Shown here one piece after another: positions 1 through 64,000 of a stretch of 64,000 nt of DNA. The stretch spans positions 144,501 to 208,500 of the forward strand of contig NZ_QLOE01000001.1 in NCBI RefSeq assembly GCF_003264935.1, in the 5' to 3' direction. Both the position numbers and the translations under genes were made by a program. The number at the start of each line of letters is the position of its first letter. Position 1 is the first letter of the stretch. The DNA comes from Methanothermobacter tenebrarum. Its GTDB lineage: Archaea; Methanobacteriota; Methanobacteria; Methanobacteriales; DSM-23052. The notes under the pieces were generated by a model. It did not search any database, was not told the DNA's origin, and saw nothing but the letters and a program-made list of their open reading frames with translations.

Positions 1-720
1 AAGATCAACAGAATCAACATCCACCCCAAGCTCCCTTTTAAGGGATGTGGCCCCTTCACGGAACTCTTCAGGGAACAAGTCCACGTCAACGTTCGTATCT
101 ATCCCTATACCCACAACAATATATTCTATGGTGTTAAAACGAGCATGAGCCTCCGTCAATATACCGCAAACCTTCTTGTCCCCGATAAGTATATCATTGG
201 GCCATTTTATCCCAACATCTAAACCAAACTCCCTCTTAAGGGTTTTAGCAACTGCAACACCGGTTACGAGGGTTAAATGGGGGGCCTTAGCCGGTGGTAT
301 CTCTGGCCTTAATATTATTGACATCCATATACCGCCACGGGGTGATATCCACTTTTTACCCCGCCTACCCCGACCCCTTGTCTGGGTCTTTGCTATGACA
401 ACAGTACCCTCACTAGCATCATCTTCTGCGAGCTCTTTAGCTATAATATTGGTGGAGTCAACCTCATCAAAACAATAGATCTCTCTACCAATATAACGTG
501 TCTCCAAGCCCTCCTTTATCTTAGATGGTGATAGATCATCACTTGGCTCCTTTAACCGGTACCCTTCATCTGATTTCTCAAACTTATAACCCCTATCCTC
601 AAGGATCTTAAGTATTTCCAAGACTTTATCAGGTTCAAGGCCTAATTTTGACGCCATCTCACCTACAGATGCGAATTTTTCCCTGTTTTCATAGAGGAAC
701 TCAAGAACTTTATAATTCAT
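1..720 (-). CDS. birA: Biotin--protein ligase/repressor BirA (5' part, truncated by window edge)
   Basis: Biotinyl-protein ligase that would charge the biotin carrier subunit of pyruvate carboxylase (not in the window). The 240 visible residues show an N-terminal helix-turn-helix (about 1-55), then the ligase core: DEVDSTN (85-91), the biotinyl-AMP loop GRGRRGK (116-122) and KWPND (172-176). The HTH makes it the bifunctional repressor-ligase type. ATG at 720 lies directly after the pycA stop, so the two genes are co-transcribed and probably translationally coupled. The C-terminus lies beyond position 1. The birA-pycA pairing is known in M. thermautotrophicus. Confidence 0.93.
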   Translation of the reverse strand, partial: MNYKVLEFLYENREKFASVGEMASKLGLEPDKVLEILKILEDRGYKFEKSDEGYRLKEPSDDLSPSKIKEGLETRYIGREIYCFDEVDSTNIIAKELAEDDASEGTVVIAKTQTRGRGRRGKKWISPRGGIWMSIILRPEIPPAKAPHLTLVTGVAVAKTLKREFGLDVGIKWPNDILIGDKKVCGILTEAHARFNTIEYIVVGIGIDTNVDVDLFPEEFREGATSLKRELGVDVDSVDL

Positions 721-2202
721 CTATAACACCTTTTTATTGGATGCCATATAATTTCCTATTGCCGCTGAAATCGCGGCAACCTTCTTTGAAGGCAGGAATG
801 TTGATTGTAACCTGGTTACCATCTCTTTGTCCTCGATAACTATCCTCTTCATTTCTTCTTCTATCTGCTTCCTATGATGGTCTACAAAGTGTGTGTGGAG
901 TTCGCCCCTATTGAAGGCCTCGTTCCTCATTATAGCTTTATGGAATGGTATGGTGGTCTTAACACCCAATATTATATACTCTGCAAGGGCTCTTTTCATC
1001 CTTTCAATGGCCTCTGCACGGTCACGACCCCATACTATAAGCTTTGATATCATTGAATCATAGTAGCTTGGTATCTCATAATTCATATAAACGCCACTGT
1101 CAACCCTAACCCCTATACCACCAGGTGACCTATAACCTGTTATCCTACCTGGTGTCGGCTTGAAATCTGATAGGGGATCCTCAGCGTTTATACGACATTC
1201 AATAGCATGACCTCTTATAGTTATTTCATCTTGCGAACAGCAGAGTTCTTCGCCGGCGGCGATCCTTATCTGTTCCTTCACTATGTCCACACCTGTTATG
1301 ACCTCTGTTATGGGATGTTCTACTTGCACTCTTGTGTTCATTTCAAGGAAATAGAAATCCCCATTGGAATATAGGAATTCAACAGTACCGGCATTAGTAT
1401 AACCTATATGCTTAGCGGCTCTGACAGCCGCCGCACCCATTTTCTCCCTGAGTTCGGGCGTCATTATAGGTGAGGGTGCCTCCTCTATCAATTTTTGGTG
1501 CCTGCGCTGTATTGAACACTCCCTTTCATTAAGGTGTATTATGTTCCCATGTTCGTCTGCCAGCACCTGGAATTCAATGTGCCTAGGCTTTTCAAGGTAC
1601 TTCTCTATATAAACAGTGGGGTCCCCAAAGGCTGATGATGCTACTGATTGTGTGGATTCGATGGCCCTTACAAGTTCGTCTTCCTCATAGACTGTTCTCA
1701 TACCTATACCACCGCCCCCGGCGGATGCTTTTACTATGACGGGGTAGCCTATTTCCTCGGCGATTTTAATGGCTTTTTCAGCATCCTTCACGCCCTCCAC
1801 CGTACCGGGGACCACGGGGACCTTGGCCTTTTTCATGAGTTTCCTCGCCCTTATCTTGTCGCCCATGGCCTCAATAACTGAACTTTTTGGGCCTATGAGT
1901 TTTATTCCATGTTTTTCGCATTCCATGCCAAGTTTTGGGTTTTCGGCTAGGAAACCGTAACCTGGGTGTATGGCCTCTGCACCAGATTTTTCGGCTATGT
2001 CTATTATTTTATCCACTCTTAGGTAGCTTTCGGATGGTGTTGAACCGCCAAGGGGGTGTGATTCATCAGCGTAACGTGCGAATAATGAATTTTTATCAGC
2101 GTCTGAGTATATGGCGACACTTTTAATATTCAGTTCTCTGCACGCTCTCATAACCCTTATGGCTATTTCACCACGGTTTGCAATGAGAACCTTGTTGAAC
2201 AT
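721..2202 (-). CDS. pycA: Pyruvate carboxylase subunit A (biotin carboxylase)
   Basis: ATP-dependent carboxylation of biotin on the partner subunit PycB; together they make oxaloacetate from pyruvate for the incomplete reductive TCA pathway of methanogens. The 493 residues show the biotin carboxylase layout: N-terminal fold starting [18 protein letters not shown]-grasp glycine loop [12 protein letters not shown] (about 158-169), [10 protein letters not shown] (228-237) and [11 protein letters not shown] (287-297). The ORF opens four codons earlier at 2214, but a GAGGTG site sits at the right distance only for ATG 2202, which also fits the family N-terminus. pycB is not in the window. The short divergent region 2203-2312 should hold its promoter. 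Confidence 0.95.
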
Positions 2203-2312
2203 GGATAAACACACCTCATATTGATTCCTTAATGGATAAATTTTGTGAAGATATTATTTAATAGTTTCCTTGATAGAATATGATTAAGGGGAATCTAATT
2301 ATAGGATCTGAC

Positions 2313-2957
2313 ATGGAGTATAGGATATTAAAGAAGCGGCATCTTGAAATTTTACTTGAGAAGGTACCGGATTATGCTAGTCCTAAGGCGGGTTTGGAAC
2401 AGTATAAGACACCATCAGCTATCGCTGCGGACATTTTATGGTTTGCATATAATCTTGGTGATATTCATGGCAAACATGTTATGGACCTAGCCTGTGGCAC
2501 TGGCATATTTGCTATTGGAGCTGCCATTCTAGGAGCTGGGAAGGTTTTCGCCGTGGACATTGACAAGGAAGCCTTAGAGGTTGCTGTTGGGGCGGCCGAA
2601 GAATTGGGTGTTGCTGATAGGATACAATTCATAGAGGCTGATATAAGGGATAGTATCATGGAACTTTCAAGATTAAAGGTTGATACTTTGATCCAGAACC
2701 CACCATTCGGGTCCCAGAGGATGGTTAAGCGTGGTGCTGATAGGATTTTTATTGAAGGATCCCTTAGAATTTCCCCGGTTGTTTATTCATTCCATATGAT
2801 GGGATCTGAAGATTTTGTCACAGGATATTTTGAAAGAATTGGTGGAAAAATAACCCATAAATTATATTATAGGTTCCCCATACCAAGAATATACAATTTC
2901 CACAAAAAGGATTTTAAAGTTGTTGATGTTATCGTCTTGAGGATTATAAGAACCTAA
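2313..2957 (+). CDS. METTL5-like N6-adenine RNA methyltransferase
   Basis: Class I SAM-dependent methyltransferase of 214 residues: SAM loop DLACGTGIFAIGA (from about 58) and the amino-methyltransferase motif NPPFG (about 129-133), typical of N6-adenine enzymes. The N-terminal block LEQYKTPSAIAADILW is characteristic of the METTL5 family, which methylates small-subunit rRNA in eukaryotes; that the archaeal protein does the same is inference. An upstream ATG at 2280 has no ribosome binding site, while AGGAT precedes ATG 2313. Divergent from pycA. Confidence 0.8.
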   Translation: MEYRILKKRHLEILLEKVPDYASPKAGLEQYKTPSAIAADILWFAYNLGDIHGKHVMDLACGTGIFAIGAAILGAGKVFAVDIDKEALEVAVGAAEELGVADRIQFIEADIRDSIMELSRLKVDTLIQNPPFGSQRMVKRGADRIFIEGSLRISPVVYSFHMMGSEDFVTGYFERIGGKITHKLYYRFPIPRIYNFHKKDFKVVDVIVLRIIRT

Positions 2958-3077
2958 TTCTTGGGAAGCTCCCCTATTAGCTGGCTTTAATGGGGATTGT
3001 CCCCCAATCCAAAGTTTTACTCTCACAACATCTAGATCCAAAATTTAGGGGGGATCTAGCAAAAAAAGTTTTTCTTG

Positions 3078-3124
3078 TTATATATAAAATGGCCTTATGA
3101 TTGTTATGAAAATATTTATAAAAG
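3078..3124 (+). promoter_or_regulatory. Tandem TATA boxes at the head of the ribosomal superoperon
   Basis: Two strong archaeal TATA elements lie in the AT-rich gap before the first gene: GTTATATATAAAATGG near 3078-3092 and TATTTATAAAAG at 3113-3124. The second is centred about 27 nt before ATG 3145, so a transcript from it would be leaderless or nearly so; the first would give a leader of about 35 nt. A purine-rich stretch before the first box could be its BRE. The call rests on spacing and composition only. Confidence 0.6.
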
Positions 3125-3144
3125 ATGAAAATAGAGATTAATAG

Positions 3145-3954
3145 ATGTATAAAAGATGTTTATCCATATTCATCCCAGACACCTTAACAGAGGAGACAAG
3201 GGATCCTAAAATAAAAACATATAAGGTTGGTATAATAGGCCGGGCAGCGGCCATATTCAGAGTCGATGAGATCATAATCTACAGGGATGAAGGTAAGGGT
3301 GAGGCAAAGTTTATTAAGGATATCCTAGCTTATATGGATACACCCCAATACCTTCGAAGGAAGGTTTTCCCTTTAACACCTAACTTGAAGCATGTGGGTG
3401 TGCTCCCACCACTTCGAACCCCACATCATCCAATAGGCAAACCACAAGTTGGCGAATACAGACAAGGACTCACCATCAAGAGGACCAGAAGGGGGACTAT
3501 AGTCGATATAGGGGCCGACAGGCCAGCCTTAACCAGGGAAAAGCTTACAGTGAACAAGATACTAACATTCAAAGTAATAAAGTATGGTAAGAATATAATA
3601 GTAGAACCAGAGGAACCAGAAGATGTGTACTGGGGATACAAGGTAAAGGATACGGGTAAAAGCCTAGAAGAGGCTCTGAAATCTGAAAGGAAGGATGTTG
3701 TCATAGCAACATCCAAGTATGGCGCGCCCCTTACTTCTATTCTAGATGAAGTAAAATCCAGATTAGAAAAAGCCCATGAAGTGGCTATTTTATTCGGAGG
3801 TCCTTACAAGGGGTTACCAAAAACGATCAAAGCAGACTTCACCTTAAATACGATCCCAGACCAGGGAACCGAAACAGTAAGGACCGAGGAAGCTGTACTA
3901 GCAACTTTATCAATATTTAACATAATAGGAAAAATCCAATCAGAGGAGGTATAA
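3145..3954 (+). CDS. SPOUT-class RNA methyltransferase (DUF171 / MTH1 family)
   Basis: Homologue of M. thermautotrophicus MTH1, a structurally known SPOUT protein, and of human SPOUT1/C9orf114. 269 residues. The block from about 65 (MDTPQYLRRKVFPLTP, then PPLRTPHHP) and the C-terminal knot region with ILFGGPYKGLP and GTETVRTEEAVLATL are near-diagnostic. An OB-like insertion follows the TPHHP block. It is expected to methylate rRNA; the exact target is not readable here. First gene of the superoperon, 4 nt before rpl3, so likely co-regulated with ribosome synthesis. Confidence 0.9.
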   Translation: MYKRCLSIFIPDTLTEETRDPKIKTYKVGIIGRAAAIFRVDEIIIYRDEGKGEAKFIKDILAYMDTPQYLRRKVFPLTPNLKHVGVLPPLRTPHHPIGKPQVGEYRQGLTIKRTRRGTIVDIGADRPALTREKLTVNKILTFKVIKYGKNIIVEPEEPEDVYWGYKVKDTGKSLEEALKSERKDVVIATSKYGAPLTSILDEVKSRLEKAHEVAILFGGPYKGLPKTIKADFTLNTIPDQGTETVRTEEAVLATLSIFNIIGKIQSEEV

Positions 3955-3958
3955 TCTA

Positions 3959-4972
3959 ATGGCTAGACATCATCAACCAAGAAAAGGATCACTAGCATAC
4001 AGTCCAAGGAAAAGGGCTGCGAAGGAAACACCCAGGATAAAATCCTGGCCAAAAGTCCAAGAGTTGAAACCACTAGCCTTCGCCGGTTACAAAGCCGGGA
4101 TGACCCACATCACAATGGTGGATAATAGGAAAAATTCGCCCACAGAGGGCATGGAGATCACAACACCAGTCACAGTAATAGAAACTCCACCAATCACTGT
4201 AATGGGAGTTAGAGCCTATGAAAAGACCAGCAGAGGACTCAGGACACTAGCAGATGTCCTAGCCGATAACCTGAAAGAAGATCTTGAAAGGAAAATATCC
4301 ACACCAGGAGACAACTACAACAAGGACGCGGCCATCCAAAAAATAGAAGACAACATGGACTACATCCAAGAGATAAGAATATTAGTACATACTAACCCTA
4401 GACTAGCAGCACTGCCAAAAAAGAAACCAGAAATCTTCGAATGCGCCATAGGCGGTGAAAACATCCAAGAAAAACTAGAATATGCACTAGAATTACTTGG
4501 AGAGGACATCAAAGTAAGTGACGTGTTCTCAGAAGGAGAATACATTGATTCAATAGCAGTGACCAAAGGCAAAGGATTCCAAGGGCCAGTGAAAAGATGG
4601 GGTATCAGGATACAGTATGGTAAAGCAGCTAGAAGCAGCAAAGGAAGACACATAGGATCTCTAGGCCCATGGACGCCTTCAAGGACAATGTGGACAGTCC
4701 CACAAGCAGGGCAAATGGGCTACCATAGGAGGACAGAATACAACAAGAAAATACTCAAAATAGGAGAAGCCTCAGAAGCAGACCAAATAAACCCAAAAGG
4801 CGGATTCATAAGGTACGGGCTCATAAAAAACGACCACATCCTCCTAAAAGGTTCAGTACCAGGCCCAGCCAAGAGGCTGATAATCTTGAGAAAAGCCATA
4901 AGGGCGCCTGAAAAGGGTGTTGAAGCACCCCAAGTAACATATATAAGCACAGCATCAAAACAAGGCACCTAA
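3959..4972 (+). CDS. rpl3: Ribosomal protein uL3
   Basis: Large-subunit protein that reaches toward the peptidyl transferase centre. 337 residues with the long archaeal/eukaryal N-terminal extension beginning [20 protein letters not shown]. The conserved core near 190-250 includes [15 protein letters not shown] and a Gly/Trp-rich section [23 protein letters not shown] just before the ATG serves as ribosome binding site. Opens the S10-type cluster; rpl4 follows almost at once. Confidence 0.97.
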
Positions 4973-4991
4973 AATGCCGGACGTGGTTCAC

Positions 4992-5765
4992 ATGAAGATT
5001 AAAGTTTACTCACTAGATGGAGAACCAGTAGACGAGATTAAACTACCTAAAATATTCAGTGAAGAATATAGACCAGACCTCATAAAAAGGGCAGTCATAT
5101 CAGCACAAACAGCAAGAATACAACCATGGGGTTCAGATCCCATGGCCGGCAAAAGAACCTCAGCAGAATCCTATGGCGCCGGCCGGGGAATCGCAATGGT
5201 ACCCCGAATAAAAGGCGGTCAAAGAGCAGCATTCGTCCCCCAAGCCGTCGGGGGGAGGAAGGCACACCCCCCAAAACCATACAAAAACTACCATGAAAGG
5301 ATAAACACGAAAGAAAGACGCCTAGCCATCAGATCGGCCATAGCAGCAACAGCCAACAGAGAACTAGTCAAGAAGAGGGGGCACATCATAGACAAAATCC
5401 CAGAAATCCCACTAGTAGTAGATGACGAACTCTCAAAGATCAAAAAGACAAAAGAGACAAGAAAAATATTCAAAAAACTAGGAATAATAGATGATATAAT
5501 AAGGGCGAAAGAGGGTAGAAAGATAAGAGCCGGGAAAGGTAAGATGAGGGGTAGAAAATACAGAACACCAAAAGGGCCCCTCATAGTAGTACATGATGAT
5601 AAAGGCATAAGATTAGGCGCGAGAAACCATCCAGGCATAGACATAGTAAGAGTGGAAAACCTAAACGCAGAACTATTAGCGCCAGGCACACACCCTGGCA
5701 GACTAACAGTATACACAAAATCTGCCATAGAAAAACTTGACAAACTATTCAAAATAGGGGTGTAA
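4992..5765 (+). CDS. rpl4: Ribosomal protein uL4
   Basis: Lines the exit tunnel of the large subunit. 257 residues from [10 protein letters not shown]; the family block [19 protein letters not shown] and the internal loop [20 protein letters not shown] are present, then a Lys/Arg-rich C-terminal half. An in-frame ATG at 4974 would add six residues right after the rpl3 stop, but relatives begin at MKIKVYS; neither start has a strong ribosome binding site, so the start is the only doubt. Confidence 0.95.
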
Positions 5766-5770
5766 AGAGA

Positions 5771-6031
5771 ATGGACCCATACAAGATCATAATAAAACCC
5801 CATGTAACAGAAAAAACTATGAACCTAATAGATCAAAATAATGAATTAACATTCATAGTCAACAGGGGAAGTAACAGATCAGAGATAAAAACGGCCTTTG
5901 AAGAACTTTTCGCCGTGAAAGTTGAAAGAGTTAACACACAAATCACACATAAAGGCGAGAAAATAGCATATATAAAATTAGCCAAAGAACACAACGCAGA
6001 GGACATAGCAGTTAAACTAGGCGTATTCTAA
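5771..6031 (+). CDS. rpl23: Ribosomal protein uL23
   Basis: 86-residue exit-tunnel protein forming part of the docking site for signal recognition particle and nascent-chain factors. The signature IIIKPHVTEKTMNLI starts at about residue 6, and the core FEELFAVKVERVNTQIT follows. Short archaeal form without an N-terminal extension. Starts 5 nt after the rpl4 stop within the same operon. Confidence 0.95.
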   Translation: MDPYKIIIKPHVTEKTMNLIDQNNELTFIVNRGSNRSEIKTAFEELFAVKVERVNTQITHKGEKIAYIKLAKEHNAEDIAVKLGVF

Positions 6032-6055
6032 TCTACACGAAGGGGGAGTAATAAT

Positions 6056-6766
6056 ATGGGTAAAAGAGTAAGATCACAGAGGCTTGGGAGGGGAACACCA
6101 ACATATAGGAGTGCCTCCCACCGATTCAAGGCAAAAATAAGATACAAATCCCAAGAAGAAACCTTGAAGGGTAAAGTAGTTGATATAATCCACGACCCTG
6201 GGAGAACAGCCCCCATAGCCAAGATAGAGTATGAAAACGGCGAAGAAGACTACATACTAGCACCAGAGAGTATTAGAGTCGGGGAAGAAGTATACCATGG
6301 AACCTCAGCACCGATAAAACCAGGTAACGTCCTAGAACTCGGAGAAATCCCAGAGGGAACGCCAATCTACAACATAGAAAACCAACCAGGGGATGGTGGG
6401 AAACTCGTAAGATCATCAGGCACTTACGCTTCACTAATCACCCACGACATCGACAAAGTAGTTATAGAATTACCATCAGGAGAACTGAAAGCCCTAAACC
6501 CAAAATGTAAGGCCACAATTGGCGTAGTGGCCGGTGGAGGGCGTAGAGAAAAACCATTCCTCAAAGCAGGTAAAAAATATCATGCTCTCAAAGCCAAGGG
6601 TAAAAAATCTGTCGTGGTGAGAGGCGTTGCAATGAACGCCGTAGACCACCCACACGGTGGAGGTAACAGACAACACCCAGGCAAACCCACAACAGTATCG
6701 AAACACGCGCCACCAGGAAGAAAAGTTGGTTCAATCGCAGCTAAAAGAACCGGGAAAAGAAGATAA
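6056..6766 (+). CDS. rpl2: Ribosomal protein uL2
   Basis: Subunit-association and peptidyl-transferase-region protein, 236 residues. The OB/SH3 core is followed by the highly conserved C-terminal block [15 protein letters not shown] near residues 195-210, whose histidine lies close to the active centre. Preceded by GGGGGAGT at a good distance. The basic tail KRTGKRR ends 22 nt before the TTG start of rps19. Confidence 0.97.
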
Positions 6767-6788
6767 AAAAAGTGTTGGAGGTGAGTTA

Positions 6789-7199
6789 TTGGCACGTAGA
6801 GAATTCAGCTACAGAGGTTACCGATTAGACGAATTACAGAAAATGCCCCTAGATGACGTGATAAAACTATTCCCATCCAGACAAAGAAGATCCCTAAAAA
6901 GGGGATTCTTACCAAGACAAAAAAAATTATTGGAAAAGGTAAGAAAAGTTAAAAAAGAGGCGGAAAAGGGTGGAAAACAGCCCATTATAAGAACCCACTG
7001 CAGGGACATGATAATACTCCCAGAGATGGTGGGTTTAACCTTTGGAATACATAATGGGAAAGACTTCGTAGAAGTGAAAATCCAACCAGAGATGATAGGA
7101 CATTACCTTGGAGAATTCGCACCAACAAGGAAAAAAGTTGAACACGGAGACCCAGGAATGGGCGCAACCAGATCATCCATGTTCGTTCCTCTGAAATAA
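6789..7199 (+). CDS. rps19: Ribosomal protein uS19 (TTG start)
   Basis: Small-subunit head protein, 136 residues in the archaeal form. The frame is open back to an ATG at 6657 inside rpl2, but the family starts at (M)[10 protein letters not shown], encoded here from TTG 6789, and GGAGGTGA at 6777-6784 sits 4 nt before it. That ribosome binding site decides the start. The conserved [15 protein letters not shown] lies near the C-terminus. Overlap with rpl2 seen in a naive ORF call is therefore not real. Confidence 0.95.
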
Positions 7200-7215
7200 A
7201 ATGGGAGACAATAAA

Positions 7216-7677
7216 ATGGCCAAGATCAAATACGCTTATAAAGTAGAAGATGAAGCCAAAATAGCGAAGGCAACCGGGTTCAGACTCCAAATCTCCCCAA
7301 AACATGCAGTAGAGATCTGCAGAGAACTCAAAGGCATGAAACTAGAAGAAGCCAAAGAATACCTCAAAGAAGTCATCCAAATGAAACGACCAGTACCATT
7401 CAAAAGATACAACAGGAAAGTAGGACACCGCAGAGGACTCAAAGGATGGGACAGTGGCAGATACCCAGTCAAAGCAGCCAAACACATACTAAAAGTCCTC
7501 GAGAATGCAGAGGCAAACGCAGAATACAAAGGATTAGACGCAGAGAACCTGAAAATAATCCACATATCAAGTCACAGGGGACAACCAATAAGAGGATGGA
7601 TCCCAAGGGCATTCGGGAGAGCCACACCATTCAACAGGCCAACAACACACATCCAAGTAGTACTAGGGGAGGCTTAA
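7216..7677 (+). CDS. rpl22: Ribosomal protein uL22
   Basis: Exit-tunnel protein with a long beta hairpin, 153 residues. The archaeal pattern [11 protein letters not shown]/…[11 protein letters not shown] and the hairpin section [21 protein letters not shown] are seen (family features; sequence shown here in pieces). ATG 7201 directly after rps19 would add five residues, but TGGGAG lies between it and ATG 7216, and relatives start at MAKIKYAY, so 7216 is preferred. Confidence 0.94.
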
Positions 7678-7681
7678 TCCA

Positions 7682-8401
7682 ATGATCGAAAAAGACTTCG
7701 TCACAGAAGGCCTTAGAAGGACAAAAATCGACGAATACTTAGAAAAGGAACTTGAAAGAGCAGGTTATGGTGGTATGGACATACAAGTAACCCCACTAGG
7801 TACCATGGTAGTGGTCTATGCTGAAAGACCAGGAATGGTAATCGGACGAGGAGGTAAAACAGTCAGGGCCATAACCCAGAAACTCAAAAACAAGTTCAAA
7901 CTAGAAAACCCCCAAGTAGAAGTTAAAGAAGTTGAAGTACCCGAATTAAACCCGAAGATAATGGCCCATAAGATCGCTGCCATGCTCCAGAGGGGCATGC
8001 ACTTCAGGAGAGTGGCCTACACCGCCATGAGGAGGATAATGGCCGCCGGCGCCCAAGGAGTTGAGATAACAATCTCAGGGAAGATAAGGGGTGCCAGGGC
8101 AGCCATGGCCAAATTCACAGATGGTTATATTAAAAAGTGTGGCGAACCAGCCATAGAATTTGTCAAAGAAGGATTCGCCACAGTACAATTAAAACCCGGA
8201 GTACTTGGGGTCTACGTGCGTATAATGCCCCCAGATGCTAAACTACCCGATGACGTGGAGATTAAAACACCAAAAATTGAAGAAAAAGCCACAGAAGAAG
8301 AACCAGAGGAAGTAGAGGAAGAGTTGGAAGAACTAGAAGAGGAAGTAGAGGAAGAGTTAGAAGAACTAGAAGAGGAAGTGGAAGAAGCTAAAAAAGAGTG
8401 A
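7682..8401 (+). CDS. rps3: Ribosomal protein uS3 with acidic C-terminal tail
   Basis: mRNA entry-channel protein of the small subunit. 239 residues: an N-terminal KH domain with the loop VIGRGGKTVRAIT (about 56-68), then the C-terminal S3 domain with GAQGVEITISGKIRGARAA. The last 35 or so residues are almost all Glu, Val and Leu, built from an 11-residue repeat. The body is normal for the family; the acidic tail is unusual in its regularity and is treated as a separate repeat feature. Confidence 0.96.
   Translation: MIEKDFVTEGLRRTKIDEYLEKELERAGYGGMDIQVTPLGTMVVVYAERPGMVIGRGGKTVRAITQKLKNKFKLENPQVEVKEVEVPELNPKIMAHKIAAMLQRGMHFRRVAYTAMRRIMAAGAQGVEITISGKIRGARAAMAKFTDGYIKKCGEPAIEFVKEGFATVQLKPGVLGVYVRIMPPDAKLPDDVEIKTPKIEEKATEEEPEEVEEELEELEEEVEEELEELEEEVEEAKKE
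8306..8390 (+). repeat. 33-bp tandem repeat encoding the rps3 acidic tail
   Basis: Two nearly identical 33-bp units (8306-8338 and 8339-8371, differing at about one base) and a third partial unit (8372-8390) encode EEVEEELEELE repeats at the uS3 C-terminus. The period is a multiple of three, so unit number could change without a frameshift. The near identity at the DNA level suggests recent duplication. Confidence 0.85.
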
Positions 8402-8407
8402 TTAAAA

Positions 8408-8602
8408 ATGGCCATCCTAAAAAGTGATGAGATAAGGGAGATGGACACTGAAGAACTTTATAAAAAATTAGATGAACTGAAAGCAGAATATTCAAAATAC
8501 CTATCTAAAAGCGCGGCTACAGGAGCCCCTGAAAGCCCTGGTAAAATGCGCGAACTTAGAAGGACGATAGCAAGAGTTCTCACGATAATGAAAGAAAAGT
8601 AG
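8408..8602 (+). CDS. rpl29: Ribosomal protein uL29
   Basis: Two-helix large-subunit protein near the tunnel exit. 64 residues with the signature LRRTIARVLTIMKEK at the C-terminus and the N-terminal helix EIREMDTEELYKKLDEL. Starts 6 nt after rps3. Length and composition are typical for archaea. Confidence 0.94.
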   Translation: MAILKSDEIREMDTEELYKKLDELKAEYSKYLSKSAATGAPESPGKMRELRRTIARVLTIMKEK

Positions 8603-8614
8603 AAGGAGACATAA

Positions 8615-8920
8615 ATGAAAATCTGCGAGGTATGCGGTCTTCCAAAGGAATTATGCGTTTGTGAAGAGATAGCGAGAGAAATACAGAGAGTAAAAGTGTA
8701 CACAGTGAGAAGGAGATTCGGGAAGATCATGACAATAATCGAGGGCATCAACGAACAAGAAATAGACATAAAAGATCTCACAAAGACGCTAAAAGCCAAA
8801 TGCGCATGTGGGGGAACAGCCAAAGAAGGTAGAATAGAATTACAAGGAGACCATAAAAAAAAGGTCAAAAAAGTTTTAGTCGAATTAGGCTTCTCCCCAG
8901 ACACCATAGAGATAAGATGA
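8615..8920 (+). CDS. Translation initiation factor aIF1 (SUI1)
   Basis: Promotes accurate start-codon selection on the small subunit. 101 residues: an N-terminal CxxC-xn-CxC segment (CEVCGLPKELCVC) that may bind zinc, then the SUI1 fold with the GKIMTIIEGI strand, KAKCACGGTAKEGRIELQGD and VKKVLVELGF. Located between rpl29 and the RNase P gene as in other Methanobacteriales. ATG is preceded by AAGGAGAC, and its stop overlaps the next start as ATGA. Confidence 0.93.
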   Translation: MKICEVCGLPKELCVCEEIAREIQRVKVYTVRRRFGKIMTIIEGINEQEIDIKDLTKTLKAKCACGGTAKEGRIELQGDHKKKVKKVLVELGFSPDTIEIR

Positions 8921-9198
8921 TAACACCAAGAAACGTATTTAGACATGAACTCATAGGCCTAAAAGTCAAAGTAGCAGAAAGCCCACACAAAGACTTCAAA
9001 GGTCTCAAGGGCAAAGTCATCGACGAAACAAAAAACACACTCAAAATAGAACTAAAAGATGGAAAAGAGATCATAATACCCAAGAACGTGGCAAAATTCC
9101 ACTTCAAATTACCAGACGGCCAAGTAGTGGAAATAGACGGGCGAATAATAGTAGGCCGTCCAGAAGAACGGATAAAAAAGAAATTTAAAAAAATTTAA
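8917..9198 (+). CDS. rnp1: RNase P protein component 1 (Rpp29/Pop4 family)
   Basis: Protein subunit of archaeal RNase P, which matures the 5' end of tRNAs; it has an Sm-like beta barrel. 93 residues starting MITPRNVFRHELIGLKVKV, with KGLKGKVIDETKNTLKIEL and IIIPKNVAKFHFKLPDG, all family hallmarks. Start overlaps the aIF1 stop by 4 nt, implying translational coupling. Confidence 0.93.
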   Translation: MITPRNVFRHELIGLKVKVAESPHKDFKGLKGKVIDETKNTLKIELKDGKEIIIPKNVAKFHFKLPDGQVVEIDGRIIVGRPEERIKKKFKKI

Positions 9199-9211
9199 TG
9201 GGTGATAGTAG

Positions 9212-9532
9212 ATGATCGGCATCGACGTCCCAGAACCAAAATCAAAATGTAACGATCCTAATTGTCCATTCCATGGTAACCTAAAGGTTAGGGGCAGAAT
9301 ACTAGAAGGTATAGTAACTAGTGACAAGGCAGAAAGGACAGTTACGGTAGAAAGAAGCTACTACCAGTTCCTGCCAAAATATGAAAGATATGAGAAGAGA
9401 AGATCAAAGATCAAAGCCCACAAACCCGACTGCATCGACGTTAAAATTGGGGACACGGTAAAGATTGCAGAATGCAGACCCCTAAGCAAAACAAAAAGTT
9501 TCGTTGTAGTTGAAGTGAAGGGAGAGAAATAA
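9212..9532 (+). CDS. rps17: Ribosomal protein uS17
   Basis: OB-fold small-subunit protein binding 16S rRNA helices 7 and 11. 106 residues with [19 protein letters not shown] near residue 13 and [21 protein letters not shown] near 75. GGGTGATAGTAG precedes the ATG. The Cys pair in CNDPNC is typical of archaeal and eukaryal homologues. Confidence 0.96.
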
Positions 9533-9533
9533 T

Positions 9534-9932
9534 ATGAAGGCCATAGCAGCAAATGTCACCAGGGCACTGCCCGTAGGCGCGACACTACACTGCGCAGACA
9601 ACACAGGAGCCCGAGAACTTGAAATAATAGCAGTTAAAGGTTACAAAGGTGTTCGAAGAAGGCTCCCAGCAGCTGGCGTAGGTGACATGATAGTGGTCTC
9701 AGTGAAAAAGGGTACCGCAGACATGCGAAGAGAAGTCCTAAACGCGGTCATAATAAGGCAAAAAAAAGAGTACAAAAGGCCAGACGGGCTAAGGGTCAAA
9801 TTCGAGGATAACGCCGCTGTCATCGTAAACCCAGATGGGAGCCTGAAAGGTTCGGAGATAAGAGGGCCCGTAGCGAAAGAAGCGGCCACAAGATGGCCTA
9901 GCATAGGCAGCGCAGCCAGCATAATAGTATAA
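9534..9932 (+). CDS. rpl14: Ribosomal protein uL14
   Basis: Large-subunit interface protein, 132 residues in a beta-barrel fold. [20 protein letters not shown] (about 16-35) and [20 protein letters not shown] are diagnostic, and the C-terminus [22 protein letters not shown] is the usual archaeal ending. Starts one base after the rps17 stop (TAATATG), so translation is probably coupled. Confidence 0.96.
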
Positions 9933-9944
9933 TAGGTGATAATA

Positions 9945-10316
9945 ATGGCTAGGAGAAGGCCAAGATCAAAACAGCCGAGGAAGCAGAGGAAATTCCTCCA
10001 TAACGCGCCTTTACACATTCGTCACAAGATAATGAGCGCAACCTTGAGTAAAGAACTCCGAGAAGAATACAATAGAAGATCATTACCAGTAAGAAAAGGA
10101 GACAAAGTAGAAGTAATGCGTGGAGACTTCAAAGGACACCAAGGAAAAATAGAGAAAGTAGACCTCAAAAACTATAAGGTCTATGTGGAGGGTGCCACCA
10201 TCCAAAAAGTAGATGGGACCACAGCATACTTCCCAATACACCCCTCCAACCTCCGGATAATAGAATTGAACCTAGAAGATGAAAAAAGAGTCAAAGCATT
10301 AGAACGGAAGGGATAA
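9945..10316 (+). CDS. rpl24: Ribosomal protein uL24
   Basis: KOW-domain assembly protein of the large subunit. 123 residues from [17 protein letters not shown]; the KOW motif [21 protein letters not shown] lies in the middle. The frame opens at 9936, but AGGTGAT at 9934-9940 is placed for ATG 9945, which also matches relatives. Confidence 0.95.
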
Positions 10317-10319
10317 AAA

Positions 10320-11042
10320 ATGGCTAAAATGGGATCAAGAAAACATCTTAAACGTTTCAAATCACCTAGACACTGGCCAATACCACCAAAGGAAAGTAAA
10401 TGGACAGTTAAACCATCACCAGGACCGCATAGTATGGAGAACTCCCTACCATTACTTATAATAGTGAGAGATATCCTCAGGGTGGCTGACACTTCCAAAG
10501 AAGCCAAGAAGATAATAAACAGGGGAGAAATCTTCATAGATGGGCGTCCAAGGAAAGATTACAAGTTCCCAGTCGGTTTCATGGATGTTGTGGAAATACC
10601 AAAAACAGGCGAAACCTACAGGGTAGGACTCGGCGAAAAAGGCGCCCTAACACTCCAACCGATAAAAGAAGAGGATAAAAATTTCAAATTATGCAAAATC
10701 ATCAAAAAAACAACACTAAAGGGTGGGAAGACACAACTCAACCTCCATGATGGACGCAACCATACAGTTGATGAAAACTTCAAAGTAGGGGATGTTATAA
10801 AACTCAAAATCCCACAACAGGAAATAATAGATTCAATAAGCTTCAAAGAGGGTAACCTTGGACTAGTTACCGGCGGTAAACACACAGGGGAAATAGGAAC
10901 CATCAAAAAGATAACAATTACAAGATCATCAATGCCAAACACGGTAATCATAGAAACCCAAGATAAAAAAAGTTTCATGACACTTAAAGACTACGTATTC
11001 GTCATCGGAGAAAAAGAACCACTCATACAACTAGGAGGATAA
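10320..11042 (+). CDS. rps4e: Ribosomal protein eS4
   Basis: Archaeal/eukaryal-specific small-subunit protein. 240 residues: start [20 protein letters not shown], an S4-like RNA-binding section ([20 protein letters not shown]) and a KOW segment near the C-terminus ([20 protein letters not shown]). Three bases separate it from rpl24, and AAAA before the ATG leaves no clear ribosome binding site other than AAGGGAT. Confidence 0.96.
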
Positions 11043-11046
11043 TGAC

Positions 11047-11556
11047 ATGAACCCCATGGAACAAGTGAGAATAGCAAAGGCAACCTTGAACATAGGCGTT
11101 GGAGAAGGAGGGGAAAGACTAGCAAGAGCAGAGAAACTACTAGAAACCATGACAGGACAAAAACCAGTTAAAACAATATCAAAGGTGACAAACCCAGAAT
11201 TCGGCATAAGAAAAAAACAACCAATAGGCTGCAAAGTAACACTAAGGGGAGAAAAAGCCGAAGAAATAATCAGGAAATTCCTAGATGGCATCGGCAACAA
11301 ACTCAAAGCAAGCCAATTCGACGACCAAGGAAACGTCTCAATGGGTATAGAAGAACACATAGACATGCCAGGGATGAAATACGATCCAGACATTGGAATA
11401 TTCGGGATGGACCTTTCAATAACATTCGAAAAACCCGGATACAGGATAAGCAGGCGCAGAATACAGAAGAGGAAAGTTCCAAGAAAACATAGAGTAACAC
11501 GAGAAGAAGCAATCAAATTCATGAAAGAAAAATTCAATGTCAAAATAATAGGGTGA
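11047..11556 (+). CDS. rpl5: Ribosomal protein uL5
   Basis: Central-protuberance protein contacting 5S rRNA and P-site tRNA. 169 residues with [38 protein letters not shown] and [19 protein letters not shown]. The start lies 5 nt after rps4e and is preceded by GGAGGATAATG. Confidence 0.96.
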
Positions 11557-11562
11557 TAATCC

Positions 11563-11706
11563 ATGCCAAGAAAATACGGGAAAGCATCAAGGAAATGTTC
11601 AAGATGTGGCGATCATTCAGCCATCGTAAGAAGATACGGGTTAATGTTATGCAGACAATGCTTCAGAGAACTCGCACCAAAAATAGGCTTCAAAAAATAC
11701 AACTAA
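11563..11706 (+). CDS. rps14: Ribosomal protein uS14 (zinc-binding)
   Basis: Short zinc-ribbon protein of the small-subunit head, 47 residues: [20 protein letters not shown], then LCRQCF and the end GFKKYN. The four zinc ligands C12, C15, C30 and C33 are all present. GGGTGATAATCC precedes the ATG. It lies in a different frame from the longer open frame that reads into rps8. Confidence 0.95.
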
Positions 11707-11723
11707 AAAGGAGAGCGAAGAAG

Positions 11724-12116
11724 ATGACACTAATGGACCCACTCGCCAACGCACTGACAAACATCAGAAACAACGAACTTAGAGGAAACACCAAATGTAT
11801 AATATCACCAGCCTCCAAACTTATCGGACAAGTACTAAGAACAATGCAAAAAGAAGGATACATAGGCGAATTCGAATACGTCGACGACGGCAGAGCCGGG
11901 AAATTCATAGTAGAATTAGAGGGTAACATAAACCACTGCGGAGTCATAAAACCAAGACACGCCGTCAAAAAAGACGAATTCGAAAAATTCGAAAAAAGAT
12001 ACTTGCCAGCCAGAGACTTCGGAATAATCATAGTCACAACACCCCAGGGCATAATGACCCACAAAGAAGCCAAAGAAAAAGGGATAGGCGGCAGACTACT
12101 AGCCTACGTCTACTAA
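11724..12116 (+). CDS. rps8: Ribosomal protein uS8
   Basis: Binds 16S rRNA helix 21 in the central domain. 130 residues from [18 protein letters not shown], with [17 protein letters not shown] and the C-terminal [19 protein letters not shown]. The frame is open to 11553 across rps14, but the family N-terminus and AAAGGAG upstream put the start at 11724. Confidence 0.95.
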
Positions 12117-12132
12117 AAAAAGGGTGATAATA

Positions 12133-12666
12133 ATGGCCGTAGCAGCAATAATCCGGGAAGAAATCCCAATCCCAGACAATGTAGAGGTCACCATAAACGA
12201 TAAAATAACAGTAAAGGGGCCTAAAGGGGAAGTATCCCGCGAATTCGACCAACACAACATAAAAATAGGTAAAGAAGATGACAAAATCATCCTAGAAGTT
12301 AAATTCCCACGTAAAAGGGACAAGGCCATGCTAGGAACAATCAAAGCCCACATAAACAATATGATAACAGGAGTAACCAGAGGATTCACCTACAAGATGA
12401 AAATAGTCTACGCACACTTCCCAATGACAGTCAAAGTCCAAGGAGACAAAGTCATAATCGAAAACTTCCTAGGTGAAAGACACCCCCGCAAAGCAAAAAT
12501 CCTAGGAGACACCAAAGTACAAGTAAAAGGTGACGAAGTCCACATAACCGGAATAGACAAAGAACACGTTGGACAGACAATGGCAAACATAGAACAGGCT
12601 ACAAAAATCAAAAGAAGAGACCCAAGAGTATTCCAGGATGGCATATACCTTGTAAGTAAAGGGTGA
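12133..12666 (+). CDS. rpl6: Ribosomal protein uL6
   Basis: Two-domain protein near the sarcin-ricin loop. 177 residues: [51 protein letters not shown] in the first domain, and [22 protein letters not shown] in the second (quoted here in parts). The open frame starts at 12124, but GGGTGATAA is placed for ATG 12133. Confidence 0.95.
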
Positions 12667-12670
12667 TCCT

Positions 12671-12997
12671 ATGAAAAAAAGATTCAAAAGACAAGAGTAT
12701 GCAAGATACAAAAAATTGGGTGAAAAATGGAGAAAACCCAAGGGCAAAACCAGTAAAATGAGAAGATACGAAAAGGGAAAACCTGCAATGCCATCCATAG
12801 GATACAGGAAACCCAAAAGGGAAAGAGGATTACACCCTTCAGGTTACAAGGACGTGCTCATCAGGAACCTGGAGGAAATAGAATCACTAGACCCTGAAGG
12901 GGAGGCTGCCAGGATAGCATCCACAGTAGGAGCCAGGAAAAGGAAGCTAATCATAGAAAGGGCTAAAGAATTAGGCATTAAAATCCTGAACCCCTAA
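12671..12997 (+). CDS. rpl32e: Ribosomal protein eL32
   Basis: Archaeal/eukaryal-specific large-subunit protein, 108 residues. Markers are [20 protein letters not shown] at the start and [20 protein letters not shown] in the middle, with the C-terminal [20 protein letters not shown]. Four bases after rpl6, with GGGTGATCCT upstream. Confidence 0.95.
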
Positions 12998-13036
12998 AAA
13001 GCCCCCCATAAAAAGTTTAAGGGAGGGAAACCCAAC

Positions 13037-13483
13037 ATGAATCTCACCACTCAAAAGAGACTAGCTGCAGAAATACTCAAAGTAGGAATAAACAGGGTAT
13101 GGATAGACCCTGAAAGAGTTGACGAGGTTTCAACAGCAATAACTAGAGAAAGCATAAAACAACTAATAAAAGACGGGGCCATAAAACCCCGACCCAAAAG
13201 GGGTATAAGCAGTTACAGGTCTAAGAAGATAAAAGAGCAGAAAAAGAAGGGTAGAAGGAAAGGAAAAGGTAGTATAAAAGGGGCTAAAGGTGCTAGAAGA
13301 CCCCGTAAGAGGGAGTGGATAAGCACCATAAGGGCCCTGAGGAAAGATCTTAAAAAAATGAGGGATAAAAGGCAGATAAACAAGACCACATATCGTAAAC
13401 TTTACAAGATGGCTAAGGGCGGGGCTTTCAGGAGCAAATCCTATATGAAAACCTATGCCAGAGACCATGACATGCTAAGATAA
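13037..13483 (+). CDS. rpl19e: Ribosomal protein eL19
   Basis: Helical, very basic archaeal/eukaryal protein of the subunit interface. 148 residues: LTTQKRLAAEILKVGINRVW, a Lys/Arg/Gly-rich centre, and YRKLYKMAKGGAFRSKSYM near the end. GGGAGGGAAA lies before the ATG. The 39-nt gap to rpl32e holds nothing obvious beyond the leader. Confidence 0.95.
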   Translation: MNLTTQKRLAAEILKVGINRVWIDPERVDEVSTAITRESIKQLIKDGAIKPRPKRGISSYRSKKIKEQKKKGRRKGKGSIKGAKGARRPRKREWISTIRALRKDLKKMRDKRQINKTTYRKLYKMAKGGAFRSKSYMKTYARDHDMLR

Positions 13484-13497
13484 GGAGGCGATGAGAC

Positions 13498-14079
13498 TTG
13501 GCATACGGGCCCAGATACAGATTACCCTTCAGGAGACGTAGAGAAGGGAAAACAGACTACAAGGCAAGGTACAAGTTAGTAGATGCTGGTAAATTAAGAT
13601 TCATTGTAAGAGTAACCAACTATCATGTTATAACCCAGATAGCCAAAGTTGGTAAAATAGGGGATGAAACACTCATTTCAGCCCACTCAAAACAATTACA
13701 AAAACTCGGATGGCTAGCCAACACCAATAACATAAGCGCAGCCTACCTAACAGGATACCTATGTGGCAAAAAAGCCCTAAAGGAGGGGATCACAGAGGCA
13801 GTCCTTGACATAGGCCTAAGACCACCAGTTAAGGGTTCGAGGATCTTCGCAGCCCTTAAAGGGGCTGTGGACGCGGGTTTAAAAGTGCCTCACAGTGAGT
13901 CCATCTTACCAGACGAATCAAGGATAAGAGGAGAACACATAGCAGAATATGCAAAATCATTAGACGAAACAGAGGCGAAAAAAAAGTTCTCCAAATACTT
14001 CGAAAGGGGACTTTCCCCAACAAGATTACCAGAGCACTTTGAAGAAATCAAAAAGAAGATAGATGAGGTAATATCATGA
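13498..14079 (+). CDS. rpl18: Ribosomal protein uL18 (TTG start)
   Basis: 5S rRNA-binding protein, 193 residues in the longer archaeal/eukaryal form. N-terminus (M)[35 protein letters not shown] and [20 protein letters not shown] follow. Initiation is at TTG 13498, 7 nt after AAGGAGGCGATG, a strong ribosome binding site; no ATG fits the family N-terminus. The stop overlaps the rps5 start as ATGA. Confidence 0.95.
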
Positions 14080-14720
14080 ACTTTGACATCGAAGAATGGG
14101 AGCCCAAAACAAGCCTAGGACAAAGGGTGAAAGAAGGAGAAATCACAAGCATAGATGAAATATTCGAAGAAGGGCTCCCCATAATGGAATTAGAAATAAT
14201 AGACGCACTACTCCCAGACCTTGAAGAAGAAGTCATAGACGTTAACCTAGTCCAGAGAATGCACAAATCAGGACGAAAAGTAAACTTCAGAGTCATAGTA
14301 GCAGTTGGAAACAAGGACGGCTACGTGGGACTAGGACAAGGAAAAGCAAGAGAAGTCGGACCAGCCATAAGAAAAGCAGTAGACGATGCCAAATTCAACA
14401 TAATCAAGGTTAGAAGAGGATGTGGAGACTGGGGATGCGCATGCGGCAAAGAACACACCATACCATTCAAAGTCACAGGTAAAAGCGGAAGCGTCAGAGT
14501 CACCCTCCTACCAGCGCCAGGAGGAGTAGGACTCGCCATAGGAGACGTTGGAAAAACAATACTTAGACTCGCAGGGATAGAAGACATATGGTCCAGGACA
14601 AAAGGACAGACACAAACAACAATAAACTTTGCAAAGGCAACATTCAACGCCCTAAAACAACTAAGCAGGATAAAATCAACAGAAAAAGACCTCAAAAAAC
14701 TTGGAGTCACCACAGCATAA
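14076..14720 (+). CDS. rps5: Ribosomal protein uS5
   Basis: mRNA entry-site protein involved in accuracy, 214 residues. An N-terminal archaeal extension precedes the S5 double-stranded RNA-binding-like domain ([38 protein letters not shown]) and the C-terminal S5 domain ([19 protein letters not shown]). Translationally coupled to rpl18 by a 4-nt overlap. Confidence 0.96.
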
Positions 14721-14733
14721 AGGGTGATCTAGA

Positions 14734-15189
14734 ATGTTCGCAGTCATAAGAGTGAGGGGCTCCGTGGGCGTGAGAAAAGACATCAAGGACACCCTCACAA
14801 TGTTAAGATTACACCGGATCAACCACGCAGTACTAGTCCAGGAAACACCAGACTACAAAGGCATGCTACAAAAAGCAAAAGATTACATAACATGGGGAGA
14901 AATAAACAAGGAAACACTAGCATCAATGATACAAAAAAGGGGCAGATTACCAGGTAACAAAAAAATCACAAAAGAACACATAAAAGATAAAGGCTATCCA
15001 ACATTCAAGGAACTCGCAGAAGCCATAATCAAAGGAGAAACCAAACTCGAAGACCTTGATATAAAACCAGTATTCAGACTCCACCCACCCAGAAAAGGTT
15101 ATGAAAGCGTGAAAAAATCATTCAAAGAAGGTGGAAGCCTAGGCTACAGAGGAGATAAAATAAACGAACTAATACAACGAATGATATAA
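14734..15189 (+). CDS. rpl30: Ribosomal protein uL30
   Basis: Large-subunit protein in its long archaeal form (151 residues versus about 60 in bacteria). Core [20 protein letters not shown] and [16 protein letters not shown] at the N-terminus; the extension ends [30 protein letters not shown] precedes ATG. Confidence 0.95.
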
Positions 15190-15205
15190 ACCGGGGTATG
15201 ATACA

Positions 15206-15643
15206 ATGATCAGAAAAAGAAAAAAGATCACAAAAATGAGAGGCTCCAGGACAGTCGGAGGAGGATCATCAAAGAAGAGACGAGGAGCAGGCCACCGTGG
15301 AGGCAGAGGACAAGCAGGCGGACACAAACACCACTGGACATGGATAGTCAAATACGACCCAGAACACTTCGGCAAAAGAGGGTTTAAACGTCCAAGGAAA
15401 CTCCTCAAAGACCCGAAGACAATAAACCTTGGAGAAATCCAAGAGAAACTACCAGAACTCATAAAGGAAGGAATAGCCAAAAAAGAAAAAAATATAATTA
15501 TCCTAGACGTTACCAGCATAGGCTACGAGAAAGTCCTGGGCCGGGGTAAGATAACAGAACCATTACACCTTAAAGCCCATGAATTTTCAACTAAAGCAGA
15601 AAAGAAGATAGAAGAGGCTGGAGGAAAAACCGAAACAATATAA
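15206..15643 (+). CDS. rpl15: Ribosomal protein uL15
   Basis: Late-assembly large-subunit protein, 145 residues. The Gly/Arg/Lys-rich N-terminus MRGSRTVGGGSSKKRRGAGH, RGGRGQAGGHKHHW, and the C-terminal LKAHEFSTKAEKKIEEAGG are standard archaeal L15 features. Followed after 19 nt by secY, the classic spc-operon junction. Confidence 0.96.
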   Translation: MIRKRKKITKMRGSRTVGGGSSKKRRGAGHRGGRGQAGGHKHHWTWIVKYDPEHFGKRGFKRPRKLLKDPKTINLGEIQEKLPELIKEGIAKKEKNIIILDVTSIGYEKVLGRGKITEPLHLKAHEFSTKAEKKIEEAGGKTETI

Positions 15644-15662
15644 TCCCGGGAGTTGAACCAAT

Positions 15663-17024
15663 TTGAGGGAAAAACTAGACCCCATATTCTCAATAATACC
15701 CGAAGTAAAACGGCCTGAATACAGACAAGCATTCAAAGAAAAACTCAAATGGACCGGGATAATCCTAATATTATACTTTTTCCTCGGCCAGATACCCCTC
15801 TATGGTCTAAGCCCCGCTGCAGTGGACCAATTCGCCCAACTAAGGGCAGTTATCGCAGGAAACTTCGGTTCAATCCTAACATTAGGTATAGGGCCCATAG
15901 TCTCAGCATCAATCATACTACAATTGCTAGTAGGTGGAAAATTACTAAAATTGGATCTATCACGCCATGAGGACAAGGCATTCTTCCAAGGAACCCAAAA
16001 ATTGCTAGCCATAATCTTCACAGTATTTGAAGCAGCCATACTAGTATTAACAGGGGCTCTCGCACCATTATCCCCAGCATTTACAGGTATACTAATATTA
16101 CAGATGAGCATAGGCGGTATACTCATAATATTCCTAGATGAAGTTGTCTCTAAATGGGGTTTCGGCAGTGGAGTTGGACTATTCATAGCAGCAGGGGTAT
16201 CCCAGGAGATAATGGTAGGAGCATTCAACCCCCTTCCCTCACCGGCACAACCAGGAGTGCCAGCTGGCAGAATACCAGGATTCTTATACTTGTTGGCAAC
16301 TGGCCAATCCCCTGATCTACAATATTATATTATACCCATACTAGCCCTAATCTTTGTATTCCTAATTGTAGTCTATGCAGAGAGTATGAGGGTTGAAATA
16401 CCCCTAACTATGGGTGGAGGTAAAAGCTGGGGGCGCGGTCCAATAGGCAAATACCCCCTCAGATTCGTATATGCTAGTAACATGCCAGTTATACTCACAA
16501 GCGCCCTACTATTAAACGTACAATTAATGGCCAACGTATTCCAAAAACTTGGACACCCAATACTCGGGGAGGTTTCAAGGGGACAGGCCATAAACGGCCT
16601 AGCATACCTCCTAACACCCCCAAGATCTATTGATATCATCTACCTAGATCCCTTGAAGGTTGTATTCTATGCTATAGTATTCATAGGATTCTCCATCTTA
16701 TTTGCATGGTTGTGGATCGAGATAAGCGGCCTCGGACCTCGAGAGGTTGCCAAACAATTATACCAGATGGGCTTACAAGTTCCTGGTTTTAGAAGTACTA
16801 AGAGGCAATTTGAGAGAATACTAAAAAGGTATATACCCCCACTCACCATACTTGGAGGGGCTTTCGTAGGATTTCTAGCATTTATAGCTGACCTAACAGG
16901 GGCCCTAGGTGGGGGTACAGGTGTGCTTTTAACAGTAGGTATAGTTTACAGGTTATATGAGGAGATAGCCCAAGAACAACTTATGGACATGCATCCAATG
17001 CTCAGACGCTTCCTTGGAGAATAA
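15663..17024 (+). CDS. secY: Protein translocase subunit SecY (TTG start)
   Basis: Central channel of the Sec translocon in the cytoplasmic membrane; exports unfolded proteins and inserts membrane proteins. 453 residues with about ten hydrophobic segments. FLGQIPLYGLSP near residue 35, GIGPIVSASIILQLLVG (plug/TM2 region) and the cytosolic loop with RVEIPLTMGGG are typical of archaeal SecY. Start is TTG 15663, shortly after CCCGGGAGTTG. Its product would be needed by the secreted proteins at 35.4-37.7 kb and 57.6 kb. Confidence 0.96.
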   Translation: MREKLDPIFSIIPEVKRPEYRQAFKEKLKWTGIILILYFFLGQIPLYGLSPAAVDQFAQLRAVIAGNFGSILTLGIGPIVSASIILQLLVGGKLLKLDLSRHEDKAFFQGTQKLLAIIFTVFEAAILVLTGALAPLSPAFTGILILQMSIGGILIIFLDEVVSKWGFGSGVGLFIAAGVSQEIMVGAFNPLPSPAQPGVPAGRIPGFLYLLATGQSPDLQYYIIPILALIFVFLIVVYAESMRVEIPLTMGGGKSWGRGPIGKYPLRFVYASNMPVILTSALLLNVQLMANVFQKLGHPILGEVSRGQAINGLAYLLTPPRSIDIIYLDPLKVVFYAIVFIGFSILFAWLWIEISGLGPREVAKQLYQMGLQVPGFRSTKRQFERILKRYIPPLTILGGAFVGFLAFIADLTGALGGGTGVLLTVGIVYRLYEEIAQEQLMDMHPMLRRFLGE

Positions 17025-17051
17025 AAAAAGGAATGATAGGATTTGATGGAT

Positions 17052-17606
17052 ATGAAGGTTGTTGTAGTTGCAGGAATACCAGGTTCTGGGAGTACAACAG
17101 TACTCAAACATGCACTAGAAGACCTAGATTATATAAACGTGAACTATGGGGATGTGATGCTTGAAATAGCCAAATCAGAGGGTCTGGTAGAGGACAGGGA
17201 TCAGCTGAGGAAACTTTCACCAGAAAAACAGAAGAAGATACAAAAGGCGGCTGCGAAAAGTATAAGAGAAAGATCCAAGGAAACTAATATAATCGTTGAC
17301 ACCCACTGCACAATAAAAACACCAACTGGTTTTCTACCAGGACTACCACAATGGGTCCTAGAGGAACTACAACCAGACATGTTTGTACTTATCGAAGCAG
17401 ACCCAGAAGAGATCTTCATGAGAAGAATCTCAGACGAGACAAGGACAAGAGACATAGAAATGCTCAAAGAAATAGACTTGCACCAACAGATGAACAGAGC
17501 AGCAGCAATAGCCTACGCCACACTAACAGGAGCAACAGTAAAAATAATCGAAAACCATAACAACAGACTAGAAAATGCAGTCCAAGAAATGAAAAATATA
17601 CTATAA
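17052..17606 (+). CDS. adkA: Archaeal adenylate kinase AdkA
   Basis: Converts AMP plus ATP to two ADP. About 184 residues of the archaeal (not bacterial Adk) family: P-loop GIPGSGST at 8-15, NVNYGDVMLEIA, DTHCTIKTPTGFLPGLP and the C-terminal LTGATVKIIENHNN. Possible starts are TTG 17043, ATG 17046 and ATG 17052; relatives start at MK(V/L)VVVAG, which favours 17052. Directly downstream of secY as in other archaea. Confidence 0.93.
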   Translation: MKVVVVAGIPGSGSTTVLKHALEDLDYINVNYGDVMLEIAKSEGLVEDRDQLRKLSPEKQKKIQKAAAKSIRERSKETNIIVDTHCTIKTPTGFLPGLPQWVLEELQPDMFVLIEADPEEIFMRRISDETRTRDIEMLKEIDLHQQMNRAAAIAYATLTGATVKIIENHNNRLENAVQEMKNIL

Positions 17607-17617
17607 AGAGGAATAAA

Positions 17618-18181
17618 ATGGTACTAGACCTAATATACAAGGGATTAGACATTATATTCGGCCCATTCCTAGCATTAGACCCTAATCCAAAGAATCCCAT
17701 ACTCACAATATTTATTATAGCCACCATAGTAGCTTTCATAATAACATTAGCAAACAAGCTACTCGTAGACCAGGAAAGGTTACAAAAACTTAGACGTGAA
17801 ATGCAAGAATTCCAACAAGAGGTTATGGAGGCCAGGAAATCCAGTGATGTTAAAGCCCTCGAGGAACTACAAGAGAAGCAAATGGAGTTCATGGACAAGC
17901 AAAGGGAAATGATGACAATGTCATTCAAGCCCATGATAGTAACCTTCCTACCCATAATCCTAGTATTCTATTGGATGGCCCAACACCCTTATATTTCAAA
18001 GGCCACAATCATACTCCCACAGGTAGCATATTACGTGCTCCTCGTGCCAATATGGCACATGTTCTATAAGATGCCGGCTGGTTCACCAGCATATGCCATA
18101 GGATGGCTAGGCTGGTATATACTATGTTCATTTGCAATGTCCCAGCTATTCAGGAAATTCATGGGACTTAAAGGAATGTGA
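17618..18181 (+). CDS. EMC3/YidC-superfamily membrane protein (DUF106)
   Basis: 187-residue membrane protein with a first transmembrane segment around 25-48, a cytosolic coiled coil rich in Glu/Gln/Arg (about 50-105), and two or three further hydrophobic segments (107-130, 133-150, 155-175). This is the DUF106 layout, the archaeal relatives of Oxa1/YidC and eukaryal EMC3/TMCO1, which insert membrane proteins. Its place after secY and adkA fits a role in membrane insertion. Confidence 0.85.
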
Positions 18182-18194
18182 TGGAGGAACACTC

Positions 18195-18461
18195 ATGCCA
18201 GAATTAAGATACAGATCCAGATCATATAAGAGAACATTCAAGAGGACTCCAGGTGGCAGGACAGTCATACACTACAAGAGGAAGAAACCCTCAAAACATG
18301 TATGTGCAGGATGTGGTAAACCACTCCATGGAGTCCCACGTGGAAGACCATACCAGATAAGAAAATTATCAAAGTCAAAGAGAAGACCTAACAGACCCTA
18401 TGGTGGTTATTACTGTTCAGAGTGTATGAGAAAAGTTTTTAAGGAAGAGGCAAGGTCATGA
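18195..18461 (+). CDS. rpl34e: Ribosomal protein eL34
   Basis: Zinc-ribbon archaeal/eukaryal large-subunit protein of 88 residues. Starts [20 protein letters not shown]; zinc ligands lie in [12 protein letters not shown] and YYCSECMRK. The open frame begins at 18132 inside the DUF106 gene, but GGAGGAAC at 18183-18190 precedes ATG 18195 and relatives begin there. Stop overlaps cmk as ATGA. Confidence 0.94.
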
Positions 18462-18979
18462 TAATAACCATCAGCGGTCTCCCAGGCGCTGGTACAACAA
18501 CAATTACAAGAATGCTCTCAACTAAACTAGGGATACCATTCATATCAGCAGGTGACGTTTTCAGGCAAATGGCAGCTGAAAGGGGGATGGACATCCTAGA
18601 ATTCAGCAGATTAGCAGAAGAAGACCATGAAATAGACAAGGAGATAGATAAGAGACAAGCAGAGATAGCCAAGAGTAAGGAGAACCTAATAGTGGAAGGG
18701 AGACTCTCAGCCTATTTTGTCGAAGCTGATCTAAAAATACTCATAATAGCACCATTTAATGTCAGAGCATATAGGATAAGTAAAAGGGAATCAAAACCAC
18801 TCAAGAAGGTCGAGAACGAGATAAAGAGGAGGGAAGAAAGCGAAGCCAAAAGATACAAGGAAATTCACGGGATCGACATAGAAGACTTGCAAGTCTATGA
18901 CATAATACTAAACAGCGCCCATTTCAAACCCGAAGAAATCACAAACATAATAATAAAAATTATCGAGGTGATCAAATGA
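18458..18979 (+). CDS. cmk: Cytidylate kinase (archaeal type)
   Basis: Phosphorylates CMP and dCMP. 173 residues with P-loop GLPGAGTT at about 7-14, [20 protein letters not shown], and the substrate-binding [11 protein letters not shown]. The short archaeal form lacks the large CMP-binding insert of bacterial enzymes. Start overlaps the rpl34e stop by 4 nt; its own stop overlaps rpl14e likewise. Confidence 0.92.
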
Positions 18980-19200
18980 CAGCAATAGAAGTGGGAAGAA
19001 TATGCATCAAAACCGCAGGGAGAGAAGCAGGAGAAGAATGCGTAATATTAGATATAATCGATAAAAACTTCGTGGAAGTCGTGGGAGTCAACGTAAAAAA
19101 TAGAAGATGCAACATAAAACATTTGGAGCCCACAGAAAAAAAGATAGAAATAAAATCAGACAACATAGAAGAGATTAAAAAACAACTCGAAAAACAATAG
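18976..19200 (+). CDS. rpl14e: Ribosomal protein eL14
   Basis: 74-residue archaeal/eukaryal large-subunit protein with a KOW-like N-terminal barrel: IEVGRICIKTAGREAGEECV and NFVEVVGVNVKNRRCNIKHLEP. Short compared with eukaryal L14e because the helical extension is missing. Coupled to cmk by ATGA and 17 nt before cbf5. Confidence 0.92.
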   Translation: MTAIEVGRICIKTAGREAGEECVILDIIDKNFVEVVGVNVKNRRCNIKHLEPTEKKIEIKSDNIEEIKKQLEKQ

Positions 19201-19217
19201 GATTACCGGGGCGCCCC

Positions 19218-20186
19218 ATGGCAAAGTTCCTAATCAAAAGCAAAGCAGAAACAGACCCAGCATATGGTTGCCCACCAGATAAGAGGCCCATACAAGAACA
19301 CATAAAAAAGGGGGTTATCAACCTTGATAAACCCCCAGGTCCCACTTCACATCAAGTAGACTCATGGATCCGCAGACTACTCAACGTGAAAAAAGTTGGA
19401 CACGGAGGGACACTAGACCCCAAAGTCACTGGGATACTACCCATAGGCATTGAAAAGGCCACCAGGGTGCTCCAATTACTCCTAGAAGCCGATAAGGAAT
19501 ATGTTTGCATCATGAGACTGCACAAGCCCGTTAAAATGGCGGAACTTGAAAGGGTTTTCGAGGAATTCCAGGGCAAAATATTCCAGACACCCCCAATGAA
19601 AGCAGCCGTGAAACGCCAATTAAGAGTTAGGAGAATATACTATGCCAATATCCTAGAAGTAGACGGGAAGGATGTGCTATTTAGGATCGGATGCGAAGCC
19701 GGGACATATATAAGGAAATATTGCCATGACATTGGGGAAGCCCTTGGGACAGGAGCACACATGCTCGAATTAAGACGTACAAAAGTTGGACCATTCACCG
19801 AAGATAAGACCCTCATAACACTCCATGATCTAACCGACGCATACCACTTCTGGATAGAGGATGGTGAAGAAAAATTCTTGAGAAAATGCATACAACCAAT
19901 GGAATTCGCAGTCAGACACCTCCCAAGGATAGTTATCAGGGACAGTGCAGTGGACGCAATATGCCATGGTGCAAACCTTGCAGTAAGTGGCATCATAGGA
20001 TTAGATGATAACATAGAAAGGGGCGACACAGTAGTACTAATGACACTCAAGGACGAGCTCGTAGCTGCCGGTGAAAGCTTGTGCTCATCCCTCCAGATCC
20101 TAGATGCTGAAAAGGGTATTGTAGTAGACACCCAGAAAGTTTTTATGGAACGAGGAACATACCCTAGGGTATGGGGTAAAACTTAA
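19218..20186 (+). CDS. cbf5: tRNA/rRNA pseudouridine synthase Cbf5 (TruB family)
   Basis: Catalytic subunit of archaeal H/ACA RNPs; also makes pseudouridine 55 in tRNA. 322 residues: HGGTLDPKVTGILPIG with catalytic Asp67, TPPMKAAVKRQLRVR, EAGTYIRKYCHDIGEALG, and a C-terminal PUA domain from about 240 (LPRIVIRDSAVDAICHGANL). Followed by tRNA-Ser. Nop10, Gar1 and L7Ae partners are not in the window. Confidence 0.95.
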   Translation: MAKFLIKSKAETDPAYGCPPDKRPIQEHIKKGVINLDKPPGPTSHQVDSWIRRLLNVKKVGHGGTLDPKVTGILPIGIEKATRVLQLLLEADKEYVCIMRLHKPVKMAELERVFEEFQGKIFQTPPMKAAVKRQLRVRRIYYANILEVDGKDVLFRIGCEAGTYIRKYCHDIGEALGTGAHMLELRRTKVGPFTEDKTLITLHDLTDAYHFWIEDGEEKFLRKCIQPMEFAVRHLPRIVIRDSAVDAICHGANLAVSGIIGLDDNIERGDTVVLMTLKDELVAAGESLCSSLQILDAEKGIVVDTQKVFMERGTYPRVWGKT

Positions 20187-20246
20187 ATAGAATCTAAGGC
20201 CTATGATAATAGTATAAGATCCCCCTTGATTAATCTCATTATAGAT

Positions 20247-20331
20247 GCCGGGATAGCCTAGCCAGGTAAGGCGCAAGATTGGAGATCTTGTGGAGCTCTG
20301 CTCCTCCTGGGTTCAAATCCCAGTCCCGGCG
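20247..20331 (+). tRNA. tRNA-Ser(GGA)
   Basis: 85 nt class II cloverleaf: acceptor GCCGGGA pairs with TCCCGGC, discriminator G; D stem GCC/GGC; anticodon stem CAAGA/TCTTG with loop TTGGAGA giving anticodon GGA; long variable arm GGAGC-TCT-GCTCC; T arm CTGGG-TTCAAAT-CCCAG. All stems are fully paired. No CCA is encoded. Lies between cbf5 and rps13. Confidence 0.97.
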
Positions 20332-20454
20332 TCGATTTAACGCAAAAAAAGATCATAATCCCAAGTTTTACCCATTATCACTACTTCGGGAATAAGATTG
20401 ACACCATATAGGGAGGCTTGTGGATTCATTCTCACACCCTCGGAGGTTAAACAG

Positions 20455-20907
20455 ATGGAAGAAGAATTCAAACACATAGTACGTATAGCCAGAAAGGACT
20501 TAGATGGTAATAAGACAATAGAACATGCACTCACAGATATTAAAGGCGTTGGTAAGGCCTTCGCCAAGGCTATAGTAAGCGTCCTTGGATTTGACGGCCA
20601 GAAAAGGATAGGATATTTGTCAGAGGATGAGATAACAAGGTTAGAGGAAGCGCTTAAAAAGCCTGAAGAATATAATATCCCTGATTGGATGATGAATCGC
20701 CGCCAAGATTATGAAACAGGCGAAGACAAACACCTAATCGAGGCAGATCTTGAAATGAGCCTCAGAGAAGACTTGAACCGTCTGAAAAAGATAAGAAGCT
20801 ACAGGGGTATAAGACACGAACTAGGCCTCCCAGTAAGGGGCCAGAGGACAAAATCAACCTTCAGAAAAGGACAATCTGTAGGTGTTAGAAGAAGGAAGAG
20901 AAAATAA
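20455..20907 (+). CDS. rps13: Ribosomal protein uS13
   Basis: Small-subunit head protein contacting uL5 and tRNA. 150 residues from [20 protein letters not shown]; helix-two-turn-helix [18 protein letters not shown] and basic end [20 protein letters not shown]. The open frame starts at 20398, but CGGAGGTTA just upstream fixes ATG 20455. First gene of the alpha-operon-like segment. Confidence 0.96.
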
Positions 20908-20922
20908 AAGGGGAGATATAAT

Positions 20923-21441
20923 ATGGGACACCCAAGAAAACCCCGTAAAAAGTATGACACTCCACCCCATCCATGGAATGCTGAAAGAATAAAAGAAGAA
21001 AACAGACTACTCACAAAATACGGGTTAAAGAACAAAAAAGAGATATGGAAGGCCGAGACAATGATTAGAAGATATAGGAGGGATGCAAGGCATCTCCTAG
21101 GCCTCCCAGAAGAACAGACAAGAAATGAGAGGGAACAACTCCTAGGACACCTTAAAAGGATGGGTATACTATCAGATGATGCTAAACTAGAAGATGTTCT
21201 TAATTTAACAATCGAAGACGTGCTTAAACGCAGACTACAAACCATGGTATATGAAAAAGGACTTGCAAGAACAATAAGACAAGCAAGACAGATGATAGTA
21301 CATGGACACATAGCCTTGGATGGTGGTAAAGTCAACGCCCCAGGCTACCTAGTAAAAAAAGGTGAAGAGGATAAGATAGGATTCTATCCATTATCACCAA
21401 TGAAAGAACAGGTAGAATCCAAGGCTGAAGATACAGAATAG
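20923..21441 (+). CDS. rps4: Ribosomal protein uS4
   Basis: Early-assembly protein of the small subunit. 172 residues in the short archaeal form; N-terminus [18 protein letters not shown], the S4 RNA-binding domain [20 protein letters not shown] and [30 protein letters not shown] precedes ATG. Confidence 0.96.
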
Positions 21442-21453
21442 GGGGGCAGTAGA

Positions 21454-21855
21454 ATGGCCAAGGCTAAAGGAAAAGAAAAATGGGGTATAGCCCACATCTA
21501 CTCATCATTCAACAACACGATAATCACAATAACAGATATTACAGGGGCCGAGACCGTGACACAATGGTCTGGTGGAAGAGTTGTGAGGGCTGACAGACAA
21601 GAAGCTTCACCATTCGCTGCAATGGAAGCAGCCACCAGGGCAGCTGAGGACGCCAAAGAAAAAGGCATCACAGGATTACACATAAAGGTCAGGGCACCTG
21701 GAGGAAACGGGCCAAGGACGCCCGGACCCGGTGCACAGGCGGCTATAAGAGCCCTAGCCCGTGCAGGTTTAAAAATAGGTAAAATAGAGGATGTCACGCC
21801 AATACCACATGATGGTACAGGGAGACCTGGAGGCAGGAGAGGGAGAAGGGTCTAA
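21454..21855 (+). CDS. rps11: Ribosomal protein uS11
   Basis: Platform protein of the small subunit near the mRNA exit. 133 residues with [39 protein letters not shown] and the C-terminal [17 protein letters not shown]. All features are standard; rpoD starts two bases after the stop. Confidence 0.97.
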
Positions 21856-21856
21856 A

Positions 21857-22642
21857 ATGGATATAAACATGAAAGAAAAATCAGAGAATGAAATAACCCT
21901 TATTATAAAGGATGCTGACACATCATTTGTCAATGCTATAAGAAGAACCAGCATGACAGAAGTTCCCAAAATAGCAATAGAATACGTTAACATAATAAAA
22001 AATGACTCATCCATGTTCGATGAGATCGTAGCACACAGACTCGGTCTAATCCCGCTAAAATCGGATAAAGAAGCGATAAACGGTATCCTAATGCCAAGTG
22101 AATGCGACTGCGAAGACTACTGTCCAAGATGCAGCGTATCCCTAACATTAAAAAAGAAAGGCCCAGGAATCGTCTACTCAAAGGATCTAGTATCAGAAGA
22201 TGAAAAAATAGTACCAGTATATGACACCATACCAATCCTAAAACTTAGAGAGGATGAAGAGATAGAATTAGAGGCCATAGCACAACTTGGCATTGGAATG
22301 GAACATGCCAAATGGAAGCCCACCACAGCATGCGCATACAAATACTATCCAATGATAACCATAGGAGAAGAATGCGAACAATGCTATGAATGCGTAAAAG
22401 CATGCCCCAAGGGGATCCTAGAAGAAGGACCCGAAAAACCCAAGGTAGTTAACATTGAAGATTGCACAATGTGTAAAACTTGTATGAGAGCATGTGACAG
22501 AGGAGCCATAAAAGTGGGATACAAAGAAGGATCATTCATCTTCAAAATAGAAACAGACGGTTCAATACCACCAGAAGAAGTCCTAAAAAGGGCATGTGAC
22601 ATCCTAATGGAAAAGGCAGACAACATAACAAAAGCAGTTTAA
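21857..22642 (+). CDS. rpoD: RNA polymerase subunit Rpo3 (RpoD) with two 4Fe-4S motifs
   Basis: Alpha-like assembly platform of archaeal RNA polymerase (pairs with Rpo11). 261 residues from [15 protein letters not shown]; dimerisation block [20 protein letters not shown], a [11 protein letters not shown] cluster, then a ferredoxin-like insert with [14 protein letters not shown] and [14 protein letters not shown], each a full 4Fe-4S motif. Many archaeal Rpo3 proteins keep one or none, so both being intact is notable. The frame opens earlier (21791) but rps11 occupies that region. Confidence 0.95.
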
Positions 22643-22655
22643 GGAGGATTATAAA

Positions 22656-23021
22656 GTGGCGAAAAAGATTACAAAGACAAACCCCAACCTCATCAAACTT
22701 ATACGCACCCTTAAAAGGAAATCATCACAAGAAAATGTGGCAATATGGAAAGACATCGCCAAGAGATTGGAAAAACCCACAAGACAAATGGCAGAAGTTA
22801 ACATATCAAGAATAAACAGGCACACAACCGAGAACGATACAATAATAGTCCCAGGTAAAGTACTGGGAACAGGCAGACTAGACCACAAGGTTAAAATAGC
22901 AGCATGGAAATTTTCAAAAACAGCAAAGGATAAAATAAGAGAGGCGAAAGGCCAACACCTCACAATAGAAGAAATATTAGAAGAAAACCCAAAAGGCTCC
23001 AATATAAAAATAATAGTATAA
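22656..23021 (+). CDS. rpl18e: Ribosomal protein eL18 (GTG start)
   Basis: Archaeal/eukaryal large-subunit protein related to bacterial L15. 121 residues: [43 protein letters not shown] 22656 follows AAGGAGGATT at a good distance. Ends 13 nt before rpl13. Confidence 0.94.
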
Positions 23022-23034
23022 AGGGGTTACCATC

Positions 23035-23457
23035 ATGATCATCAATGGCGAAGGACATATCCTAGGAAGACTCGCAAGTATTGTGAGCAAAAAATTACTC
23101 CAAGGCGAAAAAGTAGTAGTCCTCAACACAGACAAAATAATCATCACAGGATCAAAAGAATGGGCCCACAAAAAATACAAACAGAGAATAGATAGATCAA
23201 GCATATCAAACCCTAGAAGGATGGGCCCCAAGTATCCCAGGAGACCCGATGACATATTCAGGCGAACAGTAAGGGGAATGCTACCATACAAGAAGGCGAA
23301 GGGCAGAGAAGCCTTTAAACGCCTAAGAGCCTATGTAGGCGTTCCAAGAGAATACAAGGATGCGGAGTTAACCCAGATACCAGAAGCTAAAAGATCACCC
23401 ATCCGCAAAGGAGTGAAATTAGGTGAAATATCAAGGCTACTAGGCGCCAAATTTTAA
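23035..23457 (+). CDS. rpl13: Ribosomal protein uL13
   Basis: Large-subunit protein, 140 residues. [20 protein letters not shown] at the N-terminus, [20 protein letters not shown] and [20 protein letters not shown] in the middle are archaeal L13 hallmarks. AAGGGGTTACC precedes ATG. In operon with rps9, as in nearly all prokaryotes. Confidence 0.96.
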
Positions 23458-23481
23458 AAAGAAAGATTTGGAGTGGCTATA

Positions 23482-23886
23482 ATGAAAAAGATAGTACATA
23501 CAAGTGGAAAAAGGAAAACAGCCATTGCAAGGGCAACATTCTATGAGGGTAAAGGTAGAGTGAGGATCAACAAAACACCAGTAGAATTATACCAGCCCGA
23601 ACTCGCCCGCCTCAAAATATTAGAACCCCTAAAATTAGCCGGTGAAGAAATCACAAAAAACATAGACATAAAAGTGAATGTAAGAGGCGGGGGTATCATG
23701 GGACAAGCAGAAGCCGCCAGGATGGCCATAGCAAGGGGCCTTATACAATGGACCAATGACATGGAACTTAAGGAAAAATTCTCACAATATGACCGTACCA
23801 TGCTCGTCGGAGACCCAAGACGCTCAGAGCCCAAAAAATATGGTGGCAGAGGGGCTAGGGCTCGAAGACAAAAGAGCTATCGATAA
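23482..23886 (+). CDS. rps9: Ribosomal protein uS9
   Basis: Small-subunit head protein whose C-terminal Arg reaches the P site. 134 residues from [20 protein letters not shown] to the invariant end [29 protein letters not shown] in the centre. A GTG at 23473 is in frame, but it forms part of the GGAGTGG site used by ATG 23482. Confidence 0.95.
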
Positions 23887-23900
23887 ACTTATATATTTTC
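23887..23900 (+). promoter_or_regulatory. TATA box for rpoN
   Basis: ACTTATATATTTTC directly follows the rps9 stop codon and is centred about 38 nt before the rpoN ATG. With the usual 24-26 nt spacing, transcription would start near 23918 and give a leader just long enough for AAAGGAGGAG. It suggests an internal promoter giving rpoN-tRNA-rpoK transcripts independent of the ribosomal genes. Confidence 0.55.
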
Positions 23901-23930
23901 CTAAAACTAATTAGATTAAAGGAGGAGAAG

Positions 23931-24098
23931 ATGATCCCCATAAGATGTTTCAGTTGCGGAAAACCAATATCCGCATATTTTAATGAATACCATGAAAGAG
24001 TAAAAGATGGTGAAAGCCCAAAGGAAGTGCTCGATGATTTGGGATTAAAAAGATACTGTTGCAGGCGCATGTTAATTTCACATGTCGACACATGGTAG
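23931..24098 (+). CDS. rpoN: RNA polymerase subunit Rpo10 (RpoN)
   Basis: 55-residue zinc-bundle subunit homologous to eukaryal RPB10, needed to assemble the Rpo3/Rpo11 platform. [17 protein letters not shown] supplies the first CxxC pair (C6, C9), and RYCCRRM the adjacent Cys pair (C43, C44), all zinc ligands. Strong ribosome binding site AAAGGAGGAGAAG. Stop TAG is 15 nt before tRNA-Pro. Confidence 0.96.
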
Positions 24099-24113
24099 AT
24101 CAAAGATTTGAGG

Positions 24114-24213
<100 letters not shown>

Positions 24214-24259
24214 TCAAAAAACCCCCCCATTCCACATATCTCATAGGAGGGAAAAATAG

Positions 24260-24427
24260 ATGAGTAAAATGACCCGATTTGAAAAGGCCAGGTTGATAGG
24301 GGCGAGGGCTCTTCAACTGGCAATGGGGGCTAAACCATTAGTAGATATCCCAGAGAGCAAAGACCCCATTGACATAGCCACCCTCGAACTTAAAAAAAGC
24401 GTTATACCATTAGCTGTTAGAAAATAA
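24260..24427 (+). CDS. rpoK: RNA polymerase subunit Rpo6 (RpoK)
   Basis: 55-residue homologue of RPB6/omega that stabilises the largest subunit. [20 protein letters not shown] at residues 4-23 and [13 protein letters not shown] at the end are diagnostic. AGGAGGG lies 9 nt before ATG. Separated from rpoN by the intron-containing tRNA gene. Confidence 0.95.
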
Positions 24428-24431
24428 AAAG

Positions 24432-24476
24432 AACTCTAAAAAAATCAACCACTATTTCTACCCATTTTTTAGAGTT
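24432..24476 (+). terminator. Possible terminator or attenuator between rpoK and eno
   Basis: Perfect 12-bp inverted repeat AACTCTAAAAAA (24432-24443) and TTTTTTAGAGTT (24465-24476) with a 21-nt spacer, followed by T-rich sequence, 4 nt after the rpoK stop. Archaeal termination mostly needs U-runs, which are also here. It lies 25 nt before the enolase start, so partial termination is possible. Confidence 0.45.
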
Positions 24477-24500
24477 TTTCCATGAAAAAGAGGTGTTCAT

Positions 24501-25754
24501 GTGGAGACTGTTATTGAAGATGTTAGGGTAAGAAAAATATTAGACAGTAGGGGAAACCCTACAATAGAAGTAGATGTTATAACATGGAATGGTTTCGGAC
24601 GTGCAGCAGCACCCAGCGGCGCCAGCACAGGAACCAGAGAAGTTGTAGCATTCCCAGAAGGCGGAGTCGACAAGGTAATAAGCGAACTAGAGGATGTCAT
24701 ATCATCTGAATTGATAGGAATGGACGCCGAATACCTTGAAGACATAGACCTCATACTAAAAGAGATAGACGGGACAGAAAACCTATCCAATATTGGTGGG
24801 AATACCACAGTGGCGGTTTCAATGGCAGCAGCCAAGGCAGCCGCATCATCATACAACCTACCATTGTATAAGTTCCTTGGGGGTAATTTCGCAACAAGCA
24901 TACCATACCCACTAGGGAACATGATAAATGGGGGAGCACACGCCGGAAAACACGCCCCAGACATCCAAGAATTCCTAGTAATCCCAAAGGGTGCTGAAAG
25001 TATCCAAGAAGCCGTATTCGCAAACTCAAAGGTCCACGCAAGGATACGAGAACTAATACAAGCCAAAGACCCTGAATTCACAGGGGGTAAAGGCGACGAA
25101 GGAGGATGGGCCCCTAAAATATCCAATTATGAGGCCCTAGAAATACAAGCAAGAGCCTGTGAAGAAATAGGAGACGAAACAGGTGTCGAAATAAGACCAT
25201 CACTCGATTTCGCAGCCACCGAACTCTGGAACTCCAAAGAAGAAAAATACATTTACAAGCAAGAAAACATAAAACGCGACACAGGCGAACAAATAGAATT
25301 CGTCAAAGAACTAATAAAAACCTATAAGATGTTCTTCATAGAAGATCCACTACACGAATCAGACTTCCAAGGATTCGCACAACTAACAAAAGAAATTGGC
25401 GACAAGTGCATAATTTGCGGAGACGACATCTTCGTAACAAACAGTGAAATACTCAAAAAAGGAATCGAAATAGGCGCCGCAAACGCCATAATCATAAAAC
25501 CAAACCAGATAGGCACGCTAACAGACACATACAAAACAGTAAAACTAGCAAAAGAAAACAATTACATCCCCGTAGTGTCTCACAGATCAGGAGAAACAAC
25601 AGACGAAACCATAGCACACCTAGCAGTAGCATTCTCAGCCCCAATAATAAAAACCGGGGCCATAGGCGGTGAAAGAATAGCCAAACTAAACGAACTCATA
25701 AGAATCCAAGAAGAAATACCCTACGCTAGGATGGCGAAACTACCAGAGAGGTGA
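24501..25754 (+). CDS. eno: Enolase (GTG start)
   Basis: Interconverts 2-phosphoglycerate and phosphoenolpyruvate. 417 residues. [16 protein letters not shown] at the N-terminus, APSGASTG loop, Mg-binding [10 protein letters not shown] and GDDIFVTN, and catalytic [13 protein letters not shown] and [10 protein letters not shown] are all present. GTG 24501 follows AGGTGTTC. Ends with GAGAGGTGA, which also forms the rps2 ribosome binding site. Confidence 0.96.
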
Positions 25755-25759
25755 TATAC

Positions 25760-26356
25760 TTGGCAGAACTCCTAATCCCATTGGACAAATACCTAGCAGC
25801 AGGCCTACATATCGGCACACAACAAAAAACAGTCGACATGGAAAAATACATTTACCGTGTAAGATCAGACGGCCTATACGTATTAGATATTAGGAAAACA
25901 AATGACAGGATCATAGCAGCCGCAAAATTCTTGGCAAAATACGAACCAGATGACATACTCGCAGTATCAACAAGACAATACGGGCAAAAACCCGTGAAAA
26001 AGTTCGGGGAAATAACCGGGGCGAAAACAATCCCAGGCAGATTCATCCCAGGGACTTTAACAAACCCGAACTTCCCAAAATTCATAGAACCCAAGGTACT
26101 CGTCGCAACAGACCCAAGAGCAGACTCACAAGCCATAATAGAAGCAAAACAAGTGAACATACCAGTAGTCGCCCTATGCGATACCGAAAACTTACTAGGG
26201 AACGTGGACATTGCCATACCAGTGAACAACAAAGGTAGAAAAGCCCTAGCATTAGTCTACTGGCTGCTCACAAGACAATTCCTCAGAGAAAAAGGCATAC
26301 TAAAAGAAGACGAGGACCTTGATGTTCCCCCAACAGAATTCGAAGTAAAGATATGA
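25760..26356 (+). CDS. rps2: Ribosomal protein uS2 (TTG start)
   Basis: Last-assembling small-subunit protein, about 198 residues. [20 protein letters not shown] and TQYG-type strand, [26 protein letters not shown] and [20 protein letters not shown] are typical. The frame opens with GTG 25751, but that codon is inside the GAGGTGAT ribosome binding site; TTG 25760 is at the right distance and fits relatives. Confidence 0.93.
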
Positions 26357-26365
26357 TGTGATCTT

Positions 26366-27199
26366 ATGAAAAGAAACCCTGCAGTAGCAGGAACATTTTA
26401 TGAAGCCGAAGAAAGCGCCCTAAGAAAAAGGATAGAATGGTGCTTCCACCATAAACTAGGCCCGGGAAAAATACCAAAAATAGGGGATAAAAGGAGACTA
26501 AAAGCTGTCATAGCACCCCATGCAGGTTACATGTATTCAGGGCCAGTGGCAGCCCACACCTACCATGAGGTTGCAGCCGATGGCTTCCCTGAAACCTTCA
26601 TAATATTATGTCCAAACCATACAGGTATGGGCTCAGGCATATCCATGATGTCAAAAGGGGAATGGATAACACCACTAGGCCCTGTTAAAATCGATGAAAA
26701 CCTTGCACAGGAACTCCTAGAAGCCTCTGGGATAATAGATATGGACGAATCAGCTCACATAGGGGAGCATAGTTGCGAAGTCCACCTACCATTCCTACAA
26801 TATTTCAATCAAAACTTTAAGATAGTACCCATTTGCATGTGGATGCAAGACCTTGAAACAGCAAAAGAAATAGGAAATGCGATAACAGATGCAAGTTCTG
26901 GAAAGGATGTTCTGATCATAGCAAGTACAGATTTCACACACTATGAACCAGCCGAGGCCGCATACAAGAAAGACCAGAAAGTCCTTGAAGCCATATTAGC
27001 ATTAGATGAGGATAGGATGTATGAACGGATTTACCAGTACAATGTTAGCATGTGTGGTTATGGTCCAGTAGCGGCTTCCATCATCGCAGCCAAGGGACTT
27101 GGAGCTACCCGGGGCAAACTCCTAAAATACGCAACCAGTGGTGATATAACAGGTGACAGCTCATCAGTTGTGGGATACGCATCAGTCATCCTCGAATAA
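26366..27199 (+). CDS. MEMO1-family protein
   Basis: 277 residues of the MEMO family (structurally related to extradiol dioxygenases and class III catalytic domains). Markers: RNPAVAGTFYEAEESALRKR at the start, APHAGYMYSGPVAAHTY with the conserved His, ILCPNHTGMGSGISMMSKG, EHSCEVHLPFL, and STDFTHYE. The function in archaea is not established. It lies between rps2 and mevalonate kinase, as in other Methanobacteriales. Confidence 0.9.
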   Translation: MKRNPAVAGTFYEAEESALRKRIEWCFHHKLGPGKIPKIGDKRRLKAVIAPHAGYMYSGPVAAHTYHEVAADGFPETFIILCPNHTGMGSGISMMSKGEWITPLGPVKIDENLAQELLEASGIIDMDESAHIGEHSCEVHLPFLQYFNQNFKIVPICMWMQDLETAKEIGNAITDASSGKDVLIIASTDFTHYEPAEAAYKKDQKVLEAILALDEDRMYERIYQYNVSMCGYGPVAASIIAAKGLGATRGKLLKYATSGDITGDSSSVVGYASVILE

Positions 27200-27228
27200 C
27201 CCAAGGGGACAACCTTCCGGTGGTTCTA

Positions 27229-28182
27229 ATGGATTCAATGGCCTCTGCACCGGGTAAAGCCATCCTATTCGGGGAACATGCCGTAGTTTATGATAAACCA
27301 GCCATAGCACTCGCAATAAACAAGAGAGCCACCATAACCATCAAAGAATCCCATAAAGATTATACTAGTATAAAATCTGATAATATCGGCCTCGAAGCCA
27401 TAATCAGCCCAGAAACCGGATTAAAATTAAAGAAGGGCGAAATAGGCATCCTAAATTATATCCTCAAGGCTCTGGAGTTTTATCATGATTCCAAGCCCAT
27501 CAAAATAAAACTTGAAATCGAAATACCCATAGGGGCTGGTTTAGGCTCATCAGCCGCAGTTACAGTCGCCACAATAGCAGCACTCGACAAATACCACAAA
27601 AGAAAAACCACACTACCTTCAATCGCCAAAAGAGCCCACAAGGTCGAATTAGAAGTTCAAGGTGCTGCAAGTCCACTAGACACATCCATATCAACACACG
27701 GAGGCCTAATATACCTCAACGAGGAGAAAAAAATAGACCAAATCAAAGGAGACCTTAAAGACTCCCTAGTTATAGGATACACCCAATCAGAAGATACTGC
27801 CAAGATGGTTAAACTCGTGAAAGAACGGATGGAACGCCACCCTACCATTATAAACCATATCATGGACGCCATAGCACACACCACAAAAAAGGCAAAAAAA
27901 GCACTGGAAACCAATGATAAAGAATGCCTTGGAGAACTAATGAACATAAACCAGGGCCTATTAGACGCGATAGGTGTCAACACCCGCAGCCTATCAGATA
28001 TGATATACACTAGTAGAGAAGCAGGGGCACTAGGCTCCAAAATAACAGGAGCAGGCGGCGGCGGGAGTATAATAGCATACTCACCCAATAGGACAAGAAA
28101 AATCATAGAAACCCTAAAAAGAAAAGGATATAATGCCATGAAAGCAGACCCTTCAAAAAAGGGAGTGATCATAGAACACTAA
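27229..28182 (+). CDS. mvk: Mevalonate kinase
   Basis: Phosphorylates mevalonate, first kinase of the archaeal isoprenoid pathway. 317 residues of the GHMP family: SAPGKAILFGEHAVVYDKPA, the ATP loop PIGAGLGSSAAVTVA, and the C-terminal KITGAGGGGSIIA. A GTG at 27220 and an ATG at 27238 are alternatives; CCGGTGGT upstream fits ATG 27229 best. Followed by isopentenyl phosphate kinase and isomerase, consistent with the archaeal mevalonate route. Confidence 0.93.
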   Translation: MDSMASAPGKAILFGEHAVVYDKPAIALAINKRATITIKESHKDYTSIKSDNIGLEAIISPETGLKLKKGEIGILNYILKALEFYHDSKPIKIKLEIEIPIGAGLGSSAAVTVATIAALDKYHKRKTTLPSIAKRAHKVELEVQGAASPLDTSISTHGGLIYLNEEKKIDQIKGDLKDSLVIGYTQSEDTAKMVKLVKERMERHPTIINHIMDAIAHTTKKAKKALETNDKECLGELMNINQGLLDAIGVNTRSLSDMIYTSREAGALGSKITGAGGGGSIIAYSPNRTRKIIETLKRKGYNAMKADPSKKGVIIEH

Positions 28183-28281
28183 ATTTAACTTAGAACACCA
28201 CTTAGAGTGGGCCCAATCTCCCATATAGTCCATCACTAGGTGTTTTTTCCAAACATGCTAAGAAGGGGGCAGGTGTGCGAA
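28183..28281 (+). other. Structured gap between mevalonate kinase and isopentenyl phosphate kinase
   Basis: The 99-nt gap contains GAACACC (about 28192) that can pair with GGTGTTT ahead of a T-run near 28240-28250, enclosing a small CACT-TAG-AGTG hairpin. It could be a terminator/attenuator or chance pairing. No gene was found in it. Confidence 0.3.
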
Positions 28282-29076
28282 TTGATCATATTAAAATTGG
28301 GTGGAAGCGTCATAACAAAAAAAGAGGCCCCAGAACCCACCTTAGACCATGAAAACCTTAAAAGGATTGCCGGGGAGATATCGGATTCCCTACCATCTTC
28401 TCTTATAATAGTCCATGGTGCAGGATCCTTCGGCCACCCCCTGGCGAAAAAGTATAGGATCGGAGCCCCAACAAGCCTTGAAGAATTGCAGAGGAAGATG
28501 ATGGGATTCTCAATAATACAAAGATGGGTTAAAATTTTAAATATTCATGTATGCGACGCATTAAGGAAGGAGGATATCCCAGTTGTTTCAATACAACCAT
28601 CATCTTTCATATTAGCATATAATGGGAGGATAAAACATGCAGATCCTAGGATAATAATCTCATACCTTGAAAGGGGCTTCATACCAGTAACCTATGGTGA
28701 TGTAGTGCTCGATACAGACGAAAACTTGAAAATGTCTGTACTTTCAGGCGACCAGATCATAAAATACCTCGGGGAAACACTAAAACCTGAAAAGGTTATA
28801 CTTGGAACAGACGTCGATGGAGTATTCGACAAAGACCCTAAAAAGTATCCAGACGCCAAACTTTTAGAACGGATAAAATCTCTTAAGGATATTAAATATC
28901 AGCCAGGAAAATCAGAGGACGTTACAGGGGCCATGCTGGGAAAGATAAAAGAACTCTTACTATTGGCTGAGAAAGGGGTGAATTCGGAGATAATTAATGC
29001 AAAGAAACCAGGGAATATTAAAAAGGCCCTTTTAGGCCAAAAGCTTAAAAAGACAATTATAGATGGGGATATATGA
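28282..29076 (+). CDS. Isopentenyl phosphate kinase (TTG start)
   Basis: Makes isopentenyl diphosphate from the monophosphate in the archaeal alternative mevalonate pathway. 264 residues of the amino acid kinase fold: (M)[28 protein letters not shown] with the catalytic His, [25 protein letters not shown] and [23 protein letters not shown] 28282 sits 5 nt after AGGTGT and matches the MTH47 family N-terminus; the ATG at 28240 would add 14 unrelated residues. Confidence 0.92.
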
Positions 29077-30131
29077 TGATTTCAGATAGAAAATTGGAAC
29101 ACATACTTTTATGCACACATTATGATGTAGAATACAGAAAGGATACAGGATTCAAGGATGTTGAACTTGTACACCGCGCATTAACCCAAGTTAATTCTGA
29201 AGAGATCGACTTGAGCATAAAACTATTCGGGAAAGAATTAAAATCACCCATAATGATAACAGCTATAACAGGAGGTCATCCCGCGGCCTTTAATATAAAT
29301 AGGGCGCTTGCAAAGGCGGCTGAAAAATTGGGTATAGGATTAGGGGTTGGAAGCCAAAGAGCGGGTATAGAAGATCCCTCACTCAAGGCCACTTATACTA
29401 TTGCTAGGGAAGAGGCACCATCAACATTATTAATAGGGAATATCGGAGCGCCCCAAGTAGAATATGCAGAGGCTGCAGTCGAGATGATAGATGCAGACGC
29501 CCTGGCAATCCACTTAAACCCCCTACAGGAGTCCATACAACCAGGAGGTGACATAAACTCCAGTGGATTGGTAGACTCCATCAAAGGGATAGTGGAGAAT
29601 ATAAAAGTGCCAGTAATCGTAAAAGAAACAGGTGCTGGTATATGTGCAGAGGATGCCCTTAAATTAGAAGAGATAGGTGTGGCGGCCATAGACATTGCAG
29701 GGGCTGGAGGGACTAGCTGGGCTGCTGTTGAAACATACAGGGCCGAAGAAAAGCATCTTGGGAGATTATACTGGGATTGGGGCATACCAACAGCTGTGAG
29801 CACAGTGGAGGTTGCGGAGACGGTTAAAATACCAGTGATAGCATCAGGAGGGATAAGAAGTGGATTAGACGCTGCTAAGGCCATAGCATTAGGGGCTGAC
29901 GCTGTTGGGATAGCCTTACCAGTACTTAAGGAAGCTCAGAGGGGCTACAGGGAAGTTATCAGTGTAATAAGGAGGTTCAATGAGTCCCTGAAAGTGGCAA
30001 TGTACCTAGTGGGCGCTCAGAACATAGAAGAACTTAAAAAAGCCCCAATCGTGATAAAAGGCGAAACAAGAACATGGTTACATGAAAGGGGCTTTAACAC
30101 GTCAAAATATGCAAGGAGGCAACGACAGTGA
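29073..30131 (+). CDS. fni: Type 2 isopentenyl-diphosphate isomerase (FMN-dependent)
   Basis: Interconverts IPP and DMAPP using reduced FMN. 352 residues, TIM barrel: [74 protein letters not shown] and [20 protein letters not shown]. Start ATG 29073 overlaps the preceding stop as ATGATG. Part of the run of isoprenoid genes from 27.2 to 32.5 kb. Confidence 0.95.
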
Positions 30132-31477
30132 CCGTTGAGATCATCGCCATCGGAGGCTACGAAGAAGTGGGAAAAAACATGTCAGCAGTCAAAATAAACG
30201 ACGACGTAGTAATATTCGACATGGGAATACACCTTGACAGGGTACATGTACATGAAGATACCGACATTGCAAGGATGCACAGCCTAGACCTCATCGAAAG
30301 GGGTGTCATACCAGATGACACGCTCATGAGAGAAGTTAACGGGAAAGTAAGGGCAATAGTATTTACACACGGCCACTTAGACCACATCGGAGGGGTGGCG
30401 AAACTAGCCCACCGCTACAATGCACCTATAATAGGAACACCCTACACTATAGCGCTAATAGAACGCATAATAAAATCAGAGAGAAAATTCAACGTACCCA
30501 ATAGGTTAGAGGTTCTAAATGCTGGTGAAAAATGTCAACTATCACCTGAGATGACACTAGAATTTATAAATGTTACACATAGCATACCCCAGTCAGTCAT
30601 AGCAGCCCTACACACACCAGAGGGTATAATAGTATATGGTCTAGATTTCAAATTCGACGACCACCAGATAATATCACCACCCCCAGATTACCATCGCCTA
30701 AAGGAACTAGGACGTAAAGGAGTGCTGGCATTAATAGTGGAAACTACGAGAGTAGCTGACTCAGAGGAGGTTAAAACACCATCTGAGAAGGTTGCGAGGA
30801 TACTACTCGAGGATATAATGAAAAGACCACTCGAAGAAAAATCCGCCATGATAGTAACCACATTTTCATCACACATCGAGCGTATACAAGCCATAAGTGA
30901 CATAGCAAAAAAAAGCAACCGGCAAATACTTCTACTTGGAAGGTCAATGGAAAGATATTGCAGTCTAGCAGAATCCATGGGAATCCTGAAATTACCAGAA
31001 AATGCGAGCATATTCGGAAGTCCCAAATCAGTTAACAGGGCCCTCGCAAGGGCCGAGGCCAAAAGAGAAGATTATCTGCTCGTGACAACAGGACACCAGG
31101 GCGAACCAGACGCTCTGCTGCCTAGGATAGCCAATGGTAAAACGCAATTTAATGTAAAGCAAGGAGACAACATCATCATATCTGCGCCTGTCATACCCAA
31201 TCCAATGAATATAGCAAACCGCAACCTCATGGAGAAAAGACTCACATCAAATGGGGCTAGGATCTATACAAATGCTCACGTATCAGGGCATGCTGGTAAA
31301 GAGGATCACAGGGACTTCCTTAGGATGCTCAACCCAGTCCATGTAATCCCAGCCCACGGGGACATTTACATGTTATCAGCATACGCTGAACTCGCAGAAG
31401 AAGAAGGTTACAGGTTAGGTAACGACATCCACATATTAAGGAATGGACAAGCCCAAGTCTTCAATGGAGGGATCTGA
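30128..31477 (+). CDS. rnj: RNase J family ribonuclease (GTG start)
   Basis: Metallo-beta-lactamase/beta-CASP ribonuclease; archaeal homologues act as 5'-3' exonucleases in mRNA decay. 449 residues, shorter than bacterial RNase [18 protein letters not shown], zinc motif [10 protein letters not shown] (80-89), [22 protein letters not shown], and the beta-CASP end [15 protein letters not shown] and IPAHGD. Start overlaps fni by 4 nt. Genomic linkage to isoprenoid genes is conserved in the group. Confidence 0.9.
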
Positions 31478-31478
31478 T

Positions 31479-32465
31479 TTGGATTTAATGGAAACACTTG
31501 GAGAATACTCCAAGCTCATAAACCCAAGACTAGAGGAAATATTAGCTGATATAACACCAAGGAGCCTATATGAGGCGTCAATGCACCTTATAAGTGCCGG
31601 GGGTAAAAAGATCAGGCCAACATTAGCCCTCCTCAGTTGCCAGGCAGTAGGTGGTGAAATGGAGGATGCTATGAATGTTGCAACAGCTATCGAGCTAATA
31701 CACACATTCTCATTAATACATGATGATATCATGGACAAAGACGAAATGAGAAGAGGCCAACCATCAGTTCACGTACTCTGGGGAGAATCCATGGCAATAC
31801 TCGCAGGTGACATACTATTCTCCAAGGCCTTCGAAAGCACATTAAAGACTAGAATCGATGAAACTTCATACAAGCGTGTTAAGAATGCAATATCAATCAT
31901 CATAGATTCCTGCGTGAAAATATGTGAAGGACAAGCACTAGACATAAGCTTTGAAGAAAACTTCAACATCAAAGAAGAAGAATACCTTGAGATGATCTAC
32001 AAAAAGACAGCAGCACTCATATCAGCCGCTACAAGATCAGGGGCTATAATGGGTGGGGGCACACACGAGGAAATCGAAGCACTGGGAGAATATGGGAAAC
32101 TAATAGGATTAGCATTCCAAATCCATGACGACTACCTAGACATAGCAGGTGACGAAAAAACCTTGGGAAAACCAATAGGAAGCGACATAGCAGAAGGAAA
32201 AATGACAATACTCACAGTTAAAACCCTGGAAAAGGCTTCAGAACAGGACAGGGAAAAACTGATAAGAATATTAGAAGCCAAAAGCCAAGAAGGCGTCAAC
32301 GAAGCCATAGAAATCTTCAAAAAATATGAAACAATAGAATATGCCCACAGACTAGCCAAAGAATACACCAAAAGAGCTAAAGAAAAACTCAAAGTACTAG
32401 AAGAATCACAAGCGAAAAAACTCCTACAAGAAATAGCAGACTTCATAATCGAAAGAAAACATTAG
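31479..32465 (+). CDS. idsA: Short-chain polyprenyl diphosphate synthase (farnesyl/geranylgeranyl; TTG start)
   Basis: Condenses IPP with allylic diphosphates to FPP and GGPP for archaeal ether lipids. 328 residues: [16 protein letters not shown], first Asp-rich motif [24 protein letters not shown], and second motif [13 protein letters not shown] with [12 protein letters not shown]. The open frame starts at 31443 inside RNase J, but GGAGGGAT at 31466-31473 fits TTG 31479 (ATG 31488 is an alternative). It directly follows the RNase J stop. Confidence 0.93.
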
Positions 32466-32473
32466 GGGAAACA

Positions 32474-34144
32474 ATGAACCTAGAAAAGATAATATACAAA
32501 TACGCCCTAATAAACGCGGTCAAACACAAAGGCAAGGCCATGGAAAAGGCAGTTATAGGGGCGATCATGAGCAACGAACCACAATTCAGAAAAAAACCCC
32601 AAAAAGTCCTCCAAAAAACAAAAAATATAGTAGAAAAAGTCAACAAGCTAACCCCCAAAGAACAAAAAAAAGAACTAAAAAAACTAGGAATAAAACTAAA
32701 AGAAAAAAAGGAAGCCGAAAAAAAGAAAAAACTACCACCACTACCCAACATCCAAGAAAAGGTCATTCTAAGATTCGCCCCAAATCCAAGCGGGCCCCTC
32801 CACATAGGACATGCAAGAGCCGCGATACTAAACCACGAATACGCCAAAAAATACAAAGGCAAACTAATACTCCGCATGGAAGACACAGACCCCAGAAGAG
32901 TAGACCCCAAAGCCTACAAGATGATACAAGAAGACCTAAAATGGCTAGGAATAAAATGGGACCAACTCATAATACAAAGCGACAGAATACCCACCTATTA
33001 CAAACACGCGACAAAACTACTAGAAAAAGGTGGAGGATACATCTGCACATGCAAACCAACAGAATTCAAAAAACTAAAAGACCAATCCAAGCCATGCCCA
33101 TGCAGAAACCTCCCAACAAAGGAAAACCTCAAACGCTGGGAGAAAATGCAAAAAATGCCAGAAGGCAAAGCAGTCCTCAGAGTGAAAACAGACCTCAAAC
33201 ACAAAAACCCGGCCATAAGAGACTGGGTAGCCCTCCGTATAGTAGATGAACCACACCCACGCACAGGAAAAAAATATCGCATATACCCCACAATGAACTT
33301 CGCAGTAACAATAGACGACCACCTACTAGGAATAACACACGTACTCAGAGGAAAAGACCACATAACAAACACAGAAAAACAAGAATACCTCTACAAACAC
33401 CTAGGATGGAAGCCGCCAACATTCATACACTACGGCCGACTACACATGGAAAACATACAACTCAGCACATCCAAAACAAAAGAAGGAATACAAAAAGGAA
33501 AATACAAAGGATGGGACGACCCCAGACTCGGAACAATAAGAGCCATAAAAAGGCGAGGAATACAAGCACAGGCCATAAGAGAAGCCATGATAGAAATCGG
33601 CGCGAAAATAGCAGACTCAACCCTAACCTGGAAAAAAATCTACGGCCTAAACAAAAACATACTAGAAGAGATAGCAAACAGATACTTCTTCGTAGCAGAA
33701 CCCCAACCATTCAAAATCAAAAACCTCCCAGAACACTTAAAAGGTACAATAGAAAGACCATTACACCCAGACCACCCAGAAAGGGGCCAAAGGAAAATAC
33801 CATTCAACGGCAGAGTCTACATCCAAAAAGACGACCTCAAAAAAGCGAAAATACTAAGACTCGTAGATGCGGTCAACGTCAAAATAAAAAACAACAGCCT
33901 AGAATATCACAGCATGAGCCTAGAAGAAGCGAGAAAACACAATGCAAAAATAATACACTGGGTGCCAATGGACGAAAACATACCAGCCAATGTAATAATG
34001 CCAAACACAAAAATTGTAGAAGGCCTCCTTGAACCAGCCGCAAAAAGCCTCAAAATCGACCAAATAGTACAACTTGAAAGATTTGGATTCGCAAGAGTAG
34101 ATAAAACAAACAAAAAAACCACATTCTATTACACCCACAAATAA
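32474..34144 (+). CDS. gltX: Glutamyl-tRNA synthetase (archaeal, GluRS)
   Basis: Charges tRNA-Glu and, in archaea, also tRNA-Gln with glutamate; the mischarged tRNA-Gln is then amidated by GatDE (gatE lies at the right edge). 556 residues: a Lys-rich N-terminal region of about 90 residues, RFAPNPSGPLHIGHARAAIL with the HIGH motif (110-113), RGKDHITNTEKQEYLYKHLG, a STSK version of KMSKS, and a C-terminal beta-barrel anticodon domain as in GlnRS/eukaryal GluRS. Strongly A-rich codon use. Confidence 0.95.
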   Translation: MNLEKIIYKYALINAVKHKGKAMEKAVIGAIMSNEPQFRKKPQKVLQKTKNIVEKVNKLTPKEQKKELKKLGIKLKEKKEAEKKKKLPPLPNIQEKVILRFAPNPSGPLHIGHARAAILNHEYAKKYKGKLILRMEDTDPRRVDPKAYKMIQEDLKWLGIKWDQLIIQSDRIPTYYKHATKLLEKGGGYICTCKPTEFKKLKDQSKPCPCRNLPTKENLKRWEKMQKMPEGKAVLRVKTDLKHKNPAIRDWVALRIVDEPHPRTGKKYRIYPTMNFAVTIDDHLLGITHVLRGKDHITNTEKQEYLYKHLGWKPPTFIHYGRLHMENIQLSTSKTKEGIQKGKYKGWDDPRLGTIRAIKRRGIQAQAIREAMIEIGAKIADSTLTWKKIYGLNKNILEEIANRYFFVAEPQPFKIKNLPEHLKGTIERPLHPDHPERGQRKIPFNGRVYIQKDDLKKAKILRLVDAVNVKIKNNSLEYHSMSLEEARKHNAKIIHWVPMDENIPANVIMPNTKIVEGLLEPAAKSLKIDQIVQLERFGFARVDKTNKKTTFYYTHK

Positions 34145-34163
34145 ATAAAGGAGGATAAAAAAT

Positions 34164-35393
34164 TTGACGCTAATCAACGAAAATTACCTACACCTCGAAG
34201 AAAGCTACCTATTCTCCGAAATCAACCAGAAAATAGAAGAATACCGAAAAGAAAACCCAAAGGCCAATATAATAAGCATGGGCATAGGAGACGTTACAAG
34301 ACCACTACCAAAAGCCGTCATAGAAGCATTCCACAATGCAGTGGATGAAATGGCCCACAAGGAAACATTCAAAGGATACGGCCCAGAACAAGGCTACCCA
34401 TTCCTCAGAGAAGCGATAATAGAAAACGACTACAAACCAAGAGGGGTCAAACTAACACTACAAGAGGTATTCATAAGTGATGGTGCAAAATGCGACACAG
34501 CAAACATCCAAGAAATATTCAGCAAAGACAACAAAGTCGCCATAACAGACCCAGTATACCCAGTATACGTTGAGAGTAATGTAATGGCAGGCCGGGGAGG
34601 ACCACAAGACAAAAAAGGCCAATACAATGGGATCATATACCTACCATGCACGGCAGAAAACAACTTCCAACCACCCCTACCAGAAGAAAAAGCAGACCTG
34701 ATCTACCTCTGCTACCCAAACAATCCAACAGGGACGAGCCTAACAAAAGACCAACTGAAAGAATGGGTTGACTATGCAAGGGACAACAATAGCATAATAC
34801 TATTCGACGGAGCATACGAAGCCTACATACAAGAAAAGAATATACCACACAGCATCTACGAAATAGAAGGGGCCCTGGAAGTTGCGATAGAATTCAGGAG
34901 CTTCTCAAAGACAGCAGGCTTCACAGGTACAAGATGCGCCTACACCATAGTACCAGAAGAACTAGAAGCAGAAGACAGCCAAGGAAGAAAACACCCACTA
35001 AATAGGTTATGGAACAGAAGACAAACCACAAAATTCAATGGCGTATCCTATCCAGTACAAGTGGCGGCAGCAGCAACCTACACCAAAGAAGGACAAAAAG
35101 AAATCAAAAAATCAATAAAATACTACATGGAAAATGCTAGGATAATCAGAGAAAACCTAAAGGATACTGGCCTAGAATATTATGGTGGGGTCAATGCGCC
35201 ATACATTTGGATCAAAACACCCAATATGAGTTCATGGCAATTCTTCGACAAACTACTAGAAGAAGCCCAGGTAGTAGGCACACCAGGCACGGGCTTCGGG
35301 CCAAGCGGCGAAGGATATTTTAGATTAACAGCATTCAACACGCGAAAAAACACCAAAGAGGCAATGGAAAGAATAAAAAAGATAGAATTTTGA
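34164..35393 (+). CDS. dapL: LL-diaminopimelate aminotransferase (TTG start)
   Basis: PLP enzyme converting tetrahydrodipicolinate directly to LL-diaminopimelate for lysine synthesis. 409 residues: [54 protein letters not shown] lysine in [18 protein letters not shown], and the C-terminal [12 protein letters not shown] 34164 follows AAAGGAGGAT. The M. thermautotrophicus counterpart (MTH52, from memory) has been characterised as DapL. Converges on the surface protein gene with a 4-nt gap. Confidence 0.94.
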
Positions 35394-35397
35394 AAAA

Positions 35398-36285
35398 TTA
35401 TTTTCTTTCGATTTTTATCTTTATAGGTGCTTCCACACCCCTCCTACGCAACATCCAAATGACTAATCCTATTATGATGAGGATTATAAGCCATACTGGT
35501 ATAACTACGACAGTATCAGTGGTATTTATTGTCTTGATTGCCTGGAACCTACCATATTTTATTGTTGTATCTACCTTGTATAAGCCAAGGTCTGTCCATC
35601 CAGGGGTCCACCTTTCAACGAGAGTATAATTATCTTCAGGGTATACCACGCCTTCTATAGGAATACTATGACTGGTCAAACCTTTAATGTCTATTGAACC
35701 TGTCATGTTTGCCTGAACGGTACCATTATTCTTGAGCTCATAGACAAACTCTCCTGGAATAAAACTCAGAAGTATAATAGGTGCCTTATGGTCAATGAGT
35801 TGTAGGGATTCTATGATAGGCCCTGGGAGTCCCACTCTTATGGGTACTACAAGTTCGACTCCATGGGTGATTTGCGTTCCACCTGTAACATTCTCCACCA
35901 CGGGAAGACCCCTTATAACAAGTGCGCCTACAGCATCTGAATAATTTATCTTAGATGGTGCTTTTACAGTGAATGTTATCTTCCTGGATTCTCCAGGTTT
36001 TAAAGTGAATGTTGTGTTACCATTGATTGTTATCCAATTTGCAATACCTTTATCAGAATATACGAGGTGTATGCTGTCCATAAGAAGCCTCTTTTTTTCA
36101 ACGGTAACATTGACAGTTTCATTACCGATATTTTTCACTGTAACTTCACCGGTTACTGTCCCACCTGGTTTGAGGTCGTAGCGGAATTCCGCCGGCGAAG
36201 CCCATAGGCCAGTTGCAATAATTGGATATAGTGACCCTAGGAAGAATATGAACATTAAAGTTGCCACAAAAATCTTGAACTTCAT
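35398..36285 (-). CDS. Membrane-anchored surface protein, DUF916-like
   Basis: 295 residues: signal peptide about 1-25, two beta-sandwich-like domains, a transmembrane helix near 260-282 and a short basic tail, so the body faces outside. The first domain (FRYDLKPGGTVTGEVTVKNI, FTLKPGESRKITFTVKAPS, AVGALVIRG) has the build of the DUF916 domain found next to WxL proteins in Gram-positive bacteria. Many NxT/NxS sites suggest N-glycosylation. It is last of three same-strand genes for secreted proteins. Family assignment is inference from pattern, not a search. Confidence 0.6.
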   Translation of the reverse strand: MKFKIFVATLMFIFFLGSLYPIIATGLWASPAEFRYDLKPGGTVTGEVTVKNIGNETVNVTVEKKRLLMDSIHLVYSDKGIANWITINGNTTFTLKPGESRKITFTVKAPSKINYSDAVGALVIRGLPVVENVTGGTQITHGVELVVPIRVGLPGPIIESLQLIDHKAPIILLSFIPGEFVYELKNNGTVQANMTGSIDIKGLTSHSIPIEGVVYPEDNYTLVERWTPGWTDLGLYKVDTTIKYGRFQAIKTINTTDTVVVIPVWLIILIIIGLVIWMLRRRGVEAPIKIKIERK

Positions 36286-36380
36286 CTGAGACTCTCCCCC
36301 CTACAGTTGACTAAATTTGGTCATAATAAATAAGGTAGAATAAAAAAAGTTTTTGCTAAAAAATGCGAATTGGATCAGAT

Positions 36381-36908
36381 CTATGGTGGTCTGTTGTGTT
36401 TCACGGCAGTGTAGATCAAGGTTATAACATAGGTTCCATCTTCTGTAAATGATGGTATTGTAAGCTCTTGCTTTGTGGTCCATGTAAATGGTGTTCCTGA
36501 ACCCTGACTAGCCTTAGGCATGTTATCATATATCTTTAAAAGACTTGTTGAAAGTTGTTCGAAGCTTCCGGTAACATTACTCCATATCTTATAATTACCA
36601 GCTATTGGTATTGTGTCCTCTGTGTTTGGAGTGGTTGGTCTAAAGTCTGTGTCATTTGTCTGGACATAAAGGTCTATTTTAACATTACCAGTGTTCCTTA
36701 TATTGTAACTTGGGCTCTCGTAAGTACCACCTGCACTCTGATTACCAAAGTCCACTGGACTGTCAACAGCTATTGATATGGACTCTGCTACTGATACGGT
36801 TACATTCTGGTTTGCCGTGGCTGCTGATGATGTGTCATATGCTCCTAATGCGACTGCGAACATCAAAGCCAACAGTAACGCTATTAATCCTCCGATTTTT
36901 TCCTTCAT
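36381..36908 (-). CDS. Small secreted beta-sandwich protein, WxL/camelysin-like
   Basis: 175 residues with a clear signal peptide (GGLIALLLALMFAVALGAYD) and no anchor. Mature part begins VTVSVAESISIAVDSPVDFG, continues with a YNIRNTGNVKIDLYVQTND strand pair and ends in ITLIYTAVKH, a build seen in WxL-type and spore-coat-like surface proteins. Start is supported by AGGTGATATAAT directly before ATG 36908. Its C-terminal TYVITLIYTA resembles that of the neighbour at 37154, suggesting paralogues. Function unknown. Confidence 0.6.
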   Translation of the reverse strand: MKEKIGGLIALLLALMFAVALGAYDTSSAATANQNVTVSVAESISIAVDSPVDFGNQSAGGTYESPSYNIRNTGNVKIDLYVQTNDTDFRPTTPNTEDTIPIAGNYKIWSNVTGSFEQLSTSLLKIYDNMPKASQGSGTPFTWTTKQELTIPSFTEDGTYVITLIYTAVKHNRPP

Positions 36909-37153
36909 ATTATATCACCTAACGACAATCCCAATATAGTCTTAATTATAAAACGATTTTTTCATAGGGTATATTTAAAGTTTTTGGTTTATGTGAAGAT
37001 TGAGACCAAACATAAAAAAGTTTGTGACTATTGTCACGATAAGTTGGCGGGTCCACAAAAAAATTGAATGGTCATAGAGATCCTAAAAAAGAGGAAATAC
37101 TCAACCCTCCCCCAAAGGACGTCCAAAAAACCCCCCAAAAAAATAAGGAATTT
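36909..37153. other. 245-bp gap between the two secreted protein genes
   Basis: No open frame of note. Contents are the TATA box above, a 5-bp inverted repeat GTGAC-tatt-GTCAC near 37024-37037, and C- and A-runs next to the stop of the upstream gene (near 37110-37145) that could act in termination. The inverted repeat lies upstream of the promoter and might be a regulator site. Confidence 0.35.
36943..36952 (-). promoter_or_regulatory. TATA box for the secreted protein gene at 36381-36908
   Basis: On the minus strand the sequence reads TTTTATAATT about 35-45 nt before ATG 36908, giving a predicted transcript start near 36922 and a short leader with AGGTGAT. It implies this gene and the anchored partner downstream can be transcribed apart from the upstream secreted gene. 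Confidence 0.45.
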
Positions 37154-37672
37154 TCATGTTGCAGTATAGATTATGGTCACAGAATATGTTTCAGGGTCAG
37201 TGTAAGATGGTACAGTAATATAGAAATTCATAGGGACCGTAAGAGTTCCCAAAAGGCCGCTATAGTTTGCTATAATATAATTTGTTGTTGTGAATGATCT
37301 CTTGGGGACATTTGATGTGCTGAATTTAAGATTTGATAAGGGGATTGAACCATTGGCACCTATAAGATCGCCGGTTGCCCTTACATAAAGATGATCATTA
37401 AACGCCAAAATGTATGTGACAGTTACGGTTGCAGCGTTTTGGTAGCTTCTTTCTATGCCATCAGGGGGTACCGTTCCAAGATCTAAAGTAGATGGGGTTA
37501 CACTAACAGATGACCACACCGAAAGTGGTTGTACTGTGGTGTTATTTGTAGTATTGGACTTGTTTGAAGTTTGGTTTGTCTCGTTTTCTGCTGCAACTGC
37601 AAATACGCCCAACAATAACACACATAATACCATGACTGAAAGAATCCTTGAATCCAAATCTAATACCCCCAT
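37154..37672 (-). CDS. Small secreted Asn/Thr-rich surface protein
   Basis: 172 residues: hydrophobic signal segment VMVLCVLLLGVFAVAAE, a low-complexity Asn/Thr/Ser linker (about 32-47) full of NxT sequons, then a beta-rich domain beginning SVSVTPSTLDLGTVPPDG and ending TYSVTIIYTAT. The ending matches the neighbour at 36381. ATG 37672 has no good ribosome binding site; a TTG five codons in, after GGGGGT, is possible. Probably part of one exported complex with the two downstream products. Function unknown. Confidence 0.55.
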   Translation of the reverse strand: MGVLDLDSRILSVMVLCVLLLGVFAVAAENETNQTSNKSNTTNNTTVQPLSVWSSVSVTPSTLDLGTVPPDGIERSYQNAATVTVTYILAFNDHLYVRATGDLIGANGSIPLSNLKFSTSNVPKRSFTTTNYIIANYSGLLGTLTVPMNFYITVPSYTDPETYSVTIIYTAT

Positions 37673-37698
37673 GATGTTATCTGTTAATAAATTTATTA

Positions 37699-38391
37699 TT
37701 AAACTTTTTTTTGGATGAGTATCTTTTTTCCTTTTCTATGCCTTCTATATTCTAGTGATGTTGAAACATTTGATAAGTATTTTTTGCTGATATTCTTCAC
37801 GGCCTCTATTATGCCTTTTGATGGTCTTGGCATATTCAACTTGCTGGGTACATGGGCTATTATATGATATGGTAGATCCCATCTTCCAATGAATTTTGCG
37901 ATCTTCCCAATCTCAGATACTCCTATTATGCCTGGTATGAGTACGGTTGAAATTTCCACCTTAAAATTAAGGTCTCCCTTGTTTTCTCCAAGATATTCTA
38001 TGGCTTCAAGGACTCTCTTATTTGATTGAGAAGTGAGAATCTTATGTTTTTTATCATCCAAGGCCTTGAGGTTCACATGAACCTCGTTGACTTTCAATTT
38101 GTCTATTTTCTCAAGTAAGTATGAGCCGTTAGTGGATAATATACTATAGAAGTTTCCATCTAGGAGTTTTGTCAAACTTGGGAGATCCTCCTGGAGTGTT
38201 GGTTCTCCGCCGGCTATTGTAATCCTAGAGAGATTGTATACCCTTCCTATCTTGGAGAGGATATCATATAGGCATTTTGTTGTAAGTTTTGTGCAATCTT
38301 GTGGTTTGAAAAAACAATATTTGCACTTGAAATTGCACCCGTATACTAGCAATGTTATCTTATCACTTACTGAAATATGGGAAATTCTCAT
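37699..38391 (-). CDS. Radical SAM protein of unknown substrate
   Basis: 230 residues. Cluster motif C19-x3-C23-x2-C26 (CNFKCKYC), SAM-binding ITIAGGEPTLQED at about 57-70, and a TNGSYLLEKIDKL strand place it with small activase-type radical SAM enzymes (NrdG/PflA-like). No C-terminal extra cluster is visible. GAGGTCTT precedes ATG 38391. Divergent from the phosphatase gene and upstream of the three secreted-protein genes, with 27 nt to the next gene, so co-transcription with them is possible. Confidence 0.75.
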   Translation of the reverse strand: MRISHISVSDKITLLVYGCNFKCKYCFFKPQDCTKLTTKCLYDILSKIGRVYNLSRITIAGGEPTLQEDLPSLTKLLDGNFYSILSTNGSYLLEKIDKLKVNEVHVNLKALDDKKHKILTSQSNKRVLEAIEYLGENKGDLNFKVEISTVLIPGIIGVSEIGKIAKFIGRWDLPYHIIAHVPSKLNMPRPSKGIIEAVKNISKKYLSNVSTSLEYRRHRKGKKILIQKKV

Positions 38392-38443
38392 AAGACCTCA
38401 TCATATAATAGTGGTTACACCACCATAATAATCTTTGATGCAT

Positions 38444-39208
38444 ATGTATAGGGGTGGTCTCATAGAAGTTGGTGGAAGTGAAAATCTACTTGTTGTCACA
38501 GATCTCCATGGCAATCTTAGAGACTTTAAAACTTATCTTAAAATCTGGGAAGAAGACTATAATAGAGGGTGTCCTATTGTCTTCACCGGAGACTTCATAC
38601 ACTCCATGGGATATGAGGACGGATCGGTAGAAATCCTAGAAACTTTGAGGGTATATTATCGCCGCTATAAGAATTTTTATCTCCTCCTTGGAAACCATGA
38701 GTGGTCGCATATCACGGGCATAGATGTCTTTAAGGGTGGTATAAACCAGAGCCTATCATTCGAGAGACTATTAAATGAAAAATTCGGGGACCATTGGATG
38801 GAAAAACTAGAATCCTATAAAAGATTCTTCAAAGAATTGCCCTTCGCTGTTAAAACAGAAAATAAAGTATTCATAAGCCACGCCGGCCCATCAAGGCACA
38901 TAAAAGGCATAGATGATATGATAAACATAAAAGAGAACGGCTACCAGAGCCCAGCAGTATATGAGATGTTATGGAACCGTTACGGATCCTACCTGGAAGA
39001 TGATATAGATGAATTCTTAAAGAGAGTTGAATGTAATGCTATGATAGTCGGGCACACCCCAGTCGACGGCTACCAGATTATAGGCAACCAGATCATACTA
39101 TCATCAAGTTATAGTGCAGGAAGAAAAGCCTACATAAACCTAGATTTAAAGGCGAAAATAGAAAGTGCCCAAGACCTCATCCAGATGATAAAATTCATAC
39201 AATATTAA
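38444..39208 (+). CDS. PPP-like metallophosphatase
   Basis: About 254 residues. Motifs of the calcineurin-like/PPP family appear in order: VVTDLHGN (DxH), FTGDFIHSMG, LLGNHEW, SHAGPS and IVGHTP. The second motif has His where PPP enzymes normally have Asp (GDxxDxG), an unusual metal ligand. Whether it acts on protein or a small molecule cannot be read. Starts are uncertain: TTG 38435, ATG 38438 and ATG 38444 are all in frame without a clear ribosome binding site, so a leaderless transcript is likely. Confidence 0.75.
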   Translation: MYRGGLIEVGGSENLLVVTDLHGNLRDFKTYLKIWEEDYNRGCPIVFTGDFIHSMGYEDGSVEILETLRVYYRRYKNFYLLLGNHEWSHITGIDVFKGGINQSLSFERLLNEKFGDHWMEKLESYKRFFKELPFAVKTENKVFISHAGPSRHIKGIDDMINIKENGYQSPAVYEMLWNRYGSYLEDDIDEFLKRVECNAMIVGHTPVDGYQIIGNQIILSSSYSAGRKAYINLDLKAKIESAQDLIQMIKFIQY

Positions 39209-39346
39209 TTCAAAAAAAGTGCGCTGGAAAATTGTACATTTCAACCCCCCCATCACATGTTTTAAGGTCTCCCCTTGGGGTAATGTTTCGAATCACTTAA
39301 ATAATTTAACCTACCATATCATAATACAGGTTGGGGATGAAAAGCG

Positions 39347-39601
39347 ATGAGACCGGATTGGAGAAAGAGCATGAAAAGGACTATTATAGTCCATGCGAAT
39401 GATCTAGAAGTGAAATCTGCACCATCCATTCCATCTAAAAAAAGCCAACACCAAAAGATTGTTAAAAACACCATAAAAGTACATAGGGTACACTGCAGGC
39501 CCCCTATGATAATCAAAGCCCTAATATTGGGGATTTTATCACTATTCACCTTTGGCCTTGCTGGTATAGCATATCTATTCTATAAAATAAGAAAAAAATA
39601 A
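39347..39601 (+). CDS. Small single-span membrane protein
   Basis: 84 residues, basic soluble N-terminus (about 1-52) and one transmembrane helix (about 54-78, IIKALILGILSLFTFGLAGI) ending in a KIRKK tail. No family recognised. GGTTGGGGATG lies upstream and a TATA-like TTAAATAATTTAA is at about 39296-39308. Stands alone between the phosphatase and the convergent glutamate synthase gene. Confidence 0.55.
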   Translation: MRPDWRKSMKRTIIVHANDLEVKSAPSIPSKKSQHQKIVKNTIKVHRVHCRPPMIIKALILGILSLFTFGLAGIAYLFYKIRKK

Positions 39602-39646
39602 GAGTGTGGTTCCATTTATCGCCCCCTGATAGCCTATGAGTGGTTT

Positions 39647-41509
39647 TTATTCGTTTATTAGTTTTAGTCCGGTTATTGTCGCTGTGTTCGTGTCCAGTGC
39701 GCGTAGGTCGTCTGGGTTGAATTGTCTTATGTCGTCATGTCCTGCGAGTTGGGCTAGCATCTTGGTTTCTTCTGTCATGGCCTTTATGTAATTTGCGACT
39801 TTTCTTGCTGCGATGTCAACATCTAACCTTTTTCTCAGTTCTGGGTCTTGTGTCGCAACCCCTACTGGACATTTTCCTGTGTAGCACATTCTGCAAGCTC
39901 GGCATCCCATTGCTATCATTGCACCCGTCCCTATGTATACTGCGTCTGCTCCCATTGCCATTGCCTTTGCAACATCTGCACCACTTCTTATACCACCAGT
40001 TATTATAAGGTCTATCTCATCCTTTAGGCCCATGTCTTCTAGGCTTTTCACTGCCTGTACTAGTGCTGAGAGTGTGGGTATACCTGTATGTTCTATCACG
40101 ACTTCTGGAGCCGCTCCTGTACCGCCTTCCATACCATCTACGGCTATTATATCTGCTCCTGCCTCTGCCGCTATCCTAACATCCTCATATACTCTTCCAG
40201 GGCCGAATTTGACTATGATAGGCACTCTCCAGTCTGTGACTTCTCTGAGGAGTTCGATGTGTTTTGCCAGGTCCTCTTTGTCTGTTGCGTCCAAGAATCT
40301 TGCGGGGCTTAGGGCGTCTGTGCCTTCTGGTATGCCCCTGATTTTGGCGACTTCTGGGCTTACTTTTTCTGCTAGTAGGTGTCCTCCCATTCCTGGTTTG
40401 GCTCCTTGGCCTATCTTCACTTCTATTGCATCTCCAACATTTAAGTATTCTGATGAGACTCCGAATCTTCCTGATGAGTATTGTACTATGAGTTTGTCTG
40501 CTAGTTCTCTTTCTTCTGGTAGCATGCCGCCTTCACCTGTATTGGCGCAGGATCCTACGATTGTTGACCCTTTGGCCAGTGCTAGTTTGCTTTCTCTGCT
40601 AAGGGCTCCGAATGACATCCCTGCAATGAGTACTGGTGTTTGCAATGTGAGGGGTTCTTCTGCATATCTTGTTCCAAGGGTTACTTGGGTGTTGCATGGC
40701 TCCCTGTATTTGTCTACTGGTGCTATTGATGCTTGTGCCGGTACTATTAGTATGTCGTCGAAGTTTGGCAGCCTTCTTTCAGTTCCAAAGCCTCTTAGGA
40801 CGTATTTACCTGCTTTGGATGTGTATCTTATGTTTGCTATTGTCCTTGGATCCCATATGCTCCCAGCGCCGCTTGGTAAGAGGACTGGGCAGGCTGCTAG
40901 GCATGATCCGCACATTATACATTTCTTCTTGTCGATTTCTGGGTGGTTATCCACGACTTTTATGGCGTCTACTGGGCATACTACTTCGCATGTTCCGCAG
41001 AATACGCATAGTCCCTGGGTGGCTGCTGCAAGGTCTGATGATGGTGATGATGGTGTTAGTGAACTTGATGATGTTGCGGTTTTTAGTTCGAATCCTTTTT
41101 GTATGTCACTTACAACTTCTCTCACGTCGACTGCTTCTAGGCATCCTTTTTCGCATGCTGCTACGCATGCTGGTGTGTCTCCTGGTTTTTCTATGCAGCT
41201 TTGGTCGCATTTTATCATGCCGTCGTCTGAGTATGTTATGGCACCTATTGGGCACATTAGCATGCAGAGTTTGCAGCCTATGCATGATTCTTGTTCTATT
41301 TTAACTATACCGTGTTCTTTTCTTATGGCGTCTCTGAAGCATCCTCTTGCACAGGCTGGGTCGACGCATTGTTGGCATACGATAGCATGGTATCCGTCTT
41401 CCAGTTCATTTAGGAAGATTGAAGCGTGACCTGTAATTTTTTCGCATGCTTCTATACATTCGTTGCATCCGTCACATTTTTCAGGGTCTGTTAGGAGTAT
41501 TTGAACCAT
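39647..41509 (-). CDS. gltB: Glutamate synthase central domain fused to polyferredoxin
   Basis: 620 residues. An N-terminal HycB-like polyferredoxin (about 1-140: CDGCNECIEAC, CQQCVDPACARGC, CIGCKLCMLMCP) joins through a Ser/Thr/Pro/Ala linker (about 143-163) to an archaeal glutamate synthase domain. That part has two 4Fe-4S motifs (CVFCGTCEVVCP, CIMCGSCLAACP), the FMN barrel (GGHLLAEKVSPEVAKIRGIP, DGMEGGTGAAPEV, ITGGIRSGADVAKAMAMGAD) and the 3Fe-4S motif CRACRMCYTGKCPVG. Start has GAGGTGACTTAA. It should take ammonia from a GlxB-type amidotransferase, which is not nearby. Fusion with the polyferredoxin is unusual as far as I recall. Confidence 0.9.
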   Translation of the reverse strand: MVQILLTDPEKCDGCNECIEACEKITGHASIFLNELEDGYHAIVCQQCVDPACARGCFRDAIRKEHGIVKIEQESCIGCKLCMLMCPIGAITYSDDGMIKCDQSCIEKPGDTPACVAACEKGCLEAVDVREVVSDIQKGFELKTATSSSSLTPSSPSSDLAAATQGLCVFCGTCEVVCPVDAIKVVDNHPEIDKKKCIMCGSCLAACPVLLPSGAGSIWDPRTIANIRYTSKAGKYVLRGFGTERRLPNFDDILIVPAQASIAPVDKYREPCNTQVTLGTRYAEEPLTLQTPVLIAGMSFGALSRESKLALAKGSTIVGSCANTGEGGMLPEERELADKLIVQYSSGRFGVSSEYLNVGDAIEVKIGQGAKPGMGGHLLAEKVSPEVAKIRGIPEGTDALSPARFLDATDKEDLAKHIELLREVTDWRVPIIVKFGPGRVYEDVRIAAEAGADIIAVDGMEGGTGAAPEVVIEHTGIPTLSALVQAVKSLEDMGLKDEIDLIITGGIRSGADVAKAMAMGADAVYIGTGAMIAMGCRACRMCYTGKCPVGVATQDPELRKRLDVDIAARKVANYIKAMTEETKMLAQLAGHDDIRQFNPDDLRALDTNTATITGLKLINE

Positions 41510-41522
41510 TTAAGTCACCTCT

Positions 41523-42188
41523 TTAGCCGTAGAATGGGCGGAGTTTTTTGCGTTGTATTTTTTTGAATTCTTCTACTTCGGCTTTTATCCCATAATCGTA
41601 GAAGAGTTTTGAAAGTTTTAGTATGTCTTCTTTTTCTACTTTGCTTACTTTGGCGTTGGTTCCTGTTTCGAAGTCCCCTGCTACGTAGATGTTGCCTCCG
41701 ATTATCCAGTCTCCTGTGTCTTTTCCAGCGTCTCCTGTTACTATTATGTCCCCGCTTAGCATGTATAATCCTGCGAGGTCTTTTATGTCCCCGTCTATGA
41801 TGATTGTTCCTCCTTTGTTTAGTTGTCCGACTCCGTTGCCCGCGTCTCCGTGGACTACTATTGTGCCGTTGTATGTTCCGAATCCGACACCATCTTTGGC
41901 TGATCCTTCAACTATTATTTCGCCTGCTGTCATGTTGTCTCCTAGGTATCTTCCTGTGTTTCCCATGACTTTTATCTTGGCCCCGTCGTTGAGCGCTCCT
42001 ATGAAATCGCCGAATTCTCCTTTTAGTATGAATTTTGCCTCTTCTCGTATTCCTACGACGAGTGAGTCGAGTTTTTTGTCGTTTTCTATTATGAATTTTT
42101 TTGTGTTGTCTTTTAGGCCTTCTTTTATCATTTTGTTGATTTCCCGGGTGGATAGGTCATTTCCTGAGATTACTAATTCTGTTTTCAT
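41523..42188 (-). CDS. glxC: GXGXG domain protein, glutamate synthase alpha subunit domain 3
   Basis: 221-residue right-handed beta-helix protein corresponding to the C-terminal domain of bacterial GltB. Repeated G-x-x-x-G strands are seen: GEFGDFIGALNDGAKIKVMG, NTGRYLGDNMTAGEIIVEG, GDAGNGVGQLNKGGTIIIDG. First gene of the operon; the gltB fusion starts 13 nt after its stop. TATA box TGTTTAAATAAAA lies at about 42248-42261 on the minus strand, next to a regulator gene read the other way. Confidence 0.9.
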   Translation of the reverse strand: MKTELVISGNDLSTREINKMIKEGLKDNTKKFIIENDKKLDSLVVGIREEAKFILKGEFGDFIGALNDGAKIKVMGNTGRYLGDNMTAGEIIVEGSAKDGVGFGTYNGTIVVHGDAGNGVGQLNKGGTIIIDGDIKDLAGLYMLSGDIIVTGDAGKDTGDWIIGGNIYVAGDFETGTNAKVSKVEKEDILKLSKLFYDYGIKAEVEEFKKIQRKKLRPFYG

Positions 42189-42276
42189 GAGTTATCCCCT
42201 TGGAGTTTTTTTTGTTGTGGGAGTCTAATATTTTGATTTTTCATGGGTTTTATTTAAACATTCCCATCTATTAGAG

Positions 42277-42318
42277 TCATATCATAGAAAGGTCAACATT
42301 TATATTAGATTGATATGA
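42277..42318 (+). promoter_or_regulatory. Inverted repeat flanking the regulator TATA box
   Basis: TCATATCA (42277-42284) and its exact inverse TGATATGA (42311-42318) flank ATTTATATTAG (about 42298-42308), the likely TATA box of the regulator at 42351. The glxC promoter lies just on the other side (42248-42261). This is the expected layout of an operator controlling both divergent units, probably bound by the adjacent wHTH protein; the binding is inference. Confidence 0.4.
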
Positions 42319-42350
42319 TTATATATGAGATTAGTGGAAGGTGATATTAT

Positions 42351-42899
42351 ATGAAGACTCTTATTACAAATTTAAGGGGCCGATGCCTCTTCGATGTTAC
42401 AATGAGAAATAAAATAGATGGTTTAATACTAGTTCAGAGCGAAAAATTTGATGACCTATCCCTTGAAAAATTTGTTAAAGGAGGTCTTATAAAAATAGAA
42501 ACAGAAGATCCTCTTAAAGCATGTTATAAGATCTCTGAGGTTATAAGAGGGGCTAAAAAGCATGGTAAAGTTTATGTCGCTTATAATGGTGATGATATTG
42601 GAGGTCTTCTAGCATTTGCAGCCTTCAAGGAGGGTGTTGACGCTATATTCACTTGTTTCAGGGAAACCTCAGTCAGGTTACCCATTCCTAGGCTTGATAT
42701 TTCAGATTCAAAACTTAAAATTTTAAAGGTTTTAGAAGATGAAAATTTAACCGCTATAGAAATCGCGAAAAAGGTTGGAATATCAAGAGCCATGGCCTAT
42801 AAGCATTTAAGCGACCTTATAGAGATGGGACTTGTGAAGCAGTCTCATCTCCTGGAAAAGTATTCTATTACAAAGGCAGGAAAATTCGTTACAATATAG
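42351..42899 (+). CDS. Winged-helix regulator with CARF/Rossmann-like N-terminal domain
   Basis: 182 residues. The N-terminal 115 show alternating strands and helices with KVYVAYNGDDIGGLLAFAAF followed by an IFTC strand and RLPIPRLDISDSKLKILKVL, the order seen in CARF domains of Csa3-type regulators that sense cyclic oligonucleotides. The C-terminal 65 are a winged helix (LTAIEIAKKVGISRAMAYKH, then LIEMGLVKQ). GGTGATATT precedes ATG. Divergent from the glutamate synthase operon; no CRISPR or cas gene is in the window, so its ligand may be something else. Confidence 0.6.
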   Translation: MKTLITNLRGRCLFDVTMRNKIDGLILVQSEKFDDLSLEKFVKGGLIKIETEDPLKACYKISEVIRGAKKHGKVYVAYNGDDIGGLLAFAAFKEGVDAIFTCFRETSVRLPIPRLDISDSKLKILKVLEDENLTAIEIAKKVGISRAMAYKHLSDLIEMGLVKQSHLLEKYSITKAGKFVTI

Positions 42900-43121
42900 T
42901 TACTCCATAGGGTATCCTATCCTCAGACGATAGGATGCCCTTTCACTGAGCAGGACGGTGCCTGGTATGAAAGAATCTTTAAATTCTTCTACCTTTTTTC
43001 TCATGCAAGGTTTAAGGTCTATATTTTTTGTATAGGATGCGCATTCGTCCTCCTCTATTATACCCTTTTTTACTAGTTCAATGTATCTCATTTTTATGGT
43101 TTCATCATCTAACACATCCAT
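42900..43121 (-). CDS. Small hypothetical protein
   Basis: 73 residues with three cysteines, Glu/Lys-rich helical N-terminus (DDETIKMRYIELVKKGIIEE) and an Arg/Tyr-rich end. No family recognised. Start supported by GTGGTGATAGC before ATG 43121 and a TATATATAG-type box (43152-43165, minus strand). Its stop codon abuts the stop of the convergent regulator with no base between. Confidence 0.6.
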   Translation of the reverse strand: MDVLDDETIKMRYIELVKKGIIEEDECASYTKNIDLKPCMRKKVEEFKDSFIPGTVLLSERASYRLRIGYPME

Positions 43122-43266
43122 GCTATCACCACTAATTTCAATTGATAGAAACCTATATATATCTTTTGTGTATTAAATCCATAATAACCTATAAGTATTT
43201 ATACTATAAGATCCAAGATTATAAACAATGTTCAAAAAAGTTGTTGTGGTGGGTGGGGATAAAAAA

Positions 43267-43617
43267 ATGAAAATAAAAAATGACAAAATAATGAGAACAT
43301 TAACCCAACACTTACAAAGAGAAGGCTACACTGTAAAATACGATGAAAAGCACAAAATACCTAAAATACAAGGATTCAAACCACACGTTTACGCTGTTAA
43401 AAACTTCAAAGACATTATCATAGAAATCACCAGGGACCCTAACAGATTATCACAGAACATGAGAAAATGGAGAAGATTCGGATTTAACAACAACGGCACC
43501 AAATTCTGGATCGTGACAACCCCAAACCTCACAGAGACAATAAAACTACAACTCAAAGTATTCAACATACCAGCAGAAGTATACTACTGCAACGGAAACA
43601 AACTAAAAAAAGCATAA
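43267..43617 (+). CDS. Hypothetical protein, possibly a degenerate PD-(D/E)XK fold
   Basis: 116 residues, very basic, no Cys pairs. A helix (MRTLTQHLQREGYTVKYDEK) is followed by two strands ending VKNFKDIIIEITRD and then a WRRFGFNNNGTKFWIVTT strand-helix. This recalls the order in PD-(D/E)XK nucleases, but the usual E-x-K is E-x-T, so an active site is doubtful. GGGTGGGGAT sets ATG 43267 over the earlier ATG 43228. A TATA-like TATTTATACTATAA lies near 43196-43209. Confidence 0.55.
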   Translation: MKIKNDKIMRTLTQHLQREGYTVKYDEKHKIPKIQGFKPHVYAVKNFKDIIIEITRDPNRLSQNMRKWRRFGFNNNGTKFWIVTTPNLTETIKLQLKVFNIPAEVYYCNGNKLKKA

Positions 43618-43625
43618 ATTAGAAG

Positions 43626-44753
43626 TTAAAGCTCCTTTAACATTAAATCGATAATCCTCGCCCTCTTATCCCCACCTTCAATCCCATGAACCATAAAATC
43701 CCTGTTAACCCTCCTTCTCATCTCCCCAAATATCATCTTATAAGCCTCACACTGATGATCCACACCATCAAGCTCCATATTACCATCATCATCAATACTT
43801 ATCGCATTATATGGACACCCACCAAGGCAAAAACGATAATAATCACATGAAGAACACTCCCTATCAACAAGCCTCCTCCAACCCCTAAGCCTCTTCAAAG
43901 CCTCGGATTCCTCAAGATCATCCATACTAGGATTATCCTCAACATTACCCATAACATAATCCTTCATCTCCACAAAACGATAACATGGATATATATCCCC
44001 ATGCGGATCCACAGCAAAAGTATTACCTACACAATCTGCAAGAGTGCATACAACACCACGCCTCATAAACATGCTCTTGGCAAAATGATCAAGATTCTTT
44101 ATCTCAATCTCACCAAAATGGGACAAATACTCATCAAGAAGATAAACTAAAAGCTCACCATACTCCCTCGCACTTATACTCCACTCCTTCGGATCTTCAC
44201 TTTTAAGAGACGGTAAAGCCGGATGCAATTTAAGATTCAAACCATTCTCCAAGAAAAACTTGAAAACCTCCTCCTTAAAATTAATAGAATATGAAGTGAA
44301 AGTACTAATAAAACTCACACTTAAACCATGCCTTCTAGCAACCTTGTATCCCCGCATCGTCTTCTTAAAATAACCCACACCCCTCTGAAAATCGTTTATC
44401 TCCTCCGGGCCATCAAGACTGGAACCAATAGGGATGTTATATTTGGCGAAAAGTTCAGCCAATCTGTCATCCATCAACCAAAGATTTGTCTGTATAGCGA
44501 ACGCAGGATTCAACATAGCCAATTCACTGCTCAATAAAGCTAAAGCCTCCTTATAAAACTCATAACCCGCCAGTAAAGGTTCGCCCCCATGGAATGTGAA
44601 AGTCACCGGCTCCATTCTGAAACCCTTAAGCCAAGAGACAATCTTTTTTATAATATCTATACTCATTATAGTAGAGTCCCGCTCAACACCCCAACAATAA
44701 CTACAATTTGAAGGACAATTCATAGTAGGAACTATCATCACATGGAAGGCCAA
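43626..44753 (-). CDS. Radical SAM/SPASM peptide-modifying enzyme (TTG start)
   Basis: 375 residues. Radical SAM core with C13-x3-C17-x2-C20 (CPSNCSYC), FTFHGGEPLLAG, then a SPASM domain from about 240 with CYRF, CSSCDYYRFCLGGCP and a final Cys, like anaerobic sulfatase maturases and RiPP enzymes. From memory it fits the methanogen family TIGR04083 (Mhun_1560 type). TTG 44753 follows GGGGGGATAAC. The Cys-rich peptide gene ends 12 nt upstream; that peptide is the likely substrate. Product and function are not known to me. Confidence 0.8.
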   Translation of the reverse strand: MAFHVMIVPTMNCPSNCSYCWGVERDSTIMSIDIIKKIVSWLKGFRMEPVTFTFHGGEPLLAGYEFYKEALALLSSELAMLNPAFAIQTNLWLMDDRLAELFAKYNIPIGSSLDGPEEINDFQRGVGYFKKTMRGYKVARRHGLSVSFISTFTSYSINFKEEVFKFFLENGLNLKLHPALPSLKSEDPKEWSISAREYGELLVYLLDEYLSHFGEIEIKNLDHFAKSMFMRRGVVCTLADCVGNTFAVDPHGDIYPCYRFVEMKDYVMGNVEDNPSMDDLEESEALKRLRGWRRLVDRECSSCDYYRFCLGGCPYNAISIDDDGNMELDGVDHQCEAYKMIFGEMRRRVNRDFMVHGIEGGDKRARIIDLMLKEL

Positions 44754-44765
44754 AAGTTATCCCCC

Positions 44766-44915
44766 CTATCCCTTCTGGAAAACATATCCACACTTTTCAC
44801 ACACAATCTCCCTAAGACTAGCAAAGGCCTTATGCTCATCTATTATCTTCCTTTTAACTATCTTATCCTTGCAACCACAACGTGGACATTCCTTAAACAA
44901 ATCTTCAAATTTCAT
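44766..44915 (-). CDS. Cys-rich 49-residue peptide, probable substrate of the adjacent radical SAM enzyme
   Basis: 49 residues starting MKFEDLFKECPRCGCKDKIV. Cys at 10, 13, 15, 39 and 42; HKAFASLREIVCEKCGYVF fills the second half. It resembles the methanogen Cys-rich peptide family TIGR04165 that accompanies such SPASM enzymes (from memory). The paired CxxC motifs could also be a plain zinc ribbon. GGAGGCGCG lies 12 nt before the ATG, and a palindromic TATA region is at 44952-44967. First gene of a two-gene operon. Confidence 0.7.
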   Translation of the reverse strand: MKFEDLFKECPRCGCKDKIVKRKIIDEHKAFASLREIVCEKCGYVFQKG

Positions 44916-44951
44916 CCCTTACACGCGCCTCCTAAAATCTTTCTCCTTTTA

Positions 44952-44967
44952 CCTATAAGTTTATAGG
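44952..44967 (-). promoter_or_regulatory. Palindrome over the promoter of the peptide/radical SAM operon
   Basis: CCTATAAGTTTATAGG is a 7-bp inverted repeat with a 2-nt spacer and contains the likely TATA box on the minus strand (CCTATAAACTTATAGG), about 45 nt before ATG 44915. A palindrome on the TATA element is a natural repressor site. The role is inferred from position. Confidence 0.4.
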
Positions 44968-45211
44968 CCACTTTTATTTCTTTCGGCAAAAAAGGCCTCC
45001 CACCCTTAAATGGCGTGGCCAAGAAAACTTAACCATCCTTGGACTTTATCATCTTAGGTGTTTCTAATAGTTCAAAATTTGAATTTTGAAATACCATGAA
45101 GTTATGGATTCTACAATGGGGGATTGGAAACCTCAAAATCCAGAAAATTAAGTTGAAACTGTGAACCACCAGTTAAACTTATTGGAGGCCATTCTATAGT
45201 ATGGTGATGGT
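44968..45211. other. Non-coding stretch between hisG-like gene and the peptide operon
   Basis: With the leader it makes about 296 bp without a gene. I see a short AT palindrome (TTCAAAATTTGAATTTTGAA near 45070-45089) and no persuasive reading frame, tRNA or repeat array. Part may be the 3' region of the hisG-like transcript. Confidence 0.4.
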
Positions 45212-46198
45212 TCACTCTACATATTGTTTGACCTTCTCTCTTACGATTGATGATGCTCCCAAGCTTTTAATGCCGCTTAGCATTTCTGGGAATTTATTCT
45301 TAGGTATTAAGACGTTTACTTGGGAGAATCTCATGCCCTTTACTATTGTCGGCTCCTGTGAACAGTACTTTTTAGCAATTAGGAATTCTTTAACATCTTC
45401 TAGTTTTTCATTCCTTATATTGAATTTAACATCAAAGTAATTTCGGGCTTTTATAGCCCCGAATAATTGCTGATATATCATCTCAGCTTTTTCAAGTTTC
45501 TCTCCTTTACAGGTTGGCCCGGCGTATAATCCTGCGCTGGATTCCATTATTGTGTCGATGATTTTTAAACCGGCTTTCCTCAGGCTTGTGCCGGTCTGTG
45601 TATTATCCACTATAAGATCAGCGCCCTTTGCAATATATACTTCTGTGGCCCCATCTGAGTTTATTATTTGGACCATTTCATTGTCACCATCTCTAAGACC
45701 TCTTATTTGGACCATTGGGGTGCTTTCACCGAATATCTCCTTGTAGCCGGGGTTTTTCATGAAGAATTCCCTTGCGAGGTTGGGGTATTCTGTGAAACAT
45801 AATATTGGGGTTTCACGATCCTTATTGGCTAGGAAAAATTCTTGTAGGGAATTGTATGGTTTTTCTTGGGGTACTGCGACTATTAGGCGCGTCTGACCGT
45901 ATTCGAGGCTGCCTATCTTTTTTATCATGCTGTCTTTGTTATTTATGGATTCTTCACGCACCCAGTCATCACCTATTATCGCGATATCGAGCATCCCCCT
46001 GTTTAACTCTACAGGGGCGCTCTGCGGCCTTGTGAGATAGGCTTTTATCTCTGGGTCGTTCAAGATTCTGATCTCGTTCTCTTCCTTCCCGGGTTCGTAG
46101 CCTCTGATCTCATATCCGGCATCTACGAATACTTGGTAGGTGTTTCCACGATTAACATTATTTAAACTACCTTTTGGCAATCCTAGTATGATTTTCAT
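45212..46198 (-). CDS. HisG-family ATP phosphoribosyltransferase, divergent long form
   Basis: 328 residues. Periplasmic-binding-like HisG fold: [43 protein letters not shown], and [20 protein letters not shown] with the PRPP-binding end, then a PII-like C-terminal domain (about 260-328). It is longer than and clearly different from the roughly 287-residue HisG I recall from M. thermautotrophicus, so it may be a second, specialised homologue. GGGAGATGATAAAC precedes ATG 46198. It stands alone, away from other his genes. Confidence 0.75.
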
Positions 46199-46295
46199 AG
46201 TTTATCATCTCCCACACTGTAACTTATATTATGGATGGTATCCCAAAAAAATTCTATCAGGCTCCATTGTATATAGTTTGGTGGTAATTTTGTGG

Positions 46296-46898
46296 ATGAA
46301 GACTAGCCGTATTGAAACGCTTGTGGATGGTATATTCGCTATTTCAATGACTCTGCTTGTTTTGACGCTTGATGTTCCGAAGGTATCCAATTTTTTGACT
46401 GAAGCGGCATTCCAGCAGCAACTTGGAGTGTTATGGCCGCAGTTTTTCTGCTATTTTCTCTCTTTCTGGATACTGGGGGGGTTATGGCGTGTTAATCATC
46501 AACATTTCAATTTTATCAAACATACCGACCATACCCTGGTAACTATAAACATTTTCTCCTTGATTTTTATAGCTATGATACCATTTTCTACTGAGATGGT
46601 CTCTGAGTATGGTGCCAGTTACTTTACAGCTAATATGATATTTCAAGTTAATCAATTATTGGCAGGATCTTTGTATTATATTAACTGGGATTATTCTGTC
46701 AGGAAAAACCTATTAGATGATGTTGATGCGAGAACGGTAAATTTTATAAGGGCTAATACTCTTGTTTTACCTTTATGCGCTATCTTAGCGATTAGCTTAT
46801 CCCCTTTTATATATGCATGGAGTAATCTGATATTTTTCACAATCCCGGTCTTTAAGAGATTGTTGGAGAGGAAATATTTTACACAAGGTGATGATTAA
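46296..46898 (+). CDS. TMEM175-type potassium channel (DUF1211)
   Basis: 200-residue membrane protein with six hydrophobic segments. The first carries RIETLVDGIFAISMTLLVLT, a version of the TMEM175 signature RxxxFSDG-FAIxxTLLVL in which F-S is replaced by L-V. Prokaryotic members are tetrameric K+ channels with one such unit per chain. The frame opens at 46140, but GGTGGTAA sits before ATG 46296. Overlaps the convergent Nudix gene by 4 bp. Confidence 0.82.
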   Translation: MKTSRIETLVDGIFAISMTLLVLTLDVPKVSNFLTEAAFQQQLGVLWPQFFCYFLSFWILGGLWRVNHQHFNFIKHTDHTLVTINIFSLIFIAMIPFSTEMVSEYGASYFTANMIFQVNQLLAGSLYYINWDYSVRKNLLDDVDARTVNFIRANTLVLPLCAILAISLSPFIYAWSNLIFFTIPVFKRLLERKYFTQGDD

Positions 46899-47281
46899 AG
46901 TTTTGATAGGAAGTTTTGGAACCAGTCTGTAAGTTCATAGTATCTGAGATCCTCTGGTTCCACCCAAGCATAAGCTTCGTGTTCCCCACTTAATCTCAGC
47001 CTACCATTAGCAGAACACTCAATTATAATATTTATGGCCTTGAATATGCCTAATTCCTGTTCTGCAACCCCAAGGATCCCATTAGGAGTTATATCTAATC
47101 CAGTTTCCTCTTTAACCTCCCTTTTGAGGGCTTCTTCTATAGGTTCCCCAAGGTTTACCTTGCCACCTGGCAACTCCCACTTAAGAGGATTAGTCTTACA
47201 AGAGGGGGACCTTTTTATTATGAGAATTTTTCCATTGTCTTTTATCAAGGCTCTGACTGCAAGTAAGCATAATGATACCAT
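46895..47281 (-). CDS. Nudix hydrolase
   Basis: 128 residues with the complete Nudix box GGKVNLGEPIEEALKREVKE followed by ETGL (about 40-62). Hydrolyses a nucleoside diphosphate derivative; MutT-like housecleaning is likely but the substrate is not readable. CAAGGAG before the ATG lies in the tail of the upstream kinase remnant, whose TAA overlaps the ATG, so the gene was coupled to it. Confidence 0.88.
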   Translation of the reverse strand: MVSLCLLAVRALIKDNGKILIIKRSPSCKTNPLKWELPGGKVNLGEPIEEALKREVKEETGLDITPNGILGVAEQELGIFKAINIIIECSANGRLRLSGEHEAYAWVEPEDLRYYELTDWFQNFLSKL

Positions 47282-48225
47282 TATTGTTGCTCCTTGAATC
47301 TTATATTGAATGTGGTTCCATTATTTGAATGTAAGGATAGTTCACCATTTATTTGTTTTGTAAGGGCATTGACTATCGAAAGTCCAAATGTTTTGCTTTC
47401 ATCTAAATTGAAATCTTCTGGCAAGCCTATTCCATCATCTAAAACTTTAAAGAATAAAATCCATCCTTTTTCCTTGAATTCTACTCTTATGGTGCCTTTC
47501 CTGTCACATGGGAATGCATGTTTTATTGCGTTGGTGAAAAGTTCGTTTATGATGGAGTGCAAGTGGCATTGCTATTTTCACATCAAGTTCTCTGTTTTCT
47601 ATGTCCATTTCGAGGCCGATTTTCCCGGGTTGTGTGACAGAGGCATAATGTTCATGGGCTGCTGTTATCATGTTCATCTGCCATAGGCGGCCGATCTCCT
47701 AATTGTACTGGTTCGAAGATGTTCAAGTAAATGTCAGAAATTTTTATACCATCATTCAATAATGATTTTATCAGTTTACGAGCGTTTTCTGTGTCTATAT
47801 TGAGTAAAAATTTTAGGTAGTCTTCAGCTTCTTTTTTTATAGGGGGTTTTCATCAGATGAAACTTTTAAGCACATGTTCTTTTTCTAGTTGATCTAGGGC
47901 TCCGTTGATATAAGAGGATATCTTTTCATAGGATCCGGGGTCCATCACATCCTCTGCAGATGCTTTTAGAACTCTTAGGGATTCTTTTAAACATTCTCTG
48001 GACAGTCCTATGCTCTTGAGTAGTATGTCGGCCCAGATCACATAGTCATTAAATAATCGTGGACTTGAAGCGTCTAAAGCTTCCTTTAAGTATCTTAGAT
48101 GATATTTTAAATCTTGTAGGCATAATTTTTTATCCCTTAAAGTATAACCTTGTGTTATATCTGTTTTTTAGAAGTTCATCCATTGCCTTATCTGCAATTT
48201 TTTCCGATTCAAATTCTTTGAACAA
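47281..48225 (-). pseudogene. Broken B12-binding / histidine kinase sensor protein
   Basis: Pieces of one protein can be read in order on the minus strand across several frames. TTG 48225 after GGGGGGTG starts MFKEFESEKIADKAMDELLK; after a frame change a helical segment runs to about 47853 (LQDLKYHLRYLKEALDASSP, ENPL). A B12-binding cap domain follows (KKEAEDYLKFLLNIDTENAR, EPVQ, then in another frame EIGRLWQMNMITAAHEHYAS). Next comes a short linker, IAMPLAL and, in a further frame, the HATPase end IINELFTNAIKHAFPCDRKG to FGLSIVN. At least four frame breaks and a probable internal deletion (B12 Rossmann and kinase dimerisation parts missing). Only the last 93 residues are an open frame (47281-47562). 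Confidence 0.75.
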
Positions 48226-48329
48226 TGAAAAAAACACCCCCCATTTCTATTTAAGACAGCTTCCCCCAAGATTATATTAAGGATAATTATAATTATTATT
48301 CATAATAAATATGACTTTAGGTGTTACAG

Positions 48330-49217
48330 ATGTTAACAGCCGTCCAGAAGGAAATACTCCAAACCCTTATCAACCTTTACAAAAAATCTGATGGAAAATC
48401 TATTAAAGGCGAAGAAATAGCAGAAATAATGAACAGAAACCCAGGGACCATAAGGAATCAGATGCAATCACTAAGAAGCCTAGGCCTCGTAAAGGGGGTT
48501 CCAGGGCCCAGGGGCGGGTACAAGCCAACAATAAAAGCATTCCAGTACTTAGAAATATCGCCCATAGAAATGGAAGCCCAAGTACCCATCTACAAAAACG
48601 GAAAAAAAGTTGAAGACCTCTCAGTCTCAAAAATAGAATTCACAAGCATACCACACCCAGGAGAATGCGAAGCAGCCATAAAAGTAGTGGGTAGCATAAA
48701 AAACCTAGACTTAGGAGATAGAATAAGAGTAGGGCCAACCCCAGTAAACAAACTCGTAGTAGATGGTATCATAGTAGGAAGAGATGATATGGACAACATG
48801 ATACTACTAGACACCACTGGCATCAGGAGCATACCACAAAAGACGGTAATGGAAGTGGCAACCCAGGACCTTGTAACAATAAAACCAGAAATGACCCTTA
48901 AAGAAGTTGCGAAAATACTCTCAGAGAAAAACATCGAAGGAGCGCCAGTAACCGAAGACAACAAAATAGTGGGCATGCTAACCCTCAGCGACATAAACAG
49001 GGCAATAGCAGAAGGCAAAGACCAATGCAAAGTAAAAGAGATCATGTCAACCAGCATAGTAACAGTCGACAAGACAGTGCTAATATCAGATGCCATAGAG
49101 ATCATGAACAAACACAACATAGGCCGCCTAATCCTAGTAGATTCTAAAAAGAGGCCCATAGGGATAGTGACACGCACAGACATACTAGATGCGATCTCAG
49201 GCCTCAAAAACAGGTAG
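48330..49217 (+). CDS. HTH-CBS transcriptional regulator
   Basis: 295 residues: N-terminal winged helix (LTAVQKEILQTLINLYKKSD, GTIRNQMQSLRSLGLVKGVP), a middle beta-rich segment (about 85-170) and a C-terminal pair of CBS domains (MEVATQDLVTIKPEMTLKEV and VKEIMSTSIVTVDKTVLISD) that usually bind adenine nucleotides. AGGTGTTA supports ATG 48330 rather than GTG 48321. Next to deoxyhypusine synthase; overlap-free 10-nt gap suggests one operon. Confidence 0.88.
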   Translation: MLTAVQKEILQTLINLYKKSDGKSIKGEEIAEIMNRNPGTIRNQMQSLRSLGLVKGVPGPRGGYKPTIKAFQYLEISPIEMEAQVPIYKNGKKVEDLSVSKIEFTSIPHPGECEAAIKVVGSIKNLDLGDRIRVGPTPVNKLVVDGIIVGRDDMDNMILLDTTGIRSIPQKTVMEVATQDLVTIKPEMTLKEVAKILSEKNIEGAPVTEDNKIVGMLTLSDINRAIAEGKDQCKVKEIMSTSIVTVDKTVLISDAIEIMNKHNIGRLILVDSKKRPIGIVTRTDILDAISGLKNR

Positions 49218-49227
49218 GAAGGTGACA

Positions 49228-50118
49228 ATGAGAGTCCAACATATGACAATAAAAAATGGAATGAAAGTAAAAGAACTAGTCAATGAAATGGGCCGGGCAG
49301 GAGTCCTCGGAGCAGGAAGAGTATACAAGGCCACTAAACTATTATCCGAAATGTTCCAAGACCATGAAATGAACGTCTTCCTTAGCATGGCAGGACCGCT
49401 AGTGGCGGGTGGCATGCGAAATATCATATCAGACCTTTTAAAGGAGGGTAAAATCCAGGCACTCATCACAAGCGGGGCTAACCTAACCCATGACCTTTTA
49501 GAAGCGTTCGGCGGCGGACACTACCACGACCTCCAACCCGGAGACGTGAAAGTAGGCCATATCAAGGACATTTACACAAAAACAGAAGATTTCGAAGTCT
49601 TCGAGGAGAAAATATTAAAGATCTTAGAGTCTATCACTTCTACTAGGCGCATTTTCTCCATAAGGGAATTTATCCATGAGATAGGAAAGCACATAGAAGA
49701 TGAGGATTCCATAATAAAGAATGCAACCGATAATAACATACCTATTTATGCTCCTGGGATAATCGATAGTATGATAGGACTTCAACTTTGGATGTTCACC
49801 CAGGAGAACCAATTATGCTTAGATGCGGTAGCTGATATGCACCACTTATCAGATCTAGTATTTGAATCAGAAAGGATAGGTGCCATAATACTAGGTGGTG
49901 GTGTGCCAAAACATTATACTCTAGCATCAACTATACTTAGAGGAGGAGTTGATGCGGCTATTCAGATAATCATGGACAGGAGCGAGGCAGGAAGCCTCAG
50001 CGGCGCCCCATTAGAAGAGGCAAGAACATGGGCGAAAGCCCAAGCAGACTCTAAACTAGTAACCGTTATAGGGGATGCCACAATATTGTTCCCATTGATA
50101 CTAGCAGGCGCGCTTTAA
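49228..50118 (+). CDS. dys: Deoxyhypusine synthase
   Basis: Transfers the aminobutyl group of spermidine to a lysine of aIF5A. 296 residues: VNEMGRAGVLGAGRVYKATK, FLSMAGPLVAGGMRNIISDL, SGANLTHDLLEAFGGGHYHD, and GGGVPKHYTLAS carrying the catalytic Lys. The frame opens at 49189 inside the regulator, but GGAAGGTGACA fixes ATG 49228. Same order as in M. thermautotrophicus (dhs, membrane protein, pyrF), as I recall. Confidence 0.92.
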   Translation: MRVQHMTIKNGMKVKELVNEMGRAGVLGAGRVYKATKLLSEMFQDHEMNVFLSMAGPLVAGGMRNIISDLLKEGKIQALITSGANLTHDLLEAFGGGHYHDLQPGDVKVGHIKDIYTKTEDFEVFEEKILKILESITSTRRIFSIREFIHEIGKHIEDEDSIIKNATDNNIPIYAPGIIDSMIGLQLWMFTQENQLCLDAVADMHHLSDLVFESERIGAIILGGGVPKHYTLASTILRGGVDAAIQIIMDRSEAGSLSGAPLEEARTWAKAQADSKLVTVIGDATILFPLILAGAL

Positions 50119-50151
50119 TCTCACCCATACAAGAGGAAAATAAGTGTCTAT

Positions 50152-51346
<1,195 letters not shown>

Positions 51347-51486
51347 TTATATCTTCAAAAAGAAGAAACATAAAATTCGGAAATATTTACTCTTCTTTTT
51401 TGATAAAAGTCCACCCCCCCATAGTGTGGTGGTCCCCCCTCTTTTCCTTTCATAGGATGATCTTCCCCTGGGGAGGTGTCTTCCAT

Positions 51487-52521
51487 ATGAAGAGGCTCAG
51501 TCTGATATTCAAAGAATTGTTAAAAAAGGAGGGTATAGGTAAGGTTGGGAGTCTCTGTAGACTTGGATGGAATGATCCATTCCAGGAGATGGCAGTTTCA
51601 ATCTTGGATGGGAGAGGGGCTATAATAAGATTAAATGAGCCCGTGAAACTGGCTTGGAATTTGGATGGCGAACTTGCCGGTTCTAGCTATTACGCTTATT
51701 CTCCAAGTGACCATGATGACATTATAATAGGAAAAGAGAAGATCATAGAAGAAATTTCAAAATATGAACACCCTTATTTTATAATAGATTTAATGTATTG
51801 GGATGAACACACAATCAAGGAGAAAAGGAAGCTTGCTCTCCAATTAAACCAATCCTATGGGCTTATAAGAGATTATCTCTGGGGTGAACGACTAGTTCTA
51901 ACATGGCTCAACAAAGAAGCTGAATCCTCCATGCACTTCCCCCTTTCTAGGATAACAAGCTTCAAAGGCCCTACACACCAATTCTTAGCCGAAAATGGGA
52001 TAAAAGAGGCGATACTCCTAGACCCGTGGGCAAAGAGGGATATAAAACCAGAGGATTTCACTTCAAAGGCGTTTATAATAGGTGGTATAGTTGATAAAAC
52101 AGGTGACAAAAAAGGCACCACCCCAAGAATAGGTGAAAAACTCCAAGAAAACAAAATAAAAGTCAAAAGGAGGAAAATATCATTAATGGGGGATACAGTA
52201 GGAGTCCCAGATAGGATAAACTTAATCTTGGAAATTCTACTCAAGATGATGTTCGAAGATAAAAAAATGGAAGAAGCTATCCTCGAAATCCAACCATACA
52301 GGGATGCAAGATGGCGACTCAGAAAAGAATTGCCAAAACATAAAATCAAATTAAAAGGAATGGCCATAATCGAAAAAGAGATATTCCATAAATATTCAAG
52401 GTGGCTTAACATTAGATGGAAAGACTTCCAAAAAGTAGTGGACGATCTGAACCTAAAAGCCGTTGAAAAGGAAAAAATCAAAAAAATTAAAGAAAAATTC
52501 CATCACATAATTTCCAATTAA
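51487..52521 (+). CDS. Trm10-like tRNA position-9 methyltransferase (archaeal)
   Basis: 344 residues. SPOUT-type core near 195-285: EAILLDPWAKRDIKPEDF, the knot sequence FIIGGIVDKTGDKKGTTPRI and SLMGDTVGVPDRINLILEIL. Archaeal Trm10 homologues methylate G9 and/or A9 of tRNAs. The frame opens at 51400, but GGGGAGGTG at 51470-51478 fixes ATG 51487. N-terminal 170 residues and a Lys-rich helical C-terminus match the long archaeal form. Confidence 0.75.
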   Translation: MKRLSLIFKELLKKEGIGKVGSLCRLGWNDPFQEMAVSILDGRGAIIRLNEPVKLAWNLDGELAGSSYYAYSPSDHDDIIIGKEKIIEEISKYEHPYFIIDLMYWDEHTIKEKRKLALQLNQSYGLIRDYLWGERLVLTWLNKEAESSMHFPLSRITSFKGPTHQFLAENGIKEAILLDPWAKRDIKPEDFTSKAFIIGGIVDKTGDKKGTTPRIGEKLQENKIKVKRRKISLMGDTVGVPDRINLILEILLKMMFEDKKMEEAILEIQPYRDARWRLRKELPKHKIKLKGMAIIEKEIFHKYSRWLNIRWKDFQKVVDDLNLKAVEKEKIKKIKEKFHHIISN

Positions 52522-52586
52522 ATCCCATCCCAAGGTGGGGGGCTTTCAACGTTTTAACCGCAGCTTCACATTCACAGCCAGTTTTC

Positions 52587-52955
52587 TCATAATAGTTTTT
52601 CATCTTTTCTTCGCCAAGGAGGCGACACTATACATAAAAAAGAAAGGTTTGAATCACCAATATTCTCGATATACTGCACACTCCTTGGGGGGATGAAAAT
52701 GGCATCACCAGAGCCTACACTTCTCTTCTCATCATCAATATGCATTATGCCCTGGCCCTCGAGGATATAGTAGACTTCCACAGATTCTTTTAGACAATGT
52801 GGTAGCGAAGCTTCTCCAGGTTCAAGAATAGCATGAGCCAAACTAAAACCCATCTTCAAACCTTCACGTTGAGGATGCAAAAGTTCACAAAGCAGAGTAC
52901 CATCCAATACCCTACTATAAAAACAATCCCTTAGGTTCCTAACGATAATAAGCAA
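52587..52955 (-). CDS. Cupin-domain protein
   Basis: About 122 residues, single cupin barrel: LEPGEASLPHCLKESVEVYY, ILEGQGIMHIDDEKRSVGSG and DAIFIPPRSVQYIEN. The metal site G(x5)HxH(x3-4)E is reduced: only one His (in LPHC) and the Glu of VEVYY are clear. Start is uncertain: TTG 52955 lies immediately after GGAGGT with too little spacing. Could be a mannose-6-phosphate isomerase-like cupin given the nearby sugar genes, but that is a guess. Confidence 0.7.
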   Translation of the reverse strand: MLIIVRNLRDCFYSRVLDGTLLCELLHPQREGLKMGFSLAHAILEPGEASLPHCLKESVEVYYILEGQGIMHIDDEKRSVGSGDAIFIPPRSVQYIENIGDSNLSFLCIVSPPWRRKDEKLL

Positions 52956-53039
52956 ACCTCCAATAATTTTTATTAAAGAGAAGTCTCTTTAAAATTTTAT
53001 AAAAGTAATTATTGGTTATGCTGGTCTGGCGAAAGTATT

Positions 53040-53304
53040 ATCATAAAAAATTTCACCTTCAAATACCCAGATCACAAGGATATCATGCTAAAAATACTTA
53101 AAGGGATGTGGAAGTGAGATAGTATTCGGAAAAGCATCTGCTCCCAGGATAAAATGGGCGAAAAATTATTTCGAAGAAGCCTCAAGTATAGCAACAACAC
53201 TTATAATGGATTTCAATAGAGGAGACCGCGAACAAGTCAAAGAAGACTTTGAGGATGGTGCTGTGGCAACTTGTGCAGCTACAGCAGAACAAAGAAGCTT
53301 ATAG
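53040..53304 (+). pseudogene. Remnant of an unidentified gene
   Basis: Two overlapping frames read like one protein: FTFKYPDHKDIMLKILKG (to about 53106), then after a shift CGSEIVFGKASAPRIKWAKN and DFNRGDREQVKEDFEDGAVA to TAEQRSL and a stop near 53302. No start or ribosome binding site is evident. Composition is that of a soluble protein. I do not recognise the family. Confidence 0.45.
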
Positions 53305-53455
53305 GCTCTTATTCCAAGTCCAAGTAATCATCATAGGAGAATGGAAATTTTTAAAAAATCTTTAATAAAAAAACTTATATAGAGATATACTCCACAAATA
53401 GTTTACCTATAATAATTCTGGAATGATTATCCATTAACTCTGGGAATATTCGCTA

Positions 53456-54108
53456 ATGTTGATATCAATTGTTATACCAGCCCTTAATGAAGAGGGTCTT
53501 GTGGAGAAACCGGAAAATCAATCCCTGTAAGTGCCAGGAAATGAGATTTTAAGGTTGAATACGCATTTGATAACGCATCATAGGATAATATAAGTTTAGA
53601 GGCTGAAAAGGCTGGTTCAATGGTTGTCATGGAAGATAGGAGGGTTTATGGTAACACTTATCAGCGAGGATTCAAAGAAGCCCAAGAGAATATTATAATC
53701 ATGGGAGACGCTGACTTCACCTACCCATTCGAGATGACACCAAAATTCATGAAGGAGATACTCAAAGGATACGATTTTGAAATAGAAGACCGACTGAATG
53801 GTATGATGGAGGCTGATGCGATGCCAGCCCTCCACAGATATATAGGAACCCCACCTCTTCTCAAATGCTTAACGTCCTATCCAAAGACAAGAAACACTCA
53901 CTGTGGTATGAGAGCCATCACAAGAGAAGCCCTCCAAAGATTAAATTTAAAGCGCTTGGGATGGGAATTCACCACAGAAAAAAACCTAAGAATCAAACAA
54001 ATACCCATACCACACAGAAAATGAGGAGGAGAAGCTAAACTCCACTCATTCAAAGACGGCTGGAGACACATAAAATACATGCTAAAAAAGAAAAGTGGGT
54101 GCTATAGA
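53456..54108 (+). pseudogene. Glycosyltransferase family 2 pseudogene
   Basis: Reads as a dolichyl-phosphate-sugar synthase-like GT2: start MLISIVIPALNEEGLVEK, a frame change, then KSIPVSARK with an in-frame TGA, DFKVEYAFDNAS with an in-frame TAG, VYGNTYQRGFKEAQENIIIM-GDAD, MPALHRYIG, THCGMRAITREALQRLNLKR, a small deletion after EFTTE, IPIPHRK with a stop, and GGEAKLHSFKDGWRHIKYML. Several stops plus shifts show real decay rather than sequencing error. A TATA-like CTTATATAGAG lies upstream (about 53372). Confidence 0.85.
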
Positions 54109-55239
54109 ATGAAAATAGCGTTCATTTATGATTGTGCATATCCTTGGGTTAAAGGTGGTGCTGAAAAAAGAATTTATGAGATTGGGAAAAGGCTTGCTAT
54201 GCGAGGTCATGAAGTTCATTTTTTCTGCCTTAAATGGTGGGAAGGAAAAAATAAAATCCAAAAGGACGGTATATATTATCATGGAGTGGGTGAAAAGGTT
54301 CAACTTTACAAAAATGGTAAAAGATCTATCAATGAGGGATTATATTTCGGATTAAAGATTTTGACAAGTTTCAAAGGAGATGCAGATATAATAGATTGCC
54401 AACAATCTCCATATTTCCCGTGTTTTTCTGCTAAATTACATTCCTTAAATAAGAAGGCAAGTTTTTTTATAACATGGTATGAGATCTGGGATGATTATTG
54501 GTTTGAATATTTTGGGAAAAAAGGCTTATTCGGTTTACTCGTTGAAAAATTCGTTTCTAAGATTCCACATATTCCAATCGCCATTTCTGAAAGAATTAAA
54601 AATGATATGATAAAATATTTAGGGATGCCTGAGAACCTTATAAAAGTCGTGCCTAATGGTGTGGATTTCCACAAGATCAGAAAAGTAGCTCCAAAAGATG
54701 AAAATCTCGATATAGTTTATGTGGGTAGATTAATTTCGCACAAGAACGTGGATGTTCTACTAAAGGCCATAGCATTATTGAAAAACAGAATTCCAGATAT
54801 TAAATGTGGAATAATTGGCAACGGCCCTGAAAAAGAACATCTCATAGGATTAAGTAAAAAACTTGATATATCTAATAATGTTAAGTTTTTTGGATTTATA
54901 GAAAAGGACGAAGAAGTTTATTCTTACATGAAATCTTCGAAAATATTTGTTTTACCATCTACGAGAGAAGGTTTTCCAAACACTATTCTAGAGGCCAATT
55001 CTTGTGGTTTACCCGCGATTATAGTTAGACATGAAAAAAATGCTGGTACGGGCGTGGTTAAAGAGGGCTATAATGGGTTTATTGTTGATTTATCTCCTGA
55101 AGAAATCGCAGATAGAATTAGTAATTTGCTTGAAAATGATCTTTCAAATCTCAAAAGAAACGCTCTGGAATTTGCAAAGAAACATGATTGGAATATTATC
55201 GTTAACAAAATAGAAAAAATTTACAAGGAGTCATTATAA
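54109..55239 (+). CDS. Glycosyltransferase family 4
   Basis: 376 residues, GT-B fold: MKIAFIYDCAYPWVKGGAEK (N-terminal acceptor domain, GGAE loop), VPNGVDFHKI and IVYVGRLISHKNVDVLLKAI opening the nucleotide-sugar domain, and the E-x7-E signature in REGFPNTILEANSCGLP. Transfers an unknown sugar, probably for surface glycan or N-glycan. GTGGGTGC before ATG 54109; the upstream codons belong to the GT2 remnant. Codon use is more AT-rich than the ribosomal block, as expected for an acquired island. Confidence 0.88.
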   Translation: MKIAFIYDCAYPWVKGGAEKRIYEIGKRLAMRGHEVHFFCLKWWEGKNKIQKDGIYYHGVGEKVQLYKNGKRSINEGLYFGLKILTSFKGDADIIDCQQSPYFPCFSAKLHSLNKKASFFITWYEIWDDYWFEYFGKKGLFGLLVEKFVSKIPHIPIAISERIKNDMIKYLGMPENLIKVVPNGVDFHKIRKVAPKDENLDIVYVGRLISHKNVDVLLKAIALLKNRIPDIKCGIIGNGPEKEHLIGLSKKLDISNNVKFFGFIEKDEEVYSYMKSSKIFVLPSTREGFPNTILEANSCGLPAIIVRHEKNAGTGVVKEGYNGFIVDLSPEEIADRISNLLENDLSNLKRNALEFAKKHDWNIIVNKIEKIYKESL

Positions 55240-56142
55240 ATGAATTTAAAAGGTAAAAAAGTTGTCGTAACTGGCGGGGCAGGCTTTATAGGTTCTCACT
55301 TAGTCCAACGTCTTTTAAATGAAGGATCTGAAGTTTTGGTATTAGACAACCTTTCTGTTGGGAATGAAGAATTTATTCCTGAAGGTGCTCTCTTTAAAAA
55401 AATGGATATTCGTTCAAGGAACTTGGATAGTGTCATGGCTGAGTTTGAACCAGATATTGTTGTACATCTTGCTGCAGTCCATTATATACCTTATTGCAAT
55501 GCGAATCCAGAAGAAACCTTCGATGTGAATGTTATGGGGACAAGGAATGTTCTTAAGGCATCTAAAGCAAAAATGTTTTTATTCTCTTCATCTGCAGCAG
55601 TTTATCCACCTTTAAACAGACCATTAACTGAAGATTTGTATGGTCCAATTGACATTTATGGAAAGACTAAGCTCATTTGTGAAGATTTAGTAAGGTTATA
55701 TTCTGAAGAGGCAATAATTGCCAGATTATTCAATGTTTACGGTCCAAATGATCCAAATCTTCATGTAATCCCCGAAATATTCAAACAAATAAATGATGGG
55801 AAAAGGGAACTCAAATTAGGAAATTTAACACCAAAAAGAGATTATATTCACGTTGATGATGTTTGTGAAGCCTTAATTGTTCTTTTAAAGCATGGAAACA
55901 GCGGCAAATATAATGTTGGAACTGGTAAGGAGTATTCAGTGAAACAAATTGTTGATATTATAAGCGAAATTATAGGAGAAGAAATAAATATCATCAAAGA
56001 TGCGAAAAGGGTTAGAAAAGTTGAAAGAGAACATTTACTTGCAGATATAACAAAAATTAAGACCAAAACTGGATGGAAACCAAAAATAGACTTGAAAGAA
56101 GGTTTAAAGAGAACATTCATGGAAATAAAAGATTATAATTGA
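55240..56142 (+). CDS. NAD-dependent sugar epimerase/dehydratase
   Basis: 300 residues of the extended short-chain dehydrogenase family: NAD loop VTGGAGFIGSHL (about 10-21), Ser in FLFSSSAAVY, catalytic YxxxK in IYGKTKL, RLFNVYGPNDPN, RDYIHVDDVCEALIVLLKHG. Closest in build to UDP-glucose 4-epimerase-like proteins; the substrate cannot be fixed. Begins directly after the GT4 stop with AAGGAG upstream, so the two form an operon. Confidence 0.85.
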   Translation: MNLKGKKVVVTGGAGFIGSHLVQRLLNEGSEVLVLDNLSVGNEEFIPEGALFKKMDIRSRNLDSVMAEFEPDIVVHLAAVHYIPYCNANPEETFDVNVMGTRNVLKASKAKMFLFSSSAAVYPPLNRPLTEDLYGPIDIYGKTKLICEDLVRLYSEEAIIARLFNVYGPNDPNLHVIPEIFKQINDGKRELKLGNLTPKRDYIHVDDVCEALIVLLKHGNSGKYNVGTGKEYSVKQIVDIISEIIGEEINIIKDAKRVRKVEREHLLADITKIKTKTGWKPKIDLKEGLKRTFMEIKDYN

Positions 56143-56465
56143 GCAATCAACAAGGAAACGTAAAGAGTTTAAACTATGGTAATAGAAAAATAAATGGAAT
56201 TTATGGAGGATATTTTGCCTCCTAAAAAAATCAAAAATTCAGAAAAATTTTTCAAATTTTGAGAAAGAAAGAATAGTCGAACAACAACCAAGAACTCTAA
56301 GTTAATTGCAATGCTTCTATTATTGCGCTAAAAGATGATTTAATCTCTCTTGAGGCGTTGAATTCTATATAATAGGTTCTCCAAAGAATTCGTTATTAAA
56401 CAGAATTTATAGGCTAAAAGGGGGGTGGATATTCTATTGCTTCAATACTCAATCTTGCATTTTAG
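56143..56465. other. AT-rich stretch without a recognisable gene
   Basis: About 320 bp, strongly A/T-rich, stops in all frames. GGGGGGTGGA near 56424 resembles a ribosome binding site leading into the glycosyltransferase remnant. No repeat or RNA gene seen; likely decayed coding DNA of the same island. Confidence 0.4.
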
Positions 56466-56930
56466 CACGATATTGTTGATAACACCCCATATTTCCCACC
56501 AAGAGGAAATGGAGTGGAAAATCACCCTAATATCTCTAAGAAATTATCAAGAAAAGGCCGTGAAGTGACTGTACTTTCAACTGGAAATAACCTCAAAGAG
56601 ACGTATGATAATTTCAAGCTTATAAGAATTAAAAATAAGCTTTCGATTTCAAACACACCCCTCAACATGTTTTTACCACTCAAGAGATTATTAAATGTCT
56701 ACAGAGCAACAATAACCGTCTTAGAACAGAAATTATATACCTTCAAGGGGTGGAAAAGCCTACTCAGTCAAAAGTGATTAATAGCAAAAAACTTAAAACC
56801 ATCCAAGAATTTATAGAATAAGAGATACAAAAGAAGTTCTCTTTTTCAGACAACAAAAGAAAATTCATAAAGACCTTGGAAAACGAAAAATTGAATAAAG
56901 ATTGAAATCAAATAAAAATTGTTGAAAATC
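56466..56930 (+). pseudogene. Glycosyltransferase family 4 remnant
   Basis: An open piece reads DIVDNTPYFPPRGNGVENHP then SKKLSRKGREVTVLSTGNNL and YDNFKLIRIKNKLSISNTPL, the normal N-terminal domain of a GT4 enzyme, ending at 56777. Further fragments (LKTIQEFIE, stop, EIQKKFSFSDNKRKFIKTLE, stop) look like its C-terminus, with the nucleotide-sugar domain deleted. No start codon in frame ahead of the conserved N-terminus. Confidence 0.7.
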
Positions 56931-57065
56931 TAAATACCCTACTTGTGGGGGGTGATAAAAAGAAAAGATAGAAAATTTCTCATAATTTCTTTAAAGGTAA
57001 AATAGGAAGAGAATAGGAGGTTAACCCATCTAAAAGATGGTAAAGTAACTGTGGAGGTCGTGTCT

Positions 57066-57632
57066 TTGATCCTGAAAAAAATGATGAATTTCTCCAAGGA
57101 TCTTTTGAGGGTTATGATATCCCCAGAAGAAACATTTAAGGTTGTGAAGGATAAAAATTTGGAAAACCAAGGATTGTACTTTTACATTTTCATGTGCGCA
57201 TTCCTTGGTTTCATGTTAGGTGGAGTGGCATCAGCCATAACCGGAGTGTGGATAATCTTCCCAATAGCCTTCGCCGTGATAGTCACAGTAATAGCACTGG
57301 TAAAACTCATAATATGGGCCATAGTTTCACATATTGTCGCAGTTTTTGTCTTTAAAGGAAAAGGAAGCCTTGAAAGCACCATTAAGCTCATGGGATTTTC
57401 AGCAGCACCATTCATCCTTGGAATATTCGCTCTAATGACCCTAATACTAGCTGGGACATTTTTCACATCAACTATGCTGTTCACCATAATGTACATCTGG
57501 GCCATTATAATTGGGTCAGCAGCTGTGAACATCGAACATAGGATCGGTTTTGGGAGATCATTCTTATCGGTCCTTGGAATACCAGCCCTTATAATAATAG
57601 GGTTGATGATGCTCGTGGGGGTTTTACAATGA
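57066..57632 (+). CDS. Yip1-domain membrane protein
   Basis: About 188 residues: a short N-terminal soluble part with VMISPEETFKVVKD (the usual Yip1 opening around a 'P-E/x-xTF' motif) and five transmembrane segments. GGAGGT at 57053-57058 favours TTG 57066; GTG 57051 and 57060 are too close to or upstream of it. Coupled to the next gene by a 4-nt overlap. Function of archaeal Yip1 proteins is unknown; membrane trafficking roles apply to eukaryotes. Confidence 0.75.
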   Translation: MILKKMMNFSKDLLRVMISPEETFKVVKDKNLENQGLYFYIFMCAFLGFMLGGVASAITGVWIIFPIAFAVIVTVIALVKLIIWAIVSHIVAVFVFKGKGSLESTIKLMGFSAAPFILGIFALMTLILAGTFFTSTMLFTIMYIWAIIIGSAAVNIEHRIGFGRSFLSVLGIPALIIIGLMMLVGVLQ

Positions 57633-58459
57633 ATGCCGAGAAATTTTTTAGTGTTATAATCATAATCATACTCGTAGGGGCATTTTTAACAGCAGTGGCG
57701 GCACCACTCTTCAAACCAGCAGAGGAAAATGTTATCAAGGATACTTTCACCTTAAATGAGAGCCAAGTATCAGGTATAAAGCAGGTTAATATAAGCGTGG
57801 AATCCAATGCTTCGGGCGTGGGTGTAGAATTTAGGAATGTCACGGATTCTGTTTATACTATTGAAACCGAAAGAAGCTTTGGGGATGCGAAGCCTAAAGT
57901 CAATTATACAGTGGAAGGCGACACCCTCAACGTTAATATAATGTTGGATAAGGGTTCCGCGAACATCCTATTATCAAATAAGTATACATACAATGTAACT
58001 ACTAGGAGCAAGGTTGGTGGAGTTGCAATAATCCTTGGAAACAATTCAAAGGTTGATAATATAAATTCAACAATCCAATATGCTGGTGGCGGGGCGCTGT
58101 TAATCGATAAAACAACATTCAAGAACTTGTCAATGAACGTGAACACTGGAGGATTCTATATAGCGGTTTTAAACCCAAAATTCAAGGGTAATGGTTCTAT
58201 AATTGCAAATGTTACCATAGGTGGTATAACAATAGCTCCAATGGACCCATCAATCCCCCTTAGGATAATAGCAAATGTTGACAGTGGAGGAGTCACATTT
58301 AAACCAAACAGCTTCCATGTTATAAAGAACACCACAACTTACCTCGAAATTGAAACAAAGCCCTATAAGTCCTCTGTTGAAAAATTAGAGATAATATGTG
58401 GGGTTGGCCTTGGTGGTGTGAGCATAGGCACTTTCCAGATGCCAATACAGCCACGATAG
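57629..58459 (+). CDS. Membrane-anchored beta-helix protein (DUF4097-like)
   Basis: 276 residues: N-terminal membrane anchor (about 6-26, FFSVIIIIILVGAFLTAVAA), then a Gly/Asn/Ser/Thr-rich repeat region with alternating strands (VGGVAIILGNNSKVDNINST, GGGALLIDKTTFKNLSMNVN, TGGFYIAVLN), as in the DUF4097 putative adhesins. Many NxT/NxS sequons indicate an extracellular location. Translationally coupled to the Yip1-type protein, suggesting a shared envelope role. Confidence 0.65.
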   Translation: MNAEKFFSVIIIIILVGAFLTAVAAPLFKPAEENVIKDTFTLNESQVSGIKQVNISVESNASGVGVEFRNVTDSVYTIETERSFGDAKPKVNYTVEGDTLNVNIMLDKGSANILLSNKYTYNVTTRSKVGGVAIILGNNSKVDNINSTIQYAGGGALLIDKTTFKNLSMNVNTGGFYIAVLNPKFKGNGSIIANVTIGGITIAPMDPSIPLRIIANVDSGGVTFKPNSFHVIKNTTTYLEIETKPYKSSVEKLEIICGVGLGGVSIGTFQMPIQPR

Positions 58460-58527
58460 GTACCCTCACATTAAACTTTCCTTTTTTTATGTTTGGACCT
58501 AATTTCTATTCTTGAAATAGGGGAAAA

Positions 58528-58540
58528 ATATTTATAGGAT
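58528..58540 (+). promoter_or_regulatory. Probable promoter of the cobalt transport operon
   Basis: AAATATTTATAGG lies about 65 nt before the cbiM start in a 139-bp gap with A- and T-runs. A transcript from it would have a leader of about 40 nt. No cobalamin riboswitch hallmarks are seen, as expected for an archaeon. Confidence 0.4.
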
Positions 58541-58598
58541 ATCCAACCCAAAATCTTATTCAAGTTTACTTTAAAAAAAATAAAAGATGGTGATATTC

Positions 58599-59276
58599 TT
58601 GCATATCATGGAAGGCTTTCTACCATGGCAATGGTGCATACTCTGGTATGCAATCTCCCTACCAGTTATCATATACGGTATAACAAGAATAAAAAAAGTA
58701 GCAGATGAACTCCCAGAATCAAAACCACTACTGGCCGTGAGCGGAGCATTCATATTCATACTATCCTCCCTTAAAATGCCATCAGTCACAGGAAGCTGCT
58801 CACACCCCACAGGAAATGGATTAGGAGCAATACTATTCGGCCCATGGATAACATCAGTAATGGCAGCCATAGTACTCATATTCCAAGCACTCTTACTAGC
58901 CCACGGAGGATTAACAACACTAGGAGCCAACATATTCTCGATGGGTATAATAGGCCCAGTATTCGCATGGCTAACATACAAAGGATCCCTAAAATTAAAC
59001 CTGCCAACTTCCATTGCAGTATTTTTGGCAGCATTCATAGGCGATGTCATGACATATGTAACAACATCATTCCAACTAGCCCTAGCATTCCCAATACCTA
59101 ATGTGATGATAGCAACTTCAAAATTCATGCTAATATTCGCATACACCCAGATACCCCTTGGGATAGCTGAAGGATTACTCACAGTAGTGGTGTTTGAAAA
59201 CATCTTAAAATTGAAACCAGACATCACAGAAAAACTAAGCCTACTAATTAGAAAACCAACAAGCGTAGGTGATTAG
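58599..59276 (+). CDS. cbiM: Cobalt ECF transporter substrate-binding subunit CbiM (TTG start)
   Basis: S component of the Co2+ importer, feeding cobamide synthesis for methyl transfer in methanogenesis. 225 residues starting (M)HIMEGFLPWQWCILWY; His2 after the initiator Met is a metal ligand in this family, so the TTG at 58599, 4 nt after GGTGAT, must be the start and not ATG 58587. SGAFIFILSSLKMPSVTGSC and HPTGNGLGAILFGPW are typical. Seven or so hydrophobic segments. Confidence 0.94.
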   Translation: MHIMEGFLPWQWCILWYAISLPVIIYGITRIKKVADELPESKPLLAVSGAFIFILSSLKMPSVTGSCSHPTGNGLGAILFGPWITSVMAAIVLIFQALLLAHGGLTTLGANIFSMGIIGPVFAWLTYKGSLKLNLPTSIAVFLAAFIGDVMTYVTTSFQLALAFPIPNVMIATSKFMLIFAYTQIPLGIAEGLLTVVVFENILKLKPDITEKLSLLIRKPTSVGD

Positions 59277-59277
59277 C

Positions 59278-59562
59278 ATGGAGAAAAGGCACATCATAAT
59301 GCTTATAATCGTTGCCTTAATCTGCATCATACCATTCCTGATCTATAGTGGCCTTGGAGAAGAACAAGGCTACTTTGGGGGTGCGGATGATAAAGCCAGT
59401 CAAGTTATAGAAGAAACCGGCTACAAGCCATGGTTTGAGCCCATATGGGAGCCCCCAAGTGGTGAAATAGAGAGTCTAATATTCGCTGTTCAAGCGGCTA
59501 TAGGAGCACTGATAATTGGATACGTTTTCGGCTATTATAAAGGCAGGCAGAAAACATCCTAG
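59278..59562 (+). CDS. cbiN: Cobalt transport protein CbiN
   Basis: 94 residues with two transmembrane helices flanking an outside loop: FLIYSGLGEEQGYFGGADDK (loop start), GYKPWFEPIWEPPSGEIESL (loop end), then LIFAVQAAIGALIIGYVFGY. CbiN assists metal loading of CbiM and marks this as a cobalt, not a nickel, system. TAGGTGATT supports ATG 59278, one base after the cbiM stop. Confidence 0.93.
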   Translation: MEKRHIIMLIIVALICIIPFLIYSGLGEEQGYFGGADDKASQVIEETGYKPWFEPIWEPPSGEIESLIFAVQAAIGALIIGYVFGYYKGRQKTS

Positions 59563-59573
59563 AGCTGGGTAGA

Positions 59574-60341
59574 ATGAACATTTCAACAGACCTTTATGCC
59601 TATCATAATAATCTTAACAGGATACCCCCAGGGGTGAAACTATCCTGGGGTATCCTCACGATGATATTATCTCTGCTGTCGCCTTCCCCTATAATCCCAA
59701 TTATGGTAGCAATTATAATGTCGCTTACAATCGTATTGGTTGCAGGGATACCATCACGCTATTATTTAAAATTTATCAGCGTACCATCCGCTTTCGGATT
59801 TTTAACATTAATATTAATGGCATTATTTTTCGGGGCTGAACCATCATCTATAGGATTCTCTTGGTTTAGAGTGTACTTGGACGGCCTCCACACAGGATTC
59901 CTAACATTTTCGAGGATAATGGGCGGTTTCACTTGCTTAGCTTTCATTTCGCTTACAACACCCATTAACGAGATATTCAAACAATTAGAGAAGATAAAAG
60001 TGCCCAGGATCATAATTGAGATAGCTCTCCTAATGTACCGGATGATATTCATTTTCCTTGAAGAAGCATCCACCATGTACCATGCACAGGAGACAAGACT
60101 AGGCTACAATAGCGTCAAAAGTTCTATAAAATCCTTGGGGCTGCTCGCAAGCAACCTATTTATAAGGTCCTGGTTACAAGGAGAAAAGGTATACCAGGCG
60201 ATGGAGACAAGATGTTACAATGGGGAAATCCCAACAATGAAGATCCATGAAACAGATAATAAATGGATCATATTAGTAATAGCCTTCGAGATAACACTAC
60301 TCCTTGGAGTATACTTTACAAGAACTATAAAAATTATATAA
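59574..60341 (+). CDS. cbiQ: Cobalt ECF transporter transmembrane subunit CbiQ
   Basis: T component that couples CbiM to the ATPase. 255 residues: five transmembrane segments, N-terminal (D)NLNRIPPGVKLSWG-type opening, and the coupling-helix motifs around ETRLGYNSVKSSIKSLGLLA and YQAMETRCYNGEIP (the Ala-Arg-Gly motif variants). AGAGCTGGGTAG precedes ATG. Confidence 0.92.
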   Translation: MNISTDLYAYHNNLNRIPPGVKLSWGILTMILSLLSPSPIIPIMVAIIMSLTIVLVAGIPSRYYLKFISVPSAFGFLTLILMALFFGAEPSSIGFSWFRVYLDGLHTGFLTFSRIMGGFTCLAFISLTTPINEIFKQLEKIKVPRIIIEIALLMYRMIFIFLEEASTMYHAQETRLGYNSVKSSIKSLGLLASNLFIRSWLQGEKVYQAMETRCYNGEIPTMKIHETDNKWIILVIAFEITLLLGVYFTRTIKII

Positions 60342-60393
60342 ACTTTTTTAGACAATCCATATGTTAGTATCCGTCTTCTTGGTGTTGAGAACA

Positions 60394-61721
<1,328 letters not shown>

Positions 61722-61783
61722 TAGAAAAACACCCTCCAACTTATAGATTCCCAATATGGGGGGATTCCACTAGGGTCTTTAAA

Positions 61784-62494
61784 ATGGGAATGGCAGTGAA
61801 AAAAAGGGTAAATCCAAAAGATGTTACAGTTATCGTGCCTGCATATAACGAGGAAAAGACAATACTCCAGGTTCTAGGCGAACTAAAGAAGAGAGGTTAT
61901 ACTGTCGTTGTTGTAGATGATGGGTCAACTGATTCAACACCCCATCTCCTCACAAGATTCAAAGATGATGATAGAGTCCACGTTTATAGGCATATAATAA
62001 ACAGGGGACTTGGAGCGGCCTTGAGAACTGGTATAGAGGCGGCCCTTTTCATGGGATCGTCCTATATAGTCACATTTGATGCTGATGGACAACATGACCC
62101 AGATGATATAGAAAGGGTTTGCAAACCACTAATCGATAATAAAGCAGATGCTGTTATTGGTAAAAGAGATTTTAGTAAAATGCCACTTTCAAGGAACATT
62201 GGAAACTTTCTCATGAACATAATAACCCTAATATTTTATGGTGTTTGGGTTTCTGATTCACAATCCGGTTTGCGAGCATTCACCCGCAAAGCAGCTTCCA
62301 AGATCAAAACAGAGGATAGAGGTTATGGTGTGTCATCTGAGATAATAAGTGAAATCAAAAAAAGAGGCCTCAGACTAAAGGAGGCTCCTATAAAAACTAT
62401 ATACACTCCAGAGACTATATCAAAGGGTACAAACTTTAGTGTAGGTATTAAAATATTGATTAAATTAATAATTAATATATTAAAAAGATTGTAA
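61784..62494 (+). CDS. Glycosyltransferase family 2 (dolichyl-phosphate sugar synthase-like)
   Basis: 236 residues, GT-A fold: VTVIVPAYNEEKTILQVLGE, VVVVDDGSTDSTPHLL, metal motif FDADGQHDPDD, GKRDFSKMPLSRNIGNFLMN and the acceptor loop SDSQSGLRAF. No C-terminal membrane domain. With the DUF2304 protein just downstream, this is the usual pair that makes a lipid-linked sugar. ATG 61784 has GGGTC 8-9 nt upstream; later starts are possible. Confidence 0.9.
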   Translation: MGMAVKKRVNPKDVTVIVPAYNEEKTILQVLGELKKRGYTVVVVDDGSTDSTPHLLTRFKDDDRVHVYRHIINRGLGAALRTGIEAALFMGSSYIVTFDADGQHDPDDIERVCKPLIDNKADAVIGKRDFSKMPLSRNIGNFLMNIITLIFYGVWVSDSQSGLRAFTRKAASKIKTEDRGYGVSSEIISEIKKRGLRLKEAPIKTIYTPETISKGTNFSVGIKILIKLIINILKRL

Positions 62495-62505
62495 GGGTGC
62501 TAAGA

Positions 62506-62838
62506 GTGTTATACCAGATTATAGGAACACTAACAGGTCTGATAGGGATGATATTATCCATAAAGAGGTTCAAAGAGGGTAAAACATCCCCCACTGCTTT
62601 CATCTTCTGGCTTCTAGCATGGGGTTTTCTAATCGTGATCTCAATTAGCCCCAACGTCACATCATATATTGCAAATATTATGGGAATTGGTAGGGGACTG
62701 GACCTGATCCTTATATTAGCGATAATAGGAGCCTACTACTTGCTCTTCAGGATATATATCATGATAGAGAACCTTGAAATGGAAATAACAAAACTAGTCA
62801 GGGAATTAGCACTCAGAGAATCGGAAGAGGACGAATAG
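62506..62838 (+). CDS. DUF2304 small membrane protein (GTG start)
   Basis: 110 residues: three transmembrane segments (about 3-20, 32-50, 65-90) and a charged C-terminal helix (ENLEMEITKLVRELALRESE), the DUF2304 layout. Such proteins accompany GT2 enzymes and may serve as membrane platform or regulator. AAGGGTG favours GTG 62506 over GTG 62497. Confidence 0.8.
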   Translation: MLYQIIGTLTGLIGMILSIKRFKEGKTSPTAFIFWLLAWGFLIVISISPNVTSYIANIMGIGRGLDLILILAIIGAYYLLFRIYIMIENLEMEITKLVRELALRESEEDE

Positions 62839-62841
62839 ACC

Positions 62842-63126
62842 ATGAAAATAGGGATAATAACAGAATACTTTCCAAAAACTGGAGAATTCGATATAAGGGG
62901 GGTGGTGCGGAGGCTTGCGCGTTCAATGAAGCCCTCCAATTATCAAAAAGGCATGAAGTAACCGTTCTAACATCCAGAGCCGAAGGAACACCCAAGAGGT
63001 ATTCCATAAACAATATAGAAGTCATAGGATGCGGCCCCACACGGGCATATGTGCAAAAGGGTTCTCTCCTTAAACGTTCACTATTTATAAAAAACTTTAC
63101 AAAAAATTGCGAAAAAAGGGTTTGAA
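62842..63126 (+). pseudogene. Frameshifted and truncated glycosyltransferase family 4
   Basis: ATG 62842 opens MKIGIITEYFPKTGEFDIRG; the next residues G-G-A-E-A-C, the GT4 glycine loop, are reached only by a frame change inside a run of six G at about 62897-62902 (seven would restore it). The second frame continues NEALQLSKRHEVTVLTSRAE and IEVIGCGPTRAYVQKG to a stop at 63126. Only about 95 residues of a roughly 380-residue enzyme remain, so it is a truncated relic even if the G-run indel is a sequencing error. Confidence 0.8.
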
Positions 63127-63191
63127 ACAATCAGAAAAATATAGGAGGGAATACATAGGGTATAAACTGGAAAAATATTAAAAAAGCTCTG

Positions 63192-64000
63192 TTAGAGTTT
63201 TACCTTTATCTTCTCTCTAAGTATCCTGTTTACGAGCTGACCGTCAGCCCTTCCCCTTAATCTCTTCATGGCTTCCCCCATTAATGGGCCTATGGCTGCC
63301 ATCTTCCTCTCTTTTATCAGTTCTTCCTTTTCTTCTATAATTTCCTCGATTATCTTCTCTACTTCTTCTCTAGTTAAAATTAGGAGGTCTAGTTCCTTGG
63401 CTGCCTTGAGTGGTTCAACTCTTTTATCCGCCATGTATGCTATGATCTCCTTTAGGGCGTCCTTTGAAACTTTACCCTCCTCTAATAATCTAAGAGCCCC
63501 AATAAGGTCTTCAAGTTTTAAATTTTCTATATTGTGACCTTCTCTTTTAAGCTCTTGTAGGGTGTATGCGAGTAATGACGCTATTAGAGTGTTTTCAACA
63601 TCTAACCTGGCAAGTTTTTCAAAGTCCTCTGCAAGGCCCTTTTTGACTAGCTGGGACGCCAGATCCTCACTCAGATTATATTCTCTCTTTATCCTCTCTT
63701 TCTTTTCCGAAGGCAGTTCTGGAAGCTTCTCTTTTAACCTTTTGATCATCTCTGAGCCGATTTTGAAGAGAGGGATATCTGTTTCCACATACATTCTACT
63801 GGCTGTGGGTAATGGCCTTAAATAGGAAGTGTTACCATCTTCTAGTGCTTTCCTTGTCTCCTCTGGAACGCCTTTGAGGGCCATCCTAGCCCTTGATGCG
63901 ACTTCCTCTAGGGCTGCCTCTGCCTTTTTTCTTTCATCTGCTATGATTATTATAGCATCATCTTCACCTGCTTTAAGGTGTTCTCTTAATTTTTCAACTT
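63192..64000 (-). CDS. gatE: Glutamyl-tRNA(Gln) amidotransferase subunit E (3' part, runs off the window)
   Basis: Archaeal GatDE converts Glu-tRNA(Gln) to Gln-tRNA(Gln), completing the indirect route that starts with GltX. About 268 C-terminal residues are seen: the end of the AspRS-like insert and catalytic domain (RPLPTASRMYVETDIPLF), the helical region, and the YqeY-like tail (AIGPLMGEAMKRLRGRADGQ, LVNRIL). The frame continues upstream of an internal ATG at 63884 to the window edge without a stop. Confidence 0.93.
   Translation of the reverse strand, partial: VEKLREHLKAGEDDAIIIIADERKKAEAALEEVASRARMALKGVPEETRKALEDGNTSYLRPLPTASRMYVETDIPLFKIGSEMIKRLKEKLPELPSEKKERIKREYNLSEDLASQLVKKGLAEDFEKLARLDVENTLIASLLAYTLQELKREGHNIENLKLEDLIGALRLLEEGKVSKDALKEIIAYMADKRVEPLKAAKELDLLILTREEVEKIIEEIIEEKEELIKERKMAAIGPLMGEAMKRLRGRADGQLVNRILREKIKVKL

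Follow-up and report, generated by a model that had tools for sequence, protein, structure and literature searches.

We analyzed a window of 64,000 nucleotides from the archaeon Methanothermobacter tenebrarum. On its minus strand, a 49-codon, cysteine-rich gene ends 12 nt upstream of a gene for a radical SAM/SPASM enzyme, exactly as an earlier reading of the sequence alone had described. That reading had also assigned such pairs to the families TIGR04165 (peptide) and TIGR04083 (enzyme). The HMM search it proposed proved the assignment correct, with both proteins scoring above the curated NCBIfam whole-protein cut-offs. The features of the locus are as follows.

44952..44967, no strand assigned: inverted repeat CCTATAA-GT-TTATAGG (CCTATAAGTTTATAGG), seen in the sequence and overlapping a TATA-like sequence
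44766..44915, minus strand: TIGR04165 small protein, 49 aa, ATG start, 78.8 bits against a cut-off of 60, with C10, C13, C15, C39, and C42
44877..44888, minus strand: first knuckle of the small protein, CPxCG (C10, C13), invariant in 22 sequences
44790..44801, minus strand: second knuckle, CxxCG (C39, C42), invariant in 22 sequences
43626..44753, minus strand: TIGR04083 radical SAM/SPASM enzyme, 375 aa, TTG start, 565.9 bits against a cut-off of 300, with Pfam PF04055 and PF13186
44694..44717, minus strand: CX3CX2C motif of the radical SAM [4Fe-4S] cluster, its cysteines C13, C17, and C20 unchanged across the 23 enzymes of the alignment
43749..44048, minus strand: SPASM region with C236, C241, C257, C300, C303, C309, C313, and C335, from the alignment of 23 enzymes and matches to SPASM profiles

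The surroundings of the pair were of little help. Neither the neighbors in the window (hisG and a Nudix gene) nor those in M. marburgensis (hisG, nitroreductase, Nudix, and sensor kinase genes) gave a hint of function, and a literature search for the two family accessions found nothing. The palindrome had been read as a promoter element. It does exist, but the 5' region of the orthologue in G003, a genome of the same genus, does not contain it, nor do those of the other relatives compared, so we rejected the idea of a conserved palindromic promoter. A tiny cysteine-containing open reading frame, MWIVEAYCDLCRAKRTLEVEGKTPPYPIGDRIEECPCGGKYVVEEIIEV, ends immediately 5' of the peptide gene in Methanothermobacter (loci L062 and L234) and may be cotranscribed with the pair as a third gene. 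Elsewhere in the window, positions 42351-42899 (plus strand) encode a winged-helix protein with a subthreshold likeness to the CARF regulator Csa3 (46.2 bits against a cut-off of 60.2).

The enzyme has the full complement of cluster motifs that had been ascribed to it. All three cysteines of the CX3CX2C motif and all eight of the SPASM region are invariant across the 23 aligned enzymes, and the SPASM profiles TIGR04085 and PF13186 both exceed their cut-offs in the window protein. By analogy with anaerobic sulfatase maturase (anSME), the eight SPASM-region cysteines are predicted to be ligands of two auxiliary clusters. The AlphaFold model (pLDDT 89.7) has as its nearest solved fold the anSME structure 4K39 (TM 0.81), in which a peptide is bound, and anSME is also the closest solved structure by sequence profile (E 4e-46; 4K36-4K39). 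The window enzyme is nevertheless not a member of the anaerobic sulfatase maturase family TIGR03942, to which it scores 184.1 bits, under the cut-off of 349.45. It scores 109.8 bits to the related SPASM enzyme PapB. The enzymes of genus g13 (L067 and L041) lack the C-terminal tail that ends in a conserved xxIMxLMxK motif elsewhere, and the small proteins of this genus, which are encoded apart from the enzyme, are without the HxAHA stretch. The tail possibly serves in docking.

For the small protein, the sequence-only reading had pointed to five cysteines. All five are present in the window protein, but C15 is not generally conserved and is replaced by serine in most relatives in the alignment of 22, while the other four are invariant. 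The only residues common to all 22 sequences are M1, K2, C10, P11, C13, G14, D17, K18, R22, C39, C42, and G43. The four invariant cysteines form what looks, from sequence, like a pair of zinc-ribbon knuckles. This agrees with the fallback of the earlier reading, which had allowed for a zinc ribbon that might dock the enzyme. The AlphaFold model, a low-confidence one (pLDDT 67.5), comes closest among solved structures to the TFIIB zinc ribbon 1PFT (probability 0.94, E 0.15). No Pfam family, zinc-ribbon families included, scored over its cut-off for the small protein. A longer TIGR04165-like paralogue with the pattern CPECG...CxxCGYVFE, a linker ~10 residues longer, and no adjacent enzyme occurs in genera g19, g16, and others (L062:11872-12051, plus strand, with equivalents in G145-G151, G139-G142, and G005). 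In Methanothermobacter, it lies ~5 kb from the gene pair.

The two genes are close companions across the phylum of the window organism. Above the respective cut-offs, the peptide was found in 136 and the enzyme in 132 of the 152 genomes, which is far from a chance association. Among 91 near-complete genomes, all 91 had some peptide match and 90 had some enzyme match (E <= 0.001). In G001, presumably Methanothermus fervidus, the matches to both families reach only 5e-5; these weaker matches are not true members, and both genes are absent. A survey of adjacency had been suggested for the Methanobacteriales. It showed the genes side by side in most genera and apart in the g13 and g14 genomes with listed coordinates, as in G128, where the peptide lies at 1,203,295 and the enzyme at 714,235. 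As the genes travel together even when unlinked, we argue for a working partnership within the class.

Outside the phylum, the picture is different. Genomes of other methanogens were reached through Methanosarcina and Methanocaldococcus loci, and a chimeric query joining the M. jannaschii TyrRS to the Methanosarcina PylRS served solely to reach named genomes of this kind. TIGR04083 was over its cut-off in 132 of 394 Halobacteriota genomes and TIGR04165 in none of them, and the enzyme was over its cut-off in none of the 36 genomes of the Methanococci phylum, to which Methanocaldococcus belongs. The peptide therefore fits poorly as the substrate of the enzyme, because the entire Halobacteriota range of the enzyme would be left without one; a RiPP precursor is expected to accompany its maturase across the range, and here it does not. 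For the same reason, the small protein is not needed for the reaction in general. In one Methanosarcina-type McrA genome, the sole TIGR04083 match (G483:C47:64335-65450) was a divergent one of 210 bits containing an in-frame TGA, possibly representing loss of the enzyme or else another SPASM family member.

What accompanies the enzyme in the Halobacteriota is mcrA. The gene (TIGR03256) was found in 128 of the 132 enzyme carriers versus 98 of the 262 other genomes (Fisher p = 5e-35, a value that ignores shared ancestry). In at least 18 of the 29 genomes compared on one contig, the enzyme gene follows mcrA at a distance of 144-500 nt in the same orientation. In Methanolobus profundi, it is directly 3' of mcrA, and an ANME-2c contig (L284) has the same order of mcrA and then the enzyme. 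This linkage was not seen in Methanobacteria or Methanosarcina, and mcrA of the window organism is on another contig.

MCR is the source of nearly all biological methane and the starting point of anaerobic methane oxidation. For the thioglycine, methylarginine, methylcysteine, and methylglutamine of McrA, enzymes have been assigned, and reviews state that none is known for its didehydroaspartate (dD) (PMC7581889, PMC8070964). No maker of dD was named in the searched papers that mention it, although an independent assignment may exist beyond them. Both MCR isoforms of M. marburgensis, I and II, are reported to contain dD, as are the enzymes of M. barkeri and M. acetivorans (PMC9081873), and the MCR of ANME-2c and ANME-2d carries it as well (PMC12413448). 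It is missing from the MCR of M. wolfeii, Methanotorris formicicus, Methanothermococcus thermolithotrophicus, Methanopyrus kandleri, Methermicoccus shengliensis, ANME-1, and Ethanoperedens (PMC9081873).

If TIGR04083 made dD, it should be present where dD is known, and this is what we observed. Among the named control genomes, M. acetivorans alone was over the TIGR04083 cut-off, and the gene is intact in G144, which we take to be M. marburgensis. All three genomes encoding an ANME-2d-like McrA (91-93% identity to 9QQT) have the enzyme. For ANME-2c and M. barkeri, presence was judged by match counts to a combined McrA and enzyme query, the second match being read directly only in the ANME-2c-type genome G614. 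By this count, two matches were obtained in all five genomes encoding an ANME-2c-like McrA (92-96% identity to 9QM5), as well as in G682, whose McrA matches that of M. barkeri (1E6Y) at 100% identity, so that the enzyme is very probably present in M. barkeri. The converse expectation, absence or breakage where dD is absent, agrees with the Methanococci phylum (0 of 36), to which the dD-free MCRs of Methanotorris and Methanothermococcus belong, and with M. wolfeii, described below. It also agrees with G486 (best solved match 3SQG) and the other sampled genomes encoding ANME-1-type McrA, in which no enzyme was found. With the Methermicoccus McrA (7NKG) as the query, no genome was above 76% identity. 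The ANME-1-like McrA of G486 (L290) carries GYDLQDQANNPN in place of GYDLQDQCG and is missing the cysteine two residues after the aspartate.

M. wolfeii provides what appears to be a natural mutant. Genome G151 (genus g19) encodes an McrA I identical to PDB 5A8K at 547 of 547 residues and an McrA II identical to 5A8W at 548 of 548, which identifies it as M. wolfeii. The 5A8K enzyme is listed as that of M. wolfeii, with no dD and with every other M. marburgensis modification kept (PMC9081873, Table 1). In G151, the enzyme gene has a TAC-to-TAG change at an invariant tyrosine three codons past the last SPASM cysteine (DHQCEA*RMIF), and the stop removes ~38 C-terminal residues, including most of a helix modeled at 335-356. 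Judging from the gene, the M. wolfeii enzyme has probably lost its activity through this one nonsense mutation, although the sequenced strain may differ from the crystallized one. It is important to point out that this comparison was made after the hypothesis had arisen from the mcrA linkage and the distribution, and that it could have failed. A further disruption occurs in G149 (L234), presumably M. thermautotrophicus Delta-H, where a one-base deletion frameshifts the TIGR04083 gene (enzyme region G149:C1:71711-72825), which is intact in the close relative G150. The deletion may be an old sequencing error; if it is not, the MCR of Delta-H is predicted to be without dD. The small protein is intact in both genomes despite the broken enzyme gene, and because it survives there, an independent metal-binding role for it has to be entertained.

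Taken together, family membership, distribution, linkage to mcrA, and the disrupted M. wolfeii gene, all of them direct observations, make TIGR04083 a strong candidate for the missing dD synthase of MCR. We place at roughly 0.73 the probability that TIGR04083 is the McrA dD synthase and that TIGR04165 is a zinc-ribbon accessory in Methanobacteria and not its substrate. The reaction, the substrate, and the role of the small protein are what we infer. The enzyme would dehydrogenate the aspartate of the McrA motif G-Y-D-L-Q-D-Q-C-G, five residues past the thioglycine (Asp450 of M. marburgensis, Asp470 of M. acetivorans). Reductive cleavage of SAM would give a 5'-deoxyadenosyl radical, which would take a hydrogen from the aspartate beta-carbon; the remaining electron would pass to an auxiliary [4Fe-4S] cluster, and loss of the alpha-proton would yield didehydroaspartate.

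An accessory role is the most economical reading of the small protein, because it tracks the enzyme inside Methanobacteria. It would be a zinc-ribbon protein that evolved in this class, perhaps presenting nascent McrA or stabilizing the enzyme, a suggestion much less certain than the assignment of the enzyme. The fuller version, in which a dD synthase acts on a large metabolic enzyme, not on a RiPP precursor, and has in Methanobacteria an obligate TIGR04165 partner that delivers or presents McrA, is put forward only tentatively. Given the close tracking within Methanobacteria, the small protein could also be a second substrate of the enzyme.

The sequence-only reading had favored a cysteine crosslink or thioether made in the peptide, the unit being an uncharacterized RiPP-like or cofactor-making system. 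In its general form, with a crosslink, thioether, or formyl group in the TIGR04165 peptide leading to a RiPP-like product or a peptide-derived cofactor, we regard this reading as improbable. The genes are indeed adjacent in the window and most relatives, their co-occurrence within the class is near perfect and extends to joint absence in G001, and the enzyme comes from a superfamily of peptide maturases, with NCBIfam names that suggest peptide modification. However, the Halobacteriota carriers of the enzyme are all without the peptide, only four cysteines are invariant and these are spaced as two zinc knuckles, and the peptide is intact where the enzyme is broken. In addition, the genes are unlinked in g13 and g14, and the pair is nearly universal in the order's complete genomes, which is not what accessory natural products show. 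The distribution and gene neighborhood of the enzyme point instead to McrA as the substrate. A RiPP or crosslinked cysteine peptide was rejected as the main reading because the peptide is missing from Halobacteriota and only the zinc knuckles are invariant.

Granting that the enzyme acts on MCR, it might make or assist another modification, such as an oxidation not yet seen, and match dD by coincidence. Linkage to mcr does not by itself name a residue, and modification sets have been determined for only some ten MCRs. Yet dD is the sole modification of M. marburgensis MCR that M. wolfeii, with its broken gene, does not share (PMC9081873, Table 1). The 6-hydroxytryptophan of MCR is found in Methanotorris, a member of the phylum without the gene, and the arginine, cysteine, glutamine, and glycine modifications already have assigned enzymes. 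We consider a coincidence of this kind quite unlikely. An explanation of the small protein alone, and thus one compatible with the enzyme being a dD synthase, is that it is an independent zinc- or iron-binding protein, acting in nucleic acid binding or as a rubredoxin-like electron carrier, that is merely cotranscribed with the enzyme. Its model resembles the TFIIB zinc ribbon, its knuckles are like those of rubredoxin in swapped order, it stays intact when the enzyme is lost, and longer paralogues exist without an adjacent enzyme. Its tight co-occurrence with the enzyme even where the two are unlinked (g13 and g14), together with their joint absence in G001, speaks against independence, which we hold to be conceivable but somewhat doubtful.

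If TIGR04083 is the dD synthase, one gene can be named for dD, with the natural mutant M. wolfeii explained, and a part is supplied for producing fully modified MCR in heterologous hosts. A family name that points to a possibly nonexistent RiPP would be corrected, and the dD question would become testable by one gene deletion in M. acetivorans.

Among known systems, anSME is the closest to the proposed enzyme. It combines a radical SAM core with two auxiliary clusters, as the window enzyme appears to, and it oxidizes the beta-carbon of a residue, cysteine or serine, within a protein substrate, which is much like the reaction proposed here. The products differ, as anSME makes formylglycine and TIGR04083 would make a C=C bond in aspartate. 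The ranthipeptide maturase PapB modifies the same position, the aspartate beta-carbon, with a loss of 2 Da (PMC9413430), but it does so by attaching a cysteine sulfur within a leader-bearing peptide, whereas the reaction proposed for TIGR04083 has an alkene product and no cysteine partner. The dedicated single-residue enzymes of McrA, which are often encoded near mcr (PMC7058361, PMC11796369), are Mmp10/MamA, MgmA, McmA, and YcaO-TfuA. They make methylarginine, methylglutamine, methylcysteine, and thioglycine, respectively; none is a SPASM dehydrogenase, and none explains dD. For the small protein, the TFIIB-type zinc ribbon is the nearest likeness, its model aligning to 1PFT with an rmsd of 1.1 over 43 columns, although it differs in being a stand-alone protein of 49 aa with a low-confidence model. 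Finally, both window proteins belong to the NCBIfam TIGR04083/TIGR04165 pair by the curated cut-offs, but the name "peptide-modifying" given there to the enzyme is at odds with our survey, in which the Halobacteriota, a large share of the taxonomic range of the enzyme, lack the peptide and often have mcrA as the neighbor of the enzyme.
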